64,000 nucleotides of DNA, taken from assembly GCF_014764505.1 (NCBI RefSeq), contig NZ_JACXWX010000008.1, positions 124,001-188,000 of the forward strand. The letters are read 5' to 3'. Made by a program: the position numbers and the translations under genes. The DNA is from Phormidium tenue FACHB-886. Its GTDB lineage: Bacteria; Cyanobacteriota; Cyanobacteriia; Elainellales; Elainellaceae. Under the pieces are notes generated by a model. It was not told the origin of the DNA. It searched no databases and saw only the letters and a program-made list of their open reading frames with translations. Below, in pieces: positions 1-64,000 of this stretch; within the stretch, counting starts at the first letter, position 1, and every line of letters begins with the position of its first letter.

Positions 1-1
1 G

Positions 2-1063
2 GCAGGCGCAGTTGATTTTGTGCTGCTGCCCTGCCGAGAAGCGATCGCCGAAATTGGGGTTAGCGTGATTCAGTCACAGGCGTGCTACGAAGGGCGCTAC
101 TGGAATACCACCGGCATCGCTCGCTGTGTGTTGTCAAAAGCGATGATTGAAGAAATGCAGCAGCGGGGATTGACAGTTTTTAGCCACGGCGCAACCGGAC
201 GCGGTAACGATCAAGTTCGCTTTCAGCTGATCACTAATATGCTGGCTCCAGAATTTGAAGTGTATGCGCCTTGGCGGGACGAAGCATTTTTGGCGCGGTT
301 TCCTGGTCGCAGCGAAATGATCGACTTCTGCCAGGAAAAAGGCTTATCCATTACCGCCTCAAAAGACAAGCCTTACTCCACCGATGCCAACCTCCTGGGG
401 CTGACGCACGAATCGGGCATGCTGGAGGCGCTTACCACGCCCGCCCACTTCGTCAAGCCGATCATGGGCTGCTACCCCAGCGACGCCCCCAACGAAGCCG
501 AACAAATTAGCGTCACCTTTGAGAAGGGCTACCCGGTTGCCCTCAACGGGCAGCCTATTGAGTTGGTGGATGCTTTTGTGCAGGCAAATGCGATCGGCGG
601 CAAGCATGGGATCGGCATTGGCACCCATCTGGTAGAAAATCGCTTTGTTGGGATCAAATCGCGCGGCGTTTATGAAAGTCCGGGCGTTGAGATTTTGGGC
701 ACTTGCTACGCTTACCTATTGCAGCTAATTCTCGATCGCCGCGCTCGTGAATTCTTTGACCAGCTCTCGCTGCTGATCGCCAAGCAGATTTACCAGGGCT
801 ACTGGTTTGACCTGGCAACCCAAATGGCGCTACAGGCAGTGCAGCGCACGGCAGATCTGGCATCTGGCACAATTACGGTTTCACTATACAAAGGCACGAT
901 TTCGTTTGTGGCTGCCGATAACGCACCCCACTCGCTTTACTCAGAAGAAAATGCCTCGATGGAAGGCGTTGGCGACTACAACCACACTGATTCTGAGGGT
1001 TTACTGCGGGTCTTTGGGGTGAGTGCGCGGGTGCTGGCAACCAGCGGGCAGGTGAAGCTGTAG
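2..1063 (+). CDS. argG: Argininosuccinate synthase, type 2 (5' end outside window)
   Basis: It joins citrulline and aspartate with ATP to form argininosuccinate in arginine synthesis (cytosolic). The frame is open from base 2, and the residues before the first possible GTG at 20 still look like the family, so the gene begins upstream; about 353 residues are present. SHGATGRGNDQVRF and YSTDANLLGLTHES fit the citrulline/aspartate-binding core. YSTD, ALNG, IGGKHGIG and LYQG/IYQG-WFD resemble the E. coli ArgG branch (type 2) more than the roughly 400-residue type common in cyanobacteria; this is judged from memory of the families. It ends in a strong hairpin and converges on the next operon. The enzyme identity is firm; the subtype is likely. 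Confidence 0.93.
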   Translation, partial: AGAVDFVLLPCREAIAEIGVSVIQSQACYEGRYWNTTGIARCVLSKAMIEEMQQRGLTVFSHGATGRGNDQVRFQLITNMLAPEFEVYAPWRDEAFLARFPGRSEMIDFCQEKGLSITASKDKPYSTDANLLGLTHESGMLEALTTPAHFVKPIMGCYPSDAPNEAEQISVTFEKGYPVALNGQPIELVDAFVQANAIGGKHGIGIGTHLVENRFVGIKSRGVYESPGVEILGTCYAYLLQLILDRRAREFFDQLSLLIAKQIYQGYWFDLATQMALQAVQRTADLASGTITVSLYKGTISFVAADNAPHSLYSEENASMEGVGDYNHTDSEGLLRVFGVSARVLATSGQVKL

Positions 1064-1089
1064 GGCTGGGCGGTGAACGTTGAATTATT

Positions 1090-1126
1090 AAATTTGAAAG
1101 CCGCGCAATGCGCGGCTTTCAAATTT
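1090..1126. terminator. Bidirectional hairpin terminator between argG and the ABC importer
   Basis: A perfect 17-bp inverted repeat with a 3-nt loop (arms 1090-1106 and 1110-1126) lies between two convergent genes. The arms begin and end with short A/T runs, so it can work in both directions. Confidence 0.85.
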
Positions 1127-1135
1127 CTTCGTAGT

Positions 1136-1900
1136 CTATTCTCTTGCCCAGTAAATCACCTTCTTTTCGATCAGCACAAAGAAGCCATACAGCACCACGC
1201 CCATCAGCGCCAGAACCAGCAGGGCTGCAAACGCCAGCGGCACGTTGAAATCTGCGGTGGCTTGCACGATCAAGTAGCCCAGTCCGGCATTCGAGGCAAC
1301 CGATTCTGAAATGACCGTGCCAATAAAGGCGAACGAAGCCGCGATCTTCAGGGAAGCAAAAATGTAGGGCAGCGTGTGCGGAAAGCCTACCTTCTCAAAG
1401 GTTTCAAGCTGAGATGCGCCTAGCGATCTCAGCACGTCTTTCATTTCGGGTTCCACCGTATCTAGCCCCAGTGCTACATTGACGGCGATCGGGAAGAATG
1501 CCAGCAGAAATGCTGTCAGCGTGGCGGGAATGGCATTTGCGCCAAACCAAATTGCCAGCAGCGGCACGATCGCCGCCTTGGGAATGGTATTGAACGCCAC
1601 TAGCAGCGGATACAGCATCAGATAGGCAATTCTGGAGTATCCGATCAAAAACCCTAAAACAATACCAACCACAACGGCGATCGCAAAGCCTAGCAGCGTT
1701 GTCCAGAGTGTTCGCAGTGCATTAACTGTAAGCTGTGGGGCGAATTCAATTGCTGAATTAAAAATATTAGTAGGAGAAGGTAAATTAAACGGTTCGATTT
1801 TAAAAATGATAACCGCCAGTTCCCAAATGATAAACAACAGCACTGTTGCCACAAAGGGCAGCACAAAACTAGCCGCTTTCGACTTCAAAAACTTATTCAT
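1136..1900 (-). CDS. ABC transporter permease, SsuC/TauC family
   Basis: Inner-membrane subunit of an importer for a small organic solute, 254 residues with about six hydrophobic segments. The EAA-type cytoplasmic loop is visible near residues 155-180 (LRSLGAS then FPHTLPYIF), where the ATPase docks. It is the last gene of a three-gene operon read right to left: binding protein, ATPase, permease; the gap to the ATPase is 17 bp. The family covers nitrate, sulfonate, taurine and pyrimidine-precursor importers, and nothing here fixes the substrate. Confidence 0.9.
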   Translation of the reverse strand: MNKFLKSKAASFVLPFVATVLLFIIWELAVIIFKIEPFNLPSPTNIFNSAIEFAPQLTVNALRTLWTTLLGFAIAVVVGIVLGFLIGYSRIAYLMLYPLLVAFNTIPKAAIVPLLAIWFGANAIPATLTAFLLAFFPIAVNVALGLDTVEPEMKDVLRSLGASQLETFEKVGFPHTLPYIFASLKIAASFAFIGTVISESVASNAGLGYLIVQATADFNVPLAFAALLVLALMGVVLYGFFVLIEKKVIYWARE

Positions 1901-1917
1901 GGAATGTATTTCCTTAA

Positions 1918-2745
1918 CTAGTGCTGGATATGTCGACGGATGTTGGAGAAATAATGGTTGAACTCATCGCTCAGCTCCATCTCCAAAGTGCGCGGACGCG
2001 GTAGATCGATCTTGACCTCGTAAATGATGTTGCTGGGGCGCGAACTCATCACATAAACCTTATCTGCTAAAAACACCGCTTCTCGCAGGTCGTGTGTGAT
2101 CAAAATGCCAACGCATTTCACCTTCATCCACAGGGCTTGCAGCATGACCCACATTTCTTCACGGGTAAAGGCGTCTAGCGCGCCAAATGGCTCATCTAGG
2201 AGCAAAATTTCCGGCTGGTGAATCAGCGCTCGGCACAGCGATGCCCGCTGTCGCATGCCGCCGGATAGCTGCCACGGAAACTGCTTTTGGAAGTCCTGCA
2301 GACCAACCGTCATCAGCAGCTCTTGCGCCATGCCGATGAACTCGGCTTTCTTTTGCTTAAACTCTCGCTTGTAGGGCTGCACGATTTCCAGCGGCAGCAG
2401 CACGTTGTTGAGGGTCGATCGCCAAGGCAGCATCACCGGGTTTTGAAAGGCGATCCCCACATTTTTCATGGGCTGGGTAATCTGTTGCCCTCGATAGCGA
2501 ATTTCGCCCAGGGGAGCTGGATTTAATCCTGATACCATCCGCAAAACTGAGGTTTTGCCGCAGCCCGAAGGACCCACAAACGCCACAAACTCACCCGGCT
2601 GAATCGACAAATTCACTTCGTCGATAATCCGGCGCATTCCTCCCTCAACGGGGTACTCCAACCCAACTCGATCGAACTCCAGCAGCGGAGTAGTGTCTAC
2701 TACCCCAGCCTGCGGCACCGACGAACCCACAAGCGGCTTAACCAT
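1918..2745 (-). CDS. ABC transporter ATP-binding protein, SsuB/TauB family
   Basis: ATPase of the importer, 275 residues. Walker A GPSGCGKTS, signature LSGGMRQRASLCRAL, Walker B ILLLDEPFGALDA and the switch histidine in ILITHDLREAV are all present, so it should be active. The first 25 residues or so before the ABC fold are poorly conserved. It sits between the binding protein and the permease and is probably co-transcribed with both. The C terminus has no added regulatory domain. Confidence 0.92.
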   Translation of the reverse strand: MVKPLVGSSVPQAGVVDTTPLLEFDRVGLEYPVEGGMRRIIDEVNLSIQPGEFVAFVGPSGCGKTSVLRMVSGLNPAPLGEIRYRGQQITQPMKNVGIAFQNPVMLPWRSTLNNVLLPLEIVQPYKREFKQKKAEFIGMAQELLMTVGLQDFQKQFPWQLSGGMRQRASLCRALIHQPEILLLDEPFGALDAFTREEMWVMLQALWMKVKCVGILITHDLREAVFLADKVYVMSSRPSNIIYEVKIDLPRPRTLEMELSDEFNHYFSNIRRHIQH

Positions 2746-2811
2746 AAAACAACAGAACTACTACAAAAAGATTTTGCTAGCGATAGAGCAATCTCTACCG
2801 CTAATTTGGGA

Positions 2812-3933
2812 TCAGCTCAACGGTTTACGCTCGCTGGCAGCAGGCAACTGGCGCTCGCTGGCGGCAGGCAAGAACTCGTCGGTGTAGATATCGGCAGTTG
2901 CAGGCTTGCTCTTTAGCTCAAACCCTTCAGCCGTTTGTTCGATCGTTTCCTCCAGCCGTTGGGGATCCGCTGCGCCCAGTCCATTTTTCTCCACTTCGGG
3001 CGTAATAAACATTCGCTCTAGAGCAAGCTGGAGGCGCACCTTCTCGGCGTTTCGGTCCATCAGCTTGCTTTGATCGGCTGCCATCACTGCATCCAGACCT
3101 GCAGTCGGGTCTTTCAGCACATCTTGTAGCCCGCGCAGATAGGCTTTCACAAAGCCCCTCACCGCGTCAGGATTTTCTTCAACAAAATCGGCTCGGGTGA
3201 GGATGGAATTGCCGTAGAAGTCAAGTCCATTGTCGTTGTAGTAGAAGATATTGATGTCATCTAGCGTTTTGCCGCCCTTGAGCAAGCTGGGCAGCGCAGA
3301 AGTGACAAAGCCGCTGATCGCATCGACTTTGCCTTGCAATAAGAAACTTTCCCGTAGTTTAGGGTCCATCGTTGTCCATTGGACCGAGGCAGGATCTACC
3401 CCAACCTGTTTAGCAAAGAGAGGAAACAAACGACGTGGACCGTCGCCTGCTGGCGCACCCAGCGTTTTGCCTGCTAAATCGCTCGGCGAATTAACGCCTT
3501 TGTCTTTTAGCGACAAGATTGCGAACGGAGCGCGGTTTTGCGTCATTGCCACCGCCTTGACTCGGTTCTCTGGATTGGCTTCGTTGAAATCCATTGCATT
3601 GTAAATATCGCTGAAGGCAAGGTCAAACTTGCCCGTGCCCAGCTTGCTGATCGTGTCGCCATTCCCAAAGCCGCGCTCAAAGCTGACGTTCAGCCCTTCT
3701 TCGGCAAAATAGCCTTTGTCAATCGCCACGATCAACGGCGCATCCACACTTTGCATCAAGAAGGACAGCTGCACCCGCACCTCTTTGAGCTGTTTTTGGT
3801 CAGTCGCAGCAGCACCTGCAGCAGGGCTTTCGGCTGGGGCAGGTGTCGTTTGAGCAGTGCAGCCTCCAAACAACAGCACAGAGGCAGCTACTAATCCCAG
3901 ACTAGATAGACGAACAGACTTGCTTAAACGCAT
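2812..3933 (-). CDS. ABC transporter substrate-binding lipoprotein, NMT1/SsuA-like
   Basis: Captures the solute at the outer face of the membrane. The ATG at 3933 is preferred over the one at 3972: it directly precedes a classic lipoprotein signal (MRLSKSVRL, hydrophobic stretch, LLFGGC) and has purine-rich sequence upstream, while 3972 has no ribosome site. The product is 373 residues. The mature domain begins near VRVQLSFLMQSVDAP and contains DKGYFAEEGL and GKFDLAFSD, typical of NMT1/ThiY-like proteins. The substrate is not evident. The last residues, LPAASERQLPAASERKPLS, come from a duplicated DNA repeat and look like an acquired tail. First gene of the operon. Confidence 0.88.
   Translation of the reverse strand: MRLSKSVRLSSLGLVAASVLLFGGCTAQTTPAPAESPAAGAAATDQKQLKEVRVQLSFLMQSVDAPLIVAIDKGYFAEEGLNVSFERGFGNGDTISKLGTGKFDLAFSDIYNAMDFNEANPENRVKAVAMTQNRAPFAILSLKDKGVNSPSDLAGKTLGAPAGDGPRRLFPLFAKQVGVDPASVQWTTMDPKLRESFLLQGKVDAISGFVTSALPSLLKGGKTLDDINIFYYNDNGLDFYGNSILTRADFVEENPDAVRGFVKAYLRGLQDVLKDPTAGLDAVMAADQSKLMDRNAEKVRLQLALERMFITPEVEKNGLGAADPQRLEETIEQTAEGFELKSKPATADIYTDEFLPAASERQLPAASERKPLS
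2829..2871. repeat. Two 19-bp direct repeats at the 3' end of the binding-protein gene
   Basis: Copies at 2829-2847 and 2853-2871 (GCTCGCTGGCNGCAGGCAA) differ at one base and are 24 bp apart start to start. They encode the repeated LPAASER tail of the binding protein and may be a small repeat that extended the reading frame. Confidence 0.7.
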
Positions 3934-4475
3934 AGCTTCCAACCCTACCCTCAAAGCATTGACAAAAAGCATTAACAGATATCAATTCTTAACTATTGAT
4001 ACATAACTTCATATCAATAGGTTCTCTAAATAAGTATTAAAATTCTCAATCTGTTAGACCTTCTGTATTGATTACTACACAAATCAGCTTGGGCAATTAG
4101 CTGCTGTTTCGGGAAGGGCGATCGTTGAATCAGTGTCAACAAGCTAAGCGTTCTTTTCAGCCTATTTTTAATCACTACACCTGTGCAGATTTACTAGCTT
4201 ACTTCTATGCCTTTTGGTGCAGGAAAGCCTTTGACGCCAGGTTGCTCAATAACACCTAAAAAGCTCCATATGAGAGGATTGACCGCTAATTATAAAGAAT
4301 TCTAAAGGGCGAGCTGACCCTATCTTTAGAGGGACGAATCTGATAAAAGCCGAAGCAATACTAAAGGTGCATTGTATTATTTTCTCTCAAATACAAAAAC
4401 AACTTTGTCTTCCTCTTATGAAACCTAAATAGGTGATTTCAATATGATTTCTGAGATGATCCGTGGTATCTCTGT
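3934..4475. other. Divergent intergenic region, 542 bp
   Basis: A/T-rich spacer between the divergent importer operon and the response-regulator gene; it must hold both promoters. Apart from the inverted repeat at 3993-4020 no gene or structured RNA was recognised. Confidence 0.6.
3993..4020. promoter_or_regulatory. Candidate operator: 9-bp inverted repeat upstream of the importer operon
   Basis: CTATTGATA, 10 bp, then TATCAATAG, a perfect dyad 60 bp before the preferred start of the binding-protein gene. A further ATATCAA occurs at 3979-3985. The size and A/T richness suit a dimeric regulator; none is encoded nearby. Confidence 0.45.
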
Positions 4476-4835
4476 ATGAGTCGCATTTTGATTGTTGATG
4501 ATATCCAAGATAATATTCTTCTGCTGCAAACCTTCCTGGAGGCTGAAGGCTATTCTGTAGACGTTGAAAGCAGAGGAATGGCAGCCCTGCGAACTATTAA
4601 AAATCTCCGTCCTAATGTAGTACTGCTGGATGTGATGATGCCTGACATGAACGGCTATGAGGTGACGCAGCGCGTCCGCGAAGACGAAAGCCTGTCAGAC
4701 ACGCAGATCGTCCTAGTTACGGCATATACCGATATCAGCGAAGATGAAGCGATGGCAATGGGCGCGAGTGCTTTCATTCGCAAACCGATCGACCTTGATC
4801 AGCTTCTAGCCATTGTCAAAACGCTGCAGCGCTAA
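4476..4835 (+). CDS. Single-domain response regulator (CheY-like receiver)
   Basis: A lone phosphoacceptor domain of 119 residues with no output domain. The acidic pair D8-D9, phosphoacceptor D52 (VVLLDVMMPD), the conserved threonine in LVTAYTD and the lysine in FIRKP are all present, so it should accept phosphate from a histidine kinase. Such proteins relay signals within phosphorelays or act on a partner. No kinase is adjacent; the nearest in this window are more than 30 kb away. There is no clear ribosome site before the ATG. Confidence 0.9.
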   Translation: MSRILIVDDIQDNILLLQTFLEAEGYSVDVESRGMAALRTIKNLRPNVVLLDVMMPDMNGYEVTQRVREDESLSDTQIVLVTAYTDISEDEAMAMGASAFIRKPIDLDQLLAIVKTLQR

Positions 4836-4855
4836 GGATCTGTCAATTCTTATCA

Positions 4856-4890
4856 AAGATTTTTGGAAATCTACGATCTCCAAAAATCTT
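4856..4890 (+). terminator. Hairpin terminator after the response regulator
   Basis: AAGATTTTTGGA at 4856-4867 pairs with bases 4879-4890 (12 bp, 11-nt loop), 20 bp after the stop codon. A second small hairpin (CGGC/GCCG) follows. Confidence 0.65.
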
Positions 4891-5002
4891 CGGCGAAATG
4901 CCGCAAATCCTCTGCAGATCACCCAGTAGTAGAATTGACGTCTCACAGAAAAATTGCTTACGGTGACATTACCAGTCCTTTCACCGAGCCGAATCGCCTG
5001 CT

Positions 5003-5584
5003 ATGCGGATCTCTGCCAAAAAACTTCAAAAACTCTTGGTCGCGCTTGTCTTTCTGATTCTGGTATATGGACTGATGGTAATCGCTTTAAAGGCGATCGG
5101 CTTGGAAAACGTGCAGCTTTGGGTGCAACAAGCGGGTGTTTTAGCACCCGTTTTGTTTGTGGGGCTGTGTGCCTTCAGTTTAATGCTGGCTCCTCTTAGC
5201 GGTAGCTCGCTGTTTGTTGTGGGCGGGGCAGTTTTTGGCAAAGAAATTGGGTTTGTGTTGAGCTATCTTGGCACCATTTTGGGATGCAGCCTTAACTTTG
5301 CGATCGCTCGTCATTTTGGGCGGCAAATTGCTATGCGCTTTGTTGGGAAAACCAATCTGGACGCCCTAGACAAATTCATTCAGCGGCTCAGTAATCACCA
5401 CGAGTTCTTATACCTGACGCTAGTTTTACTGATCGCACAAGATATCATCAGCTATGCAGCAGGCTTAACGCGCATCCGCTTCCATACCTTTTTGATGGCG
5501 CTGCTGGTTAGCGCAGCAGTATCTGTCGCCGCATATATTTACCTGGGGTCTAGCCTGCTTGAGTCAGTGGTCAAAGAGGGGTGA
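5003..5584 (+). CDS. TVP38/TMEM64 (VTT/SNARE-associated) family membrane protein
   Basis: Integral membrane protein of 193 residues. A first membrane segment (about residues 9-30) is followed by the VTT core: LAPLSGSSLFVVGGAVFG, GTILGCSLNFAIARHFGRQ, then two more hydrophobic segments. The G-rich re-entrant loop and the ARHFGR motif are diagnostic of the DedA/TVP38 superfamily, whose members affect membrane lipid distribution; the substrate of cyanobacterial members is not established. The gene stands alone between the receiver gene and mutS. The start has no strong ribosome site. Confidence 0.85.
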   Translation: MRISAKKLQKLLVALVFLILVYGLMVIALKAIGLENVQLWVQQAGVLAPVLFVGLCAFSLMLAPLSGSSLFVVGGAVFGKEIGFVLSYLGTILGCSLNFAIARHFGRQIAMRFVGKTNLDALDKFIQRLSNHHEFLYLTLVLLIAQDIISYAAGLTRIRFHTFLMALLVSAAVSVAAYIYLGSSLLESVVKEG

Positions 5585-5708
5585 GGCGGAACGAGGATCA
5601 ACAAAATGGGACAGATGATCTAGTCTAGTGATGGAGCGTGGAGCATAATTAACCGCTTAGATTAATTGCTTAAATTAATTGCCGATTAATTGCCTAGCTC
5701 GGTTTGTG

Positions 5709-5736
5709 CCCTCATCCTTCATCCCACATCCTCTTC
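5709..5736. repeat. Heptad repeat tract in front of mutS
   Basis: Four tandem 7-mers related to CCCTCAT (5709-5736), directly upstream of the mutS ATG. A similar tract precedes leuS. Confidence 0.6.
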
Positions 5737-5742
5737 CCCCCT

Positions 5743-8553
5743 ATGTCCGATACCGCCGACCTGCCCGATCGTCTGATCAAACATGCTGTTCGCTATGCCG
5801 ACCATCGATCGGTGACGCGCGATGACCTCACCCCAATGATGCGGCACTATGTAGAGCTAAAAGACCAGTATCCGCAGGCGCTATTGCTGTATCGGGTGGG
5901 GGATTTTTATGAAACATTTTTTCAGGATGCCATCACCGTTTCGCGGGAGCTGGAGCTAGTCCTAACGGCTAAGGACGCAGGCAAAGAAATTGGCAGAGTG
6001 CCGCTTTCGGGTATCCCTTATCATGCGCTAGATCGCTACTGTGCGCTATTGGTTGAGCGAGGCTTTGCGGTGGCGATCTGCGATCAAACCGAGGATGCTG
6101 CTGATGCTCAGGGGAGGCTGGTGCAGCGCGAGGTGACGCGGGTCATTACACCCGGAACGGTGCTGGAAGAGGGAATGCTTAACGCCCGCCGCAATAACTA
6201 CCTGGCAGCGATCGCGATTGCCGGAACACACTGGGGGCTGGCCATTGCCGATGTTTCCACTGGCGAATTTATGACAACGCAGGCTAGTAGTCTCAACGCC
6301 CTCACCCAAGAGCTGCTGCGGCTCCAGCCCTCGGAGGTGCTAGTGCCGACGAATGCCCCCGATCTAGGTGGGTTGCTGCGACCGGGCGAGAAGTCGAATC
6401 AGCTGCCAGATTGCTTACCGTCGCAGTTTTGCTACACCCTGCGATCGCAGGCTCCTTTCACGCTGCCAGAAGCACGCCAGTGCCTGCTGGAACGGTTTCG
6501 GGTGCGATCGCTGGAGGGCATGGGCTGTGAGCAGCTGCCGCTAGCAGTCCGGGCAGCAGGTGGGCTACTGAACTATATAGAAGAAACCTGGAAAGGCTCA
6601 GGGGAGGTGGCAGGTAAGGGGCGTTCCATGATTCCACTGCGTCCCCTTTGCACCTATACGCTGACAGAATACCTGACGCTGGACCATCAGACGCGCCGCA
6701 ACCTAGAGATTACCCAAACTGTGCGAGACGGCACATTTCACGGCTCTTTGCTGTGGGCGATCGACCGAACAGTCACGGCGATGGGTGGACGGGCGCTGCG
6801 GCGATGGCTGCTGCAGCCCTTGCTAAAGATCGAGGCGATCGAGGCGCGGCAAGATACGATTCAGGAGCTCATCGATCAGGGCGAACTGCGGCAAATTTTG
6901 CAGCAGCTGCTCAAGCAGATTTATGACCTAGAACGGCTCACCGGACGAGCTGGTTCGGGGACGGCAAACGCGCGAGATTTAGTAGCGCTGGCAGATTCGC
7001 TCTGCCGTCTACCAGATTTGGCGGGGGTGGTGGCAGGCGGCAAGTCAGCCTACTTACGATCGCTGCAAACCGTACCGCCGATCTTAGAGCAGCTGGGCAA
7101 ACGGCTGAAGACGCATCTGGTCGATCAGCCGCCGCTGTACCTGACGGAAGGCGATCTGATTCGTCCGAATGTAGATGGACAGCTCGACAGCCTGCGCCAG
7201 CAGATTGCTGCCGATGAGCAGTGGATCGCCCAGCTAGAAGTGAACGAGCGCCAGCGTACGGGCATCTCTAACCTGAAGGTGGGCTACAACAAAACCTTTG
7301 GCTACTACATCAGCATCTCTCGCGCCAAATCTACCGATCAGCCGCCAGAGGGCTACACCCGCAAGCAGACGCTTACGAACGAAGAGCGCTATATTACCGC
7401 TGATTTGAAAGAGCGCGAATCGGCGATCCACACCGCCCGCTCTGAGCAGCAAAAGCTGGAGTATGAACTCTTTACTGCCCTGCGAATTGAAGTGGCAGAA
7501 CATGCCGATGCCATTCGCAAGATCGCCAGCGCCATTGCCGCACTCGATGCCCTCTGCGCCTTAGCGGAGGTGGCAACCTACCGGGGCTATTGCCGCCCCC
7601 AAATGCTGCCGACCCGCGAAATTGCGATCGCTGAAGGGCGGCATCCGGTGGTGGAGCAGTCGCTGCCTGCGGGGTTCTTTGTGCCCAACTCGGCGGGATT
7701 GGGCAAGGCTGGCACGCCTGATCTAATCATCCTCACAGGACCCAACGCTAGCGGCAAAAGCTGCTATCTGCGGCAGATTGGCTTGATTCAGCTGATGGCA
7801 CAGATCGGCAGCTTTGTGCCTGCCAAGTCGGCGGTGCTGGGCGTTTGCGATCGCATCTTTACCCGGGTGGGAGCGGTAGATGATCTGGCGACAGGTCAGT
7901 CTACATTTATGGTAGAAATGAACGAAACGGCGAATATTCTTAACCATGCCACCGCCCGATCGCTGGTGCTGCTAGATGAGATCGGACGGGGGACGGCAAC
8001 CTTTGATGGGCTATCGATCGCTTGGGCAGTCGCAGAGCATTTGGCAACCGAGATCTGCGCCCGCACGATTTTTGCTACCCACTATCACGAACTCAATGAA
8101 CTCGCTTCAATTTTGCCCAACGTGGCCAACTTCCAGGTGACCGTGAAAGAACTGCCTGACCAGATCATCTTTTTGCATCAGGTTCGTCCGGGTGGAGCCG
8201 ATCGCTCCTATGGCATTGAAGCAGGACGGCTGGCGGGGTTGCCAGCTTCTGTGATCGATCGTGCTAAGCAGGTAATGACTCAAATTGAGCAGCATTCGCG
8301 GATTGCAGTGGGGTTGCGCTCCAGCCATCAATCAGAGCCAGAGCAGATGAACTCCGTTGAAGCAGCACAAGAAAACAGCAGCAACGCTGACGACCTTACC
8401 AATAGCCCGCTAAAGGATATTTCTGTAGCGCCTAAGCGCAACCGTCTGAAAGAAAAGGTGGTTCGTTCTGAGTGGAATGGTAAGTCTACACCCGTAGCCA
8501 CCCAAGAACAACTCGATATCTTTGGAGCAGGCGATCAGTGGGACATGCTTTAG
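5743..8553 (+). CDS. mutS: DNA mismatch repair protein MutS
   Basis: Recognises base mismatches and starts methyl-independent repair. The ATG at 5743 (936 residues) is chosen; an in-frame TTG at 5704 would only translate the pyrimidine-rich repeat. The mismatch-binding Phe-X-Glu lies in [10 protein letters not shown] near residue 50. The clamp and core follow, then the ATPase: Walker [13 protein letters not shown], Walker [19 protein letters not shown], and the ATHYHEL histidine. A variable linker of about 90 residues ends in [15 protein letters not shown], where QLDIFG resembles a beta-clamp binding motif. No ribosome site is visible. Full length for the family. Confidence 0.97.
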
Positions 8554-9403
8554 AATATCGTTGCGCTCGCACAGGTGGAGATTCAGCGTAGTTTGGATAG
8601 CAGATAGTACAGTTCAGTAACTGTATGATTGTTTACTTTTACTATTACATTTTGTTGCACTTGATACACATGAGAATTTCAAAGCTGTAAAAGTAAATAA
8701 ATAGGAAGTAAACAAAGCGGGCATTGCTTAATTGTAAGCATGAGGAGGTTGGAACGAAAAGCATCTCGATTATGTTCAGGATTGTCACCTTAGATCTTCA
8801 AAAATTACTAAGAAGCAATTACTGAAAGTTTTCTTTGCCTTAAAAGATACAAACTTTCTAATCTTTTTGTTTGGGCGCGAGCTGATTTTAGGTTCAGATC
8901 TTTGTTAACAGAAAAGCAGTGGAATGAAGCAAGCTGCGGTAGTTAGCTTCTGGTTCTCTACGGCTGTTTTTAGCGGTTAAAAAGATTGTATTTTTTCGAT
9001 TTGCCTCGGCTGCCGCTTCGCATAGAGGCGATCGAAATACGGCTTGGAGTATTGAACTAGCCTAGATACTTTGAGCAAAAGTTGGCATTGATAATTACCC
9101 CTCTTCAATGCCACATCTAACTCATTTTGTGTTGACTAGTTAGTCAAGGCGAAAGCATAGGTAAAAGCTGCTCGGCTCCTGTGGCTTTTAAAGAAGAATC
9201 GTTGCTGTGGAAGACGCAGCAGCATGTTGTTCTGCCTATTATTTTGAACGTCACTTATCGATATTAATTGCACCGCTGAATCAGTATCAAGCTTCAACTT
9301 GCTGCTTCAAGCGTGGCAATTCTTGGATGAATCTTTGTCCTAAAAAATCATCCAGTAGGAATATCTTAGACTCAAAAATTCTCAGACTAGGAAACTCAGA
9401 AAG
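8554..9403. other. Intergenic region, 850 bp
   Basis: No convincing gene. It holds an interrupted inverted repeat (8631-8642 against 8687-8698, GTTTACTTTTAC type) and the palindrome at 9132-9147. A Shine-Dalgarno-like GAGGAGG near 8742 is followed by no open frame. Probably the promoter and leader of the sugar importer. Confidence 0.6.
9132..9147. promoter_or_regulatory. Candidate operator upstream of the sugar importer
   Basis: TTGACTA, GT, TAGTCAA: 7-bp perfect arms around two bases, about 255 bp before the first gene of the importer. It may be a dimer binding site; no regulator gene is adjacent. Confidence 0.4.
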
Positions 9404-10576
9404 ATGCTTAAGCTAACACAAGCCATTCGCCGTTCATTGCCGATCTTGGGTGTATTGGTTTTAGCCGCCTGTACCGCAAATAGCCCAAATGCAGGCAATA
9501 ATACGGGCAATTCAAATCAGCCGAATCAGGCAAGCGCTCCGGCAAACACCCAGTTCAGTGCAGCCAAAGACTGCAAGAACGTGGGCATTTTGCTGCCTGA
9601 ATCGGACTCTTCCGCCCGCTATGAAGCCTACGATCGCCCCCTACTAGAGCGGGAAATTAAAGCTGCTGTGCCCGGGGTGACGATTCAGTACGCAAACGCC
9701 AACAACAACGCAGCAACGCAGCAAAACCAGGCAGAGGCCGCGCTAACCAAAGGCGCTTGCATTCTGGTTGTTGACCCGAACGACAGCGATCAGGCATCGG
9801 TGATTGTGCAGCAGGCAAAAAACAGCGGGGTTCCGGTCATCGCTTACGATCGCCTGATCCAGGATCCCGATTTGGCTTACTACGTGTCTTTCAATAATGA
9901 ACGCGTCGGCGAACTGCAGGGGCAATACATTGTTGACCAATACAAAGCGGGCAACTTTGGTCTGAAAAAGGGAGCCACGATCGCCCTGATCAACGGTGCC
10001 CAAACCGACAACAACGCCCTCCTCTTCCGTCAAGGTGCTCTCAAAGCATTGCAACCTCTGATCGACAGTGGCGATCTCAAAGTGGTGTTTGACCAATACA
10101 CGCCAAACTGGGATAACGCCAGAGCGCAATCGCTTATGGAAGGCGTGTTGACCAAAGAAAGCAACAACGTGGATATTGCCTACGTTGCTAACGACGGCAT
10201 GGCAAACACCGTGATCGCGGCACTCCGCACTCAAAATCTCAACGGCAAGGTGCTAGTGACCGGGCAAGATGCCACGCTGACAGGCATTCAAAATATCCTT
10301 ACCGGCGATCAAGCCATGACGATCTACAAGCCAATCTCCCAAGAAGCCAAGGCAACCGCACGGCTGGTTGCAGCTCTGGTGAATGGCGAAGACACTAGCT
10401 CGATCGTAAACGGCACAACGGAGCTGAAAGGGGGAGGCAGTGTTGCTTCAGTGCTAGAAACGCCGATCACGGTCGATCAAAAAAACGTGGAAGACACGGT
10501 GATCAAAGATGGCTTCTTGACCAAAGAGCAAGTGTGTAATGGTCTGACTGCTAAAGCAGGTGACGTTTGTTCCTAG
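9404..10576 (+). CDS. XylF-like sugar ABC transporter substrate-binding lipoprotein
   Basis: Captures a sugar outside the membrane, 390 residues. The signal peptide ends in the lipobox LVLAAC (Cys near 23), followed by an Asn/Pro-rich tether to about residue 50. The type-1 periplasmic-binding fold shows XylF hallmarks: VPVIAYDRLIQDPD, YVSFNNERVGELQ, GAQTDNNALLFRQGA, VTGQDAT, MTIYKPI and DTVIKDGF. These match E. coli D-xylose binding protein as I recall it, but cyanobacterial relatives such as fructose transporters share the architecture, so the sugar is uncertain. The gene is first in an SBP-ATPase-permease operon and is followed by a hairpin likely to raise its expression over the rest. Confidence 0.9.
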   Translation: MLKLTQAIRRSLPILGVLVLAACTANSPNAGNNTGNSNQPNQASAPANTQFSAAKDCKNVGILLPESDSSARYEAYDRPLLEREIKAAVPGVTIQYANANNNAATQQNQAEAALTKGACILVVDPNDSDQASVIVQQAKNSGVPVIAYDRLIQDPDLAYYVSFNNERVGELQGQYIVDQYKAGNFGLKKGATIALINGAQTDNNALLFRQGALKALQPLIDSGDLKVVFDQYTPNWDNARAQSLMEGVLTKESNNVDIAYVANDGMANTVIAALRTQNLNGKVLVTGQDATLTGIQNILTGDQAMTIYKPISQEAKATARLVAALVNGEDTSSIVNGTTELKGGGSVASVLETPITVDQKNVEDTVIKDGFLTKEQVCNGLTAKAGDVCS

Positions 10577-10590
10577 AGGCTGGCACAGCG

Positions 10591-10619
10591 GAATGAAACG
10601 GGCTTTGCCCGTTTCATTC
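10591..10619 (+). terminator. Intra-operon stem-loop after the binding-protein gene
   Basis: A perfect 13-bp stem with a 3-nt loop (10591-10603 and 10607-10619), 15 bp after the stop. In this position such hairpins usually stabilise the upstream mRNA or terminate partially, giving excess binding protein. Confidence 0.75.
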
Positions 10620-10657
10620 AACAATCTTTTGCACAATTACTCCTTAGGTCAAGGTCA

Positions 10658-11479
10658 ATGACAGATACTTTCTCAGTCCGATCGGACAGCCAATCTGCCA
10701 ACGGCAAAGCACCTCGGCTGCAGCTCAAAAATATTTGCAAATCTTTCGGCGGGGTGCAAGCCCTCAAACACGTCGATTTTGAAGTATACGATGGCGAAGT
10801 TGTGGGCTTGGTGGGAGATAACGGGGCAGGCAAATCCACGCTGATCAAAACGATGTCTGGCGCTTATATCCCAGACCAAGGTGAGATCTTGATCGATCAG
10901 CAGCCCGTCACGATTCAAAGCCCGCAGGACTCCACGCGACAGGGCATCGAAACGGTCTATCAAGACTTAGCCCTGTGCGACAACCTGGATGTGGTGGCAA
11001 ACCTCTGGCTCGGTCGAGAGGCTTACCGCAATCTAGGGTTTGTCCGCGTGCTGGATGAAGCCGAAATGGAACGCCGCACGCTCGAAGTGCTCCGAACCCT
11101 GGATGTGAAAATTCCTTCGATTCGGGCAACGGTGGCGGGTCTGTCTGGTGGACAGCGCCAGTGTGTCGCCGTTGCCAAAACGATTCTGCGACAGCCCAAG
11201 GTTGTGCTGCTAGACGAACCGACTGCTGCGCTGGGCGTCGCGCAAACTCGCCAGGTGCTGAACTTAATTCTGCGGCTGAAGCAGCAAGGGCAAGCAGTGG
11301 TGGTGATTTCGCACAACCTCCAGGATGTTTTTGAAGTGACCGATCGAATTATTGTCATGCGGCTGGGGCAGCGGGTGCGCACCTTTGAAACGCGCAACAG
11401 TACCCGCGCCGATGTGGTTGCTGCTATCACCGGGGCAGATGCGGCTGCCATGACTGAAACAGACGTCACGGGCGTTTAA
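10658..11479 (+). CDS. Sugar ABC transporter ATP-binding protein, single ABC domain
   Basis: ATPase of the sugar importer, 273 residues. Walker A GDNGAGKSTLIKTMSG, signature LSGGQRQCVAVAKTI, Walker B VVLLDEPTAALGV and switch histidine VVISHNLQDV are present. The D of GDNGAGKS and the ALGV continuation are typical of the CUT2 family (xylose, ribose, fructose). XylG and RbsA normally carry two fused ABC domains of about 500 residues; this protein has one, as in FrcA-type transporters, so it should work as a homodimer. It follows the binding-protein gene after the hairpin and precedes the permease. Confidence 0.93.
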   Translation: MTDTFSVRSDSQSANGKAPRLQLKNICKSFGGVQALKHVDFEVYDGEVVGLVGDNGAGKSTLIKTMSGAYIPDQGEILIDQQPVTIQSPQDSTRQGIETVYQDLALCDNLDVVANLWLGREAYRNLGFVRVLDEAEMERRTLEVLRTLDVKIPSIRATVAGLSGGQRQCVAVAKTILRQPKVVLLDEPTAALGVAQTRQVLNLILRLKQQGQAVVVISHNLQDVFEVTDRIIVMRLGQRVRTFETRNSTRADVVAAITGADAAAMTETDVTGV

Positions 11480-11541
11480 GCTCGTCGGTCTGACTCGTCT
11501 GAAGAAATGCTCTAGACCTGTTGTTGATTTATCCACAAGCC

Positions 11542-12783
11542 ATGAAGAGTTTAGATCCTAATACGCCCCATGAGAGTCACGGTAGCACTTTGACTCAGCA
11601 ACCGGGCGCTGAACCGCCCGAAAAAGCTAAATTTGACCTGCGATCGCTCATGCAAGGCGATCTGGGCTTTATCCCCGTCTTGATTACGCTAGCGCTGATC
11701 ACAATTTATTTTCAGCTGACCACGAGCGGTGTCTTTCTGCAGGCTCGTAACCTTTCCAACCTGACGCAGCAGATCGTGGCGATCGGCATCCTCAGCGTTG
11801 CCGCAGTGCTGGTGCTGCTGCTGGGCGAAATTGACCTGAGTTTGGCAGCTGTTGCGCAAGCCTGTGCGGCAATTATGGCAACGCTGTCGGTGTACCAAAA
11901 CTTAAATGCAGGGCTGGCAATTTTGGTAGCGCTGCTGGTCGGTGCGTTGATTGGGTTGATCAACGGCTTTTTTGTAGCGGTGCTGCGGGTGCCGTCATTT
12001 ATTGTCACGCTGGCGGGTTCGATCGGCTATGCCGGACTGCTGCTGCTGGTTATGGGACCGCAGACTACCCTGGTGATCCGCGATCCGGCGATTCGATCGC
12101 TTGCTCCCACCTACTTGCCGCCTGCCGTGGGCTGGGGTATTCCGATCGTTGGCTTGGCGCTCTATGCTTTGGGCACTTGGTACAATCGGCAGCGGCGGAC
12201 GCAGGCAGGCTTGCCCGTGCAGCATGCCACCCAAACCGTGCTGCAGTTAGCGGCAGCAGCGGCAGTTGCCCTGATTATCGTCTTCCTCTTCCAGTCTTAT
12301 CAGGGCGTTCCCCAAGCGGTGATGATCGCGTTGGGCTTGGTCGTCGTGTTCTGGCTGCTGCTGAAAAAGACAGCCTTTGGTCGTCATCTGTATGCAGTGG
12401 GCGGCAACGCGGAGGCAGCACGGCGGGCGGGCATCAACGTGGTTCGCATGAAGATCACGGTCTTTGTGCTGGCTTCAACGCTAGCAGCCTTTGCCGGCGT
12501 CATGATGACCTCGCGCAGCACCGCCGTTGCCACGCAAATTAGCTCGACGCTGCTGCTAAATGCGATCGCCGCTGCGGTGATCGGCGGTGTTAGCCTCTTT
12601 GGCGGGCGGGGTTCAGTTTGGGCAGTGGTGCTGGGAGCCTTAGTGATCGGCAGCTTGGACAATGGCTTAGATCTGCTCAACCAGGATCAAGGCATTAAGA
12701 ACATTGTGCAAGGCATTGTGCTGGTGCTGGCGGTCACAGCAGATGCGATCGTGCGTCGCGCTGGGTTTGCCAAAGGGAAGTAG
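11542..12783 (+). CDS. XylH-like sugar ABC transporter permease
   Basis: Membrane subunit of the sugar importer. The ATG at 11542 gives 413 residues; an in-frame TTG at 11521 is less likely. About ten hydrophobic segments are present with the CUT2 signatures GEIDLSLAAVAQ near residue 95 and AVGGNAEAARRAGINV in the cytoplasmic loop before the last segments. A charged insert (WYNRQRRTQAGLP) in the middle resembles XylH rather than RbsC. It is the last gene of the operon, followed by a terminator. Substrate unknown, probably a pentose or fructose. Confidence 0.9.
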   Translation: MKSLDPNTPHESHGSTLTQQPGAEPPEKAKFDLRSLMQGDLGFIPVLITLALITIYFQLTTSGVFLQARNLSNLTQQIVAIGILSVAAVLVLLLGEIDLSLAAVAQACAAIMATLSVYQNLNAGLAILVALLVGALIGLINGFFVAVLRVPSFIVTLAGSIGYAGLLLLVMGPQTTLVIRDPAIRSLAPTYLPPAVGWGIPIVGLALYALGTWYNRQRRTQAGLPVQHATQTVLQLAAAAAVALIIVFLFQSYQGVPQAVMIALGLVVVFWLLLKKTAFGRHLYAVGGNAEAARRAGINVVRMKITVFVLASTLAAFAGVMMTSRSTAVATQISSTLLLNAIAAAVIGGVSLFGGRGSVWAVVLGALVIGSLDNGLDLLNQDQGIKNIVQGIVLVLAVTADAIVRRAGFAKGK

Positions 12784-12881
12784 CAAGCAGGCTTCTCCAG
12801 ATTCATAGCGCTTTGCGCTCAGCTGAAGGATGGTTTGTGGTACGCCGTGCGCAGCGCGGCACACCAAAGAAAGTACCTCAC

Positions 12882-12924
12882 AAGCGGGTTTCGGTGATGC
12901 TTCGCATTACTGCCCGCTTTTTTT
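12882..12924 (+). terminator. Terminator of the sugar importer operon
   Basis: AAGCGGG pairs with CCCGCTT, enclosing an inner stem GTGATGC/GCATTAC, followed by a run of seven T. This is a canonical intrinsic terminator about 100 bp after the permease stop. Confidence 0.85.
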
Positions 12925-13072
12925 GCGCTGTCCGGTCGTATTCCATCTGACGTTTCCATCGGACGGGCCACCCAAACTGCAAACTGATCTCGCTGATCCC
13001 CAATTCTGATAAACTGCTTCCCTAGGGCTTAGTCCGCAAAATGACGCAAAACCAAGCAGGAGGGATAGTTCG

Positions 13073-14110
13073 GTGGAGTCAACACTCGGCTTAGAAATTA
13101 TTGAAGTAGTTGAGCAGGCAGCGATTGCGTCGGCTCGACTGATGGGAAAAGGCGACAAGAACGAAGCGGATCGGGTGGCAGTGGAAGCGATGCGAGAGCG
13201 CATGAACAAAATTTACATGCGCGGCAAAATCGTCATCGGAGAAGGCGAGCGAGACGATGCCCCCATGCTCTATATCGGTGAAGAAGTGGGCATCTGCACC
13301 CAGCCAGATGCTAAAGACTACTGCAACCCAGATGAGCTGCTCGAGATTGACATCGCCGTTGACCCTTGCGAAGGAACAAACCTCTGTGCCTATGGTCAGC
13401 CCGGTTCTATGGCGGTGCTGGCAATCTCTGAGAAGGGCGGGCTGTTTGCAGCACCAGACTTCTACATGAACAAGCTCGCAGCGCCGCCAGCCGCCAAGGG
13501 CAAAGTAGACATCCGCAAGTCTGCCACCGAAAACCTGAAGATTTTGGCGGAGTGTCTCGATCGCGGTATCGATGAACTCGTAGTAGTGGTGATGAAGCGT
13601 GACCGCCACAACGACCTGATCAAAGAAATCCGGGAAGCAGGCGCTAGGGTACGGTTGATTTCGGATGGCGACGTGTCGGCGGCGATCTCCTGTGCCTTTG
13701 CTGGAACCAACACCCATGCGCTGATGGGAATTGGGGCAGCTCCGGAAGGCGTAATTTCGGCGGCAGCGATGCGGGCACTGGGAGGACACTTCCAGGGTCA
13801 GCTGATTTACGACCCGGCAATTGTCAAAACGGGCTTAATCGGCGAAAGCAGGGAAGCAAACCTAGAGCGGCTCGCCTCGATGGGCATCACCGACGCCGAT
13901 CGGATTTATGAAGCAGAAGAGCTGGCATCGGGTCGAACGTTGCTGTTTGCTGCCTGCGGCATTACCTCTGGGACGCTGATGGAAGGGGTTCGCTTCTTTA
14001 AGGGCGGCGCTCGGACGCAGAGCTTGGTCATCTCCAACCAGTCCAACACGACTCGCTTTGTCGACACAATCCACATGTTTGGCGATCAGAAGTACTTGCA
14101 GCTGCACTAG
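13073..14110 (+). CDS. glpX: Fructose-1,6-/sedoheptulose-1,7-bisphosphatase, class II (GlpX type)
   Basis: Removes the C1 phosphate from fructose 1,6- and sedoheptulose 1,7-bisphosphate, a key Calvin-cycle and gluconeogenic step in cyanobacteria, where one bifunctional enzyme often does both. The 345-residue product starts with GTG at 13073 behind a strong AGGAGGG site. Metal/phosphate motifs include [33 protein letters not shown] and [14 protein letters not shown]. The sequence closely follows the cyanobacterial F-I type as I remember it ([20 protein letters not shown]). It stands alone between terminators. Confidence 0.96.
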
Positions 14111-14507
14111 ACAAGCCTGAAGTTTTCTCAGAGCTGATCTTCATCCCAAAGCGCAATTAAAAGTGAGAGACGCGATCGATCGCGTCTCTTAATTGTTGTA
14201 TAGCGCGCTTTGCATTCACAAAAATTTACGCGATCGCCCTGCCTCCACTATTTTTCATACCCGCTACAGATCACCACGAATTGATAGACTCTTTCTAAGC
14301 TGAATATAGAGAGCGATTCTGTCGCTCCTTCATTAACCTAAATTGTGCAAACAATTGTTGAAAAACTCGGAGATTGGTTTGAGGAATGAGAAAAAAGTGG
14401 TAAGGATTGCAGCCGATCTTCATTCGCTCATCCCCCTCGCTTTGATCTCGCTTCAATCAATTCATCTTTATCAATCCAGCACAAAACAAGATCGTTTGGG
14501 AGGATAA
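14111..14507. other. Intergenic region between glpX and hemA
   Basis: Holds the glpX terminator (14166-14189) and presumably the hemA promoter. Nothing else was recognised. Confidence 0.6.
14166..14189 (+). terminator. Palindromic hairpin after glpX
   Basis: AGAGACGCGATC and its exact complement form a 24-nt perfect palindrome built around the HIP1 core, 56 bp after the stop and followed by TTAATTGTT. Confidence 0.65.
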
Positions 14508-15797
14508 ATGAATATTGTTGTCGTGGGTCTGAGCCATAAAACAGCCCCGGTGGACGTGCGAGAAAAATTGAGCATCCCCACCCCACAAATGGAAGCCGCG
14601 ATCGCTCAGTTGTGCAGCTATCCGCATATTGAAGAAGCGACGATTTTGAGCACCTGCAATCGATTGGAGGTTTACATTGTCGCTAGCGAAACCGAGCAGG
14701 GCATCCGCGAGGTCACCCAGTTCCTCGCAGAGTATGGCAAATTGCCCATGCACCAATTGCGTCCTTACTTATTTATGCTGCTGCATCAAGATGCCGTCAT
14801 GCATCTGATGCGCGTCTCTGCTGGGTTAGATAGCCTTGTCTTGGGCGAAGGGCAAATTCTGGCACAGGTGAAGCACACCCATAAAGTTGGGCAGCAATAC
14901 AGCGGTATCGGGCGAATTCTCAATCAACTCTTTAAGCAAGCGCTCACCGCCGGTAAGCGTGTCCGTACTGAAACCAGCATCGGCACAGGGGCAGTGTCGA
15001 TTAGCTCTGCAGCAGTTGAGTTAGCCTGCCTCAAGGTGCAAAATTTGGCAGCCTGTCGAATTGCCATCTTGGGTGCTGGCAAAATGTCTCGCCTCGTCGT
15101 GCAGCATCTTCTTTCTAAAGGGGCAACCCAAATTTGCATCGTTAACCGATCGATGGAAGGGGCACGCGATCTAGCGCAGCAGTTCAAAGACACAGAGCTG
15201 AAGCTACATACCATGCCGGAAATGATGTCGGTCATCACAAATTCAGACATCGTATTCACTGCTACTGCTGCCACCGAGCCATTGCTCGATCGCGCCAAGC
15301 TAGAAGCAGCGATCGATCCCTGCTGTAGCTTGATGCTGTTTGACATCGCCGTACCCCGCAACGTCGATGCAGACACCAACGATTTGTCCAACGTTCATGC
15401 CTTCAATGTGGATGACCTGAAGGCAGTCGTTGCTCAAAACCAGGAGAGCCGTCGCCAGATGGCGCTGGAGGCCGAAGGCATTCTGGATGAAGAAGTCGAG
15501 GCATTTGATAACTGGTGGCGATCGCTCGACACAGTTTCCACGATCAGCAGCCTCCGCAACAAGATCGAAACTATCCGCACCCAAGAGCTGGAAAAAGCGT
15601 TGTCGCGGCTTGGCTCTGAGTTTGGCGAAAAGCATCAGGAGATTATCGAGGCGCTCACGCGTGGTATTGTCAACAAAATCCTGCATGACCCCATGGTGCA
15701 GCTCCGTGCCCAGCAAGACATTGAAGCGCGCCGCAAAGCCATGCAGACGCTGCAAACGCTGTTCAACCTAGAATCCGCTTCTAATAGTTCCGTGTAG
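14508..15797 (+). CDS. hemA: Glutamyl-tRNA reductase
   Basis: Reduces glutamyl-tRNA to glutamate-1-semialdehyde with NADPH, the first committed step to 5-aminolevulinate, haem, chlorophyll and bilins. The product is 429 residues, full length. Catalytic C50 lies in [11 protein letters not shown], the conserved [14 protein letters not shown] opens the protein, and the NADPH-binding fold shows [15 protein letters not shown]. The C-terminal helical dimerisation region is complete. The start has a good site (GGGAGGATAA). Monocistronic, ending in a hairpin shared with the convergent downstream gene. Confidence 0.97.
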
Positions 15798-15803
15798 CTA
15801 CAA

Positions 15804-15838
15804 CAGGAAGCAGAAGGGAATCGCTCTTCTGCTTCCTG
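15804..15838. terminator. Bidirectional hairpin between hemA and the convergent gene
   Basis: CAGGAAGCAGAAG (15804-15816) pairs perfectly with 15826-15838, 9-nt loop, between two convergent stop codons. Confidence 0.75.
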
Positions 15839-15841
15839 CTA

Positions 15842-16912
15842 TTACACATTTGCCTGCGCCATTGCAAAAATCTTGCGGAGCGATCGCGTATAGGAACGCA
15901 GGCTGTCGCTTTGCTCTTGATCTACCCTGGCATGAATTTCCGCTTCTAGTGCCTGCAGCATCATTTCCACTAGCTCCCACCGCACCCCCACGCTGGGAAA
16001 CACCGCAATACACAGTGGCAGCAGCTCTTGCTCGATCGCTCCCATATTGCGCTCTAGCACACACAGCCACAGATAGCCTTGGAACATATGAAGATCGCGC
16101 AGTGTGGAAGCAGCTACATCTTTATTCTTTAACCCCCCCCGCCGGCTCTGGTGATTTGGGTAGGCTTGCAGAGCGCGACTGTAAACCGACTGAGAAATCA
16201 AATGGCTCATGTCCAACAGCTTCTCAATTAGCACCACGGTTGGAGAATTGGGCGCATAAGTGGCGGCAGCAGCACAAAGACGCTGCCACGGAATGCAAAC
16301 CTGCTCTTCCACAAATTTCAAATAAGGCGTCAGCAACACTTGCTCACAGAGCGTTAGCCGCGTCAGAAGTTGTTTGGTGCTCAAGTGAAAGCTGGTAGTA
16401 ATAAAGCCGATCGTGCGTGAATCTGCTGCACATAGATGCCGATCTTGGAGCTGCAACAGCATCGGTTCTAGCTCTGCCGCCAAGATTTGCAGGGCAGGCA
16501 GCATCAGCGCAGGCAAAGCTAGCTTAGTGAATAAAGTGCTAGAAGTATCAATGAAGCGCAGATAGTAGCTGGGTGACTGCTGCTGAGCATAGATCTGTAG
16601 AGTTTTTTCGTAGACCTGCTCCACAGACTGCGAGATCTGTCGGGCATCTGTCAGATTAATAATATTAGGAATATAAGACATCAAAGCATGGGTTTCCAGC
16701 CCTGCCCGAGCGCAGCTAAGCTGGAGTGCTCGATGCACCTTTTCAACCGTTCTGTTTCTGCCCGCTTTAGAAGCAGTCTCCACTAGATCAGCAGTTGGAA
16801 ACTCGCCCCGTTGGGCAGGAAGCACCGATAGATCTGGTAAATAGCGGGCTGTCCATAGCTTAATCAGCCGATTTGACGCGGCAGTATCGGCCACTCTAGC
16901 AGTCTTCAACAT
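15842..16912 (-). CDS. Unrecognised helical protein, 356 residues
   Basis: I do not recognise this family. The ATG at 16912 is chosen because AGGAAG lies 6 bp before it; the open frame extends 27 codons further up without ribosome site or family-like sequence. The protein has no signal peptide or clear membrane segment. It is rich in Leu, Ala and Gln and looks largely alpha-helical, with Cys residues scattered (LSCARAG, LTLCEQ, PWQRLCAAA, LWLCVLE, LPLCIAV). It reads toward hemA and its promoter faces the globin/Roadblock genes across 925 bp containing several hairpins. A structural or adaptor role is possible but unsupported. Confidence 0.75.
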   Translation of the reverse strand: MLKTARVADTAASNRLIKLWTARYLPDLSVLPAQRGEFPTADLVETASKAGRNRTVEKVHRALQLSCARAGLETHALMSYIPNIINLTDARQISQSVEQVYEKTLQIYAQQQSPSYYLRFIDTSSTLFTKLALPALMLPALQILAAELEPMLLQLQDRHLCAADSRTIGFITTSFHLSTKQLLTRLTLCEQVLLTPYLKFVEEQVCIPWQRLCAAAATYAPNSPTVVLIEKLLDMSHLISQSVYSRALQAYPNHQSRRGGLKNKDVAASTLRDLHMFQGYLWLCVLERNMGAIEQELLPLCIAVFPSVGVRWELVEMMLQALEAEIHARVDQEQSDSLRSYTRSLRKIFAMAQANV

Positions 16913-17000
16913 GATTTCTTCCTGGCTGTAGACTCTATTGTGGTAGATGCGTTTTTCACAAGATAGCTTACTTTTAACGGTGTAACAAAACATTTATTGT

Positions 17001-17024
17001 GTGATGTATCGCGGCAAACATCAC
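17001..17024. repeat. Inverted repeat upstream of the unknown helical gene
   Basis: GTGATGT and ACATCAC around 10 bp. With the hairpin at 17066-17096 it gives several GTGAT-type half sites 90-185 bp before the gene start at 16912; a regulator site is possible. Confidence 0.4.
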
Positions 17025-17065
17025 GCAATCGAAAATTATCTTGCCGATTTCCTGCAGTAACTAGT

Positions 17066-17096
17066 GTGATTTCTTGCCGATCTGGTAAGAAATCAC
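17066..17096. repeat. 13-bp inverted repeat upstream of the unknown helical gene
   Basis: GTGATTTCTTGCC, 5 bp, GGTAAGAAATCAC; twelve of thirteen positions pair. The neighbouring TTGCCGAT is also present at 17041-17048 and 17074-17081. Confidence 0.5.
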
Positions 17097-17556
17097 GGCG
17101 ATTTGATGTTCATGTCACTCAATTTCATAGACGCTTCACAAAACCCTGTCTAGAATTTACAGGAAGCGAATACTACTCCTTACCGCATCTACCCAAATCT
17201 CAGCAGGGGCTGCAACTTCAAGGTATCTAAGAAGGATGCATCCCCTCAGCCAGACGATCTTTCGCTTAAAGTCCTCTCGAGCGAGGGCTAATGCCCGCAG
17301 CAAGCAAAGTAGCAAATGCCTGAATATTTGGCATCTCAGACATCCTTCTAGAACTGCAGCTAAAAAGTAGTTGAAGCGCAATATCTTCTAAAGGAATCAG
17401 CAAAAACTTGAATAGTTAAGCTAAATTACCTATCTCGCAAGCACTAGTTTATCAAAATGCTGACGATCAGGTAACCACAGCAGACGCACGCTATTTAAAG
17501 CAATACAAAAGCTGGAGTGTATTAAATCAGTCCTAACAGTATAGATATATAGCAAT

Positions 17557-17637
17557 CTTGAATGAACAACCCATAGTTGATTTTTGGGAAGCTGTGTTGT
17601 ATAAAGCTTTCCAAAAATCGACCTGCGTTCAATCAAG
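17557..17637. repeat. Nested inverted repeat (81 bp) upstream of the globin gene
   Basis: Outer arms CTTGAATGAAC (17557-17567) and GTTCAATCAAG (17627-17637) with one mismatch. Inner arms GATTTTTGGGAAGC (17579-17592) and GCTTTCCAAAAATC (17606-17619) with one G-U pair. As RNA it would fold into a two-tier stem; as DNA it resembles a very small palindromic element. Confidence 0.55.
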
Positions 17638-17837
17638 TGCAAAGCGCTGCGAATGCCTAGAAAGAAGTCTTGTAGCTTGTCGCTGTTGTTGACCTAACTG
17701 AATTTTGAAAAATAACAGCAAAACTTACTGAAAAGGGTTTTATACAACTGAAAGATATATCGTGCAAAGGCTAGCTGCCATAGAGCTAGTTTTTAGCTCT
17801 GTATAGCCAAAATGTCCCGAATTAGAAGGAGACAACT

Positions 17838-18392
17838 ATGACGCTGAATCCCCAAGAGTTCTTAGAAACTCTGGAGCGCCGAGTTAGTTTTACCAGTGAA
17901 GATAAGTCACTCTTGCAAGCCCACGCCGATTGGGGAAAAGCGATCTCCTCAGACATGGCAGAGCATTTCTATGCCTATATGGGACGCGACAACGAGATGA
18001 ACCGCATTTTGAACGCTGAAGACGGACGGATTCATCGCCTGCGGGAAACGTTTGTGCAATGGTTCGCTGAAATGTTTACAGGCATGGACAACTGGGGCAA
18101 AGACTACGCCGATCGCCGCTGGCGGATTGGTTTAGTGCATGTGCGACTTGGCATTGGACCACAGCATGTGGTTCCAGCAATGGCAACAGTGGTTCATGAA
18201 GTGAGCAAGCGATCGAAGCTTGACGGCAAACCAGAGGCGCTGGAAGAGGCTTTAGGGCGGGTTTGCATGATTGATTTAGCATTCATCGAACAGGCTTATG
18301 TTGAGGTCAGCTCTGCTGCAGTTCTGCGCGAAACAGGCTGGACTGAAGGGCTGTTTAGACGGCTCATTGCAACGGGCGCCAATGCAATGTAG
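17838..18392 (+). CDS. Protoglobin-type sensor globin domain protein
   Basis: A stand-alone haem-binding sensor domain of 184 residues behind a good site (AAGGAGACAACT). It matches the globin-coupled-sensor/protoglobin fold: W75 and F76 in FVQWFAEMF, then YADRRWRIGLVHVRLGI, in which H101 is the expected proximal haem ligand. Family members bind O2, CO or NO and usually pass the signal to a fused or partner output domain; here no output domain is fused. The next genes are a Roadblock/LC7 protein (48 bp away) and an NB-ARC ATPase, which may be its partners. Haem binding is inferred from the motif only. Confidence 0.88.
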   Translation: MTLNPQEFLETLERRVSFTSEDKSLLQAHADWGKAISSDMAEHFYAYMGRDNEMNRILNAEDGRIHRLRETFVQWFAEMFTGMDNWGKDYADRRWRIGLVHVRLGIGPQHVVPAMATVVHEVSKRSKLDGKPEALEEALGRVCMIDLAFIEQAYVEVSSAAVLRETGWTEGLFRRLIATGANAM

Positions 18393-18440
18393 GCATTGAC
18401 GTCTTTCGTTTTCTAATCAAGTTTAATCAAGAGGTACAAC

Positions 18441-18812
18441 ATGGCAATTGATACTGGCAAGCTAGGGTATATTCTGCAGAACTTTGTGACTACTACATCG
18501 GATGTTCAGGGTGCAGCCATCGTCACACCCGATGGGCTACCGCTTTCTGCAAATTTACCTGGCAACATGGATGAAGAGCGTGTCTCTGCCATGTCTGCGG
18601 CAATGCTATCGCTTGGCGATCGGATTGGGATGGAGCTAGCCCGGGGAACGATCGAGCGAATCTATGTGGAAGGCAACGAGGGATTTAGCATCCTGACCAG
18701 CTGCGGAACCGATGCGGTACTGCTAGTGCTTGCCAACAGAGCAGCCAAGCAGGGAGTACTGCTGCTAGAAATTAAACGTGCTGTCTCAGATTTGCGTCAA
18801 GTGTTGGGCTAA
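18441..18812 (+). CDS. Roadblock/LC7 domain protein
   Basis: A 123-residue single-domain protein that fits the Roadblock/LC7 fold throughout: DVQGAAIVTPDGLPLSANLP, the helix MSAAMLSLGDRIGMELARG and the strands YVEGNEGFSILTSC and VLLVLANRAAKQGVLLLEI. Bacterial members (MglB-like) form dimers that control small Ras-like GTPases. No such GTPase is encoded nearby; the neighbours are a sensor globin upstream and a STAND-type ATPase downstream. A good ribosome site (GAGGTACAAC) precedes the ATG. It is probably co-transcribed with the globin gene. Confidence 0.92.
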   Translation: MAIDTGKLGYILQNFVTTTSDVQGAAIVTPDGLPLSANLPGNMDEERVSAMSAAMLSLGDRIGMELARGTIERIYVEGNEGFSILTSCGTDAVLLVLANRAAKQGVLLLEIKRAVSDLRQVLG

Positions 18813-18834
18813 GCTAACGAGCAATAGGCAATTG

Positions 18835-18876
18835 GGATATCCGCGGCTGCTCCTTTCCCTTCGAAAACGGATATCC
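18835..18876. repeat. Inverted repeat between the Roadblock and NB-ARC genes
   Basis: GGATATCCG (18835-18843) and CGGATATCC (18868-18876), perfect 9-bp arms with a 24-nt loop. Could be a weak terminator or a regulator site for the NB-ARC gene. Confidence 0.45.
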
Positions 18877-18976
18877 TGATTGCGGTAGTGTCGCTTGAAA
18901 ATGAAGTTAGACCTGTTCGCAGTCAGTAACTTGAGGTGAACAACGTGGGGTGAACAACTACAACTTGGAGCGAGTC

Positions 18977-20845
18977 ATGGCTGGAGAACGATCGCGTCCT
19001 TTACTGTATCTTCGTCGCTCTGTGCCGCGCCAGGTTGAAAACTATGAGACCGTTGCTCATCGGTTTGACTCGGCAAAGCAGCCTTTGACAACTTCGCCAT
19101 CACTACATCAGCTGCCCCCAGATTTGCGTCGATTTGTAGGGCAACAGGAAAAGCAGGAGAAAGCGATCGCCGCCTTGAAGCAGGCAACAATCTCTAGTCA
19201 GGTGGTGGTAATTAGCGGCAGAGCAGGCATTGGTAAATCAACCCTGGCAATTCATGTGGCGCATCAAATACAGCCACAGTATCCCGACGCACAGCTTTAC
19301 ATCAATTTGCGGGGACACGATGCCCAGCCGCTTCAGCCCGCACAGGCGCTGGCACACTTCCTGCGATCCTGGGGGGTGAGTGAAGCGGCAATGCCGGTTG
19401 ATCTGGAGGAACGATCGCAGCTATTCCAGCTTCACCTCAGCAGTCGGCGTACCGTGCTGCTGCTCGACAATGCCGCAGATGAGGCACAGGTGCAATCGCT
19501 GATTCCCGTTGGCGTAGCCTGTGCAGTGCTCATCACTAGCCGCAAGCGCCTAATTGAACTGCCAGAGCTGCTGCCCAATACCACGCTAATCGATTTGACC
19601 GAGCTGTCGGAGAGCGACGCGCTGGCGCTGCTGCAGGAGGCTGAGTTCGAAGAGGTGCAGTCCGAACCAGACGTGAGCATGAGCGCTGTCAATCTCTGTA
19701 ATCGGCTGCCGCTTGCCGTTTGTACGTTGAGCTGTCTGCTACGTCAGGGGCAGCTTGGGCTGAAAGCTGCTGTAGAACAGTTGGGACAGGAGCGGCGGCG
19801 ATCGAAGCAGTTTCATCTCAGCCATTCTGACATCCGCGGCTGCTTTGTCCTGAGCTACAAGCAGTTAACTCCTACCGCAGCCCATCTGCTGCGGCTGCTG
19901 GCGCTGCTTACTGAAAGCACATTTTCGCTGGCGCTAGCAGCAGTTTTGCTGAAATCCAGCCCGGAAACTGCCGGAGTAGCCATCCAAGAACTCATGCGGT
20001 TTTGCTTCCTGAAGGCTGAGGCAGGCGATCGCTACTGTTTCACTCATGATCTGATTCGGCTGCTGGCACGGGGGCAGTTAGCCGTTGAAGAATCGACAGA
20101 GGCACGGCAGACAGCCCGCCAGCAGATTTGTCAGTGGTTACTGGGTAAAGCCAAGCAAATAGACTTGGGGCTAGACGCAGACATCGCAGCGCGAACGGCA
20201 CTTGTGCTGTCGCGCCACAGCCGGCTGCCGCTGCCCGCCCAGACGCAAAAAGTCACCGCAAGCGCATTGCACTGGTTTGAAACAGAGCGGCTAAATTTGC
20301 TGACAGCAGTAGAGTGGGCGCATCAGGCTGAAGCGTGGGAGATGCTCATTCAGTTTGCAGAAGTACTGATGGCGTTCTTTGAGCTGCGTCAGTATTGGGC
20401 AGATTGGGAACGAGTCGATCGGCTGGCATTGGAAGCTGCCCGCAAGCTAAATGATCCTCTGCAAACGGCTAGCTTGCTCAACAATCGCGGCAATGCCTAT
20501 GCGCTGCAGCAGGAGCGGCAGAAAGCAAGAGACTGCTATGAGCAAAGTCTTGCGCTGCTTGTCAATTCGCCGACGGAAGCTACCGCTGAACAACGCCTGT
20601 TTCATTCGCAAACGCTCGTTAACTTAGGCATCCTCTTTGCCCAGGAAGGACATCTCGAAAAAACCGTTAGCCTCTGGAGTGCTGCCCTGACTGCAGTGTC
20701 TCCAGAGGAGCAGCGCCAGCTCAAAAAATGGCTACAGTCTGTCGATCGTCCTCTGTTGCAGCAGGCATTGAGCTACGACCGCGACACCACACCACGCAGC
20801 CGCTGGCAGCGATTGGTGAGGCGCTTCGGCGGTGGATCATCGTGA
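18977..20845 (+). CDS. NB-ARC (STAND) ATPase with C-terminal TPR-like region
   Basis: A signal-transduction ATPase of 622 residues. The ATG at 18977 has GGAG 7 bp upstream; a GTG at 18950 is an alternative. After an unconserved N-terminal 50 residues comes the NB-ARC module: LPPDLRRFVGQ entry motif, Walker A SGRAGIGKSTLA (about 80-91), kinase-2 RTVLLLDNAADE, RNBS-B VLITSR, the GLPL-like NRLPLAV and an MHD-like CFTHDLI. The rest is helical with a TPR-like stretch (LLNNRGNAYALQQERQKARDC). There is no recognisable effector domain such as TIR, nuclease or DNA-binding domain, so the output is unknown and probably a partner. Confidence 0.88.
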   Translation: MAGERSRPLLYLRRSVPRQVENYETVAHRFDSAKQPLTTSPSLHQLPPDLRRFVGQQEKQEKAIAALKQATISSQVVVISGRAGIGKSTLAIHVAHQIQPQYPDAQLYINLRGHDAQPLQPAQALAHFLRSWGVSEAAMPVDLEERSQLFQLHLSSRRTVLLLDNAADEAQVQSLIPVGVACAVLITSRKRLIELPELLPNTTLIDLTELSESDALALLQEAEFEEVQSEPDVSMSAVNLCNRLPLAVCTLSCLLRQGQLGLKAAVEQLGQERRRSKQFHLSHSDIRGCFVLSYKQLTPTAAHLLRLLALLTESTFSLALAAVLLKSSPETAGVAIQELMRFCFLKAEAGDRYCFTHDLIRLLARGQLAVEESTEARQTARQQICQWLLGKAKQIDLGLDADIAARTALVLSRHSRLPLPAQTQKVTASALHWFETERLNLLTAVEWAHQAEAWEMLIQFAEVLMAFFELRQYWADWERVDRLALEAARKLNDPLQTASLLNNRGNAYALQQERQKARDCYEQSLALLVNSPTEATAEQRLFHSQTLVNLGILFAQEGHLEKTVSLWSAALTAVSPEEQRQLKKWLQSVDRPLLQQALSYDRDTTPRSRWQRLVRRFGGGSS

Positions 20846-20957
20846 GGCGATCAGATTCAGCGTTTCTCCACACAGTTTCGCTGGCTCAATCGCGCTAAAC
20901 TGCAAAGAACTGCTCTTTGTTCAGTTGACCCCACAATAGAAAGGCTCACGAGCGATT

Positions 20958-21662
20958 GTGAAAAAAGTTTTAGTGATTGTGCATCAGGAAACCGCTGACC
21001 CTGGTTTGCTGGGTCATCTGCTGCAAGAACAAGGATACACGCTAGATATTCGCTGTCCAGCGATCGGCACTCCCCTGCCCGCCACTCTGGATGGTCATGC
21101 AGGCGTTGTCATTTTTGGGGGGCCGATGAGCGCCAATGACGATGATACCCTGCCCTTCATTCGCACCGAGCTGGATTGGATTCCGATCGCCTTGAACTCT
21201 GGTAAGCCCTACCTGGGGGTGTGCTTGGGAGCACAGCTTTTGGCAAGAGTGCTGGGGGCAACGGTTGCACCGCATCCGCAAGCGCTGCGCGAGATTGGCT
21301 ATGTGCCGATTCAGCCCGTGTTGCTGCCTGCCAATCCGCTAGAAGGGCTAAATCACGTTTATCACTGGCACAAGGAAGGGTTTGAGCTGCCGCATGGTGC
21401 CACGCTGTTAGCAACGGGTCAGGTCTTTCCCAATCAAGCCTTTGTCTATGGGGATACAGTGTATGGCGTGCAGTTTCACCCAGAAATTACCCGCTTGATG
21501 ATCGATCGGTGGGTGGGCAAGAAGCCAGAGCAGCTTTTGCTGCCAGGCGCACAGCCTTATGAAGCGCATATGGCAGGATATGATCGCTATGCCGCTTCAG
21601 TAGAGCGCTGGTTACGGCACTTTTTGCACGACTGGCTCAGCGCTGAGAAGCTGGCGGCATGA
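20958..21662 (+). CDS. Class I glutamine amidotransferase
   Basis: Hydrolyses glutamine to release ammonia, or is a relative of such enzymes. The 234-residue protein starts with GTG at 20958. The triad is present: nucleophile Cys in YLGVCLGAQLLA, and His-Glu in GVQFHPEITRLM. It is a stand-alone domain of the GMP-synthase-like type with no synthase partner gene nearby. The acceptor is therefore unknown; related proteins act on glutamyl amides or peptides. It converges on nrtP. Confidence 0.88.
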   Translation: MKKVLVIVHQETADPGLLGHLLQEQGYTLDIRCPAIGTPLPATLDGHAGVVIFGGPMSANDDDTLPFIRTELDWIPIALNSGKPYLGVCLGAQLLARVLGATVAPHPQALREIGYVPIQPVLLPANPLEGLNHVYHWHKEGFELPHGATLLATGQVFPNQAFVYGDTVYGVQFHPEITRLMIDRWVGKKPEQLLLPGAQPYEAHMAGYDRYAASVERWLRHFLHDWLSAEKLAA

Positions 21663-21719
21663 AATGGAGGCAGAGCCTTCAGAACTGCATTGCTGACTAG
21701 GAGCCAGCAACGAGAGAGC

Positions 21720-21739
21720 GAAGAGAAAAATCTCTCTTC
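21720..21739. terminator. Weak hairpin between converging genes
   Basis: GAAGAGA and TCTCTTC (7 bp) with an A-rich loop, between the amidotransferase stop and the nrtP stop. Confidence 0.4.
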
Positions 21740-21777
21740 AGAAAGCGATATTAAAGATGGAGTCGTACCGCTTGTTT

Positions 21778-23283
21778 CTACTGATCGTCTGAGATCGTAC
21801 TAGAGACAAGCTCTGGCTGAGTGACTTCAATAGGGTCTTCTTCGTGGGAACCTGTGGGTTCTTTCAGGAAGAAGGCATTGAGGAAGGCAACTATCAGCGC
21901 CACCACGCCCAAAATTTGGAAGAAGGTTCGATCGCTGACGGCACCCTGAGGCAACAGGCTGTAGATCGTCAGATAGGCCACTGCCCCCACGTTGCCATAT
22001 GCCCCTACATTGCCAGCGATCTGCCCGGTGACTCGCTTCTTAATTAAAGGCACGATCGCAAAAGTTGCGCCCTCTGCTGCCATTACAAAGAAGGAAGCCA
22101 CCATCGTTGCAATGACCACAACCAGCAGTGGAATCCCCTCTCCTAAACTGGCAAACACCAGATAGCCAATGCCTGTCCCAGCTAGCGTTGCCACCAGCGT
22201 CCATTTGCGGCTGCCTACCTTGTCAGAAATCCAGCCACCACCCGGACGTGCCGGGATATTCATAAAAGCATAAGTTCCAGCCACCGCTCCAGCCACCGCT
22301 GCCGCCAAGCCATAGCCCCGCTCGAAGAAAGAAGGCAGCATAGACACCACGGCTAGCTCTGATCCAAAGCAAGCAACATACGCCAGCTCTAGATTTGCCA
22401 CCTGGGAAAACCGATAGCGATCCTGCGCCTCATATCGTTTTTTACCCGTCATTAGGGGTTTGTTGGCTTTGTAGGCGTTGGCAAACTGGAACAGATACAG
22501 ACCGACCAGCAGCACACTAATCACCAACAAAGTTGAGTTGTCGATAAACCTTGCCTGGGCTAACCGCCATGCAATCAAACCCAGCGCAGCCACCAGCGGA
22601 ATGCTCATGATCGATAAAAACCAGAAATCTCGCCGGGTGGTGACCTCCATGCCAGCACTGCTAGCAGGCCGCTGATACACTTTGCCGGGAGGTGTATCGC
22701 TGACGCTGAAGAAGTAAATGATGCCATAGACTGCCGTCACAAGCCCGGTGAGCGCGATCGCGAACCGCCAGTTTAGCTGCCCCCCTGCTAGAAATGCTGT
22801 CGCAGCGGCGAGGGTCGGCAGGGTAAAGGCTGCGCCCGATGAGCCAAAGTTTCCCCAGCCCCCATAAATTCCTTCCGCCAAACCAATTTCTTTAGGTGGG
22901 AACCACTCTGCCACCATGCGAATACCGACCACAAATCCGCACCCCACAATACTGAGTGCCAAGCGGCTGTAAACCAATTGAGTAAAGTTTTGCGATAGCG
23001 CAAAGGCAAGGCAGGGAACCGCTGCATAGATTAGCAAACAGGAATAAGTGATTCGTGGACCAAACCGATCCAACACCATCCCCACAATAATTCGTGCTGG
23101 AACCGTCAATGCTACGTTGCAAATTGCTAGGGTTCGCATTTGTGCTTCTGATAGCCCCAGTTCAGCTTTCACGGCTGTGGCAAAGGGAGCAAAATTAAAC
23201 CAAATTACAAACGTAAGAAAAAAGGCAAACCAGGTCAAATGCAAGATGCGGTATCGCCCGGTAAATGTCCATATTCCAGTCAC
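21778..23283 (-). CDS. nrtP: Nitrate/nitrite permease of the MFS (NrtP/NarK family)
   Basis: Twelve-segment major-facilitator protein of 501 residues that takes up nitrate and nitrite. Nitrate signatures are present in both halves: GIYGGWGNFGSSG near residue 140 and GQIAGNVGAYGNVGA near 420. The paired arginines expected to bind the anion lie in VVGIRMVAEWFP and NIPARPGGGW. It starts with GTG at 23283 behind GGAGG. In many cyanobacteria nrtP adjoins nirA or narB; here it is isolated. A search by eye of the upstream 300 bp found no perfect GTA-N8-TAC NtcA site. Confidence 0.93.
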   Translation of the reverse strand: MTGIWTFTGRYRILHLTWFAFFLTFVIWFNFAPFATAVKAELGLSEAQMRTLAICNVALTVPARIIVGMVLDRFGPRITYSCLLIYAAVPCLAFALSQNFTQLVYSRLALSIVGCGFVVGIRMVAEWFPPKEIGLAEGIYGGWGNFGSSGAAFTLPTLAAATAFLAGGQLNWRFAIALTGLVTAVYGIIYFFSVSDTPPGKVYQRPASSAGMEVTTRRDFWFLSIMSIPLVAALGLIAWRLAQARFIDNSTLLVISVLLVGLYLFQFANAYKANKPLMTGKKRYEAQDRYRFSQVANLELAYVACFGSELAVVSMLPSFFERGYGLAAAVAGAVAGTYAFMNIPARPGGGWISDKVGSRKWTLVATLAGTGIGYLVFASLGEGIPLLVVVIATMVASFFVMAAEGATFAIVPLIKKRVTGQIAGNVGAYGNVGAVAYLTIYSLLPQGAVSDRTFFQILGVVALIVAFLNAFFLKEPTGSHEEDPIEVTQPELVSSTISDDQ

Positions 23284-23769
23284 GGATTTTAGTCCTCCGA
23301 ATTCAACGATACACAGCTAGGCAAAACTTTGCGTGCAGCTTTCAAAGGCTAAAACACCCTTCAAAACTCACATATAGAACTAGTCAGATACGGCGCAACG
23401 CGATCGCGCGGCTATCCAAACCTGTTTGAAAAAACCTCAGCCTAAGATACCTCCTCAACGCTCTAACCAAAATCTCAGCGGTTGTGGAGCCGTACCCAAC
23501 CCTTAGCAGCAGAACCGAGTTAAATCAACAGAACTCATTCAAAACTGTGAGCACTTCTTTCGTCCAAGATTACTGGCAGCACTTTTGCTAGTTTGTTTTG
23601 TGTGCTACAGAACAAATTATTCTGCTAAGAGATTGCATAGCGCTGATGCAATTCATGAATGACAAAATCAGCCTTAGCTAAATTCAAGCAAGACGATCGC
23701 ATCACTAAACCTGGAATGCTGGCGATCGCTTTGCGACAAGCTCAATTTCTTACACTAGGGCAAACATTT

Positions 23770-23803
23770 TTATGCAAAAGCCGGGCTACGCAGCTTTTAC
23801 ATA
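23770..23803. repeat. Imperfect palindromic element with a GCTACGCAGC loop
   Basis: TATGCAAAAG and CTTTTACATA pair at nine of ten positions around a loop containing GGCTACGCAG. The same core (GCTACGCAGC) appears in the nested palindrome at 42948-43012. Confidence 0.45.
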
Positions 23804-23839
23804 AAATATTCTCAATCTAGTCACGTAGCAACATGAATT

Positions 23840-23891
23840 AGGAAACGGGAGTGATCGATCGCTGATTAGCGATCGATCACTCCCGTTTCCT
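23840..23891 (-). terminator. Long perfect hairpin after crtO
   Basis: A 24-bp perfect stem with a 4-nt loop (arms 23840-23863 and 23868-23891), 40 bp beyond the crtO stop. There is no long T-tract. Confidence 0.75.
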
Positions 23892-23931
23892 ATGAAATAG
23901 TTTGAGATCCCTACCTATACTTAGCCTTTAC

Positions 23932-25647
23932 CTAGCCTTCAGACTGCAAGATAGATTTTGCAGCCGATGCAACCGTTTCCTTCACATCCGTCAGAGTTTG
24001 TCGAATAGGGCGCTCGTGTTGCAGAAACACACGCGCACAATTGCGCCCTGGCAGACCAGAAATAGAGCCACCTGGATGAGTACCTGCGCCCGTGAGATAT
24101 AGCCCCTTAATTGGAGTTTGGTAGTTGGCTAGCTCTGGTAGCGGACGGAAGCACATCATCTGATCGAGCGTCATATCCAAGTGGTAGTAGTTACCTTTCA
24201 AGACACCAATGCGCTCTTCCAATTCAGGTGGGCTTTCGATATGGCGAGCAATTATAGCCGACTTGAGATTAGGCGCGTAGTCTGCAAACTTATCGAGGAC
24301 GCGATCGGCAACCTGATTTTTGAGTTCTTCTGTCCAGCCCGTTCCTTTCAAACCCGTGCCTTCCGCTCCAGCAATCTGGTAGGGCGCGAAAAACTCAATC
24401 CACAGCGTGTGCTTTCCTTCGGGAGCCATCGAAGGGTCGAGGATAGTGGGCACAGCCGCATACATCGACGGATTATCCAGCGGAATTCTGCCAATCTCCG
24501 GGTCAGTGTGAGCCAGTTCGACCTGAGCCATAGAATCTGCAATCAACACAGAACCCCGGAGATGTTCATCCTGGTGGTTATGATTCACAAAACGAGGCGG
24601 CTCTGATAGCGCACAATCAATCTTGAGAATCGCTTCATTATGGTTCATAATCCGCCGACCAACCCGTTCCCGCAATTGGGGATCAGCCGCATCGACATCT
24701 GCCGGATCGACTAGATGGAGGAACGATCGCTGCGCGTCTAAACTGGAAATCACCCCTCGGCTTGCCCGATATTCCTGCCCGTTCTGCAGCCGGACACCAA
24801 CCGCGCGTCCTTCATCCACTAGCACCTGCTGCACTGGCTGCGAGGTTCGGATATCGCCGCCCAGGCTTTTGACACAGCGAACTAAAGCCTCTGACAAAGC
24901 ACCTGTTCCACCCTTTGGACGAGCAATACCAGGTTCGTGGCGCATCGTCATCATAATCGAACCAACTGCCGCCGTTTTTTGGGAAGGCGGGGTACTCAGT
25001 TCTGCGGCTAACCGGGCCAGCGGCGCTTTCAGAAATTCTGAATCAAAATATTCATTGATTACATCTGCCGGACTGGACAGCATAGTTCGCAGCAGATCCA
25101 GCGTCTGGTTAGTTGCACCCACCAACGAGAACAGGTCTGTGATTTTGCCAACGTCGAAGTTGCCCGCCATATCGACCAAAGATTTGGGAGGCGCATTAAA
25201 GATCGGCGTGATCGCGCGAACAACGCGCTGCCAGAAGTCAACAAACTCGGCATACTTCTGAGCATCTCGTGGGTTGTAGCGGGCGATCTCAGCGCAGGTT
25301 TTCTCCAGTGAGCGATGCGCTAAAAAGTATTGACCGTTGGGATGCGGACAAAAGACAACAGGGTCGCAGAAGAGATATTCCAACCCATACTTTGCTAATT
25401 CAAGCTCTTCAACGACAGGCCCCAGATGAATAAATACATGATCGATCGCGCAAGGATTGAACCTGAAGCCCGGTGCTTCGTCGGGCATCAGTTCTTCTGT
25501 CGTGGCCGCTCCTCCGGGAATGTCCCGTTTTTCCAGGAGCAGAACGCGATATCCTGCTTTTAGCAAATAAGCAGCACAGACTAGCGCATTATGACCCGCG
25601 CCAATCATAATTACGTCGTAATGGTCTTTTGAATTTATTTCAGCCAT
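23932..25647 (-). CDS. crtO: Beta-carotene ketolase, CrtO type
   Basis: FAD-dependent enzyme that adds a 4-keto group to beta-carotene, giving echinenone. The ATG at 25647 (571 residues) is preferred to the in-frame TTG at 25668. The dinucleotide-binding motif YDVIMIGAGHNALVCAAYL begins near residue 10, followed by LLLEKRDIPGGAATTEE. The C terminus has the carotenoid-oxidoreductase signature GLYLTGAGTHPGGSISGLPG. This layout is that of CrtO and not the shorter membrane ketolase CrtW. No other carotenoid gene is adjacent. A general phytoene-desaturase-like oxidoreductase is the alternative. Confidence 0.88.
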   Translation of the reverse strand: MAEINSKDHYDVIMIGAGHNALVCAAYLLKAGYRVLLLEKRDIPGGAATTEELMPDEAPGFRFNPCAIDHVFIHLGPVVEELELAKYGLEYLFCDPVVFCPHPNGQYFLAHRSLEKTCAEIARYNPRDAQKYAEFVDFWQRVVRAITPIFNAPPKSLVDMAGNFDVGKITDLFSLVGATNQTLDLLRTMLSSPADVINEYFDSEFLKAPLARLAAELSTPPSQKTAAVGSIMMTMRHEPGIARPKGGTGALSEALVRCVKSLGGDIRTSQPVQQVLVDEGRAVGVRLQNGQEYRASRGVISSLDAQRSFLHLVDPADVDAADPQLRERVGRRIMNHNEAILKIDCALSEPPRFVNHNHQDEHLRGSVLIADSMAQVELAHTDPEIGRIPLDNPSMYAAVPTILDPSMAPEGKHTLWIEFFAPYQIAGAEGTGLKGTGWTEELKNQVADRVLDKFADYAPNLKSAIIARHIESPPELEERIGVLKGNYYHLDMTLDQMMCFRPLPELANYQTPIKGLYLTGAGTHPGGSISGLPGRNCARVFLQHERPIRQTLTDVKETVASAAKSILQSEG

Positions 25648-26040
25648 AAAACTACTGCGGTCGCCCAATCTTTCAATAAAAGCTTTGAGTCTGTTTCGCC
25701 TTAGAACTACCCTTTGGGCTTTAGTTCTGTGAGGCTATTTATTTGTGTTTCAGCGTAAACCGAGGCGATCGCGAATGCGACAAACACAATTCGGCGATCA
25801 GTTCGCGGCTGTAGGTAGCCCTGATTCGCTGCGGAGCTTTTAAAGAGTTAACCGTTATTAATGCAACTTAACTTTTAAGATGATCACGGATCAGTCTGAA
25901 ATTGTGAATCTGCTGCTAGACAGACCACCCCCAACAGATTCACTCAGGAAAGTATTCTGCAATACACTAAACATATTGCAGGTAACCCTGCACCCGAGCT
26001 AAAAAATTCAGGGGCGTAGCACAGCAGAGCAGGCTGCCTA
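25648..26040. other. Intergenic region upstream of crtO
   Basis: 393 bp, A/T-rich, expected to hold the crtO promoter and the end of the upstream MBL transcript. No gene, strong hairpin or known motif was seen. Confidence 0.55.
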
Positions 26041-26883
26041 TTAATGTTGAGCTTTGCTGGCTTCCGCTGTAAAAGTTTTGAACTCGATCGCATCATGGCT
26101 ACAGAAAAGACGTACATCCTGACTGCGATCGCGCGATAGCGCAAAGAGGCGATCTTGATTCAGCAACCGCGCCTTGCGGTCTACTTCCATCATGCGTTGA
26201 TAGGCCCACAGACCGGGCGTACAGTGTCGGTTGGCTGCATCCATCTCATGCCGATAAAAATAGGCATCCCCCGCGTGCAGGAGCCATCCCTCCGGAGTGT
26301 TGATCGCCACACCCGCATGACCCTGCGTGTGACCCGCCAACGGAATCAGCAGAATCTCCGGCGGCAGCCCCTCCAGATCACGAACTGCCTCAAACCCAAA
26401 CCAAGGTTCTCCCCCCGGCTCATAGTATTTCCAATGCTTGACTTCATCCCACTGTTTTGGGCAGTAGCGTCTTTTGTCGATGAAGCCATGTCGATTTTGG
26501 ACGGCATCACTTTCAGCTTGCATCACATGAACCATCGCTTCCGGGAAATCTTCTAGTCCGCCCGCATGGTCAAAATCCAGGTGGGTCAGCACAATATGAC
26601 GTACATCTCGGGCAGAAAATCCAAGCTGCTCAACTTGCTCAAGCGCTGTATATTTTCGGTCAAACTGGATGTTATTGAAATGAATAAAGAAGGGGCTGAG
26701 CCGCGAGTAAGGCGACTTGACATCCCGCTGCCCAAAGCCAGTATCAACTAGAACCAAACCCCGATCGGTTTCGATTAGCAGACAGTGGCAGACAAGACTA
26801 GCTGTTAACTTCTGACTAAAACCGTCAAAGAGCGCCCCACCGAGCGGGCACATGCAGCCGCAATTGAGATGATGAATGTGCAT
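26041..26883 (-). CDS. MBL-fold metallo-hydrolase, N-acyl-homoserine-lactonase-like
   Basis: Zinc hydrolase of 280 residues with the complete metallo-beta-lactamase metal site: HLDFDH in VLTHLDFDHAGGL, the third histidine in LAGHTQGHAG, and Asp in LLHAGDAYF. The overall plan (LIETDRGLVLVDTGFGQRD, then SRLSPFF) resembles AiiA/AttM-type lactonases, which open homoserine lactones, but the family is broad and the substrate is unproven. GAGG lies 5 bp before the ATG. It is divergent from an AraC-type regulator with half sites in the shared 270-bp spacer, suggesting local control. Confidence 0.88.
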   Translation of the reverse strand: MHIHHLNCGCMCPLGGALFDGFSQKLTASLVCHCLLIETDRGLVLVDTGFGQRDVKSPYSRLSPFFIHFNNIQFDRKYTALEQVEQLGFSARDVRHIVLTHLDFDHAGGLEDFPEAMVHVMQAESDAVQNRHGFIDKRRYCPKQWDEVKHWKYYEPGGEPWFGFEAVRDLEGLPPEILLIPLAGHTQGHAGVAINTPEGWLLHAGDAYFYRHEMDAANRHCTPGLWAYQRMMEVDRKARLLNQDRLFALSRDRSQDVRLFCSHDAIEFKTFTAEASKAQH

Positions 26884-27087
26884 GAATACCTCGCAGCGTA
26901 TGCGCTTCTGACTCTTACAGAGTAGGGAAATAGCCTTGTGCTTGCGTCTTTCCAGCGAAAGATCGCGGTTGTGTATTAGGGGTTACTTCTCCAAACTGTA
27001 CCCATCCCTCTAATCAGCAGCACGATTGATAGCGCCATGCAACCAGGGTTTGACCGGCAATTTGAAAGATATTTGGTAGATTAATCC

Positions 27088-27120
27088 TGAAATTGACCGA
27101 CTCCACCCTAGAATTGACCA
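27088..27120. promoter_or_regulatory. Candidate AraC-type operator: two AATTGACC half sites 21 bp apart
   Basis: AATTGACC occurs at 27091-27098 and 27112-27119 in the same orientation, exactly 21 bp apart (two helical turns), ending 34 bp before the AraC-type gene. AraC proteins typically bind such direct repeats. Confidence 0.55.
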
Positions 27121-27153
27121 GGCTTGTAGAATTTTCGGTGTTCTGTCGGTGTT

Positions 27154-28185
27154 ATGAAAGAGGCAACGTTCTCGGTCGCCCTGATTCGCAACTCAATTCA
27201 GTATGCAGTGGCTCAGGGTCTTGATGCCAACCAGCTCTGTCAGGCGATCAAGCTTGATCCAAGTCTGTTAAACCAACCCGACAGCCGAGTGAGTGGGGAA
27301 GTTAATCGAGCATTGTGGCGTGAACTCACTGTCCAGACTGGAGACCAGCATATTGGGCTACATATTGGCGAAGCGTTTAATTTGGCAGCGCTCGGAATTG
27401 TGGGCTATGTGTTGTTCAACTGTCAAACCTTCGGGCAAGTTCTCGACAAACTCTCTCGCTACATGTCCCTCTTTAGCCAAGGCATCTCGATGCAGGTAAC
27501 ATCTTCGCAGGGACAGGTGCTGTGTGATTGGCAGGTAGTTAACGATGTTAGAAACTATCTGCTCGAAGAACCTCGACAGCCACTGGAAGTTTCCATGTCG
27601 GCCCTGCTGACGGCTACACAAGCGCTCACAGGTCTACCGCTCCGCCCCTTAGCAGTCTGGTTTCAACACGATCGCCCTGCCGACATTTCCGAGCATCAGC
27701 GCATTTTTGGAAGGTCGGTGGAGTTTGCTCAACCTGCAAATCGTGTGGTTTTGGAGGCAGATTGTCTCAATCGGCAGGTGGTTTCTGCCAATACTTCACT
27801 GCTGTCTGCCTTTGAACAGCATGCAGAAGCCATGTTGACTAGCTTGAATCAAACACAGCCTTTCACTCATCAAGTCGTTCGCGAGATGGTTCACTCGCTA
27901 GCAGGAGAAATCCCTACAGTCGAAACGATCGCCCAACGCCTTACGACTAGCGTTCGCAATCTGCAGCGATCGCTGCAAGCCGAGGGAACTTCCTATCAGC
28001 AACTCCTGGATGAAACGCGCAAAGAGCTAGCGTTGCGGCATCTCAAAAAGCCAGAAACTTCTATTCATGATGTAGCGTTTCTGTTGGGTTTTTCTGAACC
28101 CAGCACCTTTCACCGTGCCTTCAAACGCTGGACAGGTCAAACTCCGCGAGAGTATCGCTTGATTTCAATTCAACCCCAAAAATGA
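27154..28185 (+). CDS. AraC-family transcriptional regulator with arabinose-bd-type N-terminal domain
   Basis: DNA-binding regulator of 343 residues. Residues 1-200 form the ligand-sensing domain of the type found in OruR/ArgR-like AraC proteins (LDPSLLNQPDSRVSG, GLHIGEAFN, ALGIVGYVLFNC). The last 100 hold two helix-turn-helix motifs: TVETIAQRLTTSVRNLQRSL and SIHDVAFLLGFSEPSTFHRAF, ending GQTPREYR. It is divergent from the MBL hydrolase gene and converges closely (17 bp) on the gene after it. The 21-bp-spaced half sites in its own leader suggest autoregulation and control of the hydrolase. No clear ribosome site precedes the ATG. Confidence 0.92.
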   Translation: MKEATFSVALIRNSIQYAVAQGLDANQLCQAIKLDPSLLNQPDSRVSGEVNRALWRELTVQTGDQHIGLHIGEAFNLAALGIVGYVLFNCQTFGQVLDKLSRYMSLFSQGISMQVTSSQGQVLCDWQVVNDVRNYLLEEPRQPLEVSMSALLTATQALTGLPLRPLAVWFQHDRPADISEHQRIFGRSVEFAQPANRVVLEADCLNRQVVSANTSLLSAFEQHAEAMLTSLNQTQPFTHQVVREMVHSLAGEIPTVETIAQRLTTSVRNLQRSLQAEGTSYQQLLDETRKELALRHLKKPETSIHDVAFLLGFSEPSTFHRAFKRWTGQTPREYRLISIQPQK

Positions 28186-28202
28186 GTAGCTCACAAAGAT
28201 AC

Positions 28203-29360
28203 TCAAGAGGTTCTCCGCCGGAACACAAAGCCATTCGCAGTAGACGATCGCCATCGCAGCCCGATCGCCAGTCCCACCAGCAGGATTAGCGTCAGATAAA
28301 CCAATGAAATTAACCGTCTAGCCAACGGTGGGGCAATGCTTGTCACCTCGATCGCTTTAGTAACTTGAAACGGCTGAAACTGGCGAGCAGACTGCGGCTG
28401 TGGCGCAACTTCCACCTGCACCTGATGCGGTACACCATCAAAAAACTCCTGCTGCCAGGTGAACTGTCCATTTGCATCCGGGCGAGTTTGCAAGGCGAAG
28501 GCAGTCCAGCCGTCTTCTAGCGAGGTAACTTTGATGTTCAATAAAACATCTGTGACAGGCTGATTCCGCTCAGCTTTGATTTGAGCTATCAGCGTTGCAG
28601 GTTGCCCAACCATTGCCGCCCCATCACCCGCCAGCTGCACCGTTAACCCTGATGATTTCTGTAGGGGCTGAGCAACTATCTCAGCAGGATGCTCGTGGTG
28701 CTGGACAAAAGCACTACTCAAGTTCACAGCAAGCAGCGCCAGAATTGCGGCGATCGCCGCACCGCTGAGCAACAGCCGTACCTGTGGCGGGGCAATTTCT
28801 CCTGGTCGGATGGTTTGCTGCCCGCCAATTAGCCAGCCGCCGCCGATTCCGGCTAGCAGCACAACTAGCACCAGAATGCCTGCATTGCGATACTTGGCTG
28901 GATTTTCAGAAACGGGCAGCGTTAGAGTCTGCTGAAAGGGAGCAAACTGAGCTGGAGCAACGGGGGTCACCCCAACAACAAGCCGATAGGTGCCCCGAAT
29001 AGGCAACATTTGCTGCAGCTGAAGGGCACCATCGGGAGCGGCCGTCTCCAGATCCAACATCTTCGTTCCTTCGACGATCGGAAAATCTGTGGTTAGCCAG
29101 GGGGTAGGGGATGGCGTAAATAGCTGTAGGTGCAGGTTGGCATTAAGGGGTTGCCCTGCCCGATCGGTTGCCTGTAGGCTCAACTGAGCTGGCTTTTGAG
29201 GGGTGGTGGCTCCTGCCTCAAAGGGAATCAACTGCTGGAGCGGCGGTGCAATCAGCCGAACGGCAGGTTGCGAGACCTGAGCTATTCCGATCGCGCAGCA
29301 TAAACTAGTACCCATCAGCACAACCGCGCCGATGAACAGAAAAGGGTTGAATTTTGACAT
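28203..29360 (-). CDS. Unrecognised membrane protein with two extracytoplasmic beta domains, in the B12-riboswitch operon
   Basis: No confident family. The ATG at 29360 gives 385 residues; the open frame extends 16 codons further. The N terminus is a signal or anchor (FLFIGAVVLMGTSLCCAIGI). An exported domain of about 120 residues with beta-rich, Ig/YtkA-like character follows. Then come two adjacent membrane segments (ILVLVVLLAGIGGGWLIGG and AAIAAILALLAVNL), a His-containing loop (VQHHEHPAE), a second beta-rich domain, and a last membrane segment near the C terminus. It is the second gene after cbtB under a cobalamin riboswitch, the place where cbtA or another cobalt transporter part would be expected. 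A cobalt-handling role is inference. Confidence 0.78.
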   Translation of the reverse strand: MSKFNPFLFIGAVVLMGTSLCCAIGIAQVSQPAVRLIAPPLQQLIPFEAGATTPQKPAQLSLQATDRAGQPLNANLHLQLFTPSPTPWLTTDFPIVEGTKMLDLETAAPDGALQLQQMLPIRGTYRLVVGVTPVAPAQFAPFQQTLTLPVSENPAKYRNAGILVLVVLLAGIGGGWLIGGQQTIRPGEIAPPQVRLLLSGAAIAAILALLAVNLSSAFVQHHEHPAEIVAQPLQKSSGLTVQLAGDGAAMVGQPATLIAQIKAERNQPVTDVLLNIKVTSLEDGWTAFALQTRPDANGQFTWQQEFFDGVPHQVQVEVAPQPQSARQFQPFQVTKAIEVTSIAPPLARRLISLVYLTLILLVGLAIGLRWRSSTANGFVFRRRTS

Positions 29361-29398
29361 GAAGTTTCTAAAGGGAATTGAATGGCAAGCGATCGTGC

Positions 29399-29581
29399 CT
29401 AGTGACAAGCAATTCCCAGCGTGTGATGCCGCAGCGAATGAGCAGCGCTATGAACGGCAGGGGCATTTGAGAAAAAAAGCGTCCAGAGCGTCAGCACACA
29501 CAGCACTGTGTAGAGAGTCATCTGCCCCGAGCGAGACAGCGTAAGCTGAACGGTGCGCTTCCAAGTAGAAGAGTAGGTCAT
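29399..29581 (-). CDS. cbtB: CbtB-like small membrane protein (predicted cobalt transporter subunit)
   Basis: A 60-residue protein with one membrane segment (about 20-40) and the CbtB tail VHSAAHSLRHHTLGIACH, whose spaced histidines and final Cys-His are the family hallmark and suit cobalt or nickel binding. GAGG lies 6 bp before the ATG at 29581. A cobalamin riboswitch is immediately upstream, as for many predicted cobalt transporters. The usual partner CbtA is not next to it; an unrelated membrane protein gene follows after 38 bp. The transport role is predicted for the family, not shown. Confidence 0.85.
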   Translation of the reverse strand: MTYSSTWKRTVQLTLSRSGQMTLYTVLCVLTLWTLFFSNAPAVHSAAHSLRHHTLGIACH

Positions 29582-29614
29582 CTGTTACCTCGCAGATGGA
29601 GTGGATAAGTGACG

Positions 29615-29740
29615 ATCGGCGGGCATCCTGGCTATGAGAAAGCTGCTTTTGGCGTTTCTCATTCACAGTTGCGGGACAGCGTTGGACTTTCACCAAACTT
29701 TCCCCGTTAGCTTTGGCGGCTGCTCCCCGCCAAAACCGAT
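29615..29740 (-). ncRNA. Cobalamin (B12) riboswitch
   Basis: On the minus strand the sequence carries the aptamer landmarks in order: GGGGAAAG, TTGGTGAAAGTCCAACGCTG, CCCGCAACTGT, and near the 3' end AGCCAGGATGCCCGCC. The closing stem P1 forms between ATCGG (29736-29740) and CCGAT (29615-29619, both in plus-strand coordinates). It ends 33 bp before the cbtB start, and no terminator hairpin lies between, so binding of adenosylcobalamin probably blocks translation of cbtB and the next gene. Confidence 0.93.
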
Positions 29741-29848
29741 TTCAGTGCTTGATCATATCACTACCAGTGTTCTGCAAGAGAGCATTGTCTTCAATTGATA
29801 CATTGCGATTGCCAATGGCTTTAGATTCGGGAGCTCCTGATTTCCAGA

Positions 29849-29896
29849 ATAATTGTTGTGTGAGAAGGACTCCCGTCCTTCTCACACAACAATTAT
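29849..29896 (-). terminator. Long perfect hairpin after the copper operon
   Basis: A 22-bp perfect stem with a 4-nt loop (29849-29870 and 29875-29896), 66 bp past the cupredoxin stop and before the riboswitch. It separates the two operons. Confidence 0.8.
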
Positions 29897-29962
29897 CCCC
29901 CTATTAAGCAATGCCTGGATTCGCTGTCAATGCACAGTCGTAGCTTGCCCTACACTCGATCG

Positions 29963-30529
29963 CTAAGCTGGGATTGCAGCTTTAGTTTGCTCTGGCATAG
30001 CCGTCTCCACTTCAATCTCGCCTCGAAACATATTCATGCCGCAGGTAAACGTGTGGGTTCCTGGTTCGGTGGGGGTGAACTCGATCGCCGTTGTCTGGTG
30101 GAGCGGTAGGGCTTGGGCGATGTGAAAATCGGGCAGACGAACCTCTTCCAGGCAGCTGCTAGGGTCTTGGCGATTGAACTTCAGCCGCACCGGTTGCCCT
30201 GCCCGCACCACAATGCGGCTCGGCTCATAGCCGCCATCCACAGTTACCGTTACTTCCTGAATACCATCGGCTGCAGCGGCTTTCTGGGACTTGGGCTTGC
30301 TGAGCAGGAACCACCAGAGTTCCAACCCAATTAAGCCCAAACCGCCGATCGTGACGGCAACCCTGTTGCCCAAAGGCTGCTCAATCTGCTGAAACTGTCC
30401 TCCGCCGTCAGAGGCGTGCTGCATTGAGTCCATCGAGTGTCCGGGCATTTCAGCGGCGGTTGCGCCAATCGCCCCTAGCAAAACCCCAAAGCCTGCTAGC
30501 ATTCCTATTGCTTTTAATACTGCTTTCAT
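29963..30529 (-). CDS. Membrane-anchored cupredoxin-domain protein of the copper operon
   Basis: 188 residues. An N-terminal signal-like segment leads into a Met/His-rich stretch (MPGHSMDSMQHAS) typical of periplasmic copper sites. A membrane segment follows (VAVTIGGLGLIGLELWWFLL), then a cupredoxin domain (about 90-175: GGYEPSRIVVRAGQPVRLKF to HTFTCGMNMFRGEIEV). The C-terminal CGMNM and the His residues of PDFHIAQALPLH may form the copper site. It is 14 bp after copA with GGGAGG before its ATG, so it is the last gene of copZ-copA-cupredoxin. A role in receiving or storing exported copper is likely. Confidence 0.85.
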   Translation of the reverse strand: MKAVLKAIGMLAGFGVLLGAIGATAAEMPGHSMDSMQHASDGGGQFQQIEQPLGNRVAVTIGGLGLIGLELWWFLLSKPKSQKAAAADGIQEVTVTVDGGYEPSRIVVRAGQPVRLKFNRQDPSSCLEEVRLPDFHIAQALPLHQTTAIEFTPTEPGTHTFTCGMNMFRGEIEVETAMPEQTKAAIPA

Positions 30530-30543
30530 TAAAACTACCTCCC

Positions 30544-32805
30544 TTATCCCAGTGCTTTGGGCTTAAAGTTTCGCAGCCGTAGTGCGTTTGTCACCACAGA
30601 AACAGAGCTAAACGCCATTGCCGCGCCGGCAACGATCGGGCTAAGCAGCCAGCCAAAGATCGGGTAGAGAATGCCAGCGGCGATCGGAATCCCCAGAACG
30701 TTGTAGATAAAGGCAAAGAACAGGTTCTGCCGAATATTTCGCAAAGTTGCCCGTGAAAGCTGAATTGCAGTAACAATGCCCTGTAGATCGCCGGAGATGA
30801 GTGTAATATCGCTAGCGGCGATTGCCACATCGGTTCCTGTGCCGATCGCCATCCCCACATCGGCTTGGGCAAGGGCGGGTGCGTCGTTGATGCCGTCTCC
30901 CACCATGGCAACTCGCTTGCCTTCTGCCTGTAGTGCTGCCACCTGCGCGGCTTTTTGATCAGGGCGGACTTCTGCCATGATGCGACGGATGCCCACTTCC
31001 TGCGCGATCGCCTCAGCGGTGCGGCGGTTATCGCCAGTTAGCATCACCACTTCCAAGCCCAGCTTCTGCAGGGTGCGAATCGCCGCCGCCGAAGAAGGCT
31101 TCACCGCATCAGAGATGCCCATAATTCCCTCTGCTCTGCCGTCTACTGCAATCCAAATTACTGTTTTGCCGATCGCCTCCAAGCGATCCCAGTGTGGTCG
31201 CAGAACGGTGGTGTCGATGCCCAGCTCGTTCATCCAACGGTGGGTGCCAATTTGTACCTGGCGGTCAGCCACATAGCCTTGAACCCCACTGCCTGCGATC
31301 GCGACAAAATTTCTCGCGTCGGCTGATTCGGCGCCTTGATCTTGGGCATACTGCACAACTGCTTCTGCCAGCGGATGCTCTGAGTTGCGCTCAACCGCCG
31401 CCGCCAGCCGCAGTAAGTTAATCTCGTTGCGGTTTGCCGTTCCCTTCGTTGTAACAAAATCAGTAACCGTAGGTTTACCCTGTGTGATTGTTCCTGTTTT
31501 ATCTAGAACGATCGCCTGTAGTTTATGTGCCTGTTCCAGGCTTTCTGCGCTTTTAATCAAAATTCCATTCTCTGCACCTTTGCCCGTACCAACCATGATG
31601 GAAGTCGGCGTCGCCAAACCGAGGGCACAAGGACAGGCGATAATCAACACTCCCACGGTTGTAATGAGCGCCATTGTCACATTGCCCATGACGTTGTACC
31701 AAAGGATAAAGGTGGCGATCGCCACTGCCATCACTACAGGCACAAACCAGCCTGTCACCCGATCGGCAAGCCGTTGAATTGGGGCTTTAGAGCCTTGCGC
31801 CTGCTGCACCAGCTTCACGATTTGCGCCAGGAACGTATCTTTACCCACGCGAGTGGCGCGGAATTTGAAGCTGCCTGTTTTATTAAGGGTGGCACCGATC
31901 ACCTCATCCCCGACCTGCTTTTTCACAGGCACACTTTCACCCGTAACCATTGCCTCATCGATCGTCGAACCGCCTTCGACAATTTCCCCATCCACTGGAA
32001 TCTTTTCACCCGGACGCACTAGAATCACATCGTCCAGGACAACCTCAGCGATCGGCACATCTACGGCTTGCCCGCCCCGAATCACCCGTGCGGTTCTTGC
32101 CTGCAAGCCCACCAGCTTCCGGATCGCTTCAGAGGTTTGCCCCCTAGCGCGATTTTCCAGCAAGCGCCCCAGCAAAATTAGCGTAATAATTACCGAAGCG
32201 GCTTCATAATAAACATCCGGCGCTAATCCTTGGGCAGTGAACCAGCCAGGGAACAGGGTGGGGAATAGAGAATAAACGTAAGCGGTTCCTGTGCCGATCG
32301 CCACTAGAGTATCCATTGTGGCACTATGGCGTTTCAGCGCCTTCCAAGCGTTAACAAAGAAGACGCTACCACACCAAAACAGCACCGGAGTCGTTAGGAG
32401 CAACTGCAGCCAGGAATTGTGCAGCCACATGGGAATGAACGGAATTGGCAGCCCCAGCATCATTGGCAGCGAGCCAAATACGAGAACAGCGCTGACAATT
32501 CCGCTGACCCACAGCTTACGAGTGAGCTTGCGGCTCTCAGCTTGGCGGCCTTGCCGTTCTGCGTCGTCTTCCTCGGCAAACAGATCCTGCATCGGCTGCG
32601 CCGAGTAGCCTGCTGCATCCACAGCATTTTGAATTGTGGCAATGTCGGTTTTGTTTGTGTCATAGGTGACGCTTGCCTGCTCTGCGCCAAAGTTGACGCT
32701 GCTCTCGCTCACACCTGGAACCGCTCGAATTGCCTCCTCAACACTGCGGGCGCAGGCAGCACAACTCATCCCCCGCAGCTTTAAATTTGTTATTTCGTTT
32801 GCCAT
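30544..32805 (-). CDS. copA: Copper-translocating P1B-type ATPase
   Basis: Exports Cu(I) using ATP, 753 residues. One N-terminal heavy-metal domain carries [11 protein letters not shown]; eight membrane segments are expected. The transport motif is [11 protein letters not shown], the phosphorylation site [11 protein letters not shown], the nucleotide-domain His-Pro pair NSEHPLAEA, and the hinge [16 protein letters not shown]. The CPC and the C-terminal membrane residues (YN in [14 protein letters not shown]) fit the Cu(I) subgroup. GGGAGGGAG precedes the ATG. It lies 55 bp after copZ. Confidence 0.96.
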
Positions 32806-32860
32806 TGCTCCCTCCCTTGTCCTTCAAACCTTGCTACCGCTTTGCGCGGTAAGTGCAGCT

Positions 32861-33058
32861 TTAGGCTGCAACGGTATATCCTGCTGCTGTGATCGCCTCT
32901 TTCACAGATGCTTCGGATTGCTGCGTGTCTACGGTGACCAATTTGGTTTTCGGGTCAGCGGTAACTGAAGCGTTGGGATCGATCGCTTTCAAGGCTTGCG
33001 TAATTGTCTCGCCGCAAGCAGAACAGGCCATGTTAGGAACAGTCAATTGCAAAGTCAT
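32861..33058 (-). CDS. copZ: Copper chaperone, HMA-domain protein (CopZ-like)
   Basis: A 65-residue Atx1-like metallochaperone. The metal-binding loop is MACSACGETI near residue 10, and the rest fits the ferredoxin-like HMA fold (ASVKEAITAAGYTV end). It delivers Cu(I) to the ATPase encoded next. AAGGA lies 8 bp before the ATG. It is the first gene of the operon and is preceded by a MerR-type promoter. Confidence 0.93.
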   Translation of the reverse strand: MTLQLTVPNMACSACGETITQALKAIDPNASVTADPKTKLVTVDTQQSEASVKEAITAAGYTVAA

Positions 33059-33091
33059 GATGTAAATCCTTATTGCTATCTACTAATTCAA

Positions 33092-33122
33092 TGTTGCATC
33101 CTCCAGTCAGCTGGAGGGTCAA
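33092..33122 (-). promoter_or_regulatory. MerR/CueR-type metal-responsive promoter of the copper operon
   Basis: On the minus strand TTGACC (-35) is followed by the dyad ACCCTCCAG-CTGA-CTGGAGGAT (33098-33119, 8 of 9 positions symmetric) within an over-long spacer of about 19-20 bp, then a poor -10 near CAACAT. Dyad, spacing and position 34-60 bp before copZ are those of Cu/Zn-sensing MerR regulators. No merR gene is in the window. Confidence 0.75.
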
Positions 33123-33283
33123 GGGCAGGAGTAAAGATTTTTCAACGCTATAGCACTCCGCGCATTCGTCAGAACAAGTTTTTTTAAAAGATTTCGATCT
33201 CAGCGCTGAGCGCCGTGAAGGAAGCGTGATTTGCAAAAAATAATTTGTTTTAGCGCTTTACGCTGTCGGCTGCATACAACAAA

Positions 33284-33310
33284 CCCCGGAGTAACTACTG
33301 TACTCCGGGG
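33284..33310 (-). terminator. Hairpin after the BON lipoprotein gene
   Basis: CCCCGGAGTA and TACTCCGGGG, perfect 10-bp stem with a 7-nt loop, 27 bp past the stop; on the minus strand it is followed by TTTGTTG. Confidence 0.75.
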
Positions 33311-33336
33311 CTAGCAATCCGACTGTGTAAAGACAA

Positions 33337-33858
33337 TTACTGGTCTTGCTCAGCCGTAGTATGATCCTGGATTGGCGCTTCGGTAGATGGATCGGGTGGT
33401 GCCGGTTTGGCGCTGGAAGCGACTGTAGCGTTCACCTGCACGGTTTGAACACCTTTGATCTCTTTAGCCAAAGATTCAACCTTTGCCAACTGAGCTTCAT
33501 CAACTGTCGTTCCAGTAATGGTGACTACACCGTCTTTGGCTTCAACAGCCAGCGCGCTGGCGGGTAGGTTGGCTTCCAGCTTCGATCGCACTTCGCTTGC
33601 TAGATCGCCATCTGCTCTCTCAAGCTCGTTACCTCCTATATCATTTCGCTGTTCGCGGGAGCGAATATCAGAGTTGAGCTGCTTCCTCCGCATTTCACTA
33701 ACAGCATCATCCTGGTTAGTCTCAGCCGTATCCTTGTCTACACTAGTGGGTTGTTCGGCGGTGGAGTTTGGCGCTTCGCTGCTAGTTTTCGCAACACTAC
33801 AAGCAGCCATGCTAAGCGCAACTAAACCGCTTAATAAAACTGGAGCTATCTTTTTCAT
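33337..33858 (-). CDS. BON-domain lipoprotein
   Basis: 173-residue predicted lipoprotein: signal MKKIAPVLLSGLVALSMAAC with the Cys near 20, then an acidic low-complexity spacer. A BON domain spans about residues 88-148 (LASEVRSKLEANLPASALAV, KDGVVTITGTTVDEAQLAKV, GVQTVQVNATV). BON domains are thought to bind membranes; OsmY-like proteins respond to osmotic stress. A Pro/Glu-rich tail ends the protein. The YflT/DUF2382 stress gene lies upstream on the same strand, which suggests an envelope-stress setting. Confidence 0.88.
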   Translation of the reverse strand: MKKIAPVLLSGLVALSMAACSVAKTSSEAPNSTAEQPTSVDKDTAETNQDDAVSEMRRKQLNSDIRSREQRNDIGGNELERADGDLASEVRSKLEANLPASALAVEAKDGVVTITGTTVDEAQLAKVESLAKEIKGVQTVQVNATVASSAKPAPPDPSTEAPIQDHTTAEQDQ

Positions 33859-34035
33859 GGTTCGTGCTGTTCAATAGAAAAGTAAAACAAACAAATAGAC
33901 TGATTGGCTAACGCAATCTAGAAATCGAGCAGATAGAGGGCAGCAAAGCAGTAAGGTAGCCGCCCTACACCTGACACGTTTTGGCTAGCAATCAGTTTGG
34001 CTCAGTTTGCCAGTTTGGCTTAGTCTGCCGGTTAG

Positions 34036-35256
34036 CTAGATGCGATCGTCCTTAAGCTGGTCGGAATTCACTACCGGACGACCCTGCGTATTAACATCTA
34101 ACTTTTCTCGACGCAGAGTTTCTTCAGCCGCTACAGACTCTTGAATTTTCTCTTTACGGATGTTGACCTCTTCACGCACAAAGGTTTCTTTGTGAATGTC
34201 AGGCGTTTCTTCGTAAACCTCCACCCGAATCGCCTCTCCATCACGGAAAGGAGCATCACCGGCAACGTCACTTGGCGAGGTTGGCGCGACTCGTTCTACA
34301 ACCACCCGCTCTTTCTCGATCGGTATTGCAACATGCATCGTTTCAGATTCAACATGCTTGCCAATTGCGACCTCTCCAGTTTTCTGGCGCGTTTTGTCTG
34401 CTACCAAACGTTCTTCGTACAGCTTGATATCTTGCTCAGACGCAGGTTGCACGGGTGGGCGGTTAACAGCTGCGGGTGCAACTGGAGCAACCGGGGCAAC
34501 CGGGGCAACCGGAGTGACTGCAGCAGTAGAAGCGACTGGAGCAACCGGAGCAACCGGAGCGACAGGGGCAACTGGAGCAACCGGAGCGGCAGCCACATCT
34601 GAACGAACGGTGTTAGCCCGGGTACGTTCAGCTTCGGGGATATCAAAAACTCCCCAGTCCTGGATATTTCGGCGCGATAGCAAAGCAGCCGCATGGGTAA
34701 CTTCTTGCTCCGTGCCATCTACCACAACTAGGTACTGTCCAGAAGACACCCGATCGTTGTACGCTTTGGCTCTTTCCTCAGGAATGCCTAATCCGATTAA
34801 TCCACCCAGCAGGCTGCCAGCCGCAGCACCGATTGCACTGCCTGCAGCCGTGGTAGCCAAAGCCGTTGCAGCAGCTCCCGCCAGCATGACCGGTCCTACA
34901 CCCGGAATGGCCAGTGCTCCGATTCCTACTAGCAAGCCTGTCAATCCGCCCAAAGCACCACCCGACAATGCCCCAACTTTTGCACCATCGTCTGCTTTAT
35001 TGCCCACATGGTCACGGACATCAGCTCCGGCAATGTTTTCATGCCGATCGGCATCTCTAGCAACTACAGAGACCTGATCCATGGGGTAGCCTGAGTGTCT
35101 CAAGTCATGAAGCGCCTCTTCAGCAGAGTGGCGATCTGGAAATGTGCCAACTGCCCGTCTTCTAATTAAAGTTCTGTCAACAGTTCTATTAGGGTTGACA
35201 TTATTGACATTATTTAAGCCGGTTCTTGAAGCTGGGTTGAATCGATCTGAAGTCAT
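34036..35256 (-). CDS. General-stress protein: YflT-like, glycine-zipper and DUF2382 domains
   Basis: The ATG at 35256 is preferred (GAGAGGA 5-6 bp upstream) and gives 406 residues; the frame runs 14 codons further. Domains in order: a YflT-type domain (about 35-90, RRRAVGTFPDRHSAEEALHD); a Gly/Ala-rich glycine zipper (about 95-155) that may insert in or cross a membrane; a second conserved stretch (YLVVVDGTEQEV); an Ala-Pro-Val repeat linker (about 223-262); and DUF2382 (about 278-360, LYEERLVADKTRQKTGEV). DUF2382 proteins are linked with stress in bacteria. The biochemical role is unknown. No Cys-based active site is present. Confidence 0.85.
   Translation of the reverse strand: MTSDRFNPASRTGLNNVNNVNPNRTVDRTLIRRRAVGTFPDRHSAEEALHDLRHSGYPMDQVSVVARDADRHENIAGADVRDHVGNKADDGAKVGALSGGALGGLTGLLVGIGALAIPGVGPVMLAGAAATALATTAAGSAIGAAAGSLLGGLIGLGIPEERAKAYNDRVSSGQYLVVVDGTEQEVTHAAALLSRRNIQDWGVFDIPEAERTRANTVRSDVAAAPVAPVAPVAPVAPVAPVASTAAVTPVAPVAPVAPVAPAAVNRPPVQPASEQDIKLYEERLVADKTRQKTGEVAIGKHVESETMHVAIPIEKERVVVERVAPTSPSDVAGDAPFRDGEAIRVEVYEETPDIHKETFVREEVNIRKEKIQESVAAEETLRREKLDVNTQGRPVVNSDQLKDDRI
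34471..34593. repeat. Imperfect 9-bp tandem repeat encoding Ala-Pro-Val
   Basis: About a dozen imperfect 9-bp units (GCAACCGGN-like on the plus strand) code the APV linker of the stress protein. Whole units could be gained or lost in frame. Confidence 0.75.
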
Positions 35257-35909
35257 CTTGTTCCTCTCTAAAATTGTTTGGACGCGCCCGCAATTCAAGC
35301 TCTACAAAGTGATGCCCCACAAAAAGCCAATTTTCTACATTGCATCAACCTAGAAGATTGCCTTTCTGAAGCAGACTTCCTCAATCAAATTTTTTATTCT
35401 TTTACTGGTTGAAAAAGCAGAGGAAATTATAGTTCCCTCGCCCATTGCCTTCTATTGCATGCTCAGTGAGGTTCGCCTGCTTCTTCTTATTAGACCTTTT
35501 AATAGTTAAAGTTGTATCACTCATCAGGAGGAACACTTCCCGGCAATATACCTAACCTAATGACAGAAAAGGTTACTGTTGTTTCTGCAATTAGGCTAAT
35601 CGTATTCTTAACTCATTCTCTAGCGATAGTTTTCTTAGCAGGTTATATGCCATGCCACATCCCCGCTCACCAAGCTAGAACGATAAAACCAGCGCTCAGG
35701 AAGGCATTGCATTACTTCTATTCAACTTGAAACTGCCTTCGTTCCTACTTATGCAGTTCTAAGCCCAAATTCAAAGTTGGCAGCGAGATGCCTAGCAGCT
35801 TGAAGAGAGCAAGTTAATTTACGCTCAGTGTCGCATCCGCTATTCTATGGAATGAATAGAGTAAGGCAAAGATTAGAGATTAGGCAGCACCATTGCAGCA
35901 GGAGGTTGA
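35257..35909. other. Intergenic region, 653 bp
   Basis: Divergent spacer between the stress gene and the peroxiredoxin-like gene. A CAGGAGG at about 35523 and a 56-codon frame from 35560 (hydrophobic centre) exist but are not aligned as a translation start and match no family I know. Nothing else was recognised. Confidence 0.5.
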
Positions 35910-36764
35910 ATGACAGCAGATGAACAGATTTGGGCAATGAACCCATACGATCGCTTCAGGCAGACCAAACGCCAACGCATCAGTGATGGAGCCGTTGTCC
36001 CTATTCTGGAGGGGTGCGATGCCCCCCGGCAGCTTGTGCTGCTCTGGCCGCAGCTAGGAGATTTTGACAGTCTCGAATATGCCTGGTGGTTGCAGCGAGA
36101 GGCTCAACATCTTCAGCAAACGGGCATCGTTGTCCGAGCAGTGGGGATTGGCGATCGCTCCTCTGGTGAGCAGTTCTGCGCTTATACTGGCTTTTCGCCA
36201 GAGTGTCTGTTTATCGATCCCACGGCTGAACTGCATCAGCAGCTTCACTTGTATAGCGGGCTGTCGCTCAAGTTCCCTATGCTATCTACAGCACAGACTG
36301 CTTGGCTCAACCTGCTGCTAATGTGTGCTGGCATAGGTAGTCCTGGTACGCTGGCAGAAGTCTTGCGGGGATATCGAGGCGATCGGCAAGCTCCCCAGCT
36401 GATCGGCGATGAGGAAATTATTCAAGCATCCCCACTCCCGCCGCTCAAGGGCTCGTCCTTCCGGTGGGCAGGAGGCAAAGGCTTCCAACGTCCGTTTGAG
36501 CTAGCGACGCTACGACTGCGGAATATGGGAGAAGTGCTAAGCCACTGGAAGACCTATGTGCCAAACTCTGCCTACCTCACGCAGCGAGGCGCAACGTTCC
36601 TCTTTAATGCTCAAGGCGAGCTACTGTACGAACACCGGGATCGCGCCATCCTGGGCTTTGCTGCCAATATGAAACATCCGCTCTCGTTTCTTCCATCGCT
36701 TCCTGAGCCAGCAACATCTCTACCATCTTCTACAGCCCCTTCCTCAGAAACTCGGCTACAGTGA
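35910..36764 (+). CDS. Peroxiredoxin-like (AhpC/TSA-2, AAED1-like) family protein
   Basis: 284 residues with an excellent site (AGGAGGTTGA). The layout (RQLVLLWPQLGDFDSLEYAW, later CLFIDPTAELHQQL and GATFLFNAQGELLYEHRD) resembles the AhpC/TSA-2 proteins of cyanobacteria and plastids, which keep a thioredoxin fold. I do not see the CXXC or a clear peroxidatic Cys at the usual place after the first strand, so peroxidase activity is doubtful. The C terminus is a Ser/Pro-rich tail. It stands alone; the next gene downstream is a decayed kinase on the other strand. Confidence 0.7.
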   Translation: MTADEQIWAMNPYDRFRQTKRQRISDGAVVPILEGCDAPRQLVLLWPQLGDFDSLEYAWWLQREAQHLQQTGIVVRAVGIGDRSSGEQFCAYTGFSPECLFIDPTAELHQQLHLYSGLSLKFPMLSTAQTAWLNLLLMCAGIGSPGTLAEVLRGYRGDRQAPQLIGDEEIIQASPLPPLKGSSFRWAGGKGFQRPFELATLRLRNMGEVLSHWKTYVPNSAYLTQRGATFLFNAQGELLYEHRDRAILGFAANMKHPLSFLPSLPEPATSLPSSTAPSSETRLQ

Positions 36765-36900
36765 GGAGATCGTTTTGTTTCAACCAACTCTTATCCAGCC
36801 AATAAGTCCTCTGTGCTTATCTGCCTATCCCTGAGTTTAGAAACCTGGTTTAGGAGCCGTTTGCAGATAAGACACCAGATGAAGACATTAAATGAAAACA

Positions 36901-37531
36901 CTAGATGGACTGTAGGAGCATTTCGATCGCCCTCACTAACGTCTCTGGCTCCACAGGTTTCGAGATATGCCGATGAAATCCTGCTGTCAATGCCTGTTTC
37001 TGGTTGAATTCCCCTGCATAGGCAGTCAGGGCGATCGCAGGAATCTCTCCGCCCTGCTCTGCTGGCAGTGCTCTCACCTGTTGCATCAGCATGTCGCTAT
37101 CTACCTCGGGCCTGCCGAGTCACTCAGCAGCACATCCGGCTGGCAACCCATCAACGCTGCCAATGCTTCCGCAGGAATGGGGTTCAGGGGCGATCGCAAT
37201 TCATGAGACAGCCCAGCCAAAAATTCGTCCTTGATGCGGTTAGCTTATTCAGCTTCCTGCCGTGCCGATCACTCTCGTGCCAACAAGCGTTCTGCCATCT
37301 ATCCGGCAAGTTAGAAAATAGCTCATAGTGCGATCGTCCAATTACCTGTTCAATTGTCCCAAGCTGATAAATGTCTACTCACCGCTGGCTAGCCGTAATG
37401 TAATGCATTTTGCGGTCAAGTATGGCAACACTAACCGGAGCCCGCTGGATAAATAGACGCAGTTTCTCCTCACTTTCTCGCAGGGCAGCTTCTGCTTGTT
37501 TCTGCTGTATCAACCTCTGTATCAACCTCAT
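36901..37531 (-). pseudogene. Decayed hybrid histidine kinase (PAS, HisKA remnant, receiver)
   Basis: Pieces of one hybrid kinase occur in the right order but in broken frames. A PAS start (LRESEEKLRLFIQRAPVSVA) runs into a TGA near 37382 and continues as DIYQLGTIEQVIGRSHYELF. After a frame change comes AERLLARE, a stop, SARQEAE, a stop, and the HisKA core NRIKDEFLAGLSHELRSPLN. That joins directly to receiver sequence (LAALMGCQPDVLLSD), so the ATPase domain is missing. The end of the receiver (IPAIALTAYAGEFNQKQAL) is open at 36901-37092. It resembles the neighbouring intact kinase, suggesting a decayed paralogue. Confidence 0.82.
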
Positions 37532-37972
37532 ATTCCCGCTTTCAAAACGGCTTGCAGTAGTCATAGTTGAAAACTGGGTGGAGGTTCTATCAGAGGATAG
37601 ACAAGCACATGTGCCTAGTGATAGATAATCGGACAAGGAGAACCCTGGATTTCTGGAACTGCATAACTTGACTCATTCCGTCTCACTTCCAGGCTGAAAG
37701 AAGCGATCGTGCTGAAGCAACTCAATATTGGCTGCCTTTGCCAACTCTGGCAGTTTAGCAGTGCTTAGTTAGAGATAATTTGTCAGCATGCTGGCAGCTA
37801 CCTACTGCATGATGAACTGCTGGGAGAACACCAACATTCAATCTTTGGCATTGGCTCTCCTCAAGCCAGGCAGAAATTTACCCAAAGGTTTGAATGAGTT
37901 CTCCGCGGTCCTACAGAAGTAGGGGCAAAAGCGATTAGACCAATAGTTTCCAGGGACGGAGTTAAGCGCACG
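37532..37972. other. Intergenic region upstream of the large hybrid kinase
   Basis: 441 bp between the pseudogene and the kinase; the divergent orientation suggests old and current promoters. Nothing definite was recognised. Confidence 0.5.
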
Positions 37973-40900
37973 ATGACTGAGGGAAATGCGGGACTGCTTA
38001 GGGAGAGTCAAGCACAATCGACAGTTTTGCGACGCCAACTGCTGCAGTATGGCGTGGTGTTGCTATCGGTGGCTTTAGCGTTAGGAGCCAATCTTCTATT
38101 GCGTTCCTATCTAGAGGCAACCCCGACTTCACTGTTCTTCGCTGCTGTAATGGTGAGCGCCTGGTGTGGGGGGGTAGGTCCGGGGTTACTGGCAACCGTT
38201 TTATCTACACTGGCGATCAACTACTTCTGGATCGAGCCGTTCTACGCATTTGGTGCTCCTGATCTAGGAACTCTAGTGCGCCTGGGTGTTTTCGTGATGG
38301 CGGCGTTGCTGATCAACTCGTTGAATGAAGCCCAGCGAACCGCGCGGCGAAGAGCGGAAGCTAATTTCAAATTCCTTCGAGAAAGTGAAGCTCGGTTTGG
38401 CTGTTTGGCAGAGTCCAACATCATTGGCACGATCGTGGCAGAGCTAGATGGCGCCATCTTGAACGCAAACGATAATTTTCTACAGCTCATCGGCTATACC
38501 CAGGAGGAGCTACGCGCAGGTCGCCTGCATTGGCGCGAGCTAACATCACCAGAATCCCTAGAGAGTAGTGAGAGAGCCATGCAGGAATTGCTGGCTACTG
38601 GAGCCTGTACGCCGTTTGAGAAGCAGTACGTTCGCAAGGATGGTTCTCATGTTCCTGTTCTGCATGGTGCTGTTATGACTGGCGAAGCAACGGTCACAGG
38701 TTTTGTTTTAGACCTTAGCGAACATAAGCGGTTAGAAGCGATCCAACAGGAAGCCATGCGCCGAGAGCGATCGCTCCATGCTGAGGTGCAGGCGGCAAAT
38801 ACTCAGCTAGAAACTGTTTTAGCCAGCCTTAATGATCAGTTTTTAGTTCTGGATCAGGAGTGGCGCTACATTTACGTCAGCGAACGCGTGGTTGAAATTG
38901 TAGGCAGATCCAGGGAAGAACTACTTGGCAAGTGCATCTGGGATATTTTTCCAGAGACGGTTGGCAGCCAGTTCTACGCTGAAGTGCATCGAGCAGTTGT
39001 AGAACAAAGGGTCGTTCAGTTTGAGTACCTCTATTCCCCCTGGCAACGGTGGTTTGAGAACCGCGTCTATCCCTCTGCTGCCGGGGTTTCCATTCTTGTT
39101 ACCGACATTACAGATCGCAAACGTGCGGAAGAATCGCTGCAGCGCACCAACCAAACCCTACAAACCCTGGTGGACGCTTGCCCGGTTGCCATTGTCTTTT
39201 TCGATCCGCAGGGAATTGTCAGACTGTGGAACCGGGCAGCCGAGCGAATTTTTGGTTGGAGCGCCGAGGAAACGATCGGGCAGTTTATGCCCACTGTTCC
39301 CCATCGACCCCAAGCATTTCTTGACAGTATCCAGACTGTGCTAAGTGGGCGATCGCTCGCTGGGTTCGAAGCCCAGCATCAGCGGAAAGATGGGCAACGG
39401 GTGGATTTAGAGATTTGGGCAGATTTAACCTACGATGCCGAAGGAAATCCGGGCTGCCTGGGTATCGCCTGGGACATCACCGAACGCAAGCAAGCCGAAG
39501 AAGCGCTGCGCCAGAGCGAGGAGCGGTTGCGCGTTGCCCTAAAAAATTCGCCCATCACAGTCTTTAATCAAGACCAAGAGCTACGCTACACCTGGATATA
39601 CAATCCAACGCCTGAGCTTCATGCCACAGCAATCATCGGCAACCAGGATGCCAATCTGTTTGCAAGTGATGACGTGGCACGACTCACTGCCATCAAGCAT
39701 CGTGTTTTAGAAACAGGATTTGCGGCGCGGGAAGAAGTCAAGCTCACCCTGTATGGACAAGATTTTTACTATGACATGACGGTTGAGCCAATGCTGGATA
39801 GCAATGGAGAAACGATCGCCATCACCTGTGCTTGCATTGATATCACTGACCGCAAACAAATGGAGCTGGCGCTGCGCCAGAGCGAAACCACCCTCAGCGC
39901 TCTGATTAACAGTTCCCCCATTGGCATTGCCTTTTTTGATCGTGACTTGCGCTATATCCATGCGAATGAGGCTCTGGCGGAATCAAACGGTATTCCCCTA
40001 AACGAACACTTGGGACGGACGCTGTGGGATGTTTTGCCAGAGTGGGCGCCTGTGCTTGCCCCGGTTCTGCAACAGGTGATGGAAACCCAAGAGCCATTGC
40101 TGAATCAGGAGATCGTGGGAGTCACCCATCCCTCTGACTTGGTGCGATATGCCTTAGTTAATTACTTCCCCGTTTGCCTTGCTGATGGGCAAGTGCTAGG
40201 AGTGGGAGTGACCTTAGTGGATATTAGCGATCGCAAGCTCTTTGAAGACGAGCGCAGACGAGTCCAGCAGGAACTCCAACAAACCTTACAGACGCTACAA
40301 ACGGTTGTTGCCGCTTCTCCGCTGCCGATCGTCGTGATTGATCCAGATGCAACCGTGCGGCTCTGGAACGCTGCAGCAGAGCAGCTTTTTGGGTGGAGTG
40401 AAGCAGAACTCTTAGGTCAACCGCTCCCTATTGCTCCAGAAGAAAAACAAGAAGAATGCCGCCAGCTTCGGGAAGCAGTCACCCAGGGAGAAGTCTTTTT
40501 GGGTGTGGAAACCTATCGCTGCAAGCGCGATGGCTCAAAGGTCGTCTTGCATGTTTCAGCCGCTCCACTGCACGACGATCATCACAGCGTTAATGCAATT
40601 TTGCTGATCCTACAGGACATTACCGAACAGCAGCAGGCACAAGCTGCCCTCAGAGATAGTGAAGAACGGCTACGGTTAGCTTTAATGGCGGCAAATCAAG
40701 GGCTTTATGATCTCAATGTGCAGACGGGCGATGCGCTCGTTAGCCCAGCCTATGCTGAGATGCTGGGCTACGATCCAGATGAGTTTCAAGAAACTAATGC
40801 CAAGTGGCGCGATCGGCTTCATCCTGATGATGTAGCAACCGTTTACCAGGCATATGCAGATTACATCTCAGGAATACTGGAGACCTATCGAGTTGAATTC

Positions 40901-42598
40901 CGACAGCGTACTAAATCAGGAGATTGGAAGTGGATTCTCTCGGTAGGCAAGATTGTCTCCTGGGATAGCGATGGCCAACCCCTGCGGATGTTGGGAACCC
41001 ATACTGACATCACCGAGCGTAAACAAGCTGAGGGAGCGCTACGGCAGAGTGAGGAACGGCTCCGACTGGCGCTGGATGCAGGCTGCATGGGGGCGTGGGA
41101 ATGGAATCTGGAAACGAATGTTCAGCAATGGGATGTGAATCAGTACAAACTGTTTGGCATGGATAAAGATAAAAACCAGTTGAGTGCTGATGCTTTCTTC
41201 CAATTTATTCATCCGGATGACCTTCTCCCTGCTCAACAGCTTACAGAACAAGTGTTAGAGCAGGGCGGTAGCTTTCACACAGAGTTTCGCATTATTGCAG
41301 ATGATGGCAATATCCGCTGGCTATCGAGCCAGGGCATCGTTGTTCAAGGCAGTAATAACCAGCCCGTTCGCTTGATTGGGGTGAACTTTGACATTACTGA
41401 GCGCAAACGGGATGAGGAGGAGAGAGAGCGGCTCTTAGCCAATGAACAAGCTGCACGACAAGAAGCAGAAGCAGCAAACCGCATTAAAGATGAGTTCCTG
41501 GCGGTGCTGTCTCATGAGTTACGATCGCCACTGAATCCGATTTTGGGTTGGTCAAAACTGTTGCAATCTCAAAAGCTCGATGAACAAAAAACGCAGCAGG
41601 CGCTAGCAACGATTGAACGAAATGCCAAACTACAAACACAGCTCATTGAGGATTTACTAGATGTCTCTCGAATTCTGCGGGGCAAGTTTGTGCTCAATAT
41701 TGCACCCGTCAGTTTGATCAGCACGATTGAAGCCGCATTAGAAACAGTAAGACTTGCCGTAGAAGCCAAAGGAATTCAGATTCAAAAAACATTCAATCTC
41801 GATCTTGATCAAGTAATGGGGGATGCTGCTCGTCTACAACAGGTGATCTGGAACTTGCTGACTAATGCCGTGAAGTTTACACCAGCTAGTGGAACGGTAG
41901 AGATTCGGTTAGAACAAAGCAATAGTCATGCTCAAATCCAAGTCAAAGATACAGGTAAAGGAATTAGCCCGGAGTTTTTGCCCTACGTCTTCGACTATTT
42001 TCGGCAAGAGGATGGCACAACAACTCGCAAGTTTGGCGGGCTAGGGTTGGGATTGGCGATCGTGCGTCATATTACAGAGCTTCATGGCGGCACGGTTCGG
42101 GCAGAAAGCTTAGGGGAGGGCTTGGGAGCAACGTTCACAGTGCAACTGCCTTTGATGCCAATTTCAGTCAGCGTTGATGAGAAAGATGAACCTCCAATAT
42201 CTGTAGACCTGGCTGGATTAAGAGTTTTAGCCGTCGATGATGATGAAGATATTCGAGTATTGATCGAGTTTGTTTTAGAGCAAGCTGGAGCAGAGGTGCG
42301 GGTTGTAGCTTCTGCGGCTGAAGTGCTGGAACAGCTAGAAGTATTCTCACCAGAAATACTAATTTCAGATGTTGGAATGCCTAACTTCGATGGATATATG
42401 CTGATGCAACAAATAAGAACTCTTGCATCAGGGCAAGGAATGATTCCAGCAATTGCCCTGACGGCTTATGCAGGGGAACTCGATCAGCAACAGGCGCTTG
42501 CTGCCGGATTTCAGATGCACTTAGCTAAACCAGTTGAGCCGGAGAGGTTGATTAGTGCGATCGTCACGCTAATCAGCGAGAGTAAATCTGCCCATTAA
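37973..42598 (+). CDS. Hybrid sensor histidine kinase with DUF4118 membrane domain, eight PAS domains and a receiver
   Basis: A 1541-residue membrane-bound sensor. Residues about 20-125 hold a KdpD-like DUF4118 membrane domain (LLLRSYLEATPTSLFFAAV). Eight PAS units of about 125 residues follow, each ending in a linker like DITERKQAEEALRQSEERL (ends near 245, 378, 503, 625, 751, 883, 1013 and 1142). HisKA has phosphoacceptor H1181 (LSHELRSPLN); the ATPase has WNLLTNAVKF, DTGKGIS and GGLGLGLAIV. The receiver has phosphoacceptor D1466 (LISDVGMPN) and the lysine in LAKPVEPE. All catalytic residues are present, so it should autophosphorylate and relay internally. The signal is unknown. A decayed relative is next door on the other strand. 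Confidence 0.94.
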   Translation: MTEGNAGLLRESQAQSTVLRRQLLQYGVVLLSVALALGANLLLRSYLEATPTSLFFAAVMVSAWCGGVGPGLLATVLSTLAINYFWIEPFYAFGAPDLGTLVRLGVFVMAALLINSLNEAQRTARRRAEANFKFLRESEARFGCLAESNIIGTIVAELDGAILNANDNFLQLIGYTQEELRAGRLHWRELTSPESLESSERAMQELLATGACTPFEKQYVRKDGSHVPVLHGAVMTGEATVTGFVLDLSEHKRLEAIQQEAMRRERSLHAEVQAANTQLETVLASLNDQFLVLDQEWRYIYVSERVVEIVGRSREELLGKCIWDIFPETVGSQFYAEVHRAVVEQRVVQFEYLYSPWQRWFENRVYPSAAGVSILVTDITDRKRAEESLQRTNQTLQTLVDACPVAIVFFDPQGIVRLWNRAAERIFGWSAEETIGQFMPTVPHRPQAFLDSIQTVLSGRSLAGFEAQHQRKDGQRVDLEIWADLTYDAEGNPGCLGIAWDITERKQAEEALRQSEERLRVALKNSPITVFNQDQELRYTWIYNPTPELHATAIIGNQDANLFASDDVARLTAIKHRVLETGFAAREEVKLTLYGQDFYYDMTVEPMLDSNGETIAITCACIDITDRKQMELALRQSETTLSALINSSPIGIAFFDRDLRYIHANEALAESNGIPLNEHLGRTLWDVLPEWAPVLAPVLQQVMETQEPLLNQEIVGVTHPSDLVRYALVNYFPVCLADGQVLGVGVTLVDISDRKLFEDERRRVQQELQQTLQTLQTVVAASPLPIVVIDPDATVRLWNAAAEQLFGWSEAELLGQPLPIAPEEKQEECRQLREAVTQGEVFLGVETYRCKRDGSKVVLHVSAAPLHDDHHSVNAILLILQDITEQQQAQAALRDSEERLRLALMAANQGLYDLNVQTGDALVSPAYAEMLGYDPDEFQETNAKWRDRLHPDDVATVYQAYADYISGILETYRVEFRQRTKSGDWKWILSVGKIVSWDSDGQPLRMLGTHTDITERKQAEGALRQSEERLRLALDAGCMGAWEWNLETNVQQWDVNQYKLFGMDKDKNQLSADAFFQFIHPDDLLPAQQLTEQVLEQGGSFHTEFRIIADDGNIRWLSSQGIVVQGSNNQPVRLIGVNFDITERKRDEEERERLLANEQAARQEAEAANRIKDEFLAVLSHELRSPLNPILGWSKLLQSQKLDEQKTQQALATIERNAKLQTQLIEDLLDVSRILRGKFVLNIAPVSLISTIEAALETVRLAVEAKGIQIQKTFNLDLDQVMGDAARLQQVIWNLLTNAVKFTPASGTVEIRLEQSNSHAQIQVKDTGKGISPEFLPYVFDYFRQEDGTTTRKFGGLGLGLAIVRHITELHGGTVRAESLGEGLGATFTVQLPLMPISVSVDEKDEPPISVDLAGLRVLAVDDDEDIRVLIEFVLEQAGAEVRVVASAAEVLEQLEVFSPEILISDVGMPNFDGYMLMQQIRTLASGQGMIPAIALTAYAGELDQQQALAAGFQMHLAKPVEPERLISAIVTLISESKSAH

Positions 42599-42606
42599 AG
42601 AGCTAA

Positions 42607-42679
42607 TGGAGAGTAGGAGATTCGAACTCCTGACCTCTGCGGTGCGATCGCAGCGCGCTACCAACTGCGCTAACTCCCC
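42607..42679 (-). tRNA. tRNA-Ala (anticodon CGC)
   Basis: On the minus strand a 73-nt cloverleaf forms: acceptor GGGGAGT/ACTCTCC with the G3-U70 pair that marks alanine, D arm GCGC/GCGC with AGTTGGTA, anticodon stem CTGCG/CGCAG around ATCGCAC (anticodon CGC), and T arm with GTTCGAATC. The discriminator is A and CCA is not encoded. It reads codon GCG. Confidence 0.93.
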
Positions 42680-43179
42680 TCATGCAAGCTCCAGCCATGG
42701 CCTCAGCTGTGCCTTACTGCAGCATAACCGATTATAGCTGAGCTATCTTTTGCCTACTAATTTTTTCTGCTGCCTCTTTCGGTAATTTTCCTGCAGCTAA
42801 GCATTTCTCTGTGGCTAAGCAAAGATAAGCCAGAGGATCTGCCTCTAACCTTGTGAAGCATGGGATTCAGATGAATTTTTGTTTAGTCATCATGAACCAG
42901 CCACCCTATCTCAAGATGCTGATGAGCCTAATTAACTGGGTAATATGGCGCTACGCAGCTGGATTAAAATACTTTTTGTGTAAAAGTATGCCCTAATATA
43001 CGCGCGTAGCGCTACAGAACAGCTATCAGTATCATGAGTACCCTATTGTGAGGTTTTGCTGCTAGTGCAGAAATTCACAGCGCTTTGTGCTGAAACAAAG
43101 CTAAATCATCTTCTGAAAACCGCGCATACCACAATTTTCAAAAGACAATTTGGAGCCTATTCAAGGGAGAATTGCCGCA
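42680..43179. other. Intergenic region between tRNA-Ala and mutY, 500 bp
   Basis: A/T-rich and without a credible gene. It holds the nested palindrome at 42948-43012. Confidence 0.6.
42948..43012. repeat. Nested palindromic element, 65 bp
   Basis: Outer arms GCGCTACGC (42948-42956) and GCGTAGCGC (43004-43012); inner arms ATACTTTT (42969-42976) and AAAAGTAT (42982-42989). The GCTACGCAGC core is shared with the element near 23770-23803, so a dispersed small repeat family is likely. Confidence 0.55.
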
Positions 43180-44262
43180 TTAAGGGGCACTTGACTGTGC
43201 CTGTCGCAGCGCCTGAATAATCTGGACGTTTGCTTTGGGGAATGGAAATTGATCTAACTCTGCCAACGTTACCCACCGAATTTCATCACACTCGATCGGC
43301 TTGGGTTCACCGCTAATATATCGACAATGATGAACATTTAAGACAACCTGAAAGTGAGTATAGGCGTGATGAATCGTGATCAGATGTTGACCCACTTCAA
43401 TTTCAATATCTAACTCTTCGCGGATCTCACGCCGGATACAGTCTTCGATCGTCTCACCCGCTTCTACTTTGCCCCCCGGAAACTCCCAGAGCCCGCCGAG
43501 CAAGCCTTCCGGACGGCGACGATCGATCAAAATCAATCCCTGGTCATTCCAAATGACGGCAACGCCAATCGATTTTGTGGGTGAAGGCGATCGGGTTTCT
43601 GGAACAGGCAGTTCATTTTGCATAGTCCGGAGGTAGGCTAAACAGTGCGGTCGCCAAGGGCAGAGCAGACAGGCAGGATTTTTGGGTGTGCAGATCGTTG
43701 CGCCCAAATCCATCAGAGCTTGGTTGAAATCGCGTGAATTGATTGGATCAAGCAGTGCTGTAGAAGTTTGCCACAGCAGCTTGAAGGCTTTGCTGGGCGG
43801 TGTTTCTAGCGCCAGCAGACGGGCAAGCACTCGCTTGACGTTTCCATCTAGAATCGGCAAGGGCTGGTTGAACGCTGCACTAAGGATACCGCCTGCGGTT
43901 GTTTGCCCAATCCCGGGCAGAGCCATCACAGTTTTGGGATCGATAGGGAAGCTGCCGTCGTGCTGTTGCACAATCACTTGAGCAGCTTTGTGCAGATTGC
44001 GGGCGCGGGCATAGTATCCCAGCCCCTCCCAAGCTTTCAGGACTTGCTGCAGATTGGCAGCCGCAAGGGCAGCGATCGTCGGAAACTGCGTTAACCAGCG
44101 ATTGTAGTAGGGAATCACCGTTTTGACCTGGGTTTGCTGCAGCATGATTTCAGACACCCAGATCGCATAGGGATCACGCGATCGCCGCCATGGCAAATCT
44201 CGCCCCGACTCCGCGTACCAGTCGAGTAAGGCTTGTCGGAGTTGGGTGGCGTTGAGCTGCAC
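43180..44262 (-). CDS. mutY: A/G-specific adenine glycosylase
   Basis: Removes adenine paired with 8-oxoguanine. The 360-residue protein starts with GTG at 44262, directly after the stop of the upstream gene. The HhH-GPD core has the catalytic Glu in SEIMLQQTQV and Asp in LPILDGNVKRVLARL. Four Cys in CTPKNPACLLCPWRPHC hold a 4Fe-4S cluster near residue 195. A C-terminal NUDIX-like domain recognises 8-oxoG; here it retains much of a real Nudix box (GGKVEAGETIEDCIRREIRE). It is translationally linked to the preceding reductase-like gene. Confidence 0.95.
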   Translation of the reverse strand: MQLNATQLRQALLDWYAESGRDLPWRRSRDPYAIWVSEIMLQQTQVKTVIPYYNRWLTQFPTIAALAAANLQQVLKAWEGLGYYARARNLHKAAQVIVQQHDGSFPIDPKTVMALPGIGQTTAGGILSAAFNQPLPILDGNVKRVLARLLALETPPSKAFKLLWQTSTALLDPINSRDFNQALMDLGATICTPKNPACLLCPWRPHCLAYLRTMQNELPVPETRSPSPTKSIGVAVIWNDQGLILIDRRRPEGLLGGLWEFPGGKVEAGETIEDCIRREIREELDIEIEVGQHLITIHHAYTHFQVVLNVHHCRYISGEPKPIECDEIRWVTLAELDQFPFPKANVQIIQALRQAQSSAP

Positions 44263-44928
44263 TTAAAGCACCAGAATCTCAAAGTCTTGCTGCCCATAGG
44301 TCATCTGGCGATCGACCGCAGACAGGACTTGGTTATTGGCTTTATCCGACTGTAAGCATTGACAGACTAAATCTGCCACATCAGCCCGATGAATCGATCC
44401 GGCGATCGTGGGGTCGGGCGTGAGGACGGCGTTGCCGGTCGCCGGTTCAGATTTGAGTCCACCGGGTCGAACGATCGTGTAGGTTAGCCCGCTGGCAATC
44501 AAATATTGCTCTGCCTGTTCTTTTTCTGCCAGCACTGCTCCCAAGGTTTCTAGCGCTTGCGGCGGTAAAGCAACCGCGCTATTGCCGCTGCCGATCGACG
44601 ATACCAAAATAAACTTTTGCACATTGGCTTTCACTGCGGCATCAATCAGATGCTTGTTGCCCAAAAAATCGGCTCTTTGTCCGTCTTTAGGTAAGCCGCC
44701 GATCGTACTGATTACGGCAGAAATGGGTTCTGCCAGCATCGCTGCTTCAACTTGCGCCGGATTGAGCGCATCGCCGAGCGCCACTGCAATTCCCATGGTT
44801 TCGAGCGCGGGTTGGCTATCGGTTGAGCGAAGCAGCGCTTTGACCTTCGTTTGCGGAACCAAGCGATTGGCAATTTCTCGCCCCACGCCGCGACTGGCTC
44901 CTGCTAAAAAAACATAGCCTGGTGTCAT
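44263..44928 (-). CDS. NAD(P)-binding atypical SDR family protein
   Basis: 221 residues with a Rossmann fold: LAGASRGVGREIANRL near the N terminus, then the NmrA/HSCARG-like order ISTIGGLPKDGQ, KFILVSSIGSG, YTIVRPGGL and HRADVADLVCQCL. The tyrosine of the usual SDR YxxxK motif is not obvious, so it may be a sensor or an atypical reductase. Its stop codon abuts the mutY GTG, implying co-transcription; a functional link to DNA repair is not evident. Plant and cyanobacterial relatives act in photosynthetic tissue, but no role is assigned. Confidence 0.85.
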   Translation of the reverse strand: MTPGYVFLAGASRGVGREIANRLVPQTKVKALLRSTDSQPALETMGIAVALGDALNPAQVEAAMLAEPISAVISTIGGLPKDGQRADFLGNKHLIDAAVKANVQKFILVSSIGSGNSAVALPPQALETLGAVLAEKEQAEQYLIASGLTYTIVRPGGLKSEPATGNAVLTPDPTIAGSIHRADVADLVCQCLQSDKANNQVLSAVDRQMTYGQQDFEILVL

Positions 44929-45022
44929 AAAGTAAATCTGTTAAACGTGTCTAGGGTTGATCGCTACTCACAGTATCATAGGTTTCGCAAGGTACGGGTA
45001 GGTCAACGATGCAAGACGGGCG

Positions 45023-46312
45023 CTAAGCCAGAGCAGGTTCTGCAACTGCTTTCTCCTGCCGCCCCAGCACATACAGCCCTGTCAGCATCAGCCAGCCCAT
45101 GACGTTCAACCGGGCATCAAACAGCGGCACGTCGAACAGGGAAAATGCAATACAGCCCCAAAAGGCAACTAAAAAGCCCAGCAAAATGGCACGTTGGCGT
45201 TCTGGCAGAGAATGCTTGTCTTGAGGCTGCAGCCGCCGAGCCGCCCTGAAGCAAATGAGCCCGACCCAGCCTGTGAAGACGATCGTCACCAGCAGCCCCG
45301 CCTCGCAGCCCAACATCAGCCACAGGCTGTGCGGATGCCCCACGTAAGTTTCTTCCACATTGAGTCCGGCAATTCGCAGCGGATACTGAAATTTGTAGTT
45401 GCCCAAGCCCCAGCCGAACAGCGGCCGTTCGCGTATTAGATCCAGCGCAATTCCCCAGATCAGCAGGCGCGATTCATTTGCCCAGTTGCCCAAGAGCTGG
45501 GCGCGTCCGCCAATGCCTAGCCCAGCCACTCCCACCAAAATGCCACCCACACTCACCAATCCAGCCATCCAGATCGCCCGGCTCGCCCGACTCAACAGGC
45601 TAAACAAAATTAGCTGCGAGATCGCCACCAGTAGCCCGTTGCGTGAGCCTGCGCTAAAGATCCCCAGCAAATTGAGAAACGTGCCGGCATACAGCCAAGC
45701 AGGATGCGAGAACCGAGCCGATCGCCCCGGTTGAGCCTGCCCCGGTTGAGATCGCCCCCAGTAGTAGCAGAGAATCAGCCCCAGCCCCAGCCCAAACACA
45801 ACCACCAAATACGCCGCCATCGCGTTGGGATGCCCAAACATCAGCATCGCTCGTCCCTCATGCGGACGGCTGCGAACCCAGCGGATGAACGGATTGCGGC
45901 GGAAGGGGCGGGTGATCCAGGGCGATCGCAGCACATATTCGACAAACGCCAGCAGATTGAGCGGGATGGAGGCAAGCACTACATCCAGCGCCAGCCGCTC
46001 TAGCTGCTCAATGCCCTTCAAGAAATAGGGCAGCACCGCAAACATCAGGAAAAACGGAAAGTAATTTGTGAGCTGCAGAAACGCCTCCCCCCGCTCAAAC
46101 GCCAAAGCCGAGCTGATCAGCATCAAGCCGCAAATCAGCAGCAGCCCGTTGCGAATCAGCGGATCAAGGGACGATCGTTTGTAGGTTTTAACAAGATAAA
46201 GGGTGTCTAGAATTAGCCCTGCAACGCTGACATAAGACAAATATGGCAAGGCAATGATGCTGAAGCGAAAGATTCGGCGGAATCGATCGAACCCACGAGG
46301 CAAACTTTCCAT
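45023..46312 (-). CDS. O-antigen ligase/polymerase family protein (Wzy_C)
   Basis: Polytopic membrane protein of 429 residues with about eleven hydrophobic segments. The conserved large external loop contains GWGLGNYKFQYPL and VGHPHSLWLMLGCEAGL, with the His expected in WaaL/Wzy-type enzymes. Such proteins transfer or polymerise lipid-linked glycans at the outer face of the membrane. It is the last of three minus-strand genes after a GT4 and a WbaP-like transferase. Ligase or polymerase cannot be told apart by sequence. AAGGGA precedes the ATG. Confidence 0.88.
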   Translation of the reverse strand: MESLPRGFDRFRRIFRFSIIALPYLSYVSVAGLILDTLYLVKTYKRSSLDPLIRNGLLLICGLMLISSALAFERGEAFLQLTNYFPFFLMFAVLPYFLKGIEQLERLALDVVLASIPLNLLAFVEYVLRSPWITRPFRRNPFIRWVRSRPHEGRAMLMFGHPNAMAAYLVVVFGLGLGLILCYYWGRSQPGQAQPGRSARFSHPAWLYAGTFLNLLGIFSAGSRNGLLVAISQLILFSLLSRASRAIWMAGLVSVGGILVGVAGLGIGGRAQLLGNWANESRLLIWGIALDLIRERPLFGWGLGNYKFQYPLRIAGLNVEETYVGHPHSLWLMLGCEAGLLVTIVFTGWVGLICFRAARRLQPQDKHSLPERQRAILLGFLVAFWGCIAFSLFDVPLFDARLNVMGWLMLTGLYVLGRQEKAVAEPALA

Positions 46313-46402
46313 GCTTCATCCCTTCTGCCTATGCAAGGAGCTACTAACTGATGGCGGAGCACACCAGCCACTCATCTTATAAACTCGCCTTTAAGCCCGC
46401 CT

Positions 46403-47845
46403 CTAGTACGCGCCTTCTCCAGTGACAACCACCCAGACTGTGCGGATTAATATATAAATATCGAGCCAGACCGACCAGTTTCTTACGTAATAGGCATCTA
46501 GATTGACCCGTTCTTGATAAGTAATGTTGTTGCGTCCAGACACCTGCCAGAGCCCGGTTAACCCCGGAATGACTTTAGTGTAGAGCGGAAATTTATCCCC
46601 ATAGCGCTCAATTTCTTCATCAACAATCGGCCGGGGACCCACCAAGCTCATTTCACCCCGGAGGATGTTCCAGAGCTGGGGCAGCTCATCCAGGCTTGTG
46701 CGGCGCAGGAAGCTGCCAACGCGCGTGACTCGCGGATCGCGGCGAAGTTTGCGATCCTTCTCCCAGGCATCCTGGAGTTCTGGATGCTTTTCGAGATAGT
46801 CCTGCAGCGACTGAGCAGCATGCGGAACCATGGTGCGAAACTTCCAGGCTTTGAAGTGCTCCCCCCCTTGCCCAATCCGCGTTTGCAGGTAGAAGATCGG
46901 TCCGGGTGAATCGAGCCGAATCAGAATGGCGATCACCACAATTAAGGGCAGCAAGATCAAACCACCAATCAGCGTTGCCGCTAGATCGATCGAAAATTTT
47001 GCCAGCCGTGGTCCCGGCATCAGCAGCCGTTGCCGCACCTCCAGCCCCAAAACGCCGCCCATATCTTTGGCAGACACCCACAGGCTAGAAAACTCAAACA
47101 GGTCAGGAATAATCAACAGATGGGCAAACGCCGTGCCATAGCGCTCTAAGATCTTCAGCAGCCGATCGCGCCGTACACCAGGCATCGCCACAATCGCATA
47201 GGGAATTTTGCGCGATCGGGCTAGACCGGGAGCCAGCCGCACCCCACCCACCACTGGAACACCATATAAAGTGCCATGCTTTTGGGGGTCATCGTCCAGC
47301 ACCAGCACGGGCTTCAGCCCAATACTGGGGCGCTGTTTGAGCGTCCGCACCACCATTTCCCCGGTTTTTCCGGCTCCCAGCACCATGACCGGATAGCCCC
47401 ACCAGCGACATCGTGCAAATAGCAGCCGCACCAACGCCCGAAACAGCAGCACCAGCACGATCGACAGCACCCAGGCAATGATAAAAACGCCTCTAGAGTA
47501 CACTTCACCTTCGCGCCGCAGAAACAGCATTGCTGCTAGCGATAGATAAATCAGCGTGGTGGTCAGCGTGGTGCGGCGCATTTCCTCGATCGGGCTGCTG
47601 GCAACGCCGGGGTACAGACCAACCAGTGCATAAGCCGTGATAAACAAAGCCAAAAGCGGATAGAACTGCCAGTAGATCCAGGTGTGAAACTGTTCCTCAA
47701 CCAGCATCCGCAAGAAAACGCTAGAGATCCAAGCAATTGCCAGAGCAGCCACATCTGCCCCAATCATTAGGGCAAAGGTAGGGGACGATCGCGTTGAAAT
47801 AGTAATTGCCAAAAGCGCGGGCTGTAATGTTCGATTCAGTTGCAT
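46403..47845 (-). CDS. Polyprenyl-phosphate sugar-phosphotransferase, WbaP-like
   Basis: Starts glycan assembly by transferring a hexose-1-phosphate from a nucleotide sugar to undecaprenyl phosphate. The 480 residues hold four N-terminal membrane helices, a CoA_binding_3-like Rossmann domain ([17 protein letters not shown]), a re-entrant helix and the catalytic C-terminal domain with [35 protein letters not shown] and [13 protein letters not shown]. All bacterial sugar transferase motifs are intact. It sits between the GT4 and O-antigen ligase genes on the same strand. The sugar (glucose or galactose) is not determined. Confidence 0.93.
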
Positions 47846-47935
47846 TACAATACATTTCTCCTCACGCCACTACTTTACGCCATCCGACCCCGAAATTTAT
47901 AGCTAGAGAGTTTTTGAAGGACGGCAAGTGTGGAG

Positions 47936-49051
47936 TTAAAGAGTTGTGCGAAACTCCATCCACTTCCGCTCAACGAAGTCAGCAAATTCTGCCTGAAAAC
48001 GATCGCGCGAAAACCGCTCGGCGTTGTGTCGTGCTGCCTGTGAGCTAAACCAGAAAGCACCCGCCTCAAAAAGCCGCACTGTTTCTATGAGGCTCTCTGC
48101 AGTTTGCTCAGGGAAGAACAACCCCGTTTTCTCAGCGATCACTGTCTCGGTAATGCCACCCCTGCCATAGGCGATCACGGGCGCTCCGGCAGCCTGCGCT
48201 TCGACTGCTGCAATGCCAAAGTCTTCCTCTGCCGCATAAACGAACGCTTTACAGCGCTGCATGTAGTCCACAATGGTCGCCTCTGGCTGATGACGTAAAA
48301 TCTGCACGTTCGGTTTCGCTAGCGATCGCAGCCGCTCCCAGTCTGCGCCATCGCCCACGATTACCAATGGCAGTCCCAGCTGGTTGAAGGCTTCCACAAT
48401 CAAATCCACTCGCTTGTAGGGCACAAACCGCGCCAAGGTAAAGTAAAACTCGTCCCGCGGTACGGTTGGCACAAATCGATCGACTGCCACAGGCGGGTAG
48501 ATGACGGTTGCCGGACGGCGATAGATCTTCCAGATGCGCCGCGCCACATAGCGGGAGTTGGCAATGAAGTGATCGACGCGGTTGGCGCTTGCCAAATCCC
48601 AGAGGCGCAGATAGTGCAAAATCAGCCGTGCTGCAGCCGCCTTGATGCCCCGATCGAGCTTTGCACCCTGCAGGTATTGCTGCTGCAAGTCCCAGGCGTA
48701 GCGAATCGGCGTATGTACATAGCAGATGTGGAGCTGATCAGGACGGGTGATTACGCCTTTGGCAACGGCATGATTGCTCGACAAGATCAGGTCGTATGGC
48801 GAAAGGTCGAGCTGCTCGATCGCTAGCGGCATCAGCGGCAAATACTGTCGGAAGTGACGCTTTGCAAAGGGCAAGCTCTGCAAAAATGAGGTTTTGACTG
48901 GCTTCTGCCGAATGAAGCCCCGCTGCTCCTCGCTCAAGAATTCAACCAAGCTAAATAGATCGGCATCCGGGTAAAGCTCCAAGATCTGCTCGATCACGCG
49001 CTCCGATCCGGCATAGGTCACCAGCCATTCGTGAATGACTGCTGTTTTCAC
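47936..49051 (-). CDS. Glycosyltransferase family 4, polysaccharide synthesis
   Basis: Adds a sugar to a lipid-linked glycan, cytosolic. GTG at 49051 (371 residues, MKTAVIHEWL) is preferred since GGAGG is 9 bp upstream; a GTG at 49060 overlaps that site. The GT-B fold has N-terminal HEWLVTYAGSERV and the C-terminal E-X7-E region FGIAAVEAQAAGAPVIAYG. The HICYVHTPIRYAWD segment resembles mannosyltransferases such as WbaZ. It heads the minus-strand half of a divergent polysaccharide locus. Confidence 0.92.
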   Translation of the reverse strand: MKTAVIHEWLVTYAGSERVIEQILELYPDADLFSLVEFLSEEQRGFIRQKPVKTSFLQSLPFAKRHFRQYLPLMPLAIEQLDLSPYDLILSSNHAVAKGVITRPDQLHICYVHTPIRYAWDLQQQYLQGAKLDRGIKAAAARLILHYLRLWDLASANRVDHFIANSRYVARRIWKIYRRPATVIYPPVAVDRFVPTVPRDEFYFTLARFVPYKRVDLIVEAFNQLGLPLVIVGDGADWERLRSLAKPNVQILRHQPEATIVDYMQRCKAFVYAAEEDFGIAAVEAQAAGAPVIAYGRGGITETVIAEKTGLFFPEQTAESLIETVRLFEAGAFWFSSQAARHNAERFSRDRFQAEFADFVERKWMEFRTTL

Positions 49052-49679
49052 TTCACTCACCCTCCCACTCCCGCCTGCGGCTTTTCAGAGGTTATCTCAG
49101 CTGATGCATCCCTATATTGCGCAACATACTGCGCGACAAGTAGAGGACCTGCGTCAGTCGTATCTCCAAGTCCTAATGTCCTTAAGCCCTAATTTTCCAA
49201 AGCGAACCGTTCTACAGCCGGCATCGCCTGTTCTATATAGGATGCTCCTGATGCTTCTGCATTGTATGAGACCTGATTGTATGAGACATGCGCGAATTGC
49301 GAATAGTTGCCGAGGAACCGTAGGAGCGATCGTTTTACCTTTAGCCACGAGGATTGATTTTGCACCTTGAGCGCTGAAGAGGAAACTTACCTAGCAGGGC
49401 GATCGTCTTGCTCTTAAGAGCCTTGGCATCCTTGTCTGCACACTTCAGGACGATTTACACCAGTCCTCAGCCTGTACAGCAGAGGATAAGCTTTGTGCAT
49501 TGGCGAAATGCCTAAGCCCTCAAGGAAAGATTTTGCAGATTCACAGAGTAGAGTATTATCGTGGTCTGGCTGCAATTGTTAAAGAATGGATACATCTTCG
49601 CTTAGAATGCTCCATAAGCTGAAATAGCTTGCGGTTAGCAAGGGTAGATCTTGAAAGAGGAGTGACGGAGTTGGGGAGT
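49052..49679. other. Divergent intergenic region of the polysaccharide locus, 628 bp
   Basis: Holds promoters for both halves. A 12-bp direct repeat (ATTGTATGAGAC at 49261-49272 and 49276-49287, 15 bp apart) and a pyrimidine-rich CTCCC tract near 49054-49074 are visible. No gene is convincing. Confidence 0.55.
49261..49287. repeat. 12-bp direct repeat in the polysaccharide promoter region
   Basis: ATTGTATGAGAC occurs twice with 15-bp periodicity in the divergent spacer. It could be a regulator site or a small duplication. Confidence 0.45.
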
Positions 49680-50486
49680 ATGAATGGCACTACCGCCGCA
49701 AAAATGCAGCACTACGGCAGCGAGCGCAACTGGGAAAACTACCGCGATCTGCTACTGGTGCTGGTGCAAAAAGAACTCAAGGTTCGCTACAACAACAAGC
49801 TGTTGGGCTACCTGTGGTCGATCGCCAATCCCCTTGCTTCAGCGCTGATCTACTACATTGCCTTTCGCCTGTTCATGCGAGTTAACATCGAAAATTACCC
49901 AGTTGTTTTGATTTCTGGAGTCTTCCCCTGGCAATGGATGACTAACGCCGTTGGCTCAGCGCCTAACCTGTTTGTGGGCAACTCCACGATTATCAAAAAA
50001 GTTAATTTTCCAAAGCAGATCGTGCCGCTTTCAGCGGGATTAAACCACATGATCCACTTCATTGTGTCGATCCCGGTGATTATTCTGTTTCTCTATATTT
50101 TTGGTCAATCGCCCAGCATATCATGGCTGTATGGCGTCCCGATTCTCCTGTTTATTCAGTTCGTCATGATCTATGGGCTGACGCTGTTTCTCGCTTCGAT
50201 CAATGTCTTCCTGCGGGATTTAGAGCGCTTGACCAACATCTTGCTGCACTTCACCTTCTATGTCACTCCAATTCTGTATCCGCTAGAACACATTCCCCCC
50301 CGCTACCGCGAACTGCTCGTCTTCAACCCGTTTGGGCCATTGATGGTGAGCTGGCGCGAGCTAATCCTCAATGGGAAGCTAGAGCCGCTCTATTTGCTGA
50401 TCGGTCTAGGCTATGCAATGCTGTTTTGGGCGATCGGCTCCCTGGTTTACCGGAAGCTAGTTTGGAAGTTTGCAGAAGTTATATAA
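49680..50486 (+). CDS. Polysaccharide/polyol-phosphate ABC exporter permease (Wzm-like)
   Basis: Membrane subunit of an ABC-2 exporter that flips a lipid-linked polysaccharide. ATG at 49680 (268 residues) has GGAG 10 bp upstream; an in-frame TTG at 49629 is an alternative. Six hydrophobic segments with the family features LLLVLVQKELKVRYNNKLLG near the N terminus and SWRELILNG near the C terminus. The ATPase gene starts 27 bp downstream. ABC export implies the chain is finished in the cytosol before export. Confidence 0.92.
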   Translation: MNGTTAAKMQHYGSERNWENYRDLLLVLVQKELKVRYNNKLLGYLWSIANPLASALIYYIAFRLFMRVNIENYPVVLISGVFPWQWMTNAVGSAPNLFVGNSTIIKKVNFPKQIVPLSAGLNHMIHFIVSIPVIILFLYIFGQSPSISWLYGVPILLFIQFVMIYGLTLFLASINVFLRDLERLTNILLHFTFYVTPILYPLEHIPPRYRELLVFNPFGPLMVSWRELILNGKLEPLYLLIGLGYAMLFWAIGSLVYRKLVWKFAEVI

Positions 50487-50513
50487 GGCGAAAGTCCTCA
50501 CCCGTGCCACGAT

Positions 50514-51308
50514 ATGCAAGAACCAGTCATTAGCTTTCAGTGCGTTACCAAGTACTACCCGTACTATCGGCAAATCACAGGCATCAAAAATTTTGCCTTT
50601 AATATTCACCGCAGCCTCGCTGCCCTTAAACGCACTCAGTTTGAAGCGCTGCGCGATATCTCTTTTGAAGTGTATCGTGGTGAAAACTTTGGCATCATCG
50701 GGCATAACGGCGCTGGGAAAAGCACGACACTTGGGCTGATTGCAGGTGTGCTGAAGCCAAGCAAAGGCAAAGTGAGTGTGCGCGGTAGAATTTCGCCGCT
50801 GCTGTCATTGGGAGCCGGGTTTCACACAGAGCTAACCGGACGGGAGAATGTGGTGCTCAACGGCGTTCTCATGGGCTTAACTCGCCGAGAGATTCTCGCC
50901 AAGATGGAAGAGATTTTGGCTTTTGCTGAGCTAGGCGAGTTTGTAGACAGCCCCATTCGCGTCTACTCCAGGGGGATGCTGGCACGGCTGGGCTTTTCGG
51001 TAGTAGCACACCTTGACCCAGAGATTCTGCTGATTGATGAAGTGCTAGGCGTGGGTGACATCCGCTTTCAGAAAAAGTGTCAGGAAAAGATGCTGAGTTT
51101 CAAGAAGAGCGGCGTGACGATCGTCCTGGTCACCCATTCGATCGCCAGCGTCGCTAAGCTCTGCGATCGCGCCATGTGGATTGAAGACCATGTGGTTAAG
51201 ATGATCGGCAACCCGCATGAGATCGCCGAGCAATACTGCAAAGCTTCTGGTGTAGAGATCGATTTGGGATCTGCCGTTCAAACTGAGCTGACGACTACAA
51301 ACTTATAG
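50514..51308 (+). CDS. Polysaccharide ABC exporter ATP-binding protein (Wzt/KpsT-like, short form)
   Basis: ATPase of the exporter, 264 residues. Walker A GHNGAGKSTTLGLIAG, the signature-region YSRGMLARLGFSV (as in Wzt and TagH), Walker B ILLIDEVLGVGD and VLVTHSIASV are present. LKRTQFEALRDISFEVYRGE leads into the domain. The carbohydrate-binding C-terminal domain of longer Wzt proteins is absent, so chain recognition, if any, resides elsewhere. It is followed by the sulfotransferase fusion gene. Confidence 0.94.
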   Translation: MQEPVISFQCVTKYYPYYRQITGIKNFAFNIHRSLAALKRTQFEALRDISFEVYRGENFGIIGHNGAGKSTTLGLIAGVLKPSKGKVSVRGRISPLLSLGAGFHTELTGRENVVLNGVLMGLTRREILAKMEEILAFAELGEFVDSPIRVYSRGMLARLGFSVVAHLDPEILLIDEVLGVGDIRFQKKCQEKMLSFKKSGVTIVLVTHSIASVAKLCDRAMWIEDHVVKMIGNPHEIAEQYCKASGVEIDLGSAVQTELTTTNL

Positions 51309-51367
51309 GCTGCCCGCACTCCGCAGCAGCCTGCCCCTCCAAGCTAGAAAGACATCTAGAGCTACCG

Positions 51368-53131
51368 ATGAGAAACTTCCCCGCACAGTATCACCTGCAA
51401 GACCAGGATGTGATGTATTTTTCGCACATCCCCAAAACTGCAGGCATGACCTTCCGGACGATCGTCGAAGACCACTTCCACGAAGATGAAACTTGTCCCG
51501 CTACGTTGAAGGCGCAAATCAAGACGATCGCTCCCGAAGAGTTTCAGCGGTATCGACTATTTCGCGGGCACTTAGGGCACAACAACATCCCGGCGCTGGT
51601 TCCTGGCAAGCGGATGATCAACGTTACCGTGATGCGAGAGCCGATCGCACGCGTCATTTCTCACTACGAGTATATTCGCCGGATGCCAGGCGACCCGTTC
51701 TATGAAGCGGTCAAAGAAATGACGCTAGAAGAATTTGCCTATAAGCTGCCCTTCGGCAAGCTCAAAAAAAACGTCCAGACCTACTACATCGCCAAATTCG
51801 CTCAGTTTGACTTCGATGACCTCACCCCGCCAGAAATTCTGGAGCTTGCCCATCGAGGCTTAAACGATGCTGCCTTTGTGGGTTTAGTTGAGCGATTCCA
51901 GGATTCGCTGTTCCTCTTGTCTTATATCTTTGGCTGGCGCCCGATCATCAACACGCGCCGCGAGAACGCTGCCAAAGCCAAAAAATCACTAGAGGAAATT
52001 CCAGCCAGCACGATCGAAGCCATCCGGGAAAACAGCCTGCTGGATATTGAACTTTATCAATCGGCGAAAGAAATTTTTGAGCAGCGCTTCGACCAGATGA
52101 CTCAAGATCTAGTCGAGAAGTATCTCGACCAGGTTGCACCCGGGCTGCAGGTAGACCTCAGTCAGCCCTTACCTGAAGATCTGCTTGCTAAACTGCTCGA
52201 TTGCCACTACAACCAGCGCTATGTCGATCTGCACTTACCTGCTTCCAGCCATGTGATCTACGATTTTGCCCAACCGCTACGGGGAATGGGCTGGCAGCGG
52301 CGGGAACGGGCAGCCGAACTGGGCGATTTCCGCTGGATGGGTCCGGGCACTCAGGCAACGCTCGATCTACCGATCGCCAAACACACCCATACAGATTTGG
52401 TGGTTGAGTTCCGCCTCATTCGCACCCATCTGGTTGCCCCAGATATCCTGCAAAGCCTTAGACTCACCGTTAATGGACAGCCGATCGAGCTTTATCTGCT
52501 GCACAGTGAGCAAGGCTCTCGGTTCTATCAGGGCTTGATTCCGCAGGCAGTTTTAGCAAGTAGCGATCGGGTCTTCACTGAGATCCAGTTTCAGGTCGAT
52601 CGGGTGGCTTCGCTACAAGAAGTCAATCCGCTTGATCCAGATGCACGAATGCTGGGGTTAGCGTTTAACTACGTTCAGGTATTTCCTGCGGCTCAACGCT
52701 ATGAGAAAAGCGCTTTGGCATCATCGTTTGATTCACCTGCCTGGAAGGCAGCGGCTGAGTTTGTCCGCGATCGGGCTAAGCCAGAAGAGGGAATCGCTGC
52801 CCCGCTAATCTTCCGGGCATCCCTGCTGCGCCCAATCAGCGACTATGCGGCATTTTTGACAGAAGACAAGATTCAGTGGGTCGTCCTGCACAAAGGCAGA
52901 ACCGAGAAATTGGCGGGGATGCTGGCAAAGCTATTTACGAAAGGCTTCCGCCCGGTGTTTGCTAATGAAGTCTTTGTGGTCTTTTCAACTCGTCGAGATG
53001 GCGGGGCGATCGCCTACAGTTCAGAACACGTCAAGCCGTTGTACGTAGACTTCCTCAAGCGAACTTTGTCCGGCACGCTGAAATCTTTCTACCGCAAGCA
53101 CAAAGGCAAAGCAAACCCTGCCCAAGCCTGA
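51368..53131 (+). CDS. Sulfotransferase-family protein fused to two extra C-terminal domains
   Basis: 587 residues. The N-terminal third is a Sulfotransfer_2-type domain: PAPS 5'-phosphate loop SHIPKTAGMTFR near residue 20 and 3'-phosphate motif VMREPIARVISHYEY near 90. It should place sulfate on a glycan, since it follows the Wzm/Wzt genes. A middle region (about 290-445) is beta-rich (FRWMGPGTQATLDL, LTVNGQPIELYL) and may bind carbohydrate. The last 140 residues (AFLTEDKIQWVVLHKGRTEK, KGFRPVFANEVFVVFS) resemble the soluble tails of some glycan membrane enzymes. Middle and C-terminal functions are unassigned. No signal peptide, so it is cytosolic. Confidence 0.82.
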   Translation: MRNFPAQYHLQDQDVMYFSHIPKTAGMTFRTIVEDHFHEDETCPATLKAQIKTIAPEEFQRYRLFRGHLGHNNIPALVPGKRMINVTVMREPIARVISHYEYIRRMPGDPFYEAVKEMTLEEFAYKLPFGKLKKNVQTYYIAKFAQFDFDDLTPPEILELAHRGLNDAAFVGLVERFQDSLFLLSYIFGWRPIINTRRENAAKAKKSLEEIPASTIEAIRENSLLDIELYQSAKEIFEQRFDQMTQDLVEKYLDQVAPGLQVDLSQPLPEDLLAKLLDCHYNQRYVDLHLPASSHVIYDFAQPLRGMGWQRRERAAELGDFRWMGPGTQATLDLPIAKHTHTDLVVEFRLIRTHLVAPDILQSLRLTVNGQPIELYLLHSEQGSRFYQGLIPQAVLASSDRVFTEIQFQVDRVASLQEVNPLDPDARMLGLAFNYVQVFPAAQRYEKSALASSFDSPAWKAAAEFVRDRAKPEEGIAAPLIFRASLLRPISDYAAFLTEDKIQWVVLHKGRTEKLAGMLAKLFTKGFRPVFANEVFVVFSTRRDGGAIAYSSEHVKPLYVDFLKRTLSGTLKSFYRKHKGKANPAQA

Positions 53132-53149
53132 CAGGCTTAAGAAAAATCG

Positions 53150-53186
53150 AATGTAAAACAATCGGCATAGCCGATTGTTTTACATT
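53150..53186. terminator. Bidirectional hairpin between the sulfotransferase gene and recR
   Basis: A perfect 17-bp stem with a 3-nt loop (53150-53166 and 53170-53186), A/T-rich at its ends, between convergent genes. Confidence 0.85.
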
Positions 53187-53211
53187 CATTTTTAGTTTCA
53201 TTAAACCAGCC

Positions 53212-53808
53212 CTAATCTAGCTCTCGTCTACCTTCCAGCGCTCGTGCCAGCGTCACCTCGTCTGCATATTCTAGATCGCCGCCCATCGGCAAGCCAAAGG
53301 CGATCCGGGTGACTTTGGTAAACGGCTTTAGCAATTGCCCAACATACAGCGTGGTTGTTTCACCCTCCACGCTGGGGCTAATGGCAATAATCACTTCTTT
53401 AATGTTTTGTTTGCTGACCCGTCGTACCAGAGGCGCGATATGAAGCTGGTCAGGTCCAATTCCATCCATGGGCGAAATCATCCCGCCCAGCACATGATAT
53501 TTGCCGCTATACTCACGGGTTTTCTCTAGCGCAATCACATCGCGCGAATCTGCCACCACGCAGATGGTGTTAGGGTCACGATTGGGCGCGCGGCAAATAT
53601 CGCAAACCGGCTCGGCAGATAGATGAAAGCAAACTGAACAGAAACCTACCTGCTGTTTGGCTTCGATTAACGCTTGGGCAAGGGCATGCACATCGGCTTC
53701 GGGACGCTTGAGTAAATGAAGCGCCAGCCGCTGGGCGGTTTTTGGACCCACACCAGGTAATTTTTGAAGCTGCTCGATCAGTCGAGCTAAGGGGCGCGTA
53801 TAAACCGT
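53212..53808 (-). CDS. recR: Recombination mediator RecR, with non-canonical start
   Basis: Works with RecF/RecO to load RecA at gaps. Canonical starts only give 179 residues (from GTG at 53751), but the frame upstream codes [20 protein letters not shown], the normal RecR N terminus. No ATG, GTG or TTG occurs between that and the in-frame stop. ACG at 53808, 8 bp after GGGAGG (53817-53822), sits where relatives have ATG and gives 198 residues, the family length; CTG at 53811 is another option. The helix-hairpin-helix, zinc finger [16 protein letters not shown] and Toprim region ([26 protein letters not shown]) are intact. Confidence 0.9.
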
Positions 53809-53925
53809 CAGAAGTGCCTCCCAGTCATCCTTTGGCGTAATTCTTGCAGATATCCATCATAGCGTCTGGGGCAGCACACTAGCCTGAGCACCCTGCCATA
53901 GCGATCGCCTTGCCCTGCGGCAGCT

Positions 53926-54339
53926 TCACGTAAGCTCACGGATCGCCGTCCATTTGCCCTGCAGCAGCAGAACCCCGCCCGCCCGCTCGACTAGTTCCGG
54001 CTGCATCAAATAAACCCAAGCTTCTCCCAGCGATCGCCCCTCCAAATCAAACACCGCCTGCTTCACCCGCACATACTCGTTGCAATCAGCAGGGCGACAC
54101 GGATCAAAGTCCTCTAGCTCATCGAGCGCTATTAAGATAGCAGGATCGCTGAACCCAAGCAAATAGCCGTAGACAGGGCGATCGCCTCCAGTCATCGCTG
54201 GGTAGCCAAACGGCAGATCAAACAGCGTGCCATAGGCGATCGCTGGCTGCATCTGCACCACCCGCCCTGCACAATACAAATCAAAATTACATTCCCCAGG
54301 CTTCAAAGTGCCATACACAAACACTCGAATCAGTCCCAT
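53926..54339 (-). CDS. Gamma-glutamylcyclotransferase/AIG2-like protein
   Basis: 137 residues from the ATG at 54339, which has GTGAGG 6 bp upstream; the longer frame from 54396 only adds repeat-coded sequence. The GGCT fold begins IRVFVYGTLKPGE and has VYGYLLGF and the catalytic-type Glu in LIALDELEDFDP. Members cleave gamma-glutamyl peptides to 5-oxoproline or act on related amines; the exact substrate is not evident. It is divergent from leuS, with the heptad repeat tract between them. Confidence 0.85.
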   Translation of the reverse strand: MGLIRVFVYGTLKPGECNFDLYCAGRVVQMQPAIAYGTLFDLPFGYPAMTGGDRPVYGYLLGFSDPAILIALDELEDFDPCRPADCNEYVRVKQAVFDLEGRSLGEAWVYLMQPELVERAGGVLLLQGKWTAIRELT

Positions 54340-54382
54340 TGATTGCCTCACCCCACTCCCACTCAGTCCTTTCTGCTCACCC

Positions 54383-54417
54383 CCCTCACCCCTCATCCCT
54401 CATCCCTCCATCCTCAT
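54383..54417. repeat. Heptad repeat tract between the GGCT-like gene and leuS
   Basis: Five tandem 7-mers close to CCCTCAT (54383-54417), within a longer pyrimidine-rich stretch. The same heptad precedes mutS. It resembles the short tandemly repeated heptamers (STRR) known in filamentous cyanobacteria. Confidence 0.7.
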
Positions 54418-54474
54418 CCCCCCTTCCTTCCTTTAGAATGGTTTAGAAATACGCAATCATCCAGAGGAGTTCCC

Positions 54475-57045
54475 GTGGAGTCCCGCTACAGCCCCGCCAC
54501 GATCGAGGACAAATGGCAGCAAACTTGGGAAGCACAAGGGCTAGATCTAGCCCCTGAAGGCAGCGACAAGCCCAAATATTATGCATTGTCAATGTTTCCT
54601 TACCCCTCTGGAACACTGCATATGGGGCATGTCCGCAATTACACAATTACAGATGTGATCGCCCGCCACAAGCGCATGCAGGGTTATCGCGTCTTACACC
54701 CCATGGGCTGGGATGCGTTTGGCTTGCCTGCCGAGAATGCGGCGATCGAGCGGGGCATTCCCCCTGCCAAGTGGACTTACCAAAATATTGATCAGATGCG
54801 GAACCAGCTCAAGCAGTTGGGGCTGTCGATCGACTGGACGCGCGAAGTGACCACCTGCTCACCAGAGTACTATCACTGGACGCAGTGGTTGTTTTTGCAA
54901 TTCTTCAAGGCGGGGTTGGCATATCAAAAAGAAGCCAGCGTGAACTGGGACCCGATCGACCAAACCGTGCTGGCAAACGAGCAGGTAGACAGTCAGGGTA
55001 AGTCTTGGCGATCGGGCGCATTGGTCGAGCGGCGGTTACTGAAGCAGTGGTTCTTCAAAATCACTGAGTATGCCGACCAGTTGCTCCGGGATTTAGACAA
55101 GCTGGAGGGCTGGCCGGAGCGCGTTAAGCTGATGCAGGAGAATTGGATCGGCAAATCAACCGGGGCACAGGTCACGTTCCAGACAGAAGCAGGCGACGAT
55201 CTGCCCATCTTTACCACCCGGCCCGACACCCTCTGGGGCGCAACTTTCATGGTGCTGTCGCCAGAGCATCCGCTCGTTGAAAAGCTAACCACACCAGAAC
55301 AGGCAGCGGTGGTGGAGGCGTATCGAACCGCCGCCGCCAGCCAAAGCGAGATCGATCGTACCGCCGAAGACCGTGAGAAAACGGGCGTCTGGACGGGCAG
55401 CTACGCAGTGAATCCGGTGAATGGTGATCGCATCTCCATCTGGATTGCCGATTACGTGCTGATGGGCTACGGCACAGGCGCAATTATGGCAGTCCCCGCC
55501 CACGACCAGCGCGACTTTGAGTTTGCCAAAAAGTTTGACTTGCCGATCAAAGTCGTGGTGCAGCCTGCCGATCAGACGTTGAGCGTCGAGTCAATGACGG
55601 AAGCTTACCCTCACGATGGCGTCATGGTGAATTCTGAAGCGCTGAATGGCGTTCCAGCAGGCAAAGGCGCAGGTGAAAGCGTGGAGGCTGCTGTTCAGTG
55701 GCTAGAGGCAAACAGCAAAGGCAAAGGCACGACCAACTACCGCCTGCGGGATTGGCTGATTTCGCGGCAGCGCTACTGGGGCTGTCCGATTCCGATCATC
55801 CATTGCCCTGGCTGTGGCGCAGTTGCGGTTCCAGACGCCGATCTACCCGTGAAGCTGCCGGAGGACGTGGAATTTTCCGGGCGAGGTGCTTCGCCGTTGG
55901 CCAAGCTGGAGGATTGGATTAATGTACCCTGTCCGAACTGCGGCACAGCGGCGCGGCGCGAAACCGACACGATGGACACCTTTATGTGTTCTTCGTGGTA
56001 CTACTTGCGCTATCCCGATGCTCGCAATGGAGAGCAAGCGTTTGAGCCAGCCAAGGTAAATGATTGGCTGCCTGTGGATCAGTATGTGGGCGGCATTGAA
56101 CATGCAATTTTGCATCTGCTGTATTCGCGCTTCTTTACCAAGGTGCTGCGCGATCGCGGCTTGCTCAATTTCGATGAGCCCTTCAGCCGTTTGCTGACGC
56201 AAGGGATGGTGCAGGGCAGAACCTACAAGAACCCCCGCACTGAGAAGTACATCATCCCGACTCGAGTTGCCGATCCTGCCAATCCGATCGATCCAGACAC
56301 GGGAGATGTGCTGGAAGTAGTGTTTGAAAAGATGTCCAAGTCCAAGCACAATGGCGTGGCTCCCGGTGATGTAGTAAACAAATACGGCGCAGACACCGCC
56401 CGCATGTTCATTTTGTTCAAAGCACCGCCTGAGAAAGATTTGGAATGGGAAGATGCTGACGTAGAAGGGCAGTTTCGCTTCCTGAACCGGGTTTGGCGTT
56501 TGGTGACGGATGCTGTGGGTCGTCGCGCTACTCCCCCTGCCGGTGGTGCCCTTACTAAAGAGGAAAAAGAGCTGCGCTACGCGATCCACTACGCGATTCA
56601 GCAGATCAGCGAAGATTTGGAGGGCGAATACCAGTTCAATACGGCGGTGTCGGAGCTGATGAAGCTGAGCAACGCTCTGACAGATTGCAAGTGTAAAGAT
56701 TCACCAGTCTTTGCAGAGGGCATTGAAACGCTGCTGAAGCTGTTGGCTCCTTTTGCACCGCATATTGCCGAAGAACTCTGGCATAGTTTGGGACATGAGG
56801 ATTCTGTGCATCAGCAGGCTTGGTGCCAGTTTGATCCGGCTGCTTTGGTGGTCGATGAGATTCCGTTGGTCATCCAAATTCTGGGCAAGACGCGCGGCAC
56901 GATTCAGGTGCCAGCACAGGCAGACCGAGCGCAGCTAGAGCAGCTTGCCCGTGAATCTGAGCTGGCGCAGAAGTATATTGCAGGTAAGGAGATTAAGAAG
57001 GTCATTGTAGTTCCTGGAAAACTAGTGAATTTCGTGACAGGTTAA
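54475..57045 (+). CDS. leuS: Leucyl-tRNA synthetase
   Basis: Charges tRNA-Leu. GTG at 54475 with AGAGGAG just upstream gives 856 residues, the bacterial length; the open frame runs 44 codons further through repeat sequence. HIGH motif as HMGH in [12 protein letters not shown] (about 48-51), KMSKS at about 619 (KMSKSKHNG), and the CP1 editing domain with [14 protein letters not shown] and the T-rich [13 protein letters not shown] zinc-type CPGCGAV/CPNCGTA region follows. All motifs are intact. Confidence 0.97.
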
Positions 57046-57084
57046 CTAGGTTTGACTGTGAACTAGCTTATTTCGAGAGAAGGC

Positions 57085-57768
57085 ATGAACTCCCGCACTC
57101 TGAACTTTCGCGTAACGATGTATCTGCTGATCGGGTTGGCGATGGCGATCGCCCCTGCCTGCAGCACTTCTTTTGCTAAGCATTCAGTTGCTCCCAGCAA
57201 AACGACTGCTAGTAGTGCCGCCGTTACGCCAACCTCGCCCAATGAATCGCGCCCAGAGACGCGCGTCATGCCGCTCAATGTGGATGGCAAAGTCAGTGAG
57301 GTTGAGCTGAAGCTGTTCAACCAAGCCTCTTTGCCGCTCACTACCTATGTCCCGGGCAAAGAGTTCAGCAGCGAGGTTGGTTCCTCAGGTGAAGGAAAAG
57401 CCGTTCGCTTTAACTACAGCCCAGATGGTAAACAGGATGGAAAAGCTTATATCCACATTTTTCTGCCGACCCGCAGCACCAGTCTGGAAGGCATCCAAGA
57501 TCTACTGCTAAACGACGGCGGGCTGCTAGCCAGCAACGGCTGGGAACTGGTCGATCGCACGGATATTGTTAGCTATGCTTGGGCAAGAGAAAAGCTAATC
57601 TACCAGCAGCGAACAGGCAATCAAACGTTTGTAGGGGCAATTTATGTGGGCGAACACAATAGCCAAGCGTTCTATGCCTTTACCCACTACCCGGTGGAGT
57701 ACAGCAATGACTTTGAGCCACGATCGACAGTCGTGCTAGAGAGCCTGCAGTTTCGGGATGAGCAATGA
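57085..57768 (+). CDS. Hypothetical exported protein
   Basis: 227 residues, family not recognised. The N terminus has a signal-like segment (MYLLIGLAMAIAPACSTS); the Cys suggests a lipoprotein, though the -2 residue is Pro and the lipobox is weak. A Ser/Thr/Pro-rich spacer follows to about residue 60, then one compact domain (LPLTTYVPGKEFSSEVGS, AYIHIFLPT, GWELVDRTDIVSYAWAREK, FVGAIYVGE). GAGAAGG precedes the ATG. It begins 39 bp after leuS and may be co-transcribed, and it converges on a kinase gene. Function unknown. Confidence 0.8.
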   Translation: MNSRTLNFRVTMYLLIGLAMAIAPACSTSFAKHSVAPSKTTASSAAVTPTSPNESRPETRVMPLNVDGKVSEVELKLFNQASLPLTTYVPGKEFSSEVGSSGEGKAVRFNYSPDGKQDGKAYIHIFLPTRSTSLEGIQDLLLNDGGLLASNGWELVDRTDIVSYAWAREKLIYQQRTGNQTFVGAIYVGEHNSQAFYAFTHYPVEYSNDFEPRSTVVLESLQFRDEQ

Positions 57769-57774
57769 GCCAGT

Positions 57775-60090
57775 TTAATGGAATCTAAGCTCATCTGCGA
57801 TCGGCAAAGTAAACCAGAACCGCGATCCTGCCCCCAGTTCGCTCTCCACGCCAATTGTGCCGCCGTGTGCCCAGACAATCTGCTGACAGAAATATAGCCC
57901 CATGCTGATTCCTGTCAGTTGCCGCCCGTCTGAATTGCCTAAGCGCATTTCAAACAAGTGGTCGCGCTGAACCTGACTGATACCTTTCCCGTTATCCTGA
58001 ACTACACATCGCAGCGCTCCGGCTTCAAGTTCAGCCGAAATCGCGATCGTCACGCCCGGAGGGTTGTGCTTCACAGCATTGCTCAACAGATGCCACAAAA
58101 CCCGCTGCATCTGCCGCGCATCGATCCACAGAACAGGTGCTTCGCTTGTCACTTGATTCTCGATTGCAGCCTCATTCTGGATGAAGGTGGGCTGCAGTTC
58201 AGTCAGCACCGTTTGCAGCAGCGAAGACAACTGAGTCGGTTGGCGATCGAGCGTTACGCCTTCGGTTTCATAGGCATACACTTCCAGCAGAGAATTGAGC
58301 TGATTGAGCTGCACCTCACCAGAGTGGGTCATCCGCTCCAACAGTGTGCGGGCGATTGAGATTTGCTCTCCGGTCTGGTTTTGCAAATTCTTCAGCACCA
58401 GCAGCGTTCCCATGACAGCCGTACGGAGATCGTGGGCAATCGCATGAATCAGCACATCTCGAAACTGGTTCAGCTCTTTCAGCTCTACCATGTTTGCCTG
58501 AAGCTGCAGGGTGCGTTCTTCTACCTGTTGTTCCAAGCTGGTATTCAGCGTTTGCACCTGCTCATAGAGCTGCGCCTGCTGGATGGCGATCGCCACCTGC
58601 GTTCCCAGCTGCTGCATCAGATCGATTTCCAGCGGCTGCCAGTGGCGGGGCGCTGTGCATTGATTCACTACCAGCACTCCAAACAAGCGGCTTTGCAAAG
58701 GGGCTTCCACAGTCGATTTAGATTCCAAAATAATCGGCACGCCGATCGTCGCCCGAACATCATAAAGCTCGTGGTATTGCTCAATAAAAGGCGATCGCCT
58801 CTCGTTTGTCGTGTCGTTTATCACCTTAATCCGATCTTGGGCAAACAGAGACTGCACCTCCTGATATGCCGTTGGATCCTCTACTACCCAGCCCAGCATC
58901 GGTTTCCAGTCTGGCGCAACCGATTCTGCAACAACTTTGCCAACGCTTTGCGTACCAATGCGGGTGAAAAAAACCCGATCGGCTTGCAGAAACTGCCGCA
59001 CCTCTGCCACTGTGGTTTCCAAAATCTGGTTCAACTCAAGCGATCGGCGAATGCTCAAAGACATCTCACTCAATAGCCGATTCCGCTCTGCCGTGAGCCT
59101 CATTCGCGCCTCGGCTTGCTGCTGCTGCATCGTTACGGCTGCCACGATCAGGGCGGTCAGGGTAATCATACTGATAAACGCCTGCAGCAGCAGCACTTCT
59201 TGCCCCGCAGCAGCCGGCATTGCGGCAAAAGGACCCCGACCCAATGCCGTACCGCTGAGGGCGATCAGCGACAGTGCAAAGCTTGCCAAGGCTGCGTTCG
59301 GTTGCCCAAAGCGCAGGGCAGCCCAAATCACAAATGGAAACGGCAGATACTCCAGGGGATACAGCGCGGTTGCCAGCCTCACGTCTGAGTAAAACACCCA
59401 GCTGCTCACCAACATCAGCAGCCCCAGCCAAGCCGTTTTCTCCAACCTGCGAGACAAGAGCGATCGCTCGGCAACAAATGCCCACCCTGAGGCACCAGCC
59501 AGCTTCGACTGCAAGGTCAGCAGCAACGGGGTCAGCACTAATATACCGGTGCTGTCTCCTAGCCACAGTGCCCAGCAAGCTTGTCCTAGTCGATCAGCGC
59601 TCACAGACGCAGCCACATAGCCAATGACCGTGTTCACTGCTGCGCCCACGCCTGCCGCAATTACCACCACAAAGCCAGCAAAACCCAAGACATCTCGCAG
59701 CCGCTCCATTGAATTGCGAAACTGAATCTGCTGCAGCAGGTATGCACCCAAAACCGCCTCTAGAGTGTCACCCAGAGCATCACCGAGCGCAGGTAGCCAG
59801 GCTATCTGAATTGTATGATTGAGCCATAAACTCCCCAATGCCACCCCCAGCCATGCTACCCGCCCCTGCCATAGCAAGGCTGCCACTGCAATTCCTGCTG
59901 GAAACCAGACTGGAGATGCTTGAATCTGGAGCCGCAGTAGAGACAAACAAAGGCTCCCCACTGAGAAGTAGGTAAGGGCGATCGCAGCAATCGTTAGACT
60001 GTAGCGTCCGAGAGTTTTCTGAGGGGATTGTAGCTGACCTTTTTCCGGCATCAATTCTGCTACCTCGGTCGTCAAACTCCCACATTGCAT
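57775..60090 (-). CDS. Sensor histidine kinase with MASE1, GAF, HisKA and HATPase domains
   Basis: Membrane sensor of 771 residues from the ATG at 60090 (GGAGGGAGG upstream). MASE1 membrane domain to about residue 290 (VWFPAGIAVAALL, WLGDSTGILVLTPLL). A GAF domain (about 330-480, ILETTVAEVRQFLQADRVFF) of the kind often seen in cyanobacterial phytochrome-like kinases follows, with no bilin Cys that I can identify. HisKA has HAIAHDLRTAVMGTL; the ATPase has WHLLSNAVKHNPPG, DNGKGIS and GAGSRFWFTL. No receiver is attached and no regulator gene adjoins, so its partner is unknown. Confidence 0.92.
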   Translation of the reverse strand: MQCGSLTTEVAELMPEKGQLQSPQKTLGRYSLTIAAIALTYFSVGSLCLSLLRLQIQASPVWFPAGIAVAALLWQGRVAWLGVALGSLWLNHTIQIAWLPALGDALGDTLEAVLGAYLLQQIQFRNSMERLRDVLGFAGFVVVIAAGVGAAVNTVIGYVAASVSADRLGQACWALWLGDSTGILVLTPLLLTLQSKLAGASGWAFVAERSLLSRRLEKTAWLGLLMLVSSWVFYSDVRLATALYPLEYLPFPFVIWAALRFGQPNAALASFALSLIALSGTALGRGPFAAMPAAAGQEVLLLQAFISMITLTALIVAAVTMQQQQAEARMRLTAERNRLLSEMSLSIRRSLELNQILETTVAEVRQFLQADRVFFTRIGTQSVGKVVAESVAPDWKPMLGWVVEDPTAYQEVQSLFAQDRIKVINDTTNERRSPFIEQYHELYDVRATIGVPIILESKSTVEAPLQSRLFGVLVVNQCTAPRHWQPLEIDLMQQLGTQVAIAIQQAQLYEQVQTLNTSLEQQVEERTLQLQANMVELKELNQFRDVLIHAIAHDLRTAVMGTLLVLKNLQNQTGEQISIARTLLERMTHSGEVQLNQLNSLLEVYAYETEGVTLDRQPTQLSSLLQTVLTELQPTFIQNEAAIENQVTSEAPVLWIDARQMQRVLWHLLSNAVKHNPPGVTIAISAELEAGALRCVVQDNGKGISQVQRDHLFEMRLGNSDGRQLTGISMGLYFCQQIVWAHGGTIGVESELGAGSRFWFTLPIADELRFH

Positions 60091-60467
60091 AAGCCTCCCT
60101 CCAGCGGTGCAACTGAGTGACACTCAGTCCATCCCTAAGGTGGCTCACCAGAGCAATACCAAACTTCCTCCAGTTGGATGAACTGTGACAGGTGCAAGCA
60201 TGAGCCATTTCGTCCGGTGCTATGCCAGTGAGCAAATCTCAGCAGTGGGCAAACTTCATAAAGGCGCAAACTTCATAAAGGCTAGGTATTTTTAAGGAAA
60301 GGGCAAGAATGACAGAACAAATTGCCTGTCTTCTATAGATGCCGCATAGAATTCAGGAATAACAGGCTGGCGATCGCTAGCTATTGTGTAATGCGATTAT
60401 TTAGGGCATTGAGCCTTTGCGGTTCTGCCCTTAGCACCTCGCTTGGCAACACTCAGGATGTGGTTTC
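60091..60467. other. Divergent intergenic region, 377 bp
   Basis: Between the MASE1 kinase and the GT2 gene. It contains the tandem repeat at 60249-60282; no gene was recognised. Confidence 0.55.
60249..60282. repeat. 17-bp perfect tandem duplication
   Basis: GCAAACTTCATAAAGGC occurs twice without a gap (60249-60265, 60266-60282) in the promoter region of the second sugar cluster. Confidence 0.7.
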
Positions 60468-61526
60468 ATGAGCAGTATTGGTGTCGTTACGATTGGACGA
60501 AATGAGGGTGATCGACTGATTCGCTGCCTCAAGTCCCTCCTTGCCCAGCTTCCAGCCGGAATGCCGATCGTCTATGTCGATTCTGGCTCCACAGACGGCA
60601 GCCCAGCAGCGGCAAAACTGCTGGGTGTCCAGGTGATTGACCTAGATTTAACGACTCCGTTCACTATGGCGCGGGGGCGAAACGCTGGATTTAGCTATCT
60701 CACTGAGCATTTTCCGCAAATCGAATATGTCCAGTTCATTGACGGTGACTGTGAACTGCTGCCGGGCTGGATCGATCAGGCGTTAGCAGCGATCACTGCC
60801 GACGAAAAGCTGGCGGTTGTCTGCGGGCGACGGCGCGAGCGCTTCCCAGATGCCTCTCCCTACAACCGCTTGGCAGACATGGAGTGGAATACACCGATCG
60901 GCGAAGCCACTGCCTGCGGCGGGGATGCCTTGATGCGGGTCAGCGCCATTCAGGCTGTCAACGGCTACAAGCCAACGCTGATTGCCGGTGAGGAACCCGA
61001 AATGTGTGTACGGCTACGGCAGCAAGGCTGGAAGATTCGCCGGATTGATGCCGATATGACCCTGCACGATGCGGCAATGTTCAAGTTTAGCCAGTGGTGG
61101 AAGCGAGCCATCCGGGGCGGTTGGGCAATGGCAGAAGGAGCAGCGCTGCACGGACATCTGCCAGAACGCTACCAAATGAGAGAGAGCCTATCACGCTGGA
61201 TTTGGGGATTAGGGCTGCCGATTGCTGCCCTCAGCCTTGCTAGATTCACCTATGGACTCAGCCTGCTGGTGTTTTCACTCTACCCGGTGCTGACGTGGAA
61301 GGTTTATCGCTATCGCTTGGGGCGGGGTGATACGGCTGCGGACGCGCGGCTGTACGCTTTCTTCTGTGTGGTGGCAAAGCTGCCAGAGGCGATCGGACAG
61401 GTGAAATATTGGCTCACGCGCTGGCAGGGTAAGCAGGCAAAGCTGATTGAATACAAACAGCCTGAAGCACTTACCACCGAAGCAATTGCTGCTGAAGCCA
61501 GCACTGAAGCTAGCCCTACGCATTAG
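60468..61526 (+). CDS. Glycosyltransferase family 2
   Basis: Inverting GT-A enzyme of 352 residues. VTIGRNEGDRLIRCLKSLL starts the fold, the metal-binding motif is FIDGDCEL, and GEEPEMCVRLRQQGW marks the acceptor region. A C-terminal pair of hydrophobic segments (LPIAALSLARFTYGLSLLV) suggests membrane association. It is the first of three closely spaced plus-strand genes with an epimerase and a GT4, probably one exopolysaccharide operon. The sugar donor is not predictable. Confidence 0.92.
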   Translation: MSSIGVVTIGRNEGDRLIRCLKSLLAQLPAGMPIVYVDSGSTDGSPAAAKLLGVQVIDLDLTTPFTMARGRNAGFSYLTEHFPQIEYVQFIDGDCELLPGWIDQALAAITADEKLAVVCGRRRERFPDASPYNRLADMEWNTPIGEATACGGDALMRVSAIQAVNGYKPTLIAGEEPEMCVRLRQQGWKIRRIDADMTLHDAAMFKFSQWWKRAIRGGWAMAEGAALHGHLPERYQMRESLSRWIWGLGLPIAALSLARFTYGLSLLVFSLYPVLTWKVYRYRLGRGDTAADARLYAFFCVVAKLPEAIGQVKYWLTRWQGKQAKLIEYKQPEALTTEAIAAEASTEASPTH

Positions 61527-61543
61527 GCGCAAGGATTCCTATT

Positions 61544-62587
61544 ATGAAACTACTCATCACTGGCGCATCGGGTTTTTTGGGTCAATATGTCGTTGCAGAA
61601 GCGCTGCGGCAGGGACACAAGGTAAAAGCCTTGATGCGTTCCCCTGCTTCTCTCTCCTGGGCTAATCATTCTGCTGTAGAAATCGTGCAGGCGGATTTGC
61701 AGAAAGACCGCTTGGCAAACGCTTTAGAAGGCGTAGATGCCGTCATTCATCTGGCTGCGGTGATGCGGGGTGACTACACCACGCAGTATGCCGGAACTGT
61801 GACAGCTACCGAAAATCTGCTAAACGCCATGACTCAGACCGGGATCGATCGCCTCGTTGCCATTAGCACGTTTTCCGTATTTGATTACATGCAGATCGCT
61901 GCTGGCGAAATCATTGACGAAGACGCGCCGATCGAAGCCAACCCCAGCCAACGCGACGGCTATGCCCAAACCAAGCTGATTCAGGAACAGCGAATTCGCG
62001 CCTTTGGGCAACCTGAAAAGGGGGGGCGCGTCACGATCCTGCGTCCCAGCATGATTTATGGACGCGATCACCTCTGGAATGCCCACTTAGGGCTTAAGGC
62101 AGGCGATCGTCTCTGGCTCCAGATCGGCGCGAACGGGCAAATGCCCATCACCTACGTAGAGAACTGCGCCGAGGCGATCGTTCTCGCTCTGCAAGACAGC
62201 GCCATTGGGCAAACGCTCAATATCATTGACGACAATCTGCCGACTCAGAGCGCTTACGTCCGTTACTTGGGTCAGCAGATGGCTTCCCCACCCCAAACAG
62301 TGGCGATCAACTGGGCAGTGCTGCAATCTTTGGCGCGGGTTGCTAGCCAAATCAACGCAGCCGCTTTTAGGAATCGCCTGAAGCTGCCCGGTCTGCTGGT
62401 TCCTGCCCGCCTCCATGCCCGCTTTAAGCCCTTCCGCTACAGCAACAGCCGCGCCAAACAGATTCTCGGCTGGCAGCCCCGCTACTCATTTGTGGCAGCA
62501 GTCGAGCGGAGCTGCGGCAGTCTTGATTTACTGGATGTACCACCGCAGCCCGATCAAACCCCTGACCAGTCTCCAGTTGTGTCCTGA
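61544..62587 (+). CDS. NAD-dependent epimerase/dehydratase
   Basis: Extended SDR of 347 residues acting on a nucleotide sugar. NAD motif LLITGASGFLGQYVVAEAL at the N terminus, DAVIHLAAVMRGDY, and the Ser and Tyr-Lys of the active site in ISTFSVFDYM and DGYAQTKLIQEQ. ILRPSMIYGRDH and the C-terminal SRAKQILGWQPRYSF complete the family pattern. It lies 17 bp after the GT2 gene and 48 bp before the GT4 gene. The exact sugar is unknown. Confidence 0.92.
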   Translation: MKLLITGASGFLGQYVVAEALRQGHKVKALMRSPASLSWANHSAVEIVQADLQKDRLANALEGVDAVIHLAAVMRGDYTTQYAGTVTATENLLNAMTQTGIDRLVAISTFSVFDYMQIAAGEIIDEDAPIEANPSQRDGYAQTKLIQEQRIRAFGQPEKGGRVTILRPSMIYGRDHLWNAHLGLKAGDRLWLQIGANGQMPITYVENCAEAIVLALQDSAIGQTLNIIDDNLPTQSAYVRYLGQQMASPPQTVAINWAVLQSLARVASQINAAAFRNRLKLPGLLVPARLHARFKPFRYSNSRAKQILGWQPRYSFVAAVERSCGSLDLLDVPPQPDQTPDQSPVVS

Positions 62588-62635
62588 GGCTGTCTTCGTT
62601 TCAAGCTTTTCCATCCCGCATAGGAGAACCAAATC

Positions 62636-63928
62636 ATGCGCGTTGCTTACCTGACGGGCGAGTATCCCAGAGCGACCGATACTTTTATTCAGCGCGAGGT
62701 AATGACTCTGCGCGACAAAGGCGTTGAAGTCCACACCTTCTCGATCCGTAAGACGGGCGAAGAGCACATTGTGGGAGCTGAACAACGGGCAGAGCGCGAT
62801 CGCACTTTCTATATCTTGCCTGCCGCCAAACCCCTGCCGCTGCTGCTGGCACACCTTAGCCTCTTCCTCAGTTCTCCCCAGCGCTATTGGCAAGCCCTTA
62901 AGCTGGCGTGGGAGACGCATCAGCCTGGGCTGCGCGGCACGTTCTATCAAATCTTTTACTTTGCGGAAGCGGGCATCCTGGCGCACCAGATTAAACAGCG
63001 GCAAGTACAGCATTTGCACAATCACTTCGGTGATTCTAGCTGCTCGGTGGCAATGCTGGCGGCAGCATTGGGTGGCTTTAGCTTCAGCTTCACGATGCAC
63101 GGACCCTACATCTTCTTTGAGCCACACCGCTGGCGGCTCGATGAAAAACTGAAGCGATCGCTGTTTACTAGCTGCATCAGCCACTTTTGCCGTAGCCAGG
63201 GCATGATTTTCGCGCCTGCAGAACGCTGGAACCGCATGCACATTGTGCATTGCGGCATTGGCCCAGAGCTTTATAGCCTCAAAACGCACAGCGATCCGGG
63301 GCGGCGGCTCCTCTATGTCGGGCGGCTGGCAGATGTGAAGGGACTGCCGATCCTGCTGGAGAGCTTAGCAACCGTGAAGCGATCGCATCCCGATATTGAG
63401 CTAACGGTGGTGGGAGATGGACCCGATCGCACTAAGCTAGAAGCCATGACCGCGCAGCTTGGACTGAGTGAAAACGTTAAATATGTTGGCTACCAATCTC
63501 AAGCCAGCGTCCGCGAATTCATGCAGCAAACAGACATGTTTGTGATGTCTAGCTTTGCCGAAGGGGTTCCTGTGGTGCTGATGGAGGCGATGGCAGCGGG
63601 CGTTCCCGTGATCGCCACACAGATTGCTGGTATCAGCGAGCTGGTGGAAAACGGGGTGAACGGCTATCTAGTTCCGGCAGGTGACACAGCCACGCTTGCC
63701 GATCGCATTGAAAGCCTGTTAACCAGCGCTGAGTTTCGGGCAAAGCTGGGCGCAGCAGGGCGATCTAAGGTAGAGCAGGAGTTTAATATCCACCAGGAAG
63801 TGGAGCGGCTCTATCAGATCATGAAGGCATCTCTGGAGGGCAAGGCTGTGGCAATTCGTCCTACTTTGGAGGAGACTGCTTCACATCAGGCTGAGCCACT
63901 TGCATTGAGTGAAACCGTCCTGCGCTAA
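62636..63928 (+). CDS. Glycosyltransferase family 4, exopolysaccharide type
   Basis: Retaining GT-B enzyme of 430 residues. N-terminal YLTGEYPRATDTFIQREV and HLHNHFGDSS are typical of the colanic-acid WcaL-like group; the C-terminal donor half has LLYVGRLADVKGLPILLES, VGDGPDRTKLE and the E-X7-E in SFAEGVPVVLMEAMAAGVP. AGGAGA precedes the ATG. Last gene of the operon, closed by a terminator. Confidence 0.94.
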   Translation: MRVAYLTGEYPRATDTFIQREVMTLRDKGVEVHTFSIRKTGEEHIVGAEQRAERDRTFYILPAAKPLPLLLAHLSLFLSSPQRYWQALKLAWETHQPGLRGTFYQIFYFAEAGILAHQIKQRQVQHLHNHFGDSSCSVAMLAAALGGFSFSFTMHGPYIFFEPHRWRLDEKLKRSLFTSCISHFCRSQGMIFAPAERWNRMHIVHCGIGPELYSLKTHSDPGRRLLYVGRLADVKGLPILLESLATVKRSHPDIELTVVGDGPDRTKLEAMTAQLGLSENVKYVGYQSQASVREFMQQTDMFVMSSFAEGVPVVLMEAMAAGVPVIATQIAGISELVENGVNGYLVPAGDTATLADRIESLLTSAEFRAKLGAAGRSKVEQEFNIHQEVERLYQIMKASLEGKAVAIRPTLEETASHQAEPLALSETVLR

Positions 63929-63946
63929 CCTGCCCTGCTCTGACAG

Positions 63947-63973
63947 AAGGGAGGGTGCCGAGCACCCTCCCTT
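63947..63973 (+). terminator. Terminator of the second sugar cluster
   Basis: A perfect 12-bp stem with a 3-nt loop (63947-63958 and 63962-63973), then TTAAGC; 18 bp past the last stop. Confidence 0.85.
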
Positions 63974-64000
63974 TTAAGCTTTGTTAGGCTAGCTGCCCTA

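Follow-up and report, generated by a model that had tools for sequence, protein, structure and literature searches.

A cobalamin riboswitch, cbtB and a 385-residue membrane protein gene in Phormidium tenue: a candidate cobalt-uptake unit that shares a chromosomal site with CbiMNQO in related cyanobacteria

Cobalt is a requirement for the many cyanobacteria that make B12-type compounds, and their known importers of this metal are mainly CbiMNQO and HupE. The locus described here, from Phormidium tenue FACHB-886, raises the question of what a cobalamin riboswitch controls when the gene behind it is cbtB and the next gene encodes not CbtA but a 385-residue membrane protein, here termed X. It lies in a stretch of 64,000 nucleotides, the whole of which is called the window, and a sequence-only reading of this stretch had proposed X as a new cobalt-uptake partner of CbtB. 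The features of the locus, in window coordinates, are:

29849..29896, no strand assigned: perfect 22-bp inverted repeat with a 4-nt loop, between a copper gene cluster and the riboswitch
29601..29754, minus strand: cobalamin riboswitch aptamer (RF00174, 51.2 bits, E 7.6e-10, model positions 1-189)
29579..29598, minus strand: 6-bp hairpin CAUCUG/CAGAUG, probable expression platform (RNA fold)
29399..29581, minus strand: cbtB, 60 aa, one transmembrane helix, C-terminal His/Cys tail (PF09489)
28203..29360, minus strand: X, 385 aa (ATG at 29360, stop at 28203; from translation)

The full B12 aptamer claimed by the sequence-only reading was recovered by the covariance model, which it matches over its full length and above the cut-off of 31.5 bits, and a chance riboswitch call is ruled out by the RF00174 scans. 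The 33-bp spacing to cbtB given with that claim depended on the reading's own boundary; the aptamer match ends 19 nt before the cbtB ATG (29581). Directly 3' of the aptamer stands CATCTGCGAGGTAACAGATG, a sequence capable of forming a hairpin whose loop contains the Shine-Dalgarno motif GAGG (29591-29588) and whose stem includes the cbtB start codon. As a fold alone this hairpin is unremarkable (-6.9 kcal/mol, z -1.3 against shuffles), and when 81 nt of context are added a different fold is favoured over it. All 19 leaders compared carry the sequence TGCGAGG immediately after the aptamer (17 before cbtB, one before a DUF1636 gene of the same genome and one before the CbiMNQO genes of genome G352, locus L099), and local 26-nt folds place the Shine-Dalgarno within a hairpin loop in 14 of them. 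The terminator scan listed no terminator between aptamer and cbtB. For the cobalamin riboswitch class, both the off direction, in which B12 represses, and the loop-loop lock are established, and we read the architecture of these leaders as probable translational control through the loop-loop contact of the class.

The product of the first gene, described at the outset as a 60-residue CbtB-like protein with a His/Cys tail, is just that: it scores 33.3 bits against Pfam CbtB (PF09489; gathering cut-off 27) and 22.5 bits against the CbtB equivalog TIGR02459, which is under the NCBI cut-off of 64.4. The tail, VHSAAHSLRHHTLGIACH, follows the motif H-x3-H-x2-R-H-[H]-T-x4-C-H, in which the histidines at -17, -13, -9 and -1 are invariant among the 40 copies compared and the cysteine at -2 is kept in 39.

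X begins 38 nt after the end of cbtB, and an alternative TTG start at 29408 would lengthen it to 401 aa. Its character as a 385-residue membrane protein stands, with an open reading frame of that length and four hydropathy peaks at about residues 10-21, 163-175, 197-213 and 350-363 (averaged over 28 homologues), and its layout is an N-terminal helix, a beta domain, two helices, a His loop, a second beta domain and a C-terminal helix. Of the two exported beta domains and the His loop first proposed, the loop is present and contains QHHEH; the domains are visible in the structure prediction that had been suggested, a low-confidence AlphaFold model built on a two-sequence alignment (mean pLDDT 58.8, pTM 0.49), and the positive-inside rule would place both of them, and the loop, in the periplasm. 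The best part of the model is beta domain 2 (residues 234-340), which matches macroglobulin and other Ig-like folds with Z up to 7.8, a level common to many models; this domain was chiefly what the fold search probed, the rest of the model being barely covered. Asp92, Glu97, Asp308 and His312 are invariant in all 28 rows of the alignment A1, and His222 is kept in 26, the split X of genome G334 (loci L029 and L035) and the pseudogene of G352 (L033) having been left out of these rows.

Profile searches place X in no established family. No Pfam family matched it at E up to 1, and no NCBIfam family came near its cut-off. The 28 homologues together matched 18 Pfam families at E up to 0.2, with CbtA, CbiN, HupE_UreJ and DUF4198, the family of NikK, not among them; a relation to CbiN or to NikK/NikL at the level of the fold may still exist. 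Two weak leads each involve nine of the 28 homologues, namely YtkA-like (best E 0.0024) and the permease subunit TIGR03943 (best E 0.0005). A PDB profile search with X gave nothing convincing, the best matches being a repeat protein (E 0.0003, with no single significant stretch) and then transthyretin (0.3).

The gene pair is conserved. X is present in 28 of 386 cyanobacterial genomes, its own included, and so is not a chance reading frame; near-full-length homologues share 43-54% identity. CbtB was matched in 25 of the 386 genomes, every one of them among the 28 with X. The three other X genomes comprise two in which cbtB lies upstream of X by sequence (L011, L009) and G352, where all that is left of X is a remnant interrupted by a stop. 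Apart from one pseudogene, every X is preceded by cbtB, on the same strand and within about 500 bp, and this holds for both X loci of G376. A contig scan with X alone added a single relative, in Aphanothece (L005).

The pair also occurs on plasmids. Relatives of X were found in 15 plasmid records, all cyanobacterial, of which 14 cover at least 80% of X and eight are typed as conjugative. In the 12 of these that were examined, H5 and H9 being taken as near copies and H15 being a fragment, cbtB stands upstream of X without exception, in one case unannotated. The surroundings include genes for P-type ATPases, Nramp, a metal transporter, a multicopper oxidase and ArsR. The multicopper oxidase is close to cbtB-X in six of the 12 loci (L113, L114, L118, L119, L121, L123), in five of which it is beside a gene annotated as a metal transporter or zupT. 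Two-component genes are near the pair on L115, L120, L121, L122 and L123, and are annotated rppA/rppB in L115, L121 and L123; RppAB we take to be the nickel sensor NrsRS.

The distribution of the riboswitch is uneven. At gathering score RF00174 precedes cbtB in eight of the 29 chromosomal X loci of the 28 genomes (the window, L009, L010, L011, L015, L024, L031 and L032), and also in the Aphanothece locus and in eight of the 12 plasmid loci. Most of the remaining loci belong to family f6, presumably Nostocaceae, two f6 matches sharing coordinates with plasmid copies of Anabaena cylindrica and Scytonema. Outside this family the riboswitch is before cbtB in seven of eight genomes (the exception is G280); among f6 chromosomes it is found at L009 alone, and among Nostocales plasmid loci in none of four. 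A search for hidden riboswitches at E up to 5, over 65.6 kb from 16 loci lacking a gathering-score match (15 of them f6), gave none, and in our reading the alignment of upstream regions shows only a promoter-like stretch. In genus g21, the cbtB leaders of L007 and L008 have lost the aptamer core and retain just the 3' part, and L009 has the whole leader; the two partial leaders look like riboswitch decay.

Evidence on function comes from what else occupies the place of cbtB-X in relatives. In Nostocaceae, a block of genes for an FTR1 permease, a ferritin-like protein, a helix-hairpin-helix protein and a multicopper oxidase is followed, in the opposite direction, by CbiM-CbiN-CbiQ-CbiO at L092, L093, L110, L141 and L144, and by cbtB-X instead at others (e.g., L095, L096, L111, L145, L146). 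The names CbiM, CbiN, PDGLE, FTR1 and oxidase come from Pfam scans of L092, and 'ferritin-like' is our own reading. At several of these loci a second importer comes next, consisting of a CbiM with a PDGLE domain, CbiQ and CbiO. Within genus g79 (L141 with CbiMNQO, L096 with cbtB-X) both flanks are 82-87% identical in DNA, and within genus g21 (L144 and L146, respectively) 82-89%, with different genes between them. In G430 (L147) the two systems stand in tandem at this site, cbtB-X lying between the oxidase and CbiMNQO, possibly as an intermediate of the exchange. In G488 (L153) a 121-column stretch directly downstream of X is 70% identical to the cbiO of L144, possibly a scar. Since cbtB-X occupies the same site as a complete importer, the exchange is added evidence for metal uptake. 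The multicopper oxidase is near cbtB-X on the Nostocaceae chromosomes of L094-L098, L106, L108, L109 and L111, and on chromosomes of this family it also borders CbiMNQO.

The two systems also tend to exclude each other. Of 145 f6 genomes, 103 have a CbiN match and 61 an X match, with seven of the X matches classed by hand as broken (split, fragmentary or with stops). The 54 genomes with intact X divide into 25 with CbiN and 29 without, and those lacking an intact X into 78 and 13; put the other way, 29 of the 42 genomes lacking CbiN have an intact X, versus 25 of the 103 that possess CbiN (Fisher p 1.0e-6, uncorrected for ancestry). A genus-stratified test gave z -4.3 after seven of the 145 genomes, which have neither system and whose genus was not shown, were dropped, a step that biases the result towards significance. 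Eleven genera hold both an X-only genome and a CbiN-bearing one, and six of the seven broken X genes are in genomes with CbiN. The exclusion is real but partial, since 25 of the 54 intact-X genomes retain CbiN.

The exchange site has a regulatory aspect as well. No RF00174 match over the cut-off was found at the six CbiMNQO loci beside the multicopper oxidase (L092, L093, L110, L141, L144, L147), nor at the CbiMNQO locus L142, nor for cbtB-X at the oxidase site (L096, L146, L147). Elsewhere in the same family CbiMNQO is preceded by RF00174 at 54.5-61.1 bits in four genomes (L099, L101, L102, L154; 11 CbiMNQO loci were scanned in all). Both occupants of the exchange site thus seem to be outside B12-riboswitch control, which fits the idea of interchangeable parts; with neither under a riboswitch, the assignment to cobalt at this site comes solely from CbiN, described in the available text of PMC2667541 as specific for cobalt uptake. 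As an aside, there seem to be two regulatory classes of CbiMNQO in Nostocaceae, one riboswitch-controlled and at varied sites, the other riboswitch-free and beside the oxidase.

From this evidence, riboswitch, cbtB and X probably constitute a cobalt-uptake unit that is repressed by B12 and able to substitute for CbiMNQO. Abundant adenosylcobalamin would bind the aptamer and lock the Shine-Dalgarno hairpin, so that translation of cbtB stops; when B12 is scarce, CbtB and X would be produced. The switch itself is established by homology. The periplasmic tail of CbtB may then capture Co2+ and hand it to X, whose beta domains and four helices, together with the CbtB helix, could form an entry path through the inner membrane. 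Because no ATPase is encoded with the pair, membrane potential or trapping in corrin synthesis is proposed as the driving force. In this way cbtB-X would do the job of CbiMNQO, which it may have replaced or outlived at the same site in several cyanobacterial genera.

The partnership proposed by the sequence-only reading is accordingly strengthened by the conserved pair, the lack of a CbtA over the cut-off, the riboswitch and the exchange with CbiMNQO, the last of these and the spread on plasmids being evidence that the earlier reading did not have; cobalt as the metal, the direction of uptake, a CbtB-X complex and X as the membrane path are what we infer from it. X could serve as the permease, as a subunit that captures metal, or as an aid to a different importer. 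That it founds a new family of cobalt permeases, working with CbtB as an ATPase-free importer interchangeable with CbiMNQO and spread on conjugative plasmids, is offered tentatively, as a possibility falling somewhat short of an even chance. Weighing against the main reading are the lack of a riboswitch over the cut-off for either system at the exchange site, the merely partial exclusion between X and CbiN, the presence of CbiM and HupE in most X genomes, the scarcity of the riboswitch in Nostocaceae, the proximity of the window pair and two plasmid copies to a copper-type ATPase cluster, and the poor model of X, with a common beta fold as its best part.

Other cobalt importers are indeed frequent in these genomes: CbiM was matched in 25 of the 28, HupE in 21 and a NicO-family protein in 11, and CbiC, taken as a B12-pathway gene, in all 28. 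In P. tenue itself, contig C1 encodes CbiM and a PDGLE protein along with CbiQ and CbiO (the last two identified by similarity), and HupE is present as well, so the window unit need not be the sole importer of this genome. An alternative is that CbtB and X are accessory proteins which capture metal, much as CbiN or NikK/NikL do, and supply it to a CbiM-type ECF importer whose genes lie elsewhere, such as the one on contig C1. The frequency of CbiM and the beta domains, predicted to be periplasmic as in capture proteins, would suit such a role, as would the position of cbtB-X upstream of CbiM(PDGLE)-CbiQ-CbiO, no more than about 4 kb away on the same strand, in eight of 18 mapped X regions (L094-L098, L108, L109, L150). 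However, CbiM(PDGLE)-CbiQ-CbiO is equally found beside CbiMNQO where X is absent (L092, L093, L110, L141), so this neighbourhood is not a distinctive feature of X, and three genomes (G167, G191, G197) carry cbtB-X without a CbiM match. This role is considered unlikely. G197 combines the riboswitch and cbtB-X with no match to CbiM, HupE or CbtA, and has one NicO-family match of 79.7 bits.

The surroundings of the window locus bring copper into question. Upstream of the riboswitch, on the same strand, are genes for an HMA (heavy-metal-binding) protein, a copper-type P-type ATPase and a cupredoxin, and downstream of X, on the opposite strand, one for an AraC-type regulator. The order and strand of this HMA-CopA-cupredoxin trio (window 29963-33058) before cbtB-X are matched in a plasmid of Chondrocystis NIES-4102 (L119, 1262-4528), and a similar trio lies near the pair on pOSC7112.01 (L112, 1-2832). 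The 22-bp inverted repeat, which is not among the terminator-scan results, is probably a terminator dividing the copper cluster from the riboswitch-cbtB-X unit.

Such neighbours could mean that cbtB-X handles copper, nickel or another metal within a metal-handling island, the link to the riboswitch being incidental, and the metal-related genes around the plasmid copies and the lack of a detectable riboswitch for either system at the Nostocaceae exchange site point the same way. Against this, the cobalamin riboswitch stands directly before cbtB in many lineages, and a switch turned off by B12 suits cobalt uptake, not copper export; in the window the inverted repeat stands between the unit and the copper genes, and across loci the neighbours vary while cbtB is constant. 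The copper reading is weaker than the cobalt one, and a role in other metals appears very improbable. Equally hard to credit is a periplasmic store, sensor or delivery complex for cobalt or corrinoids that moves no metal across the membrane, which would account for the missing ATPase, for the lack of any permease family over its cut-off and for there being only one helix in CbtB and four in X, but fits less well than uptake with the same-site exchange for a complete importer and with the annotation of CbtB as an importer subunit.

A B12-repressed cobalt-uptake unit would have several relatives in function. With CbtAB (PF09489/PF09490) it shares the small one-helix CbtB, the His/Cys tail and the place of cbtB as first gene after a cobalamin riboswitch, but the second gene is X rather than CbtA. 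The check for a cbtA elsewhere found none over the cut-off in P. tenue or in the other 27 X genomes (PF09490; weaker matches in five of the 28), and the weak match in P. tenue (23.6 bits) was set aside as unconvincing, since it lies in a long reading frame with a His tract that does not seem to resemble CbtA. The unit is thus filed as B12-controlled cobalt uptake with CbtB, distinct from CbtAB. In the available text of PMC8123684, cbtBA is suppressed 43-fold by B12 in a strain given as 'denitrificans ATCC 13867'; transcriptional control is inferred there, and a figure legend shows a ribosome-site hairpin. CbiMNQO, an energy-coupling-factor cobalt importer, is alike in its chromosomal site and, at other sites, in its riboswitch, but has four subunits including an ATPase, of which cbtB-X encodes none, and X has no match to CbiN. 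NikK and NikL of NikKMLQO, according to the sections available of PMC2667541, are extra components of Co/Ni importers that replace the N subunit, but DUF4198 is absent from the matches of the X homologues. Cyanobacterial HupE is a secondary importer, riboswitch-linked and tied to cobalt (PMC4284471, available text), and genome G014 carries a truncated hupE immediately after X; HupE differs in having six helices (same source), and HupE_UreJ is likewise absent from the X matches.

In its available sections, a 2009 survey that included 16 cyanobacteria (PMC2667541) lists for them no further predicted cobalt transporter of the CbtAB sort, and full-text searches, with most subscription papers outside them, gave no paper on the cbtB-X pair among the matches listed. 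The pair is a candidate for B12-controlled cobalt uptake, with related strains differing in which of the two systems occupies a shared site; if this is true, CbtB, an old and little-tested prediction, gains a second and different partner. Beyond the window aptamer, the P. tenue genome has two further RF00174 matches. One is a cobalamin riboswitch of 54.4 bits before the DUF1636 gene, of unknown function, whose leader was among those compared (L001, 1029-1664), and the other, of 29.7 bits and under the cut-off (L003), precedes a sulfite-reductase-like gene that we name cobG from its context.
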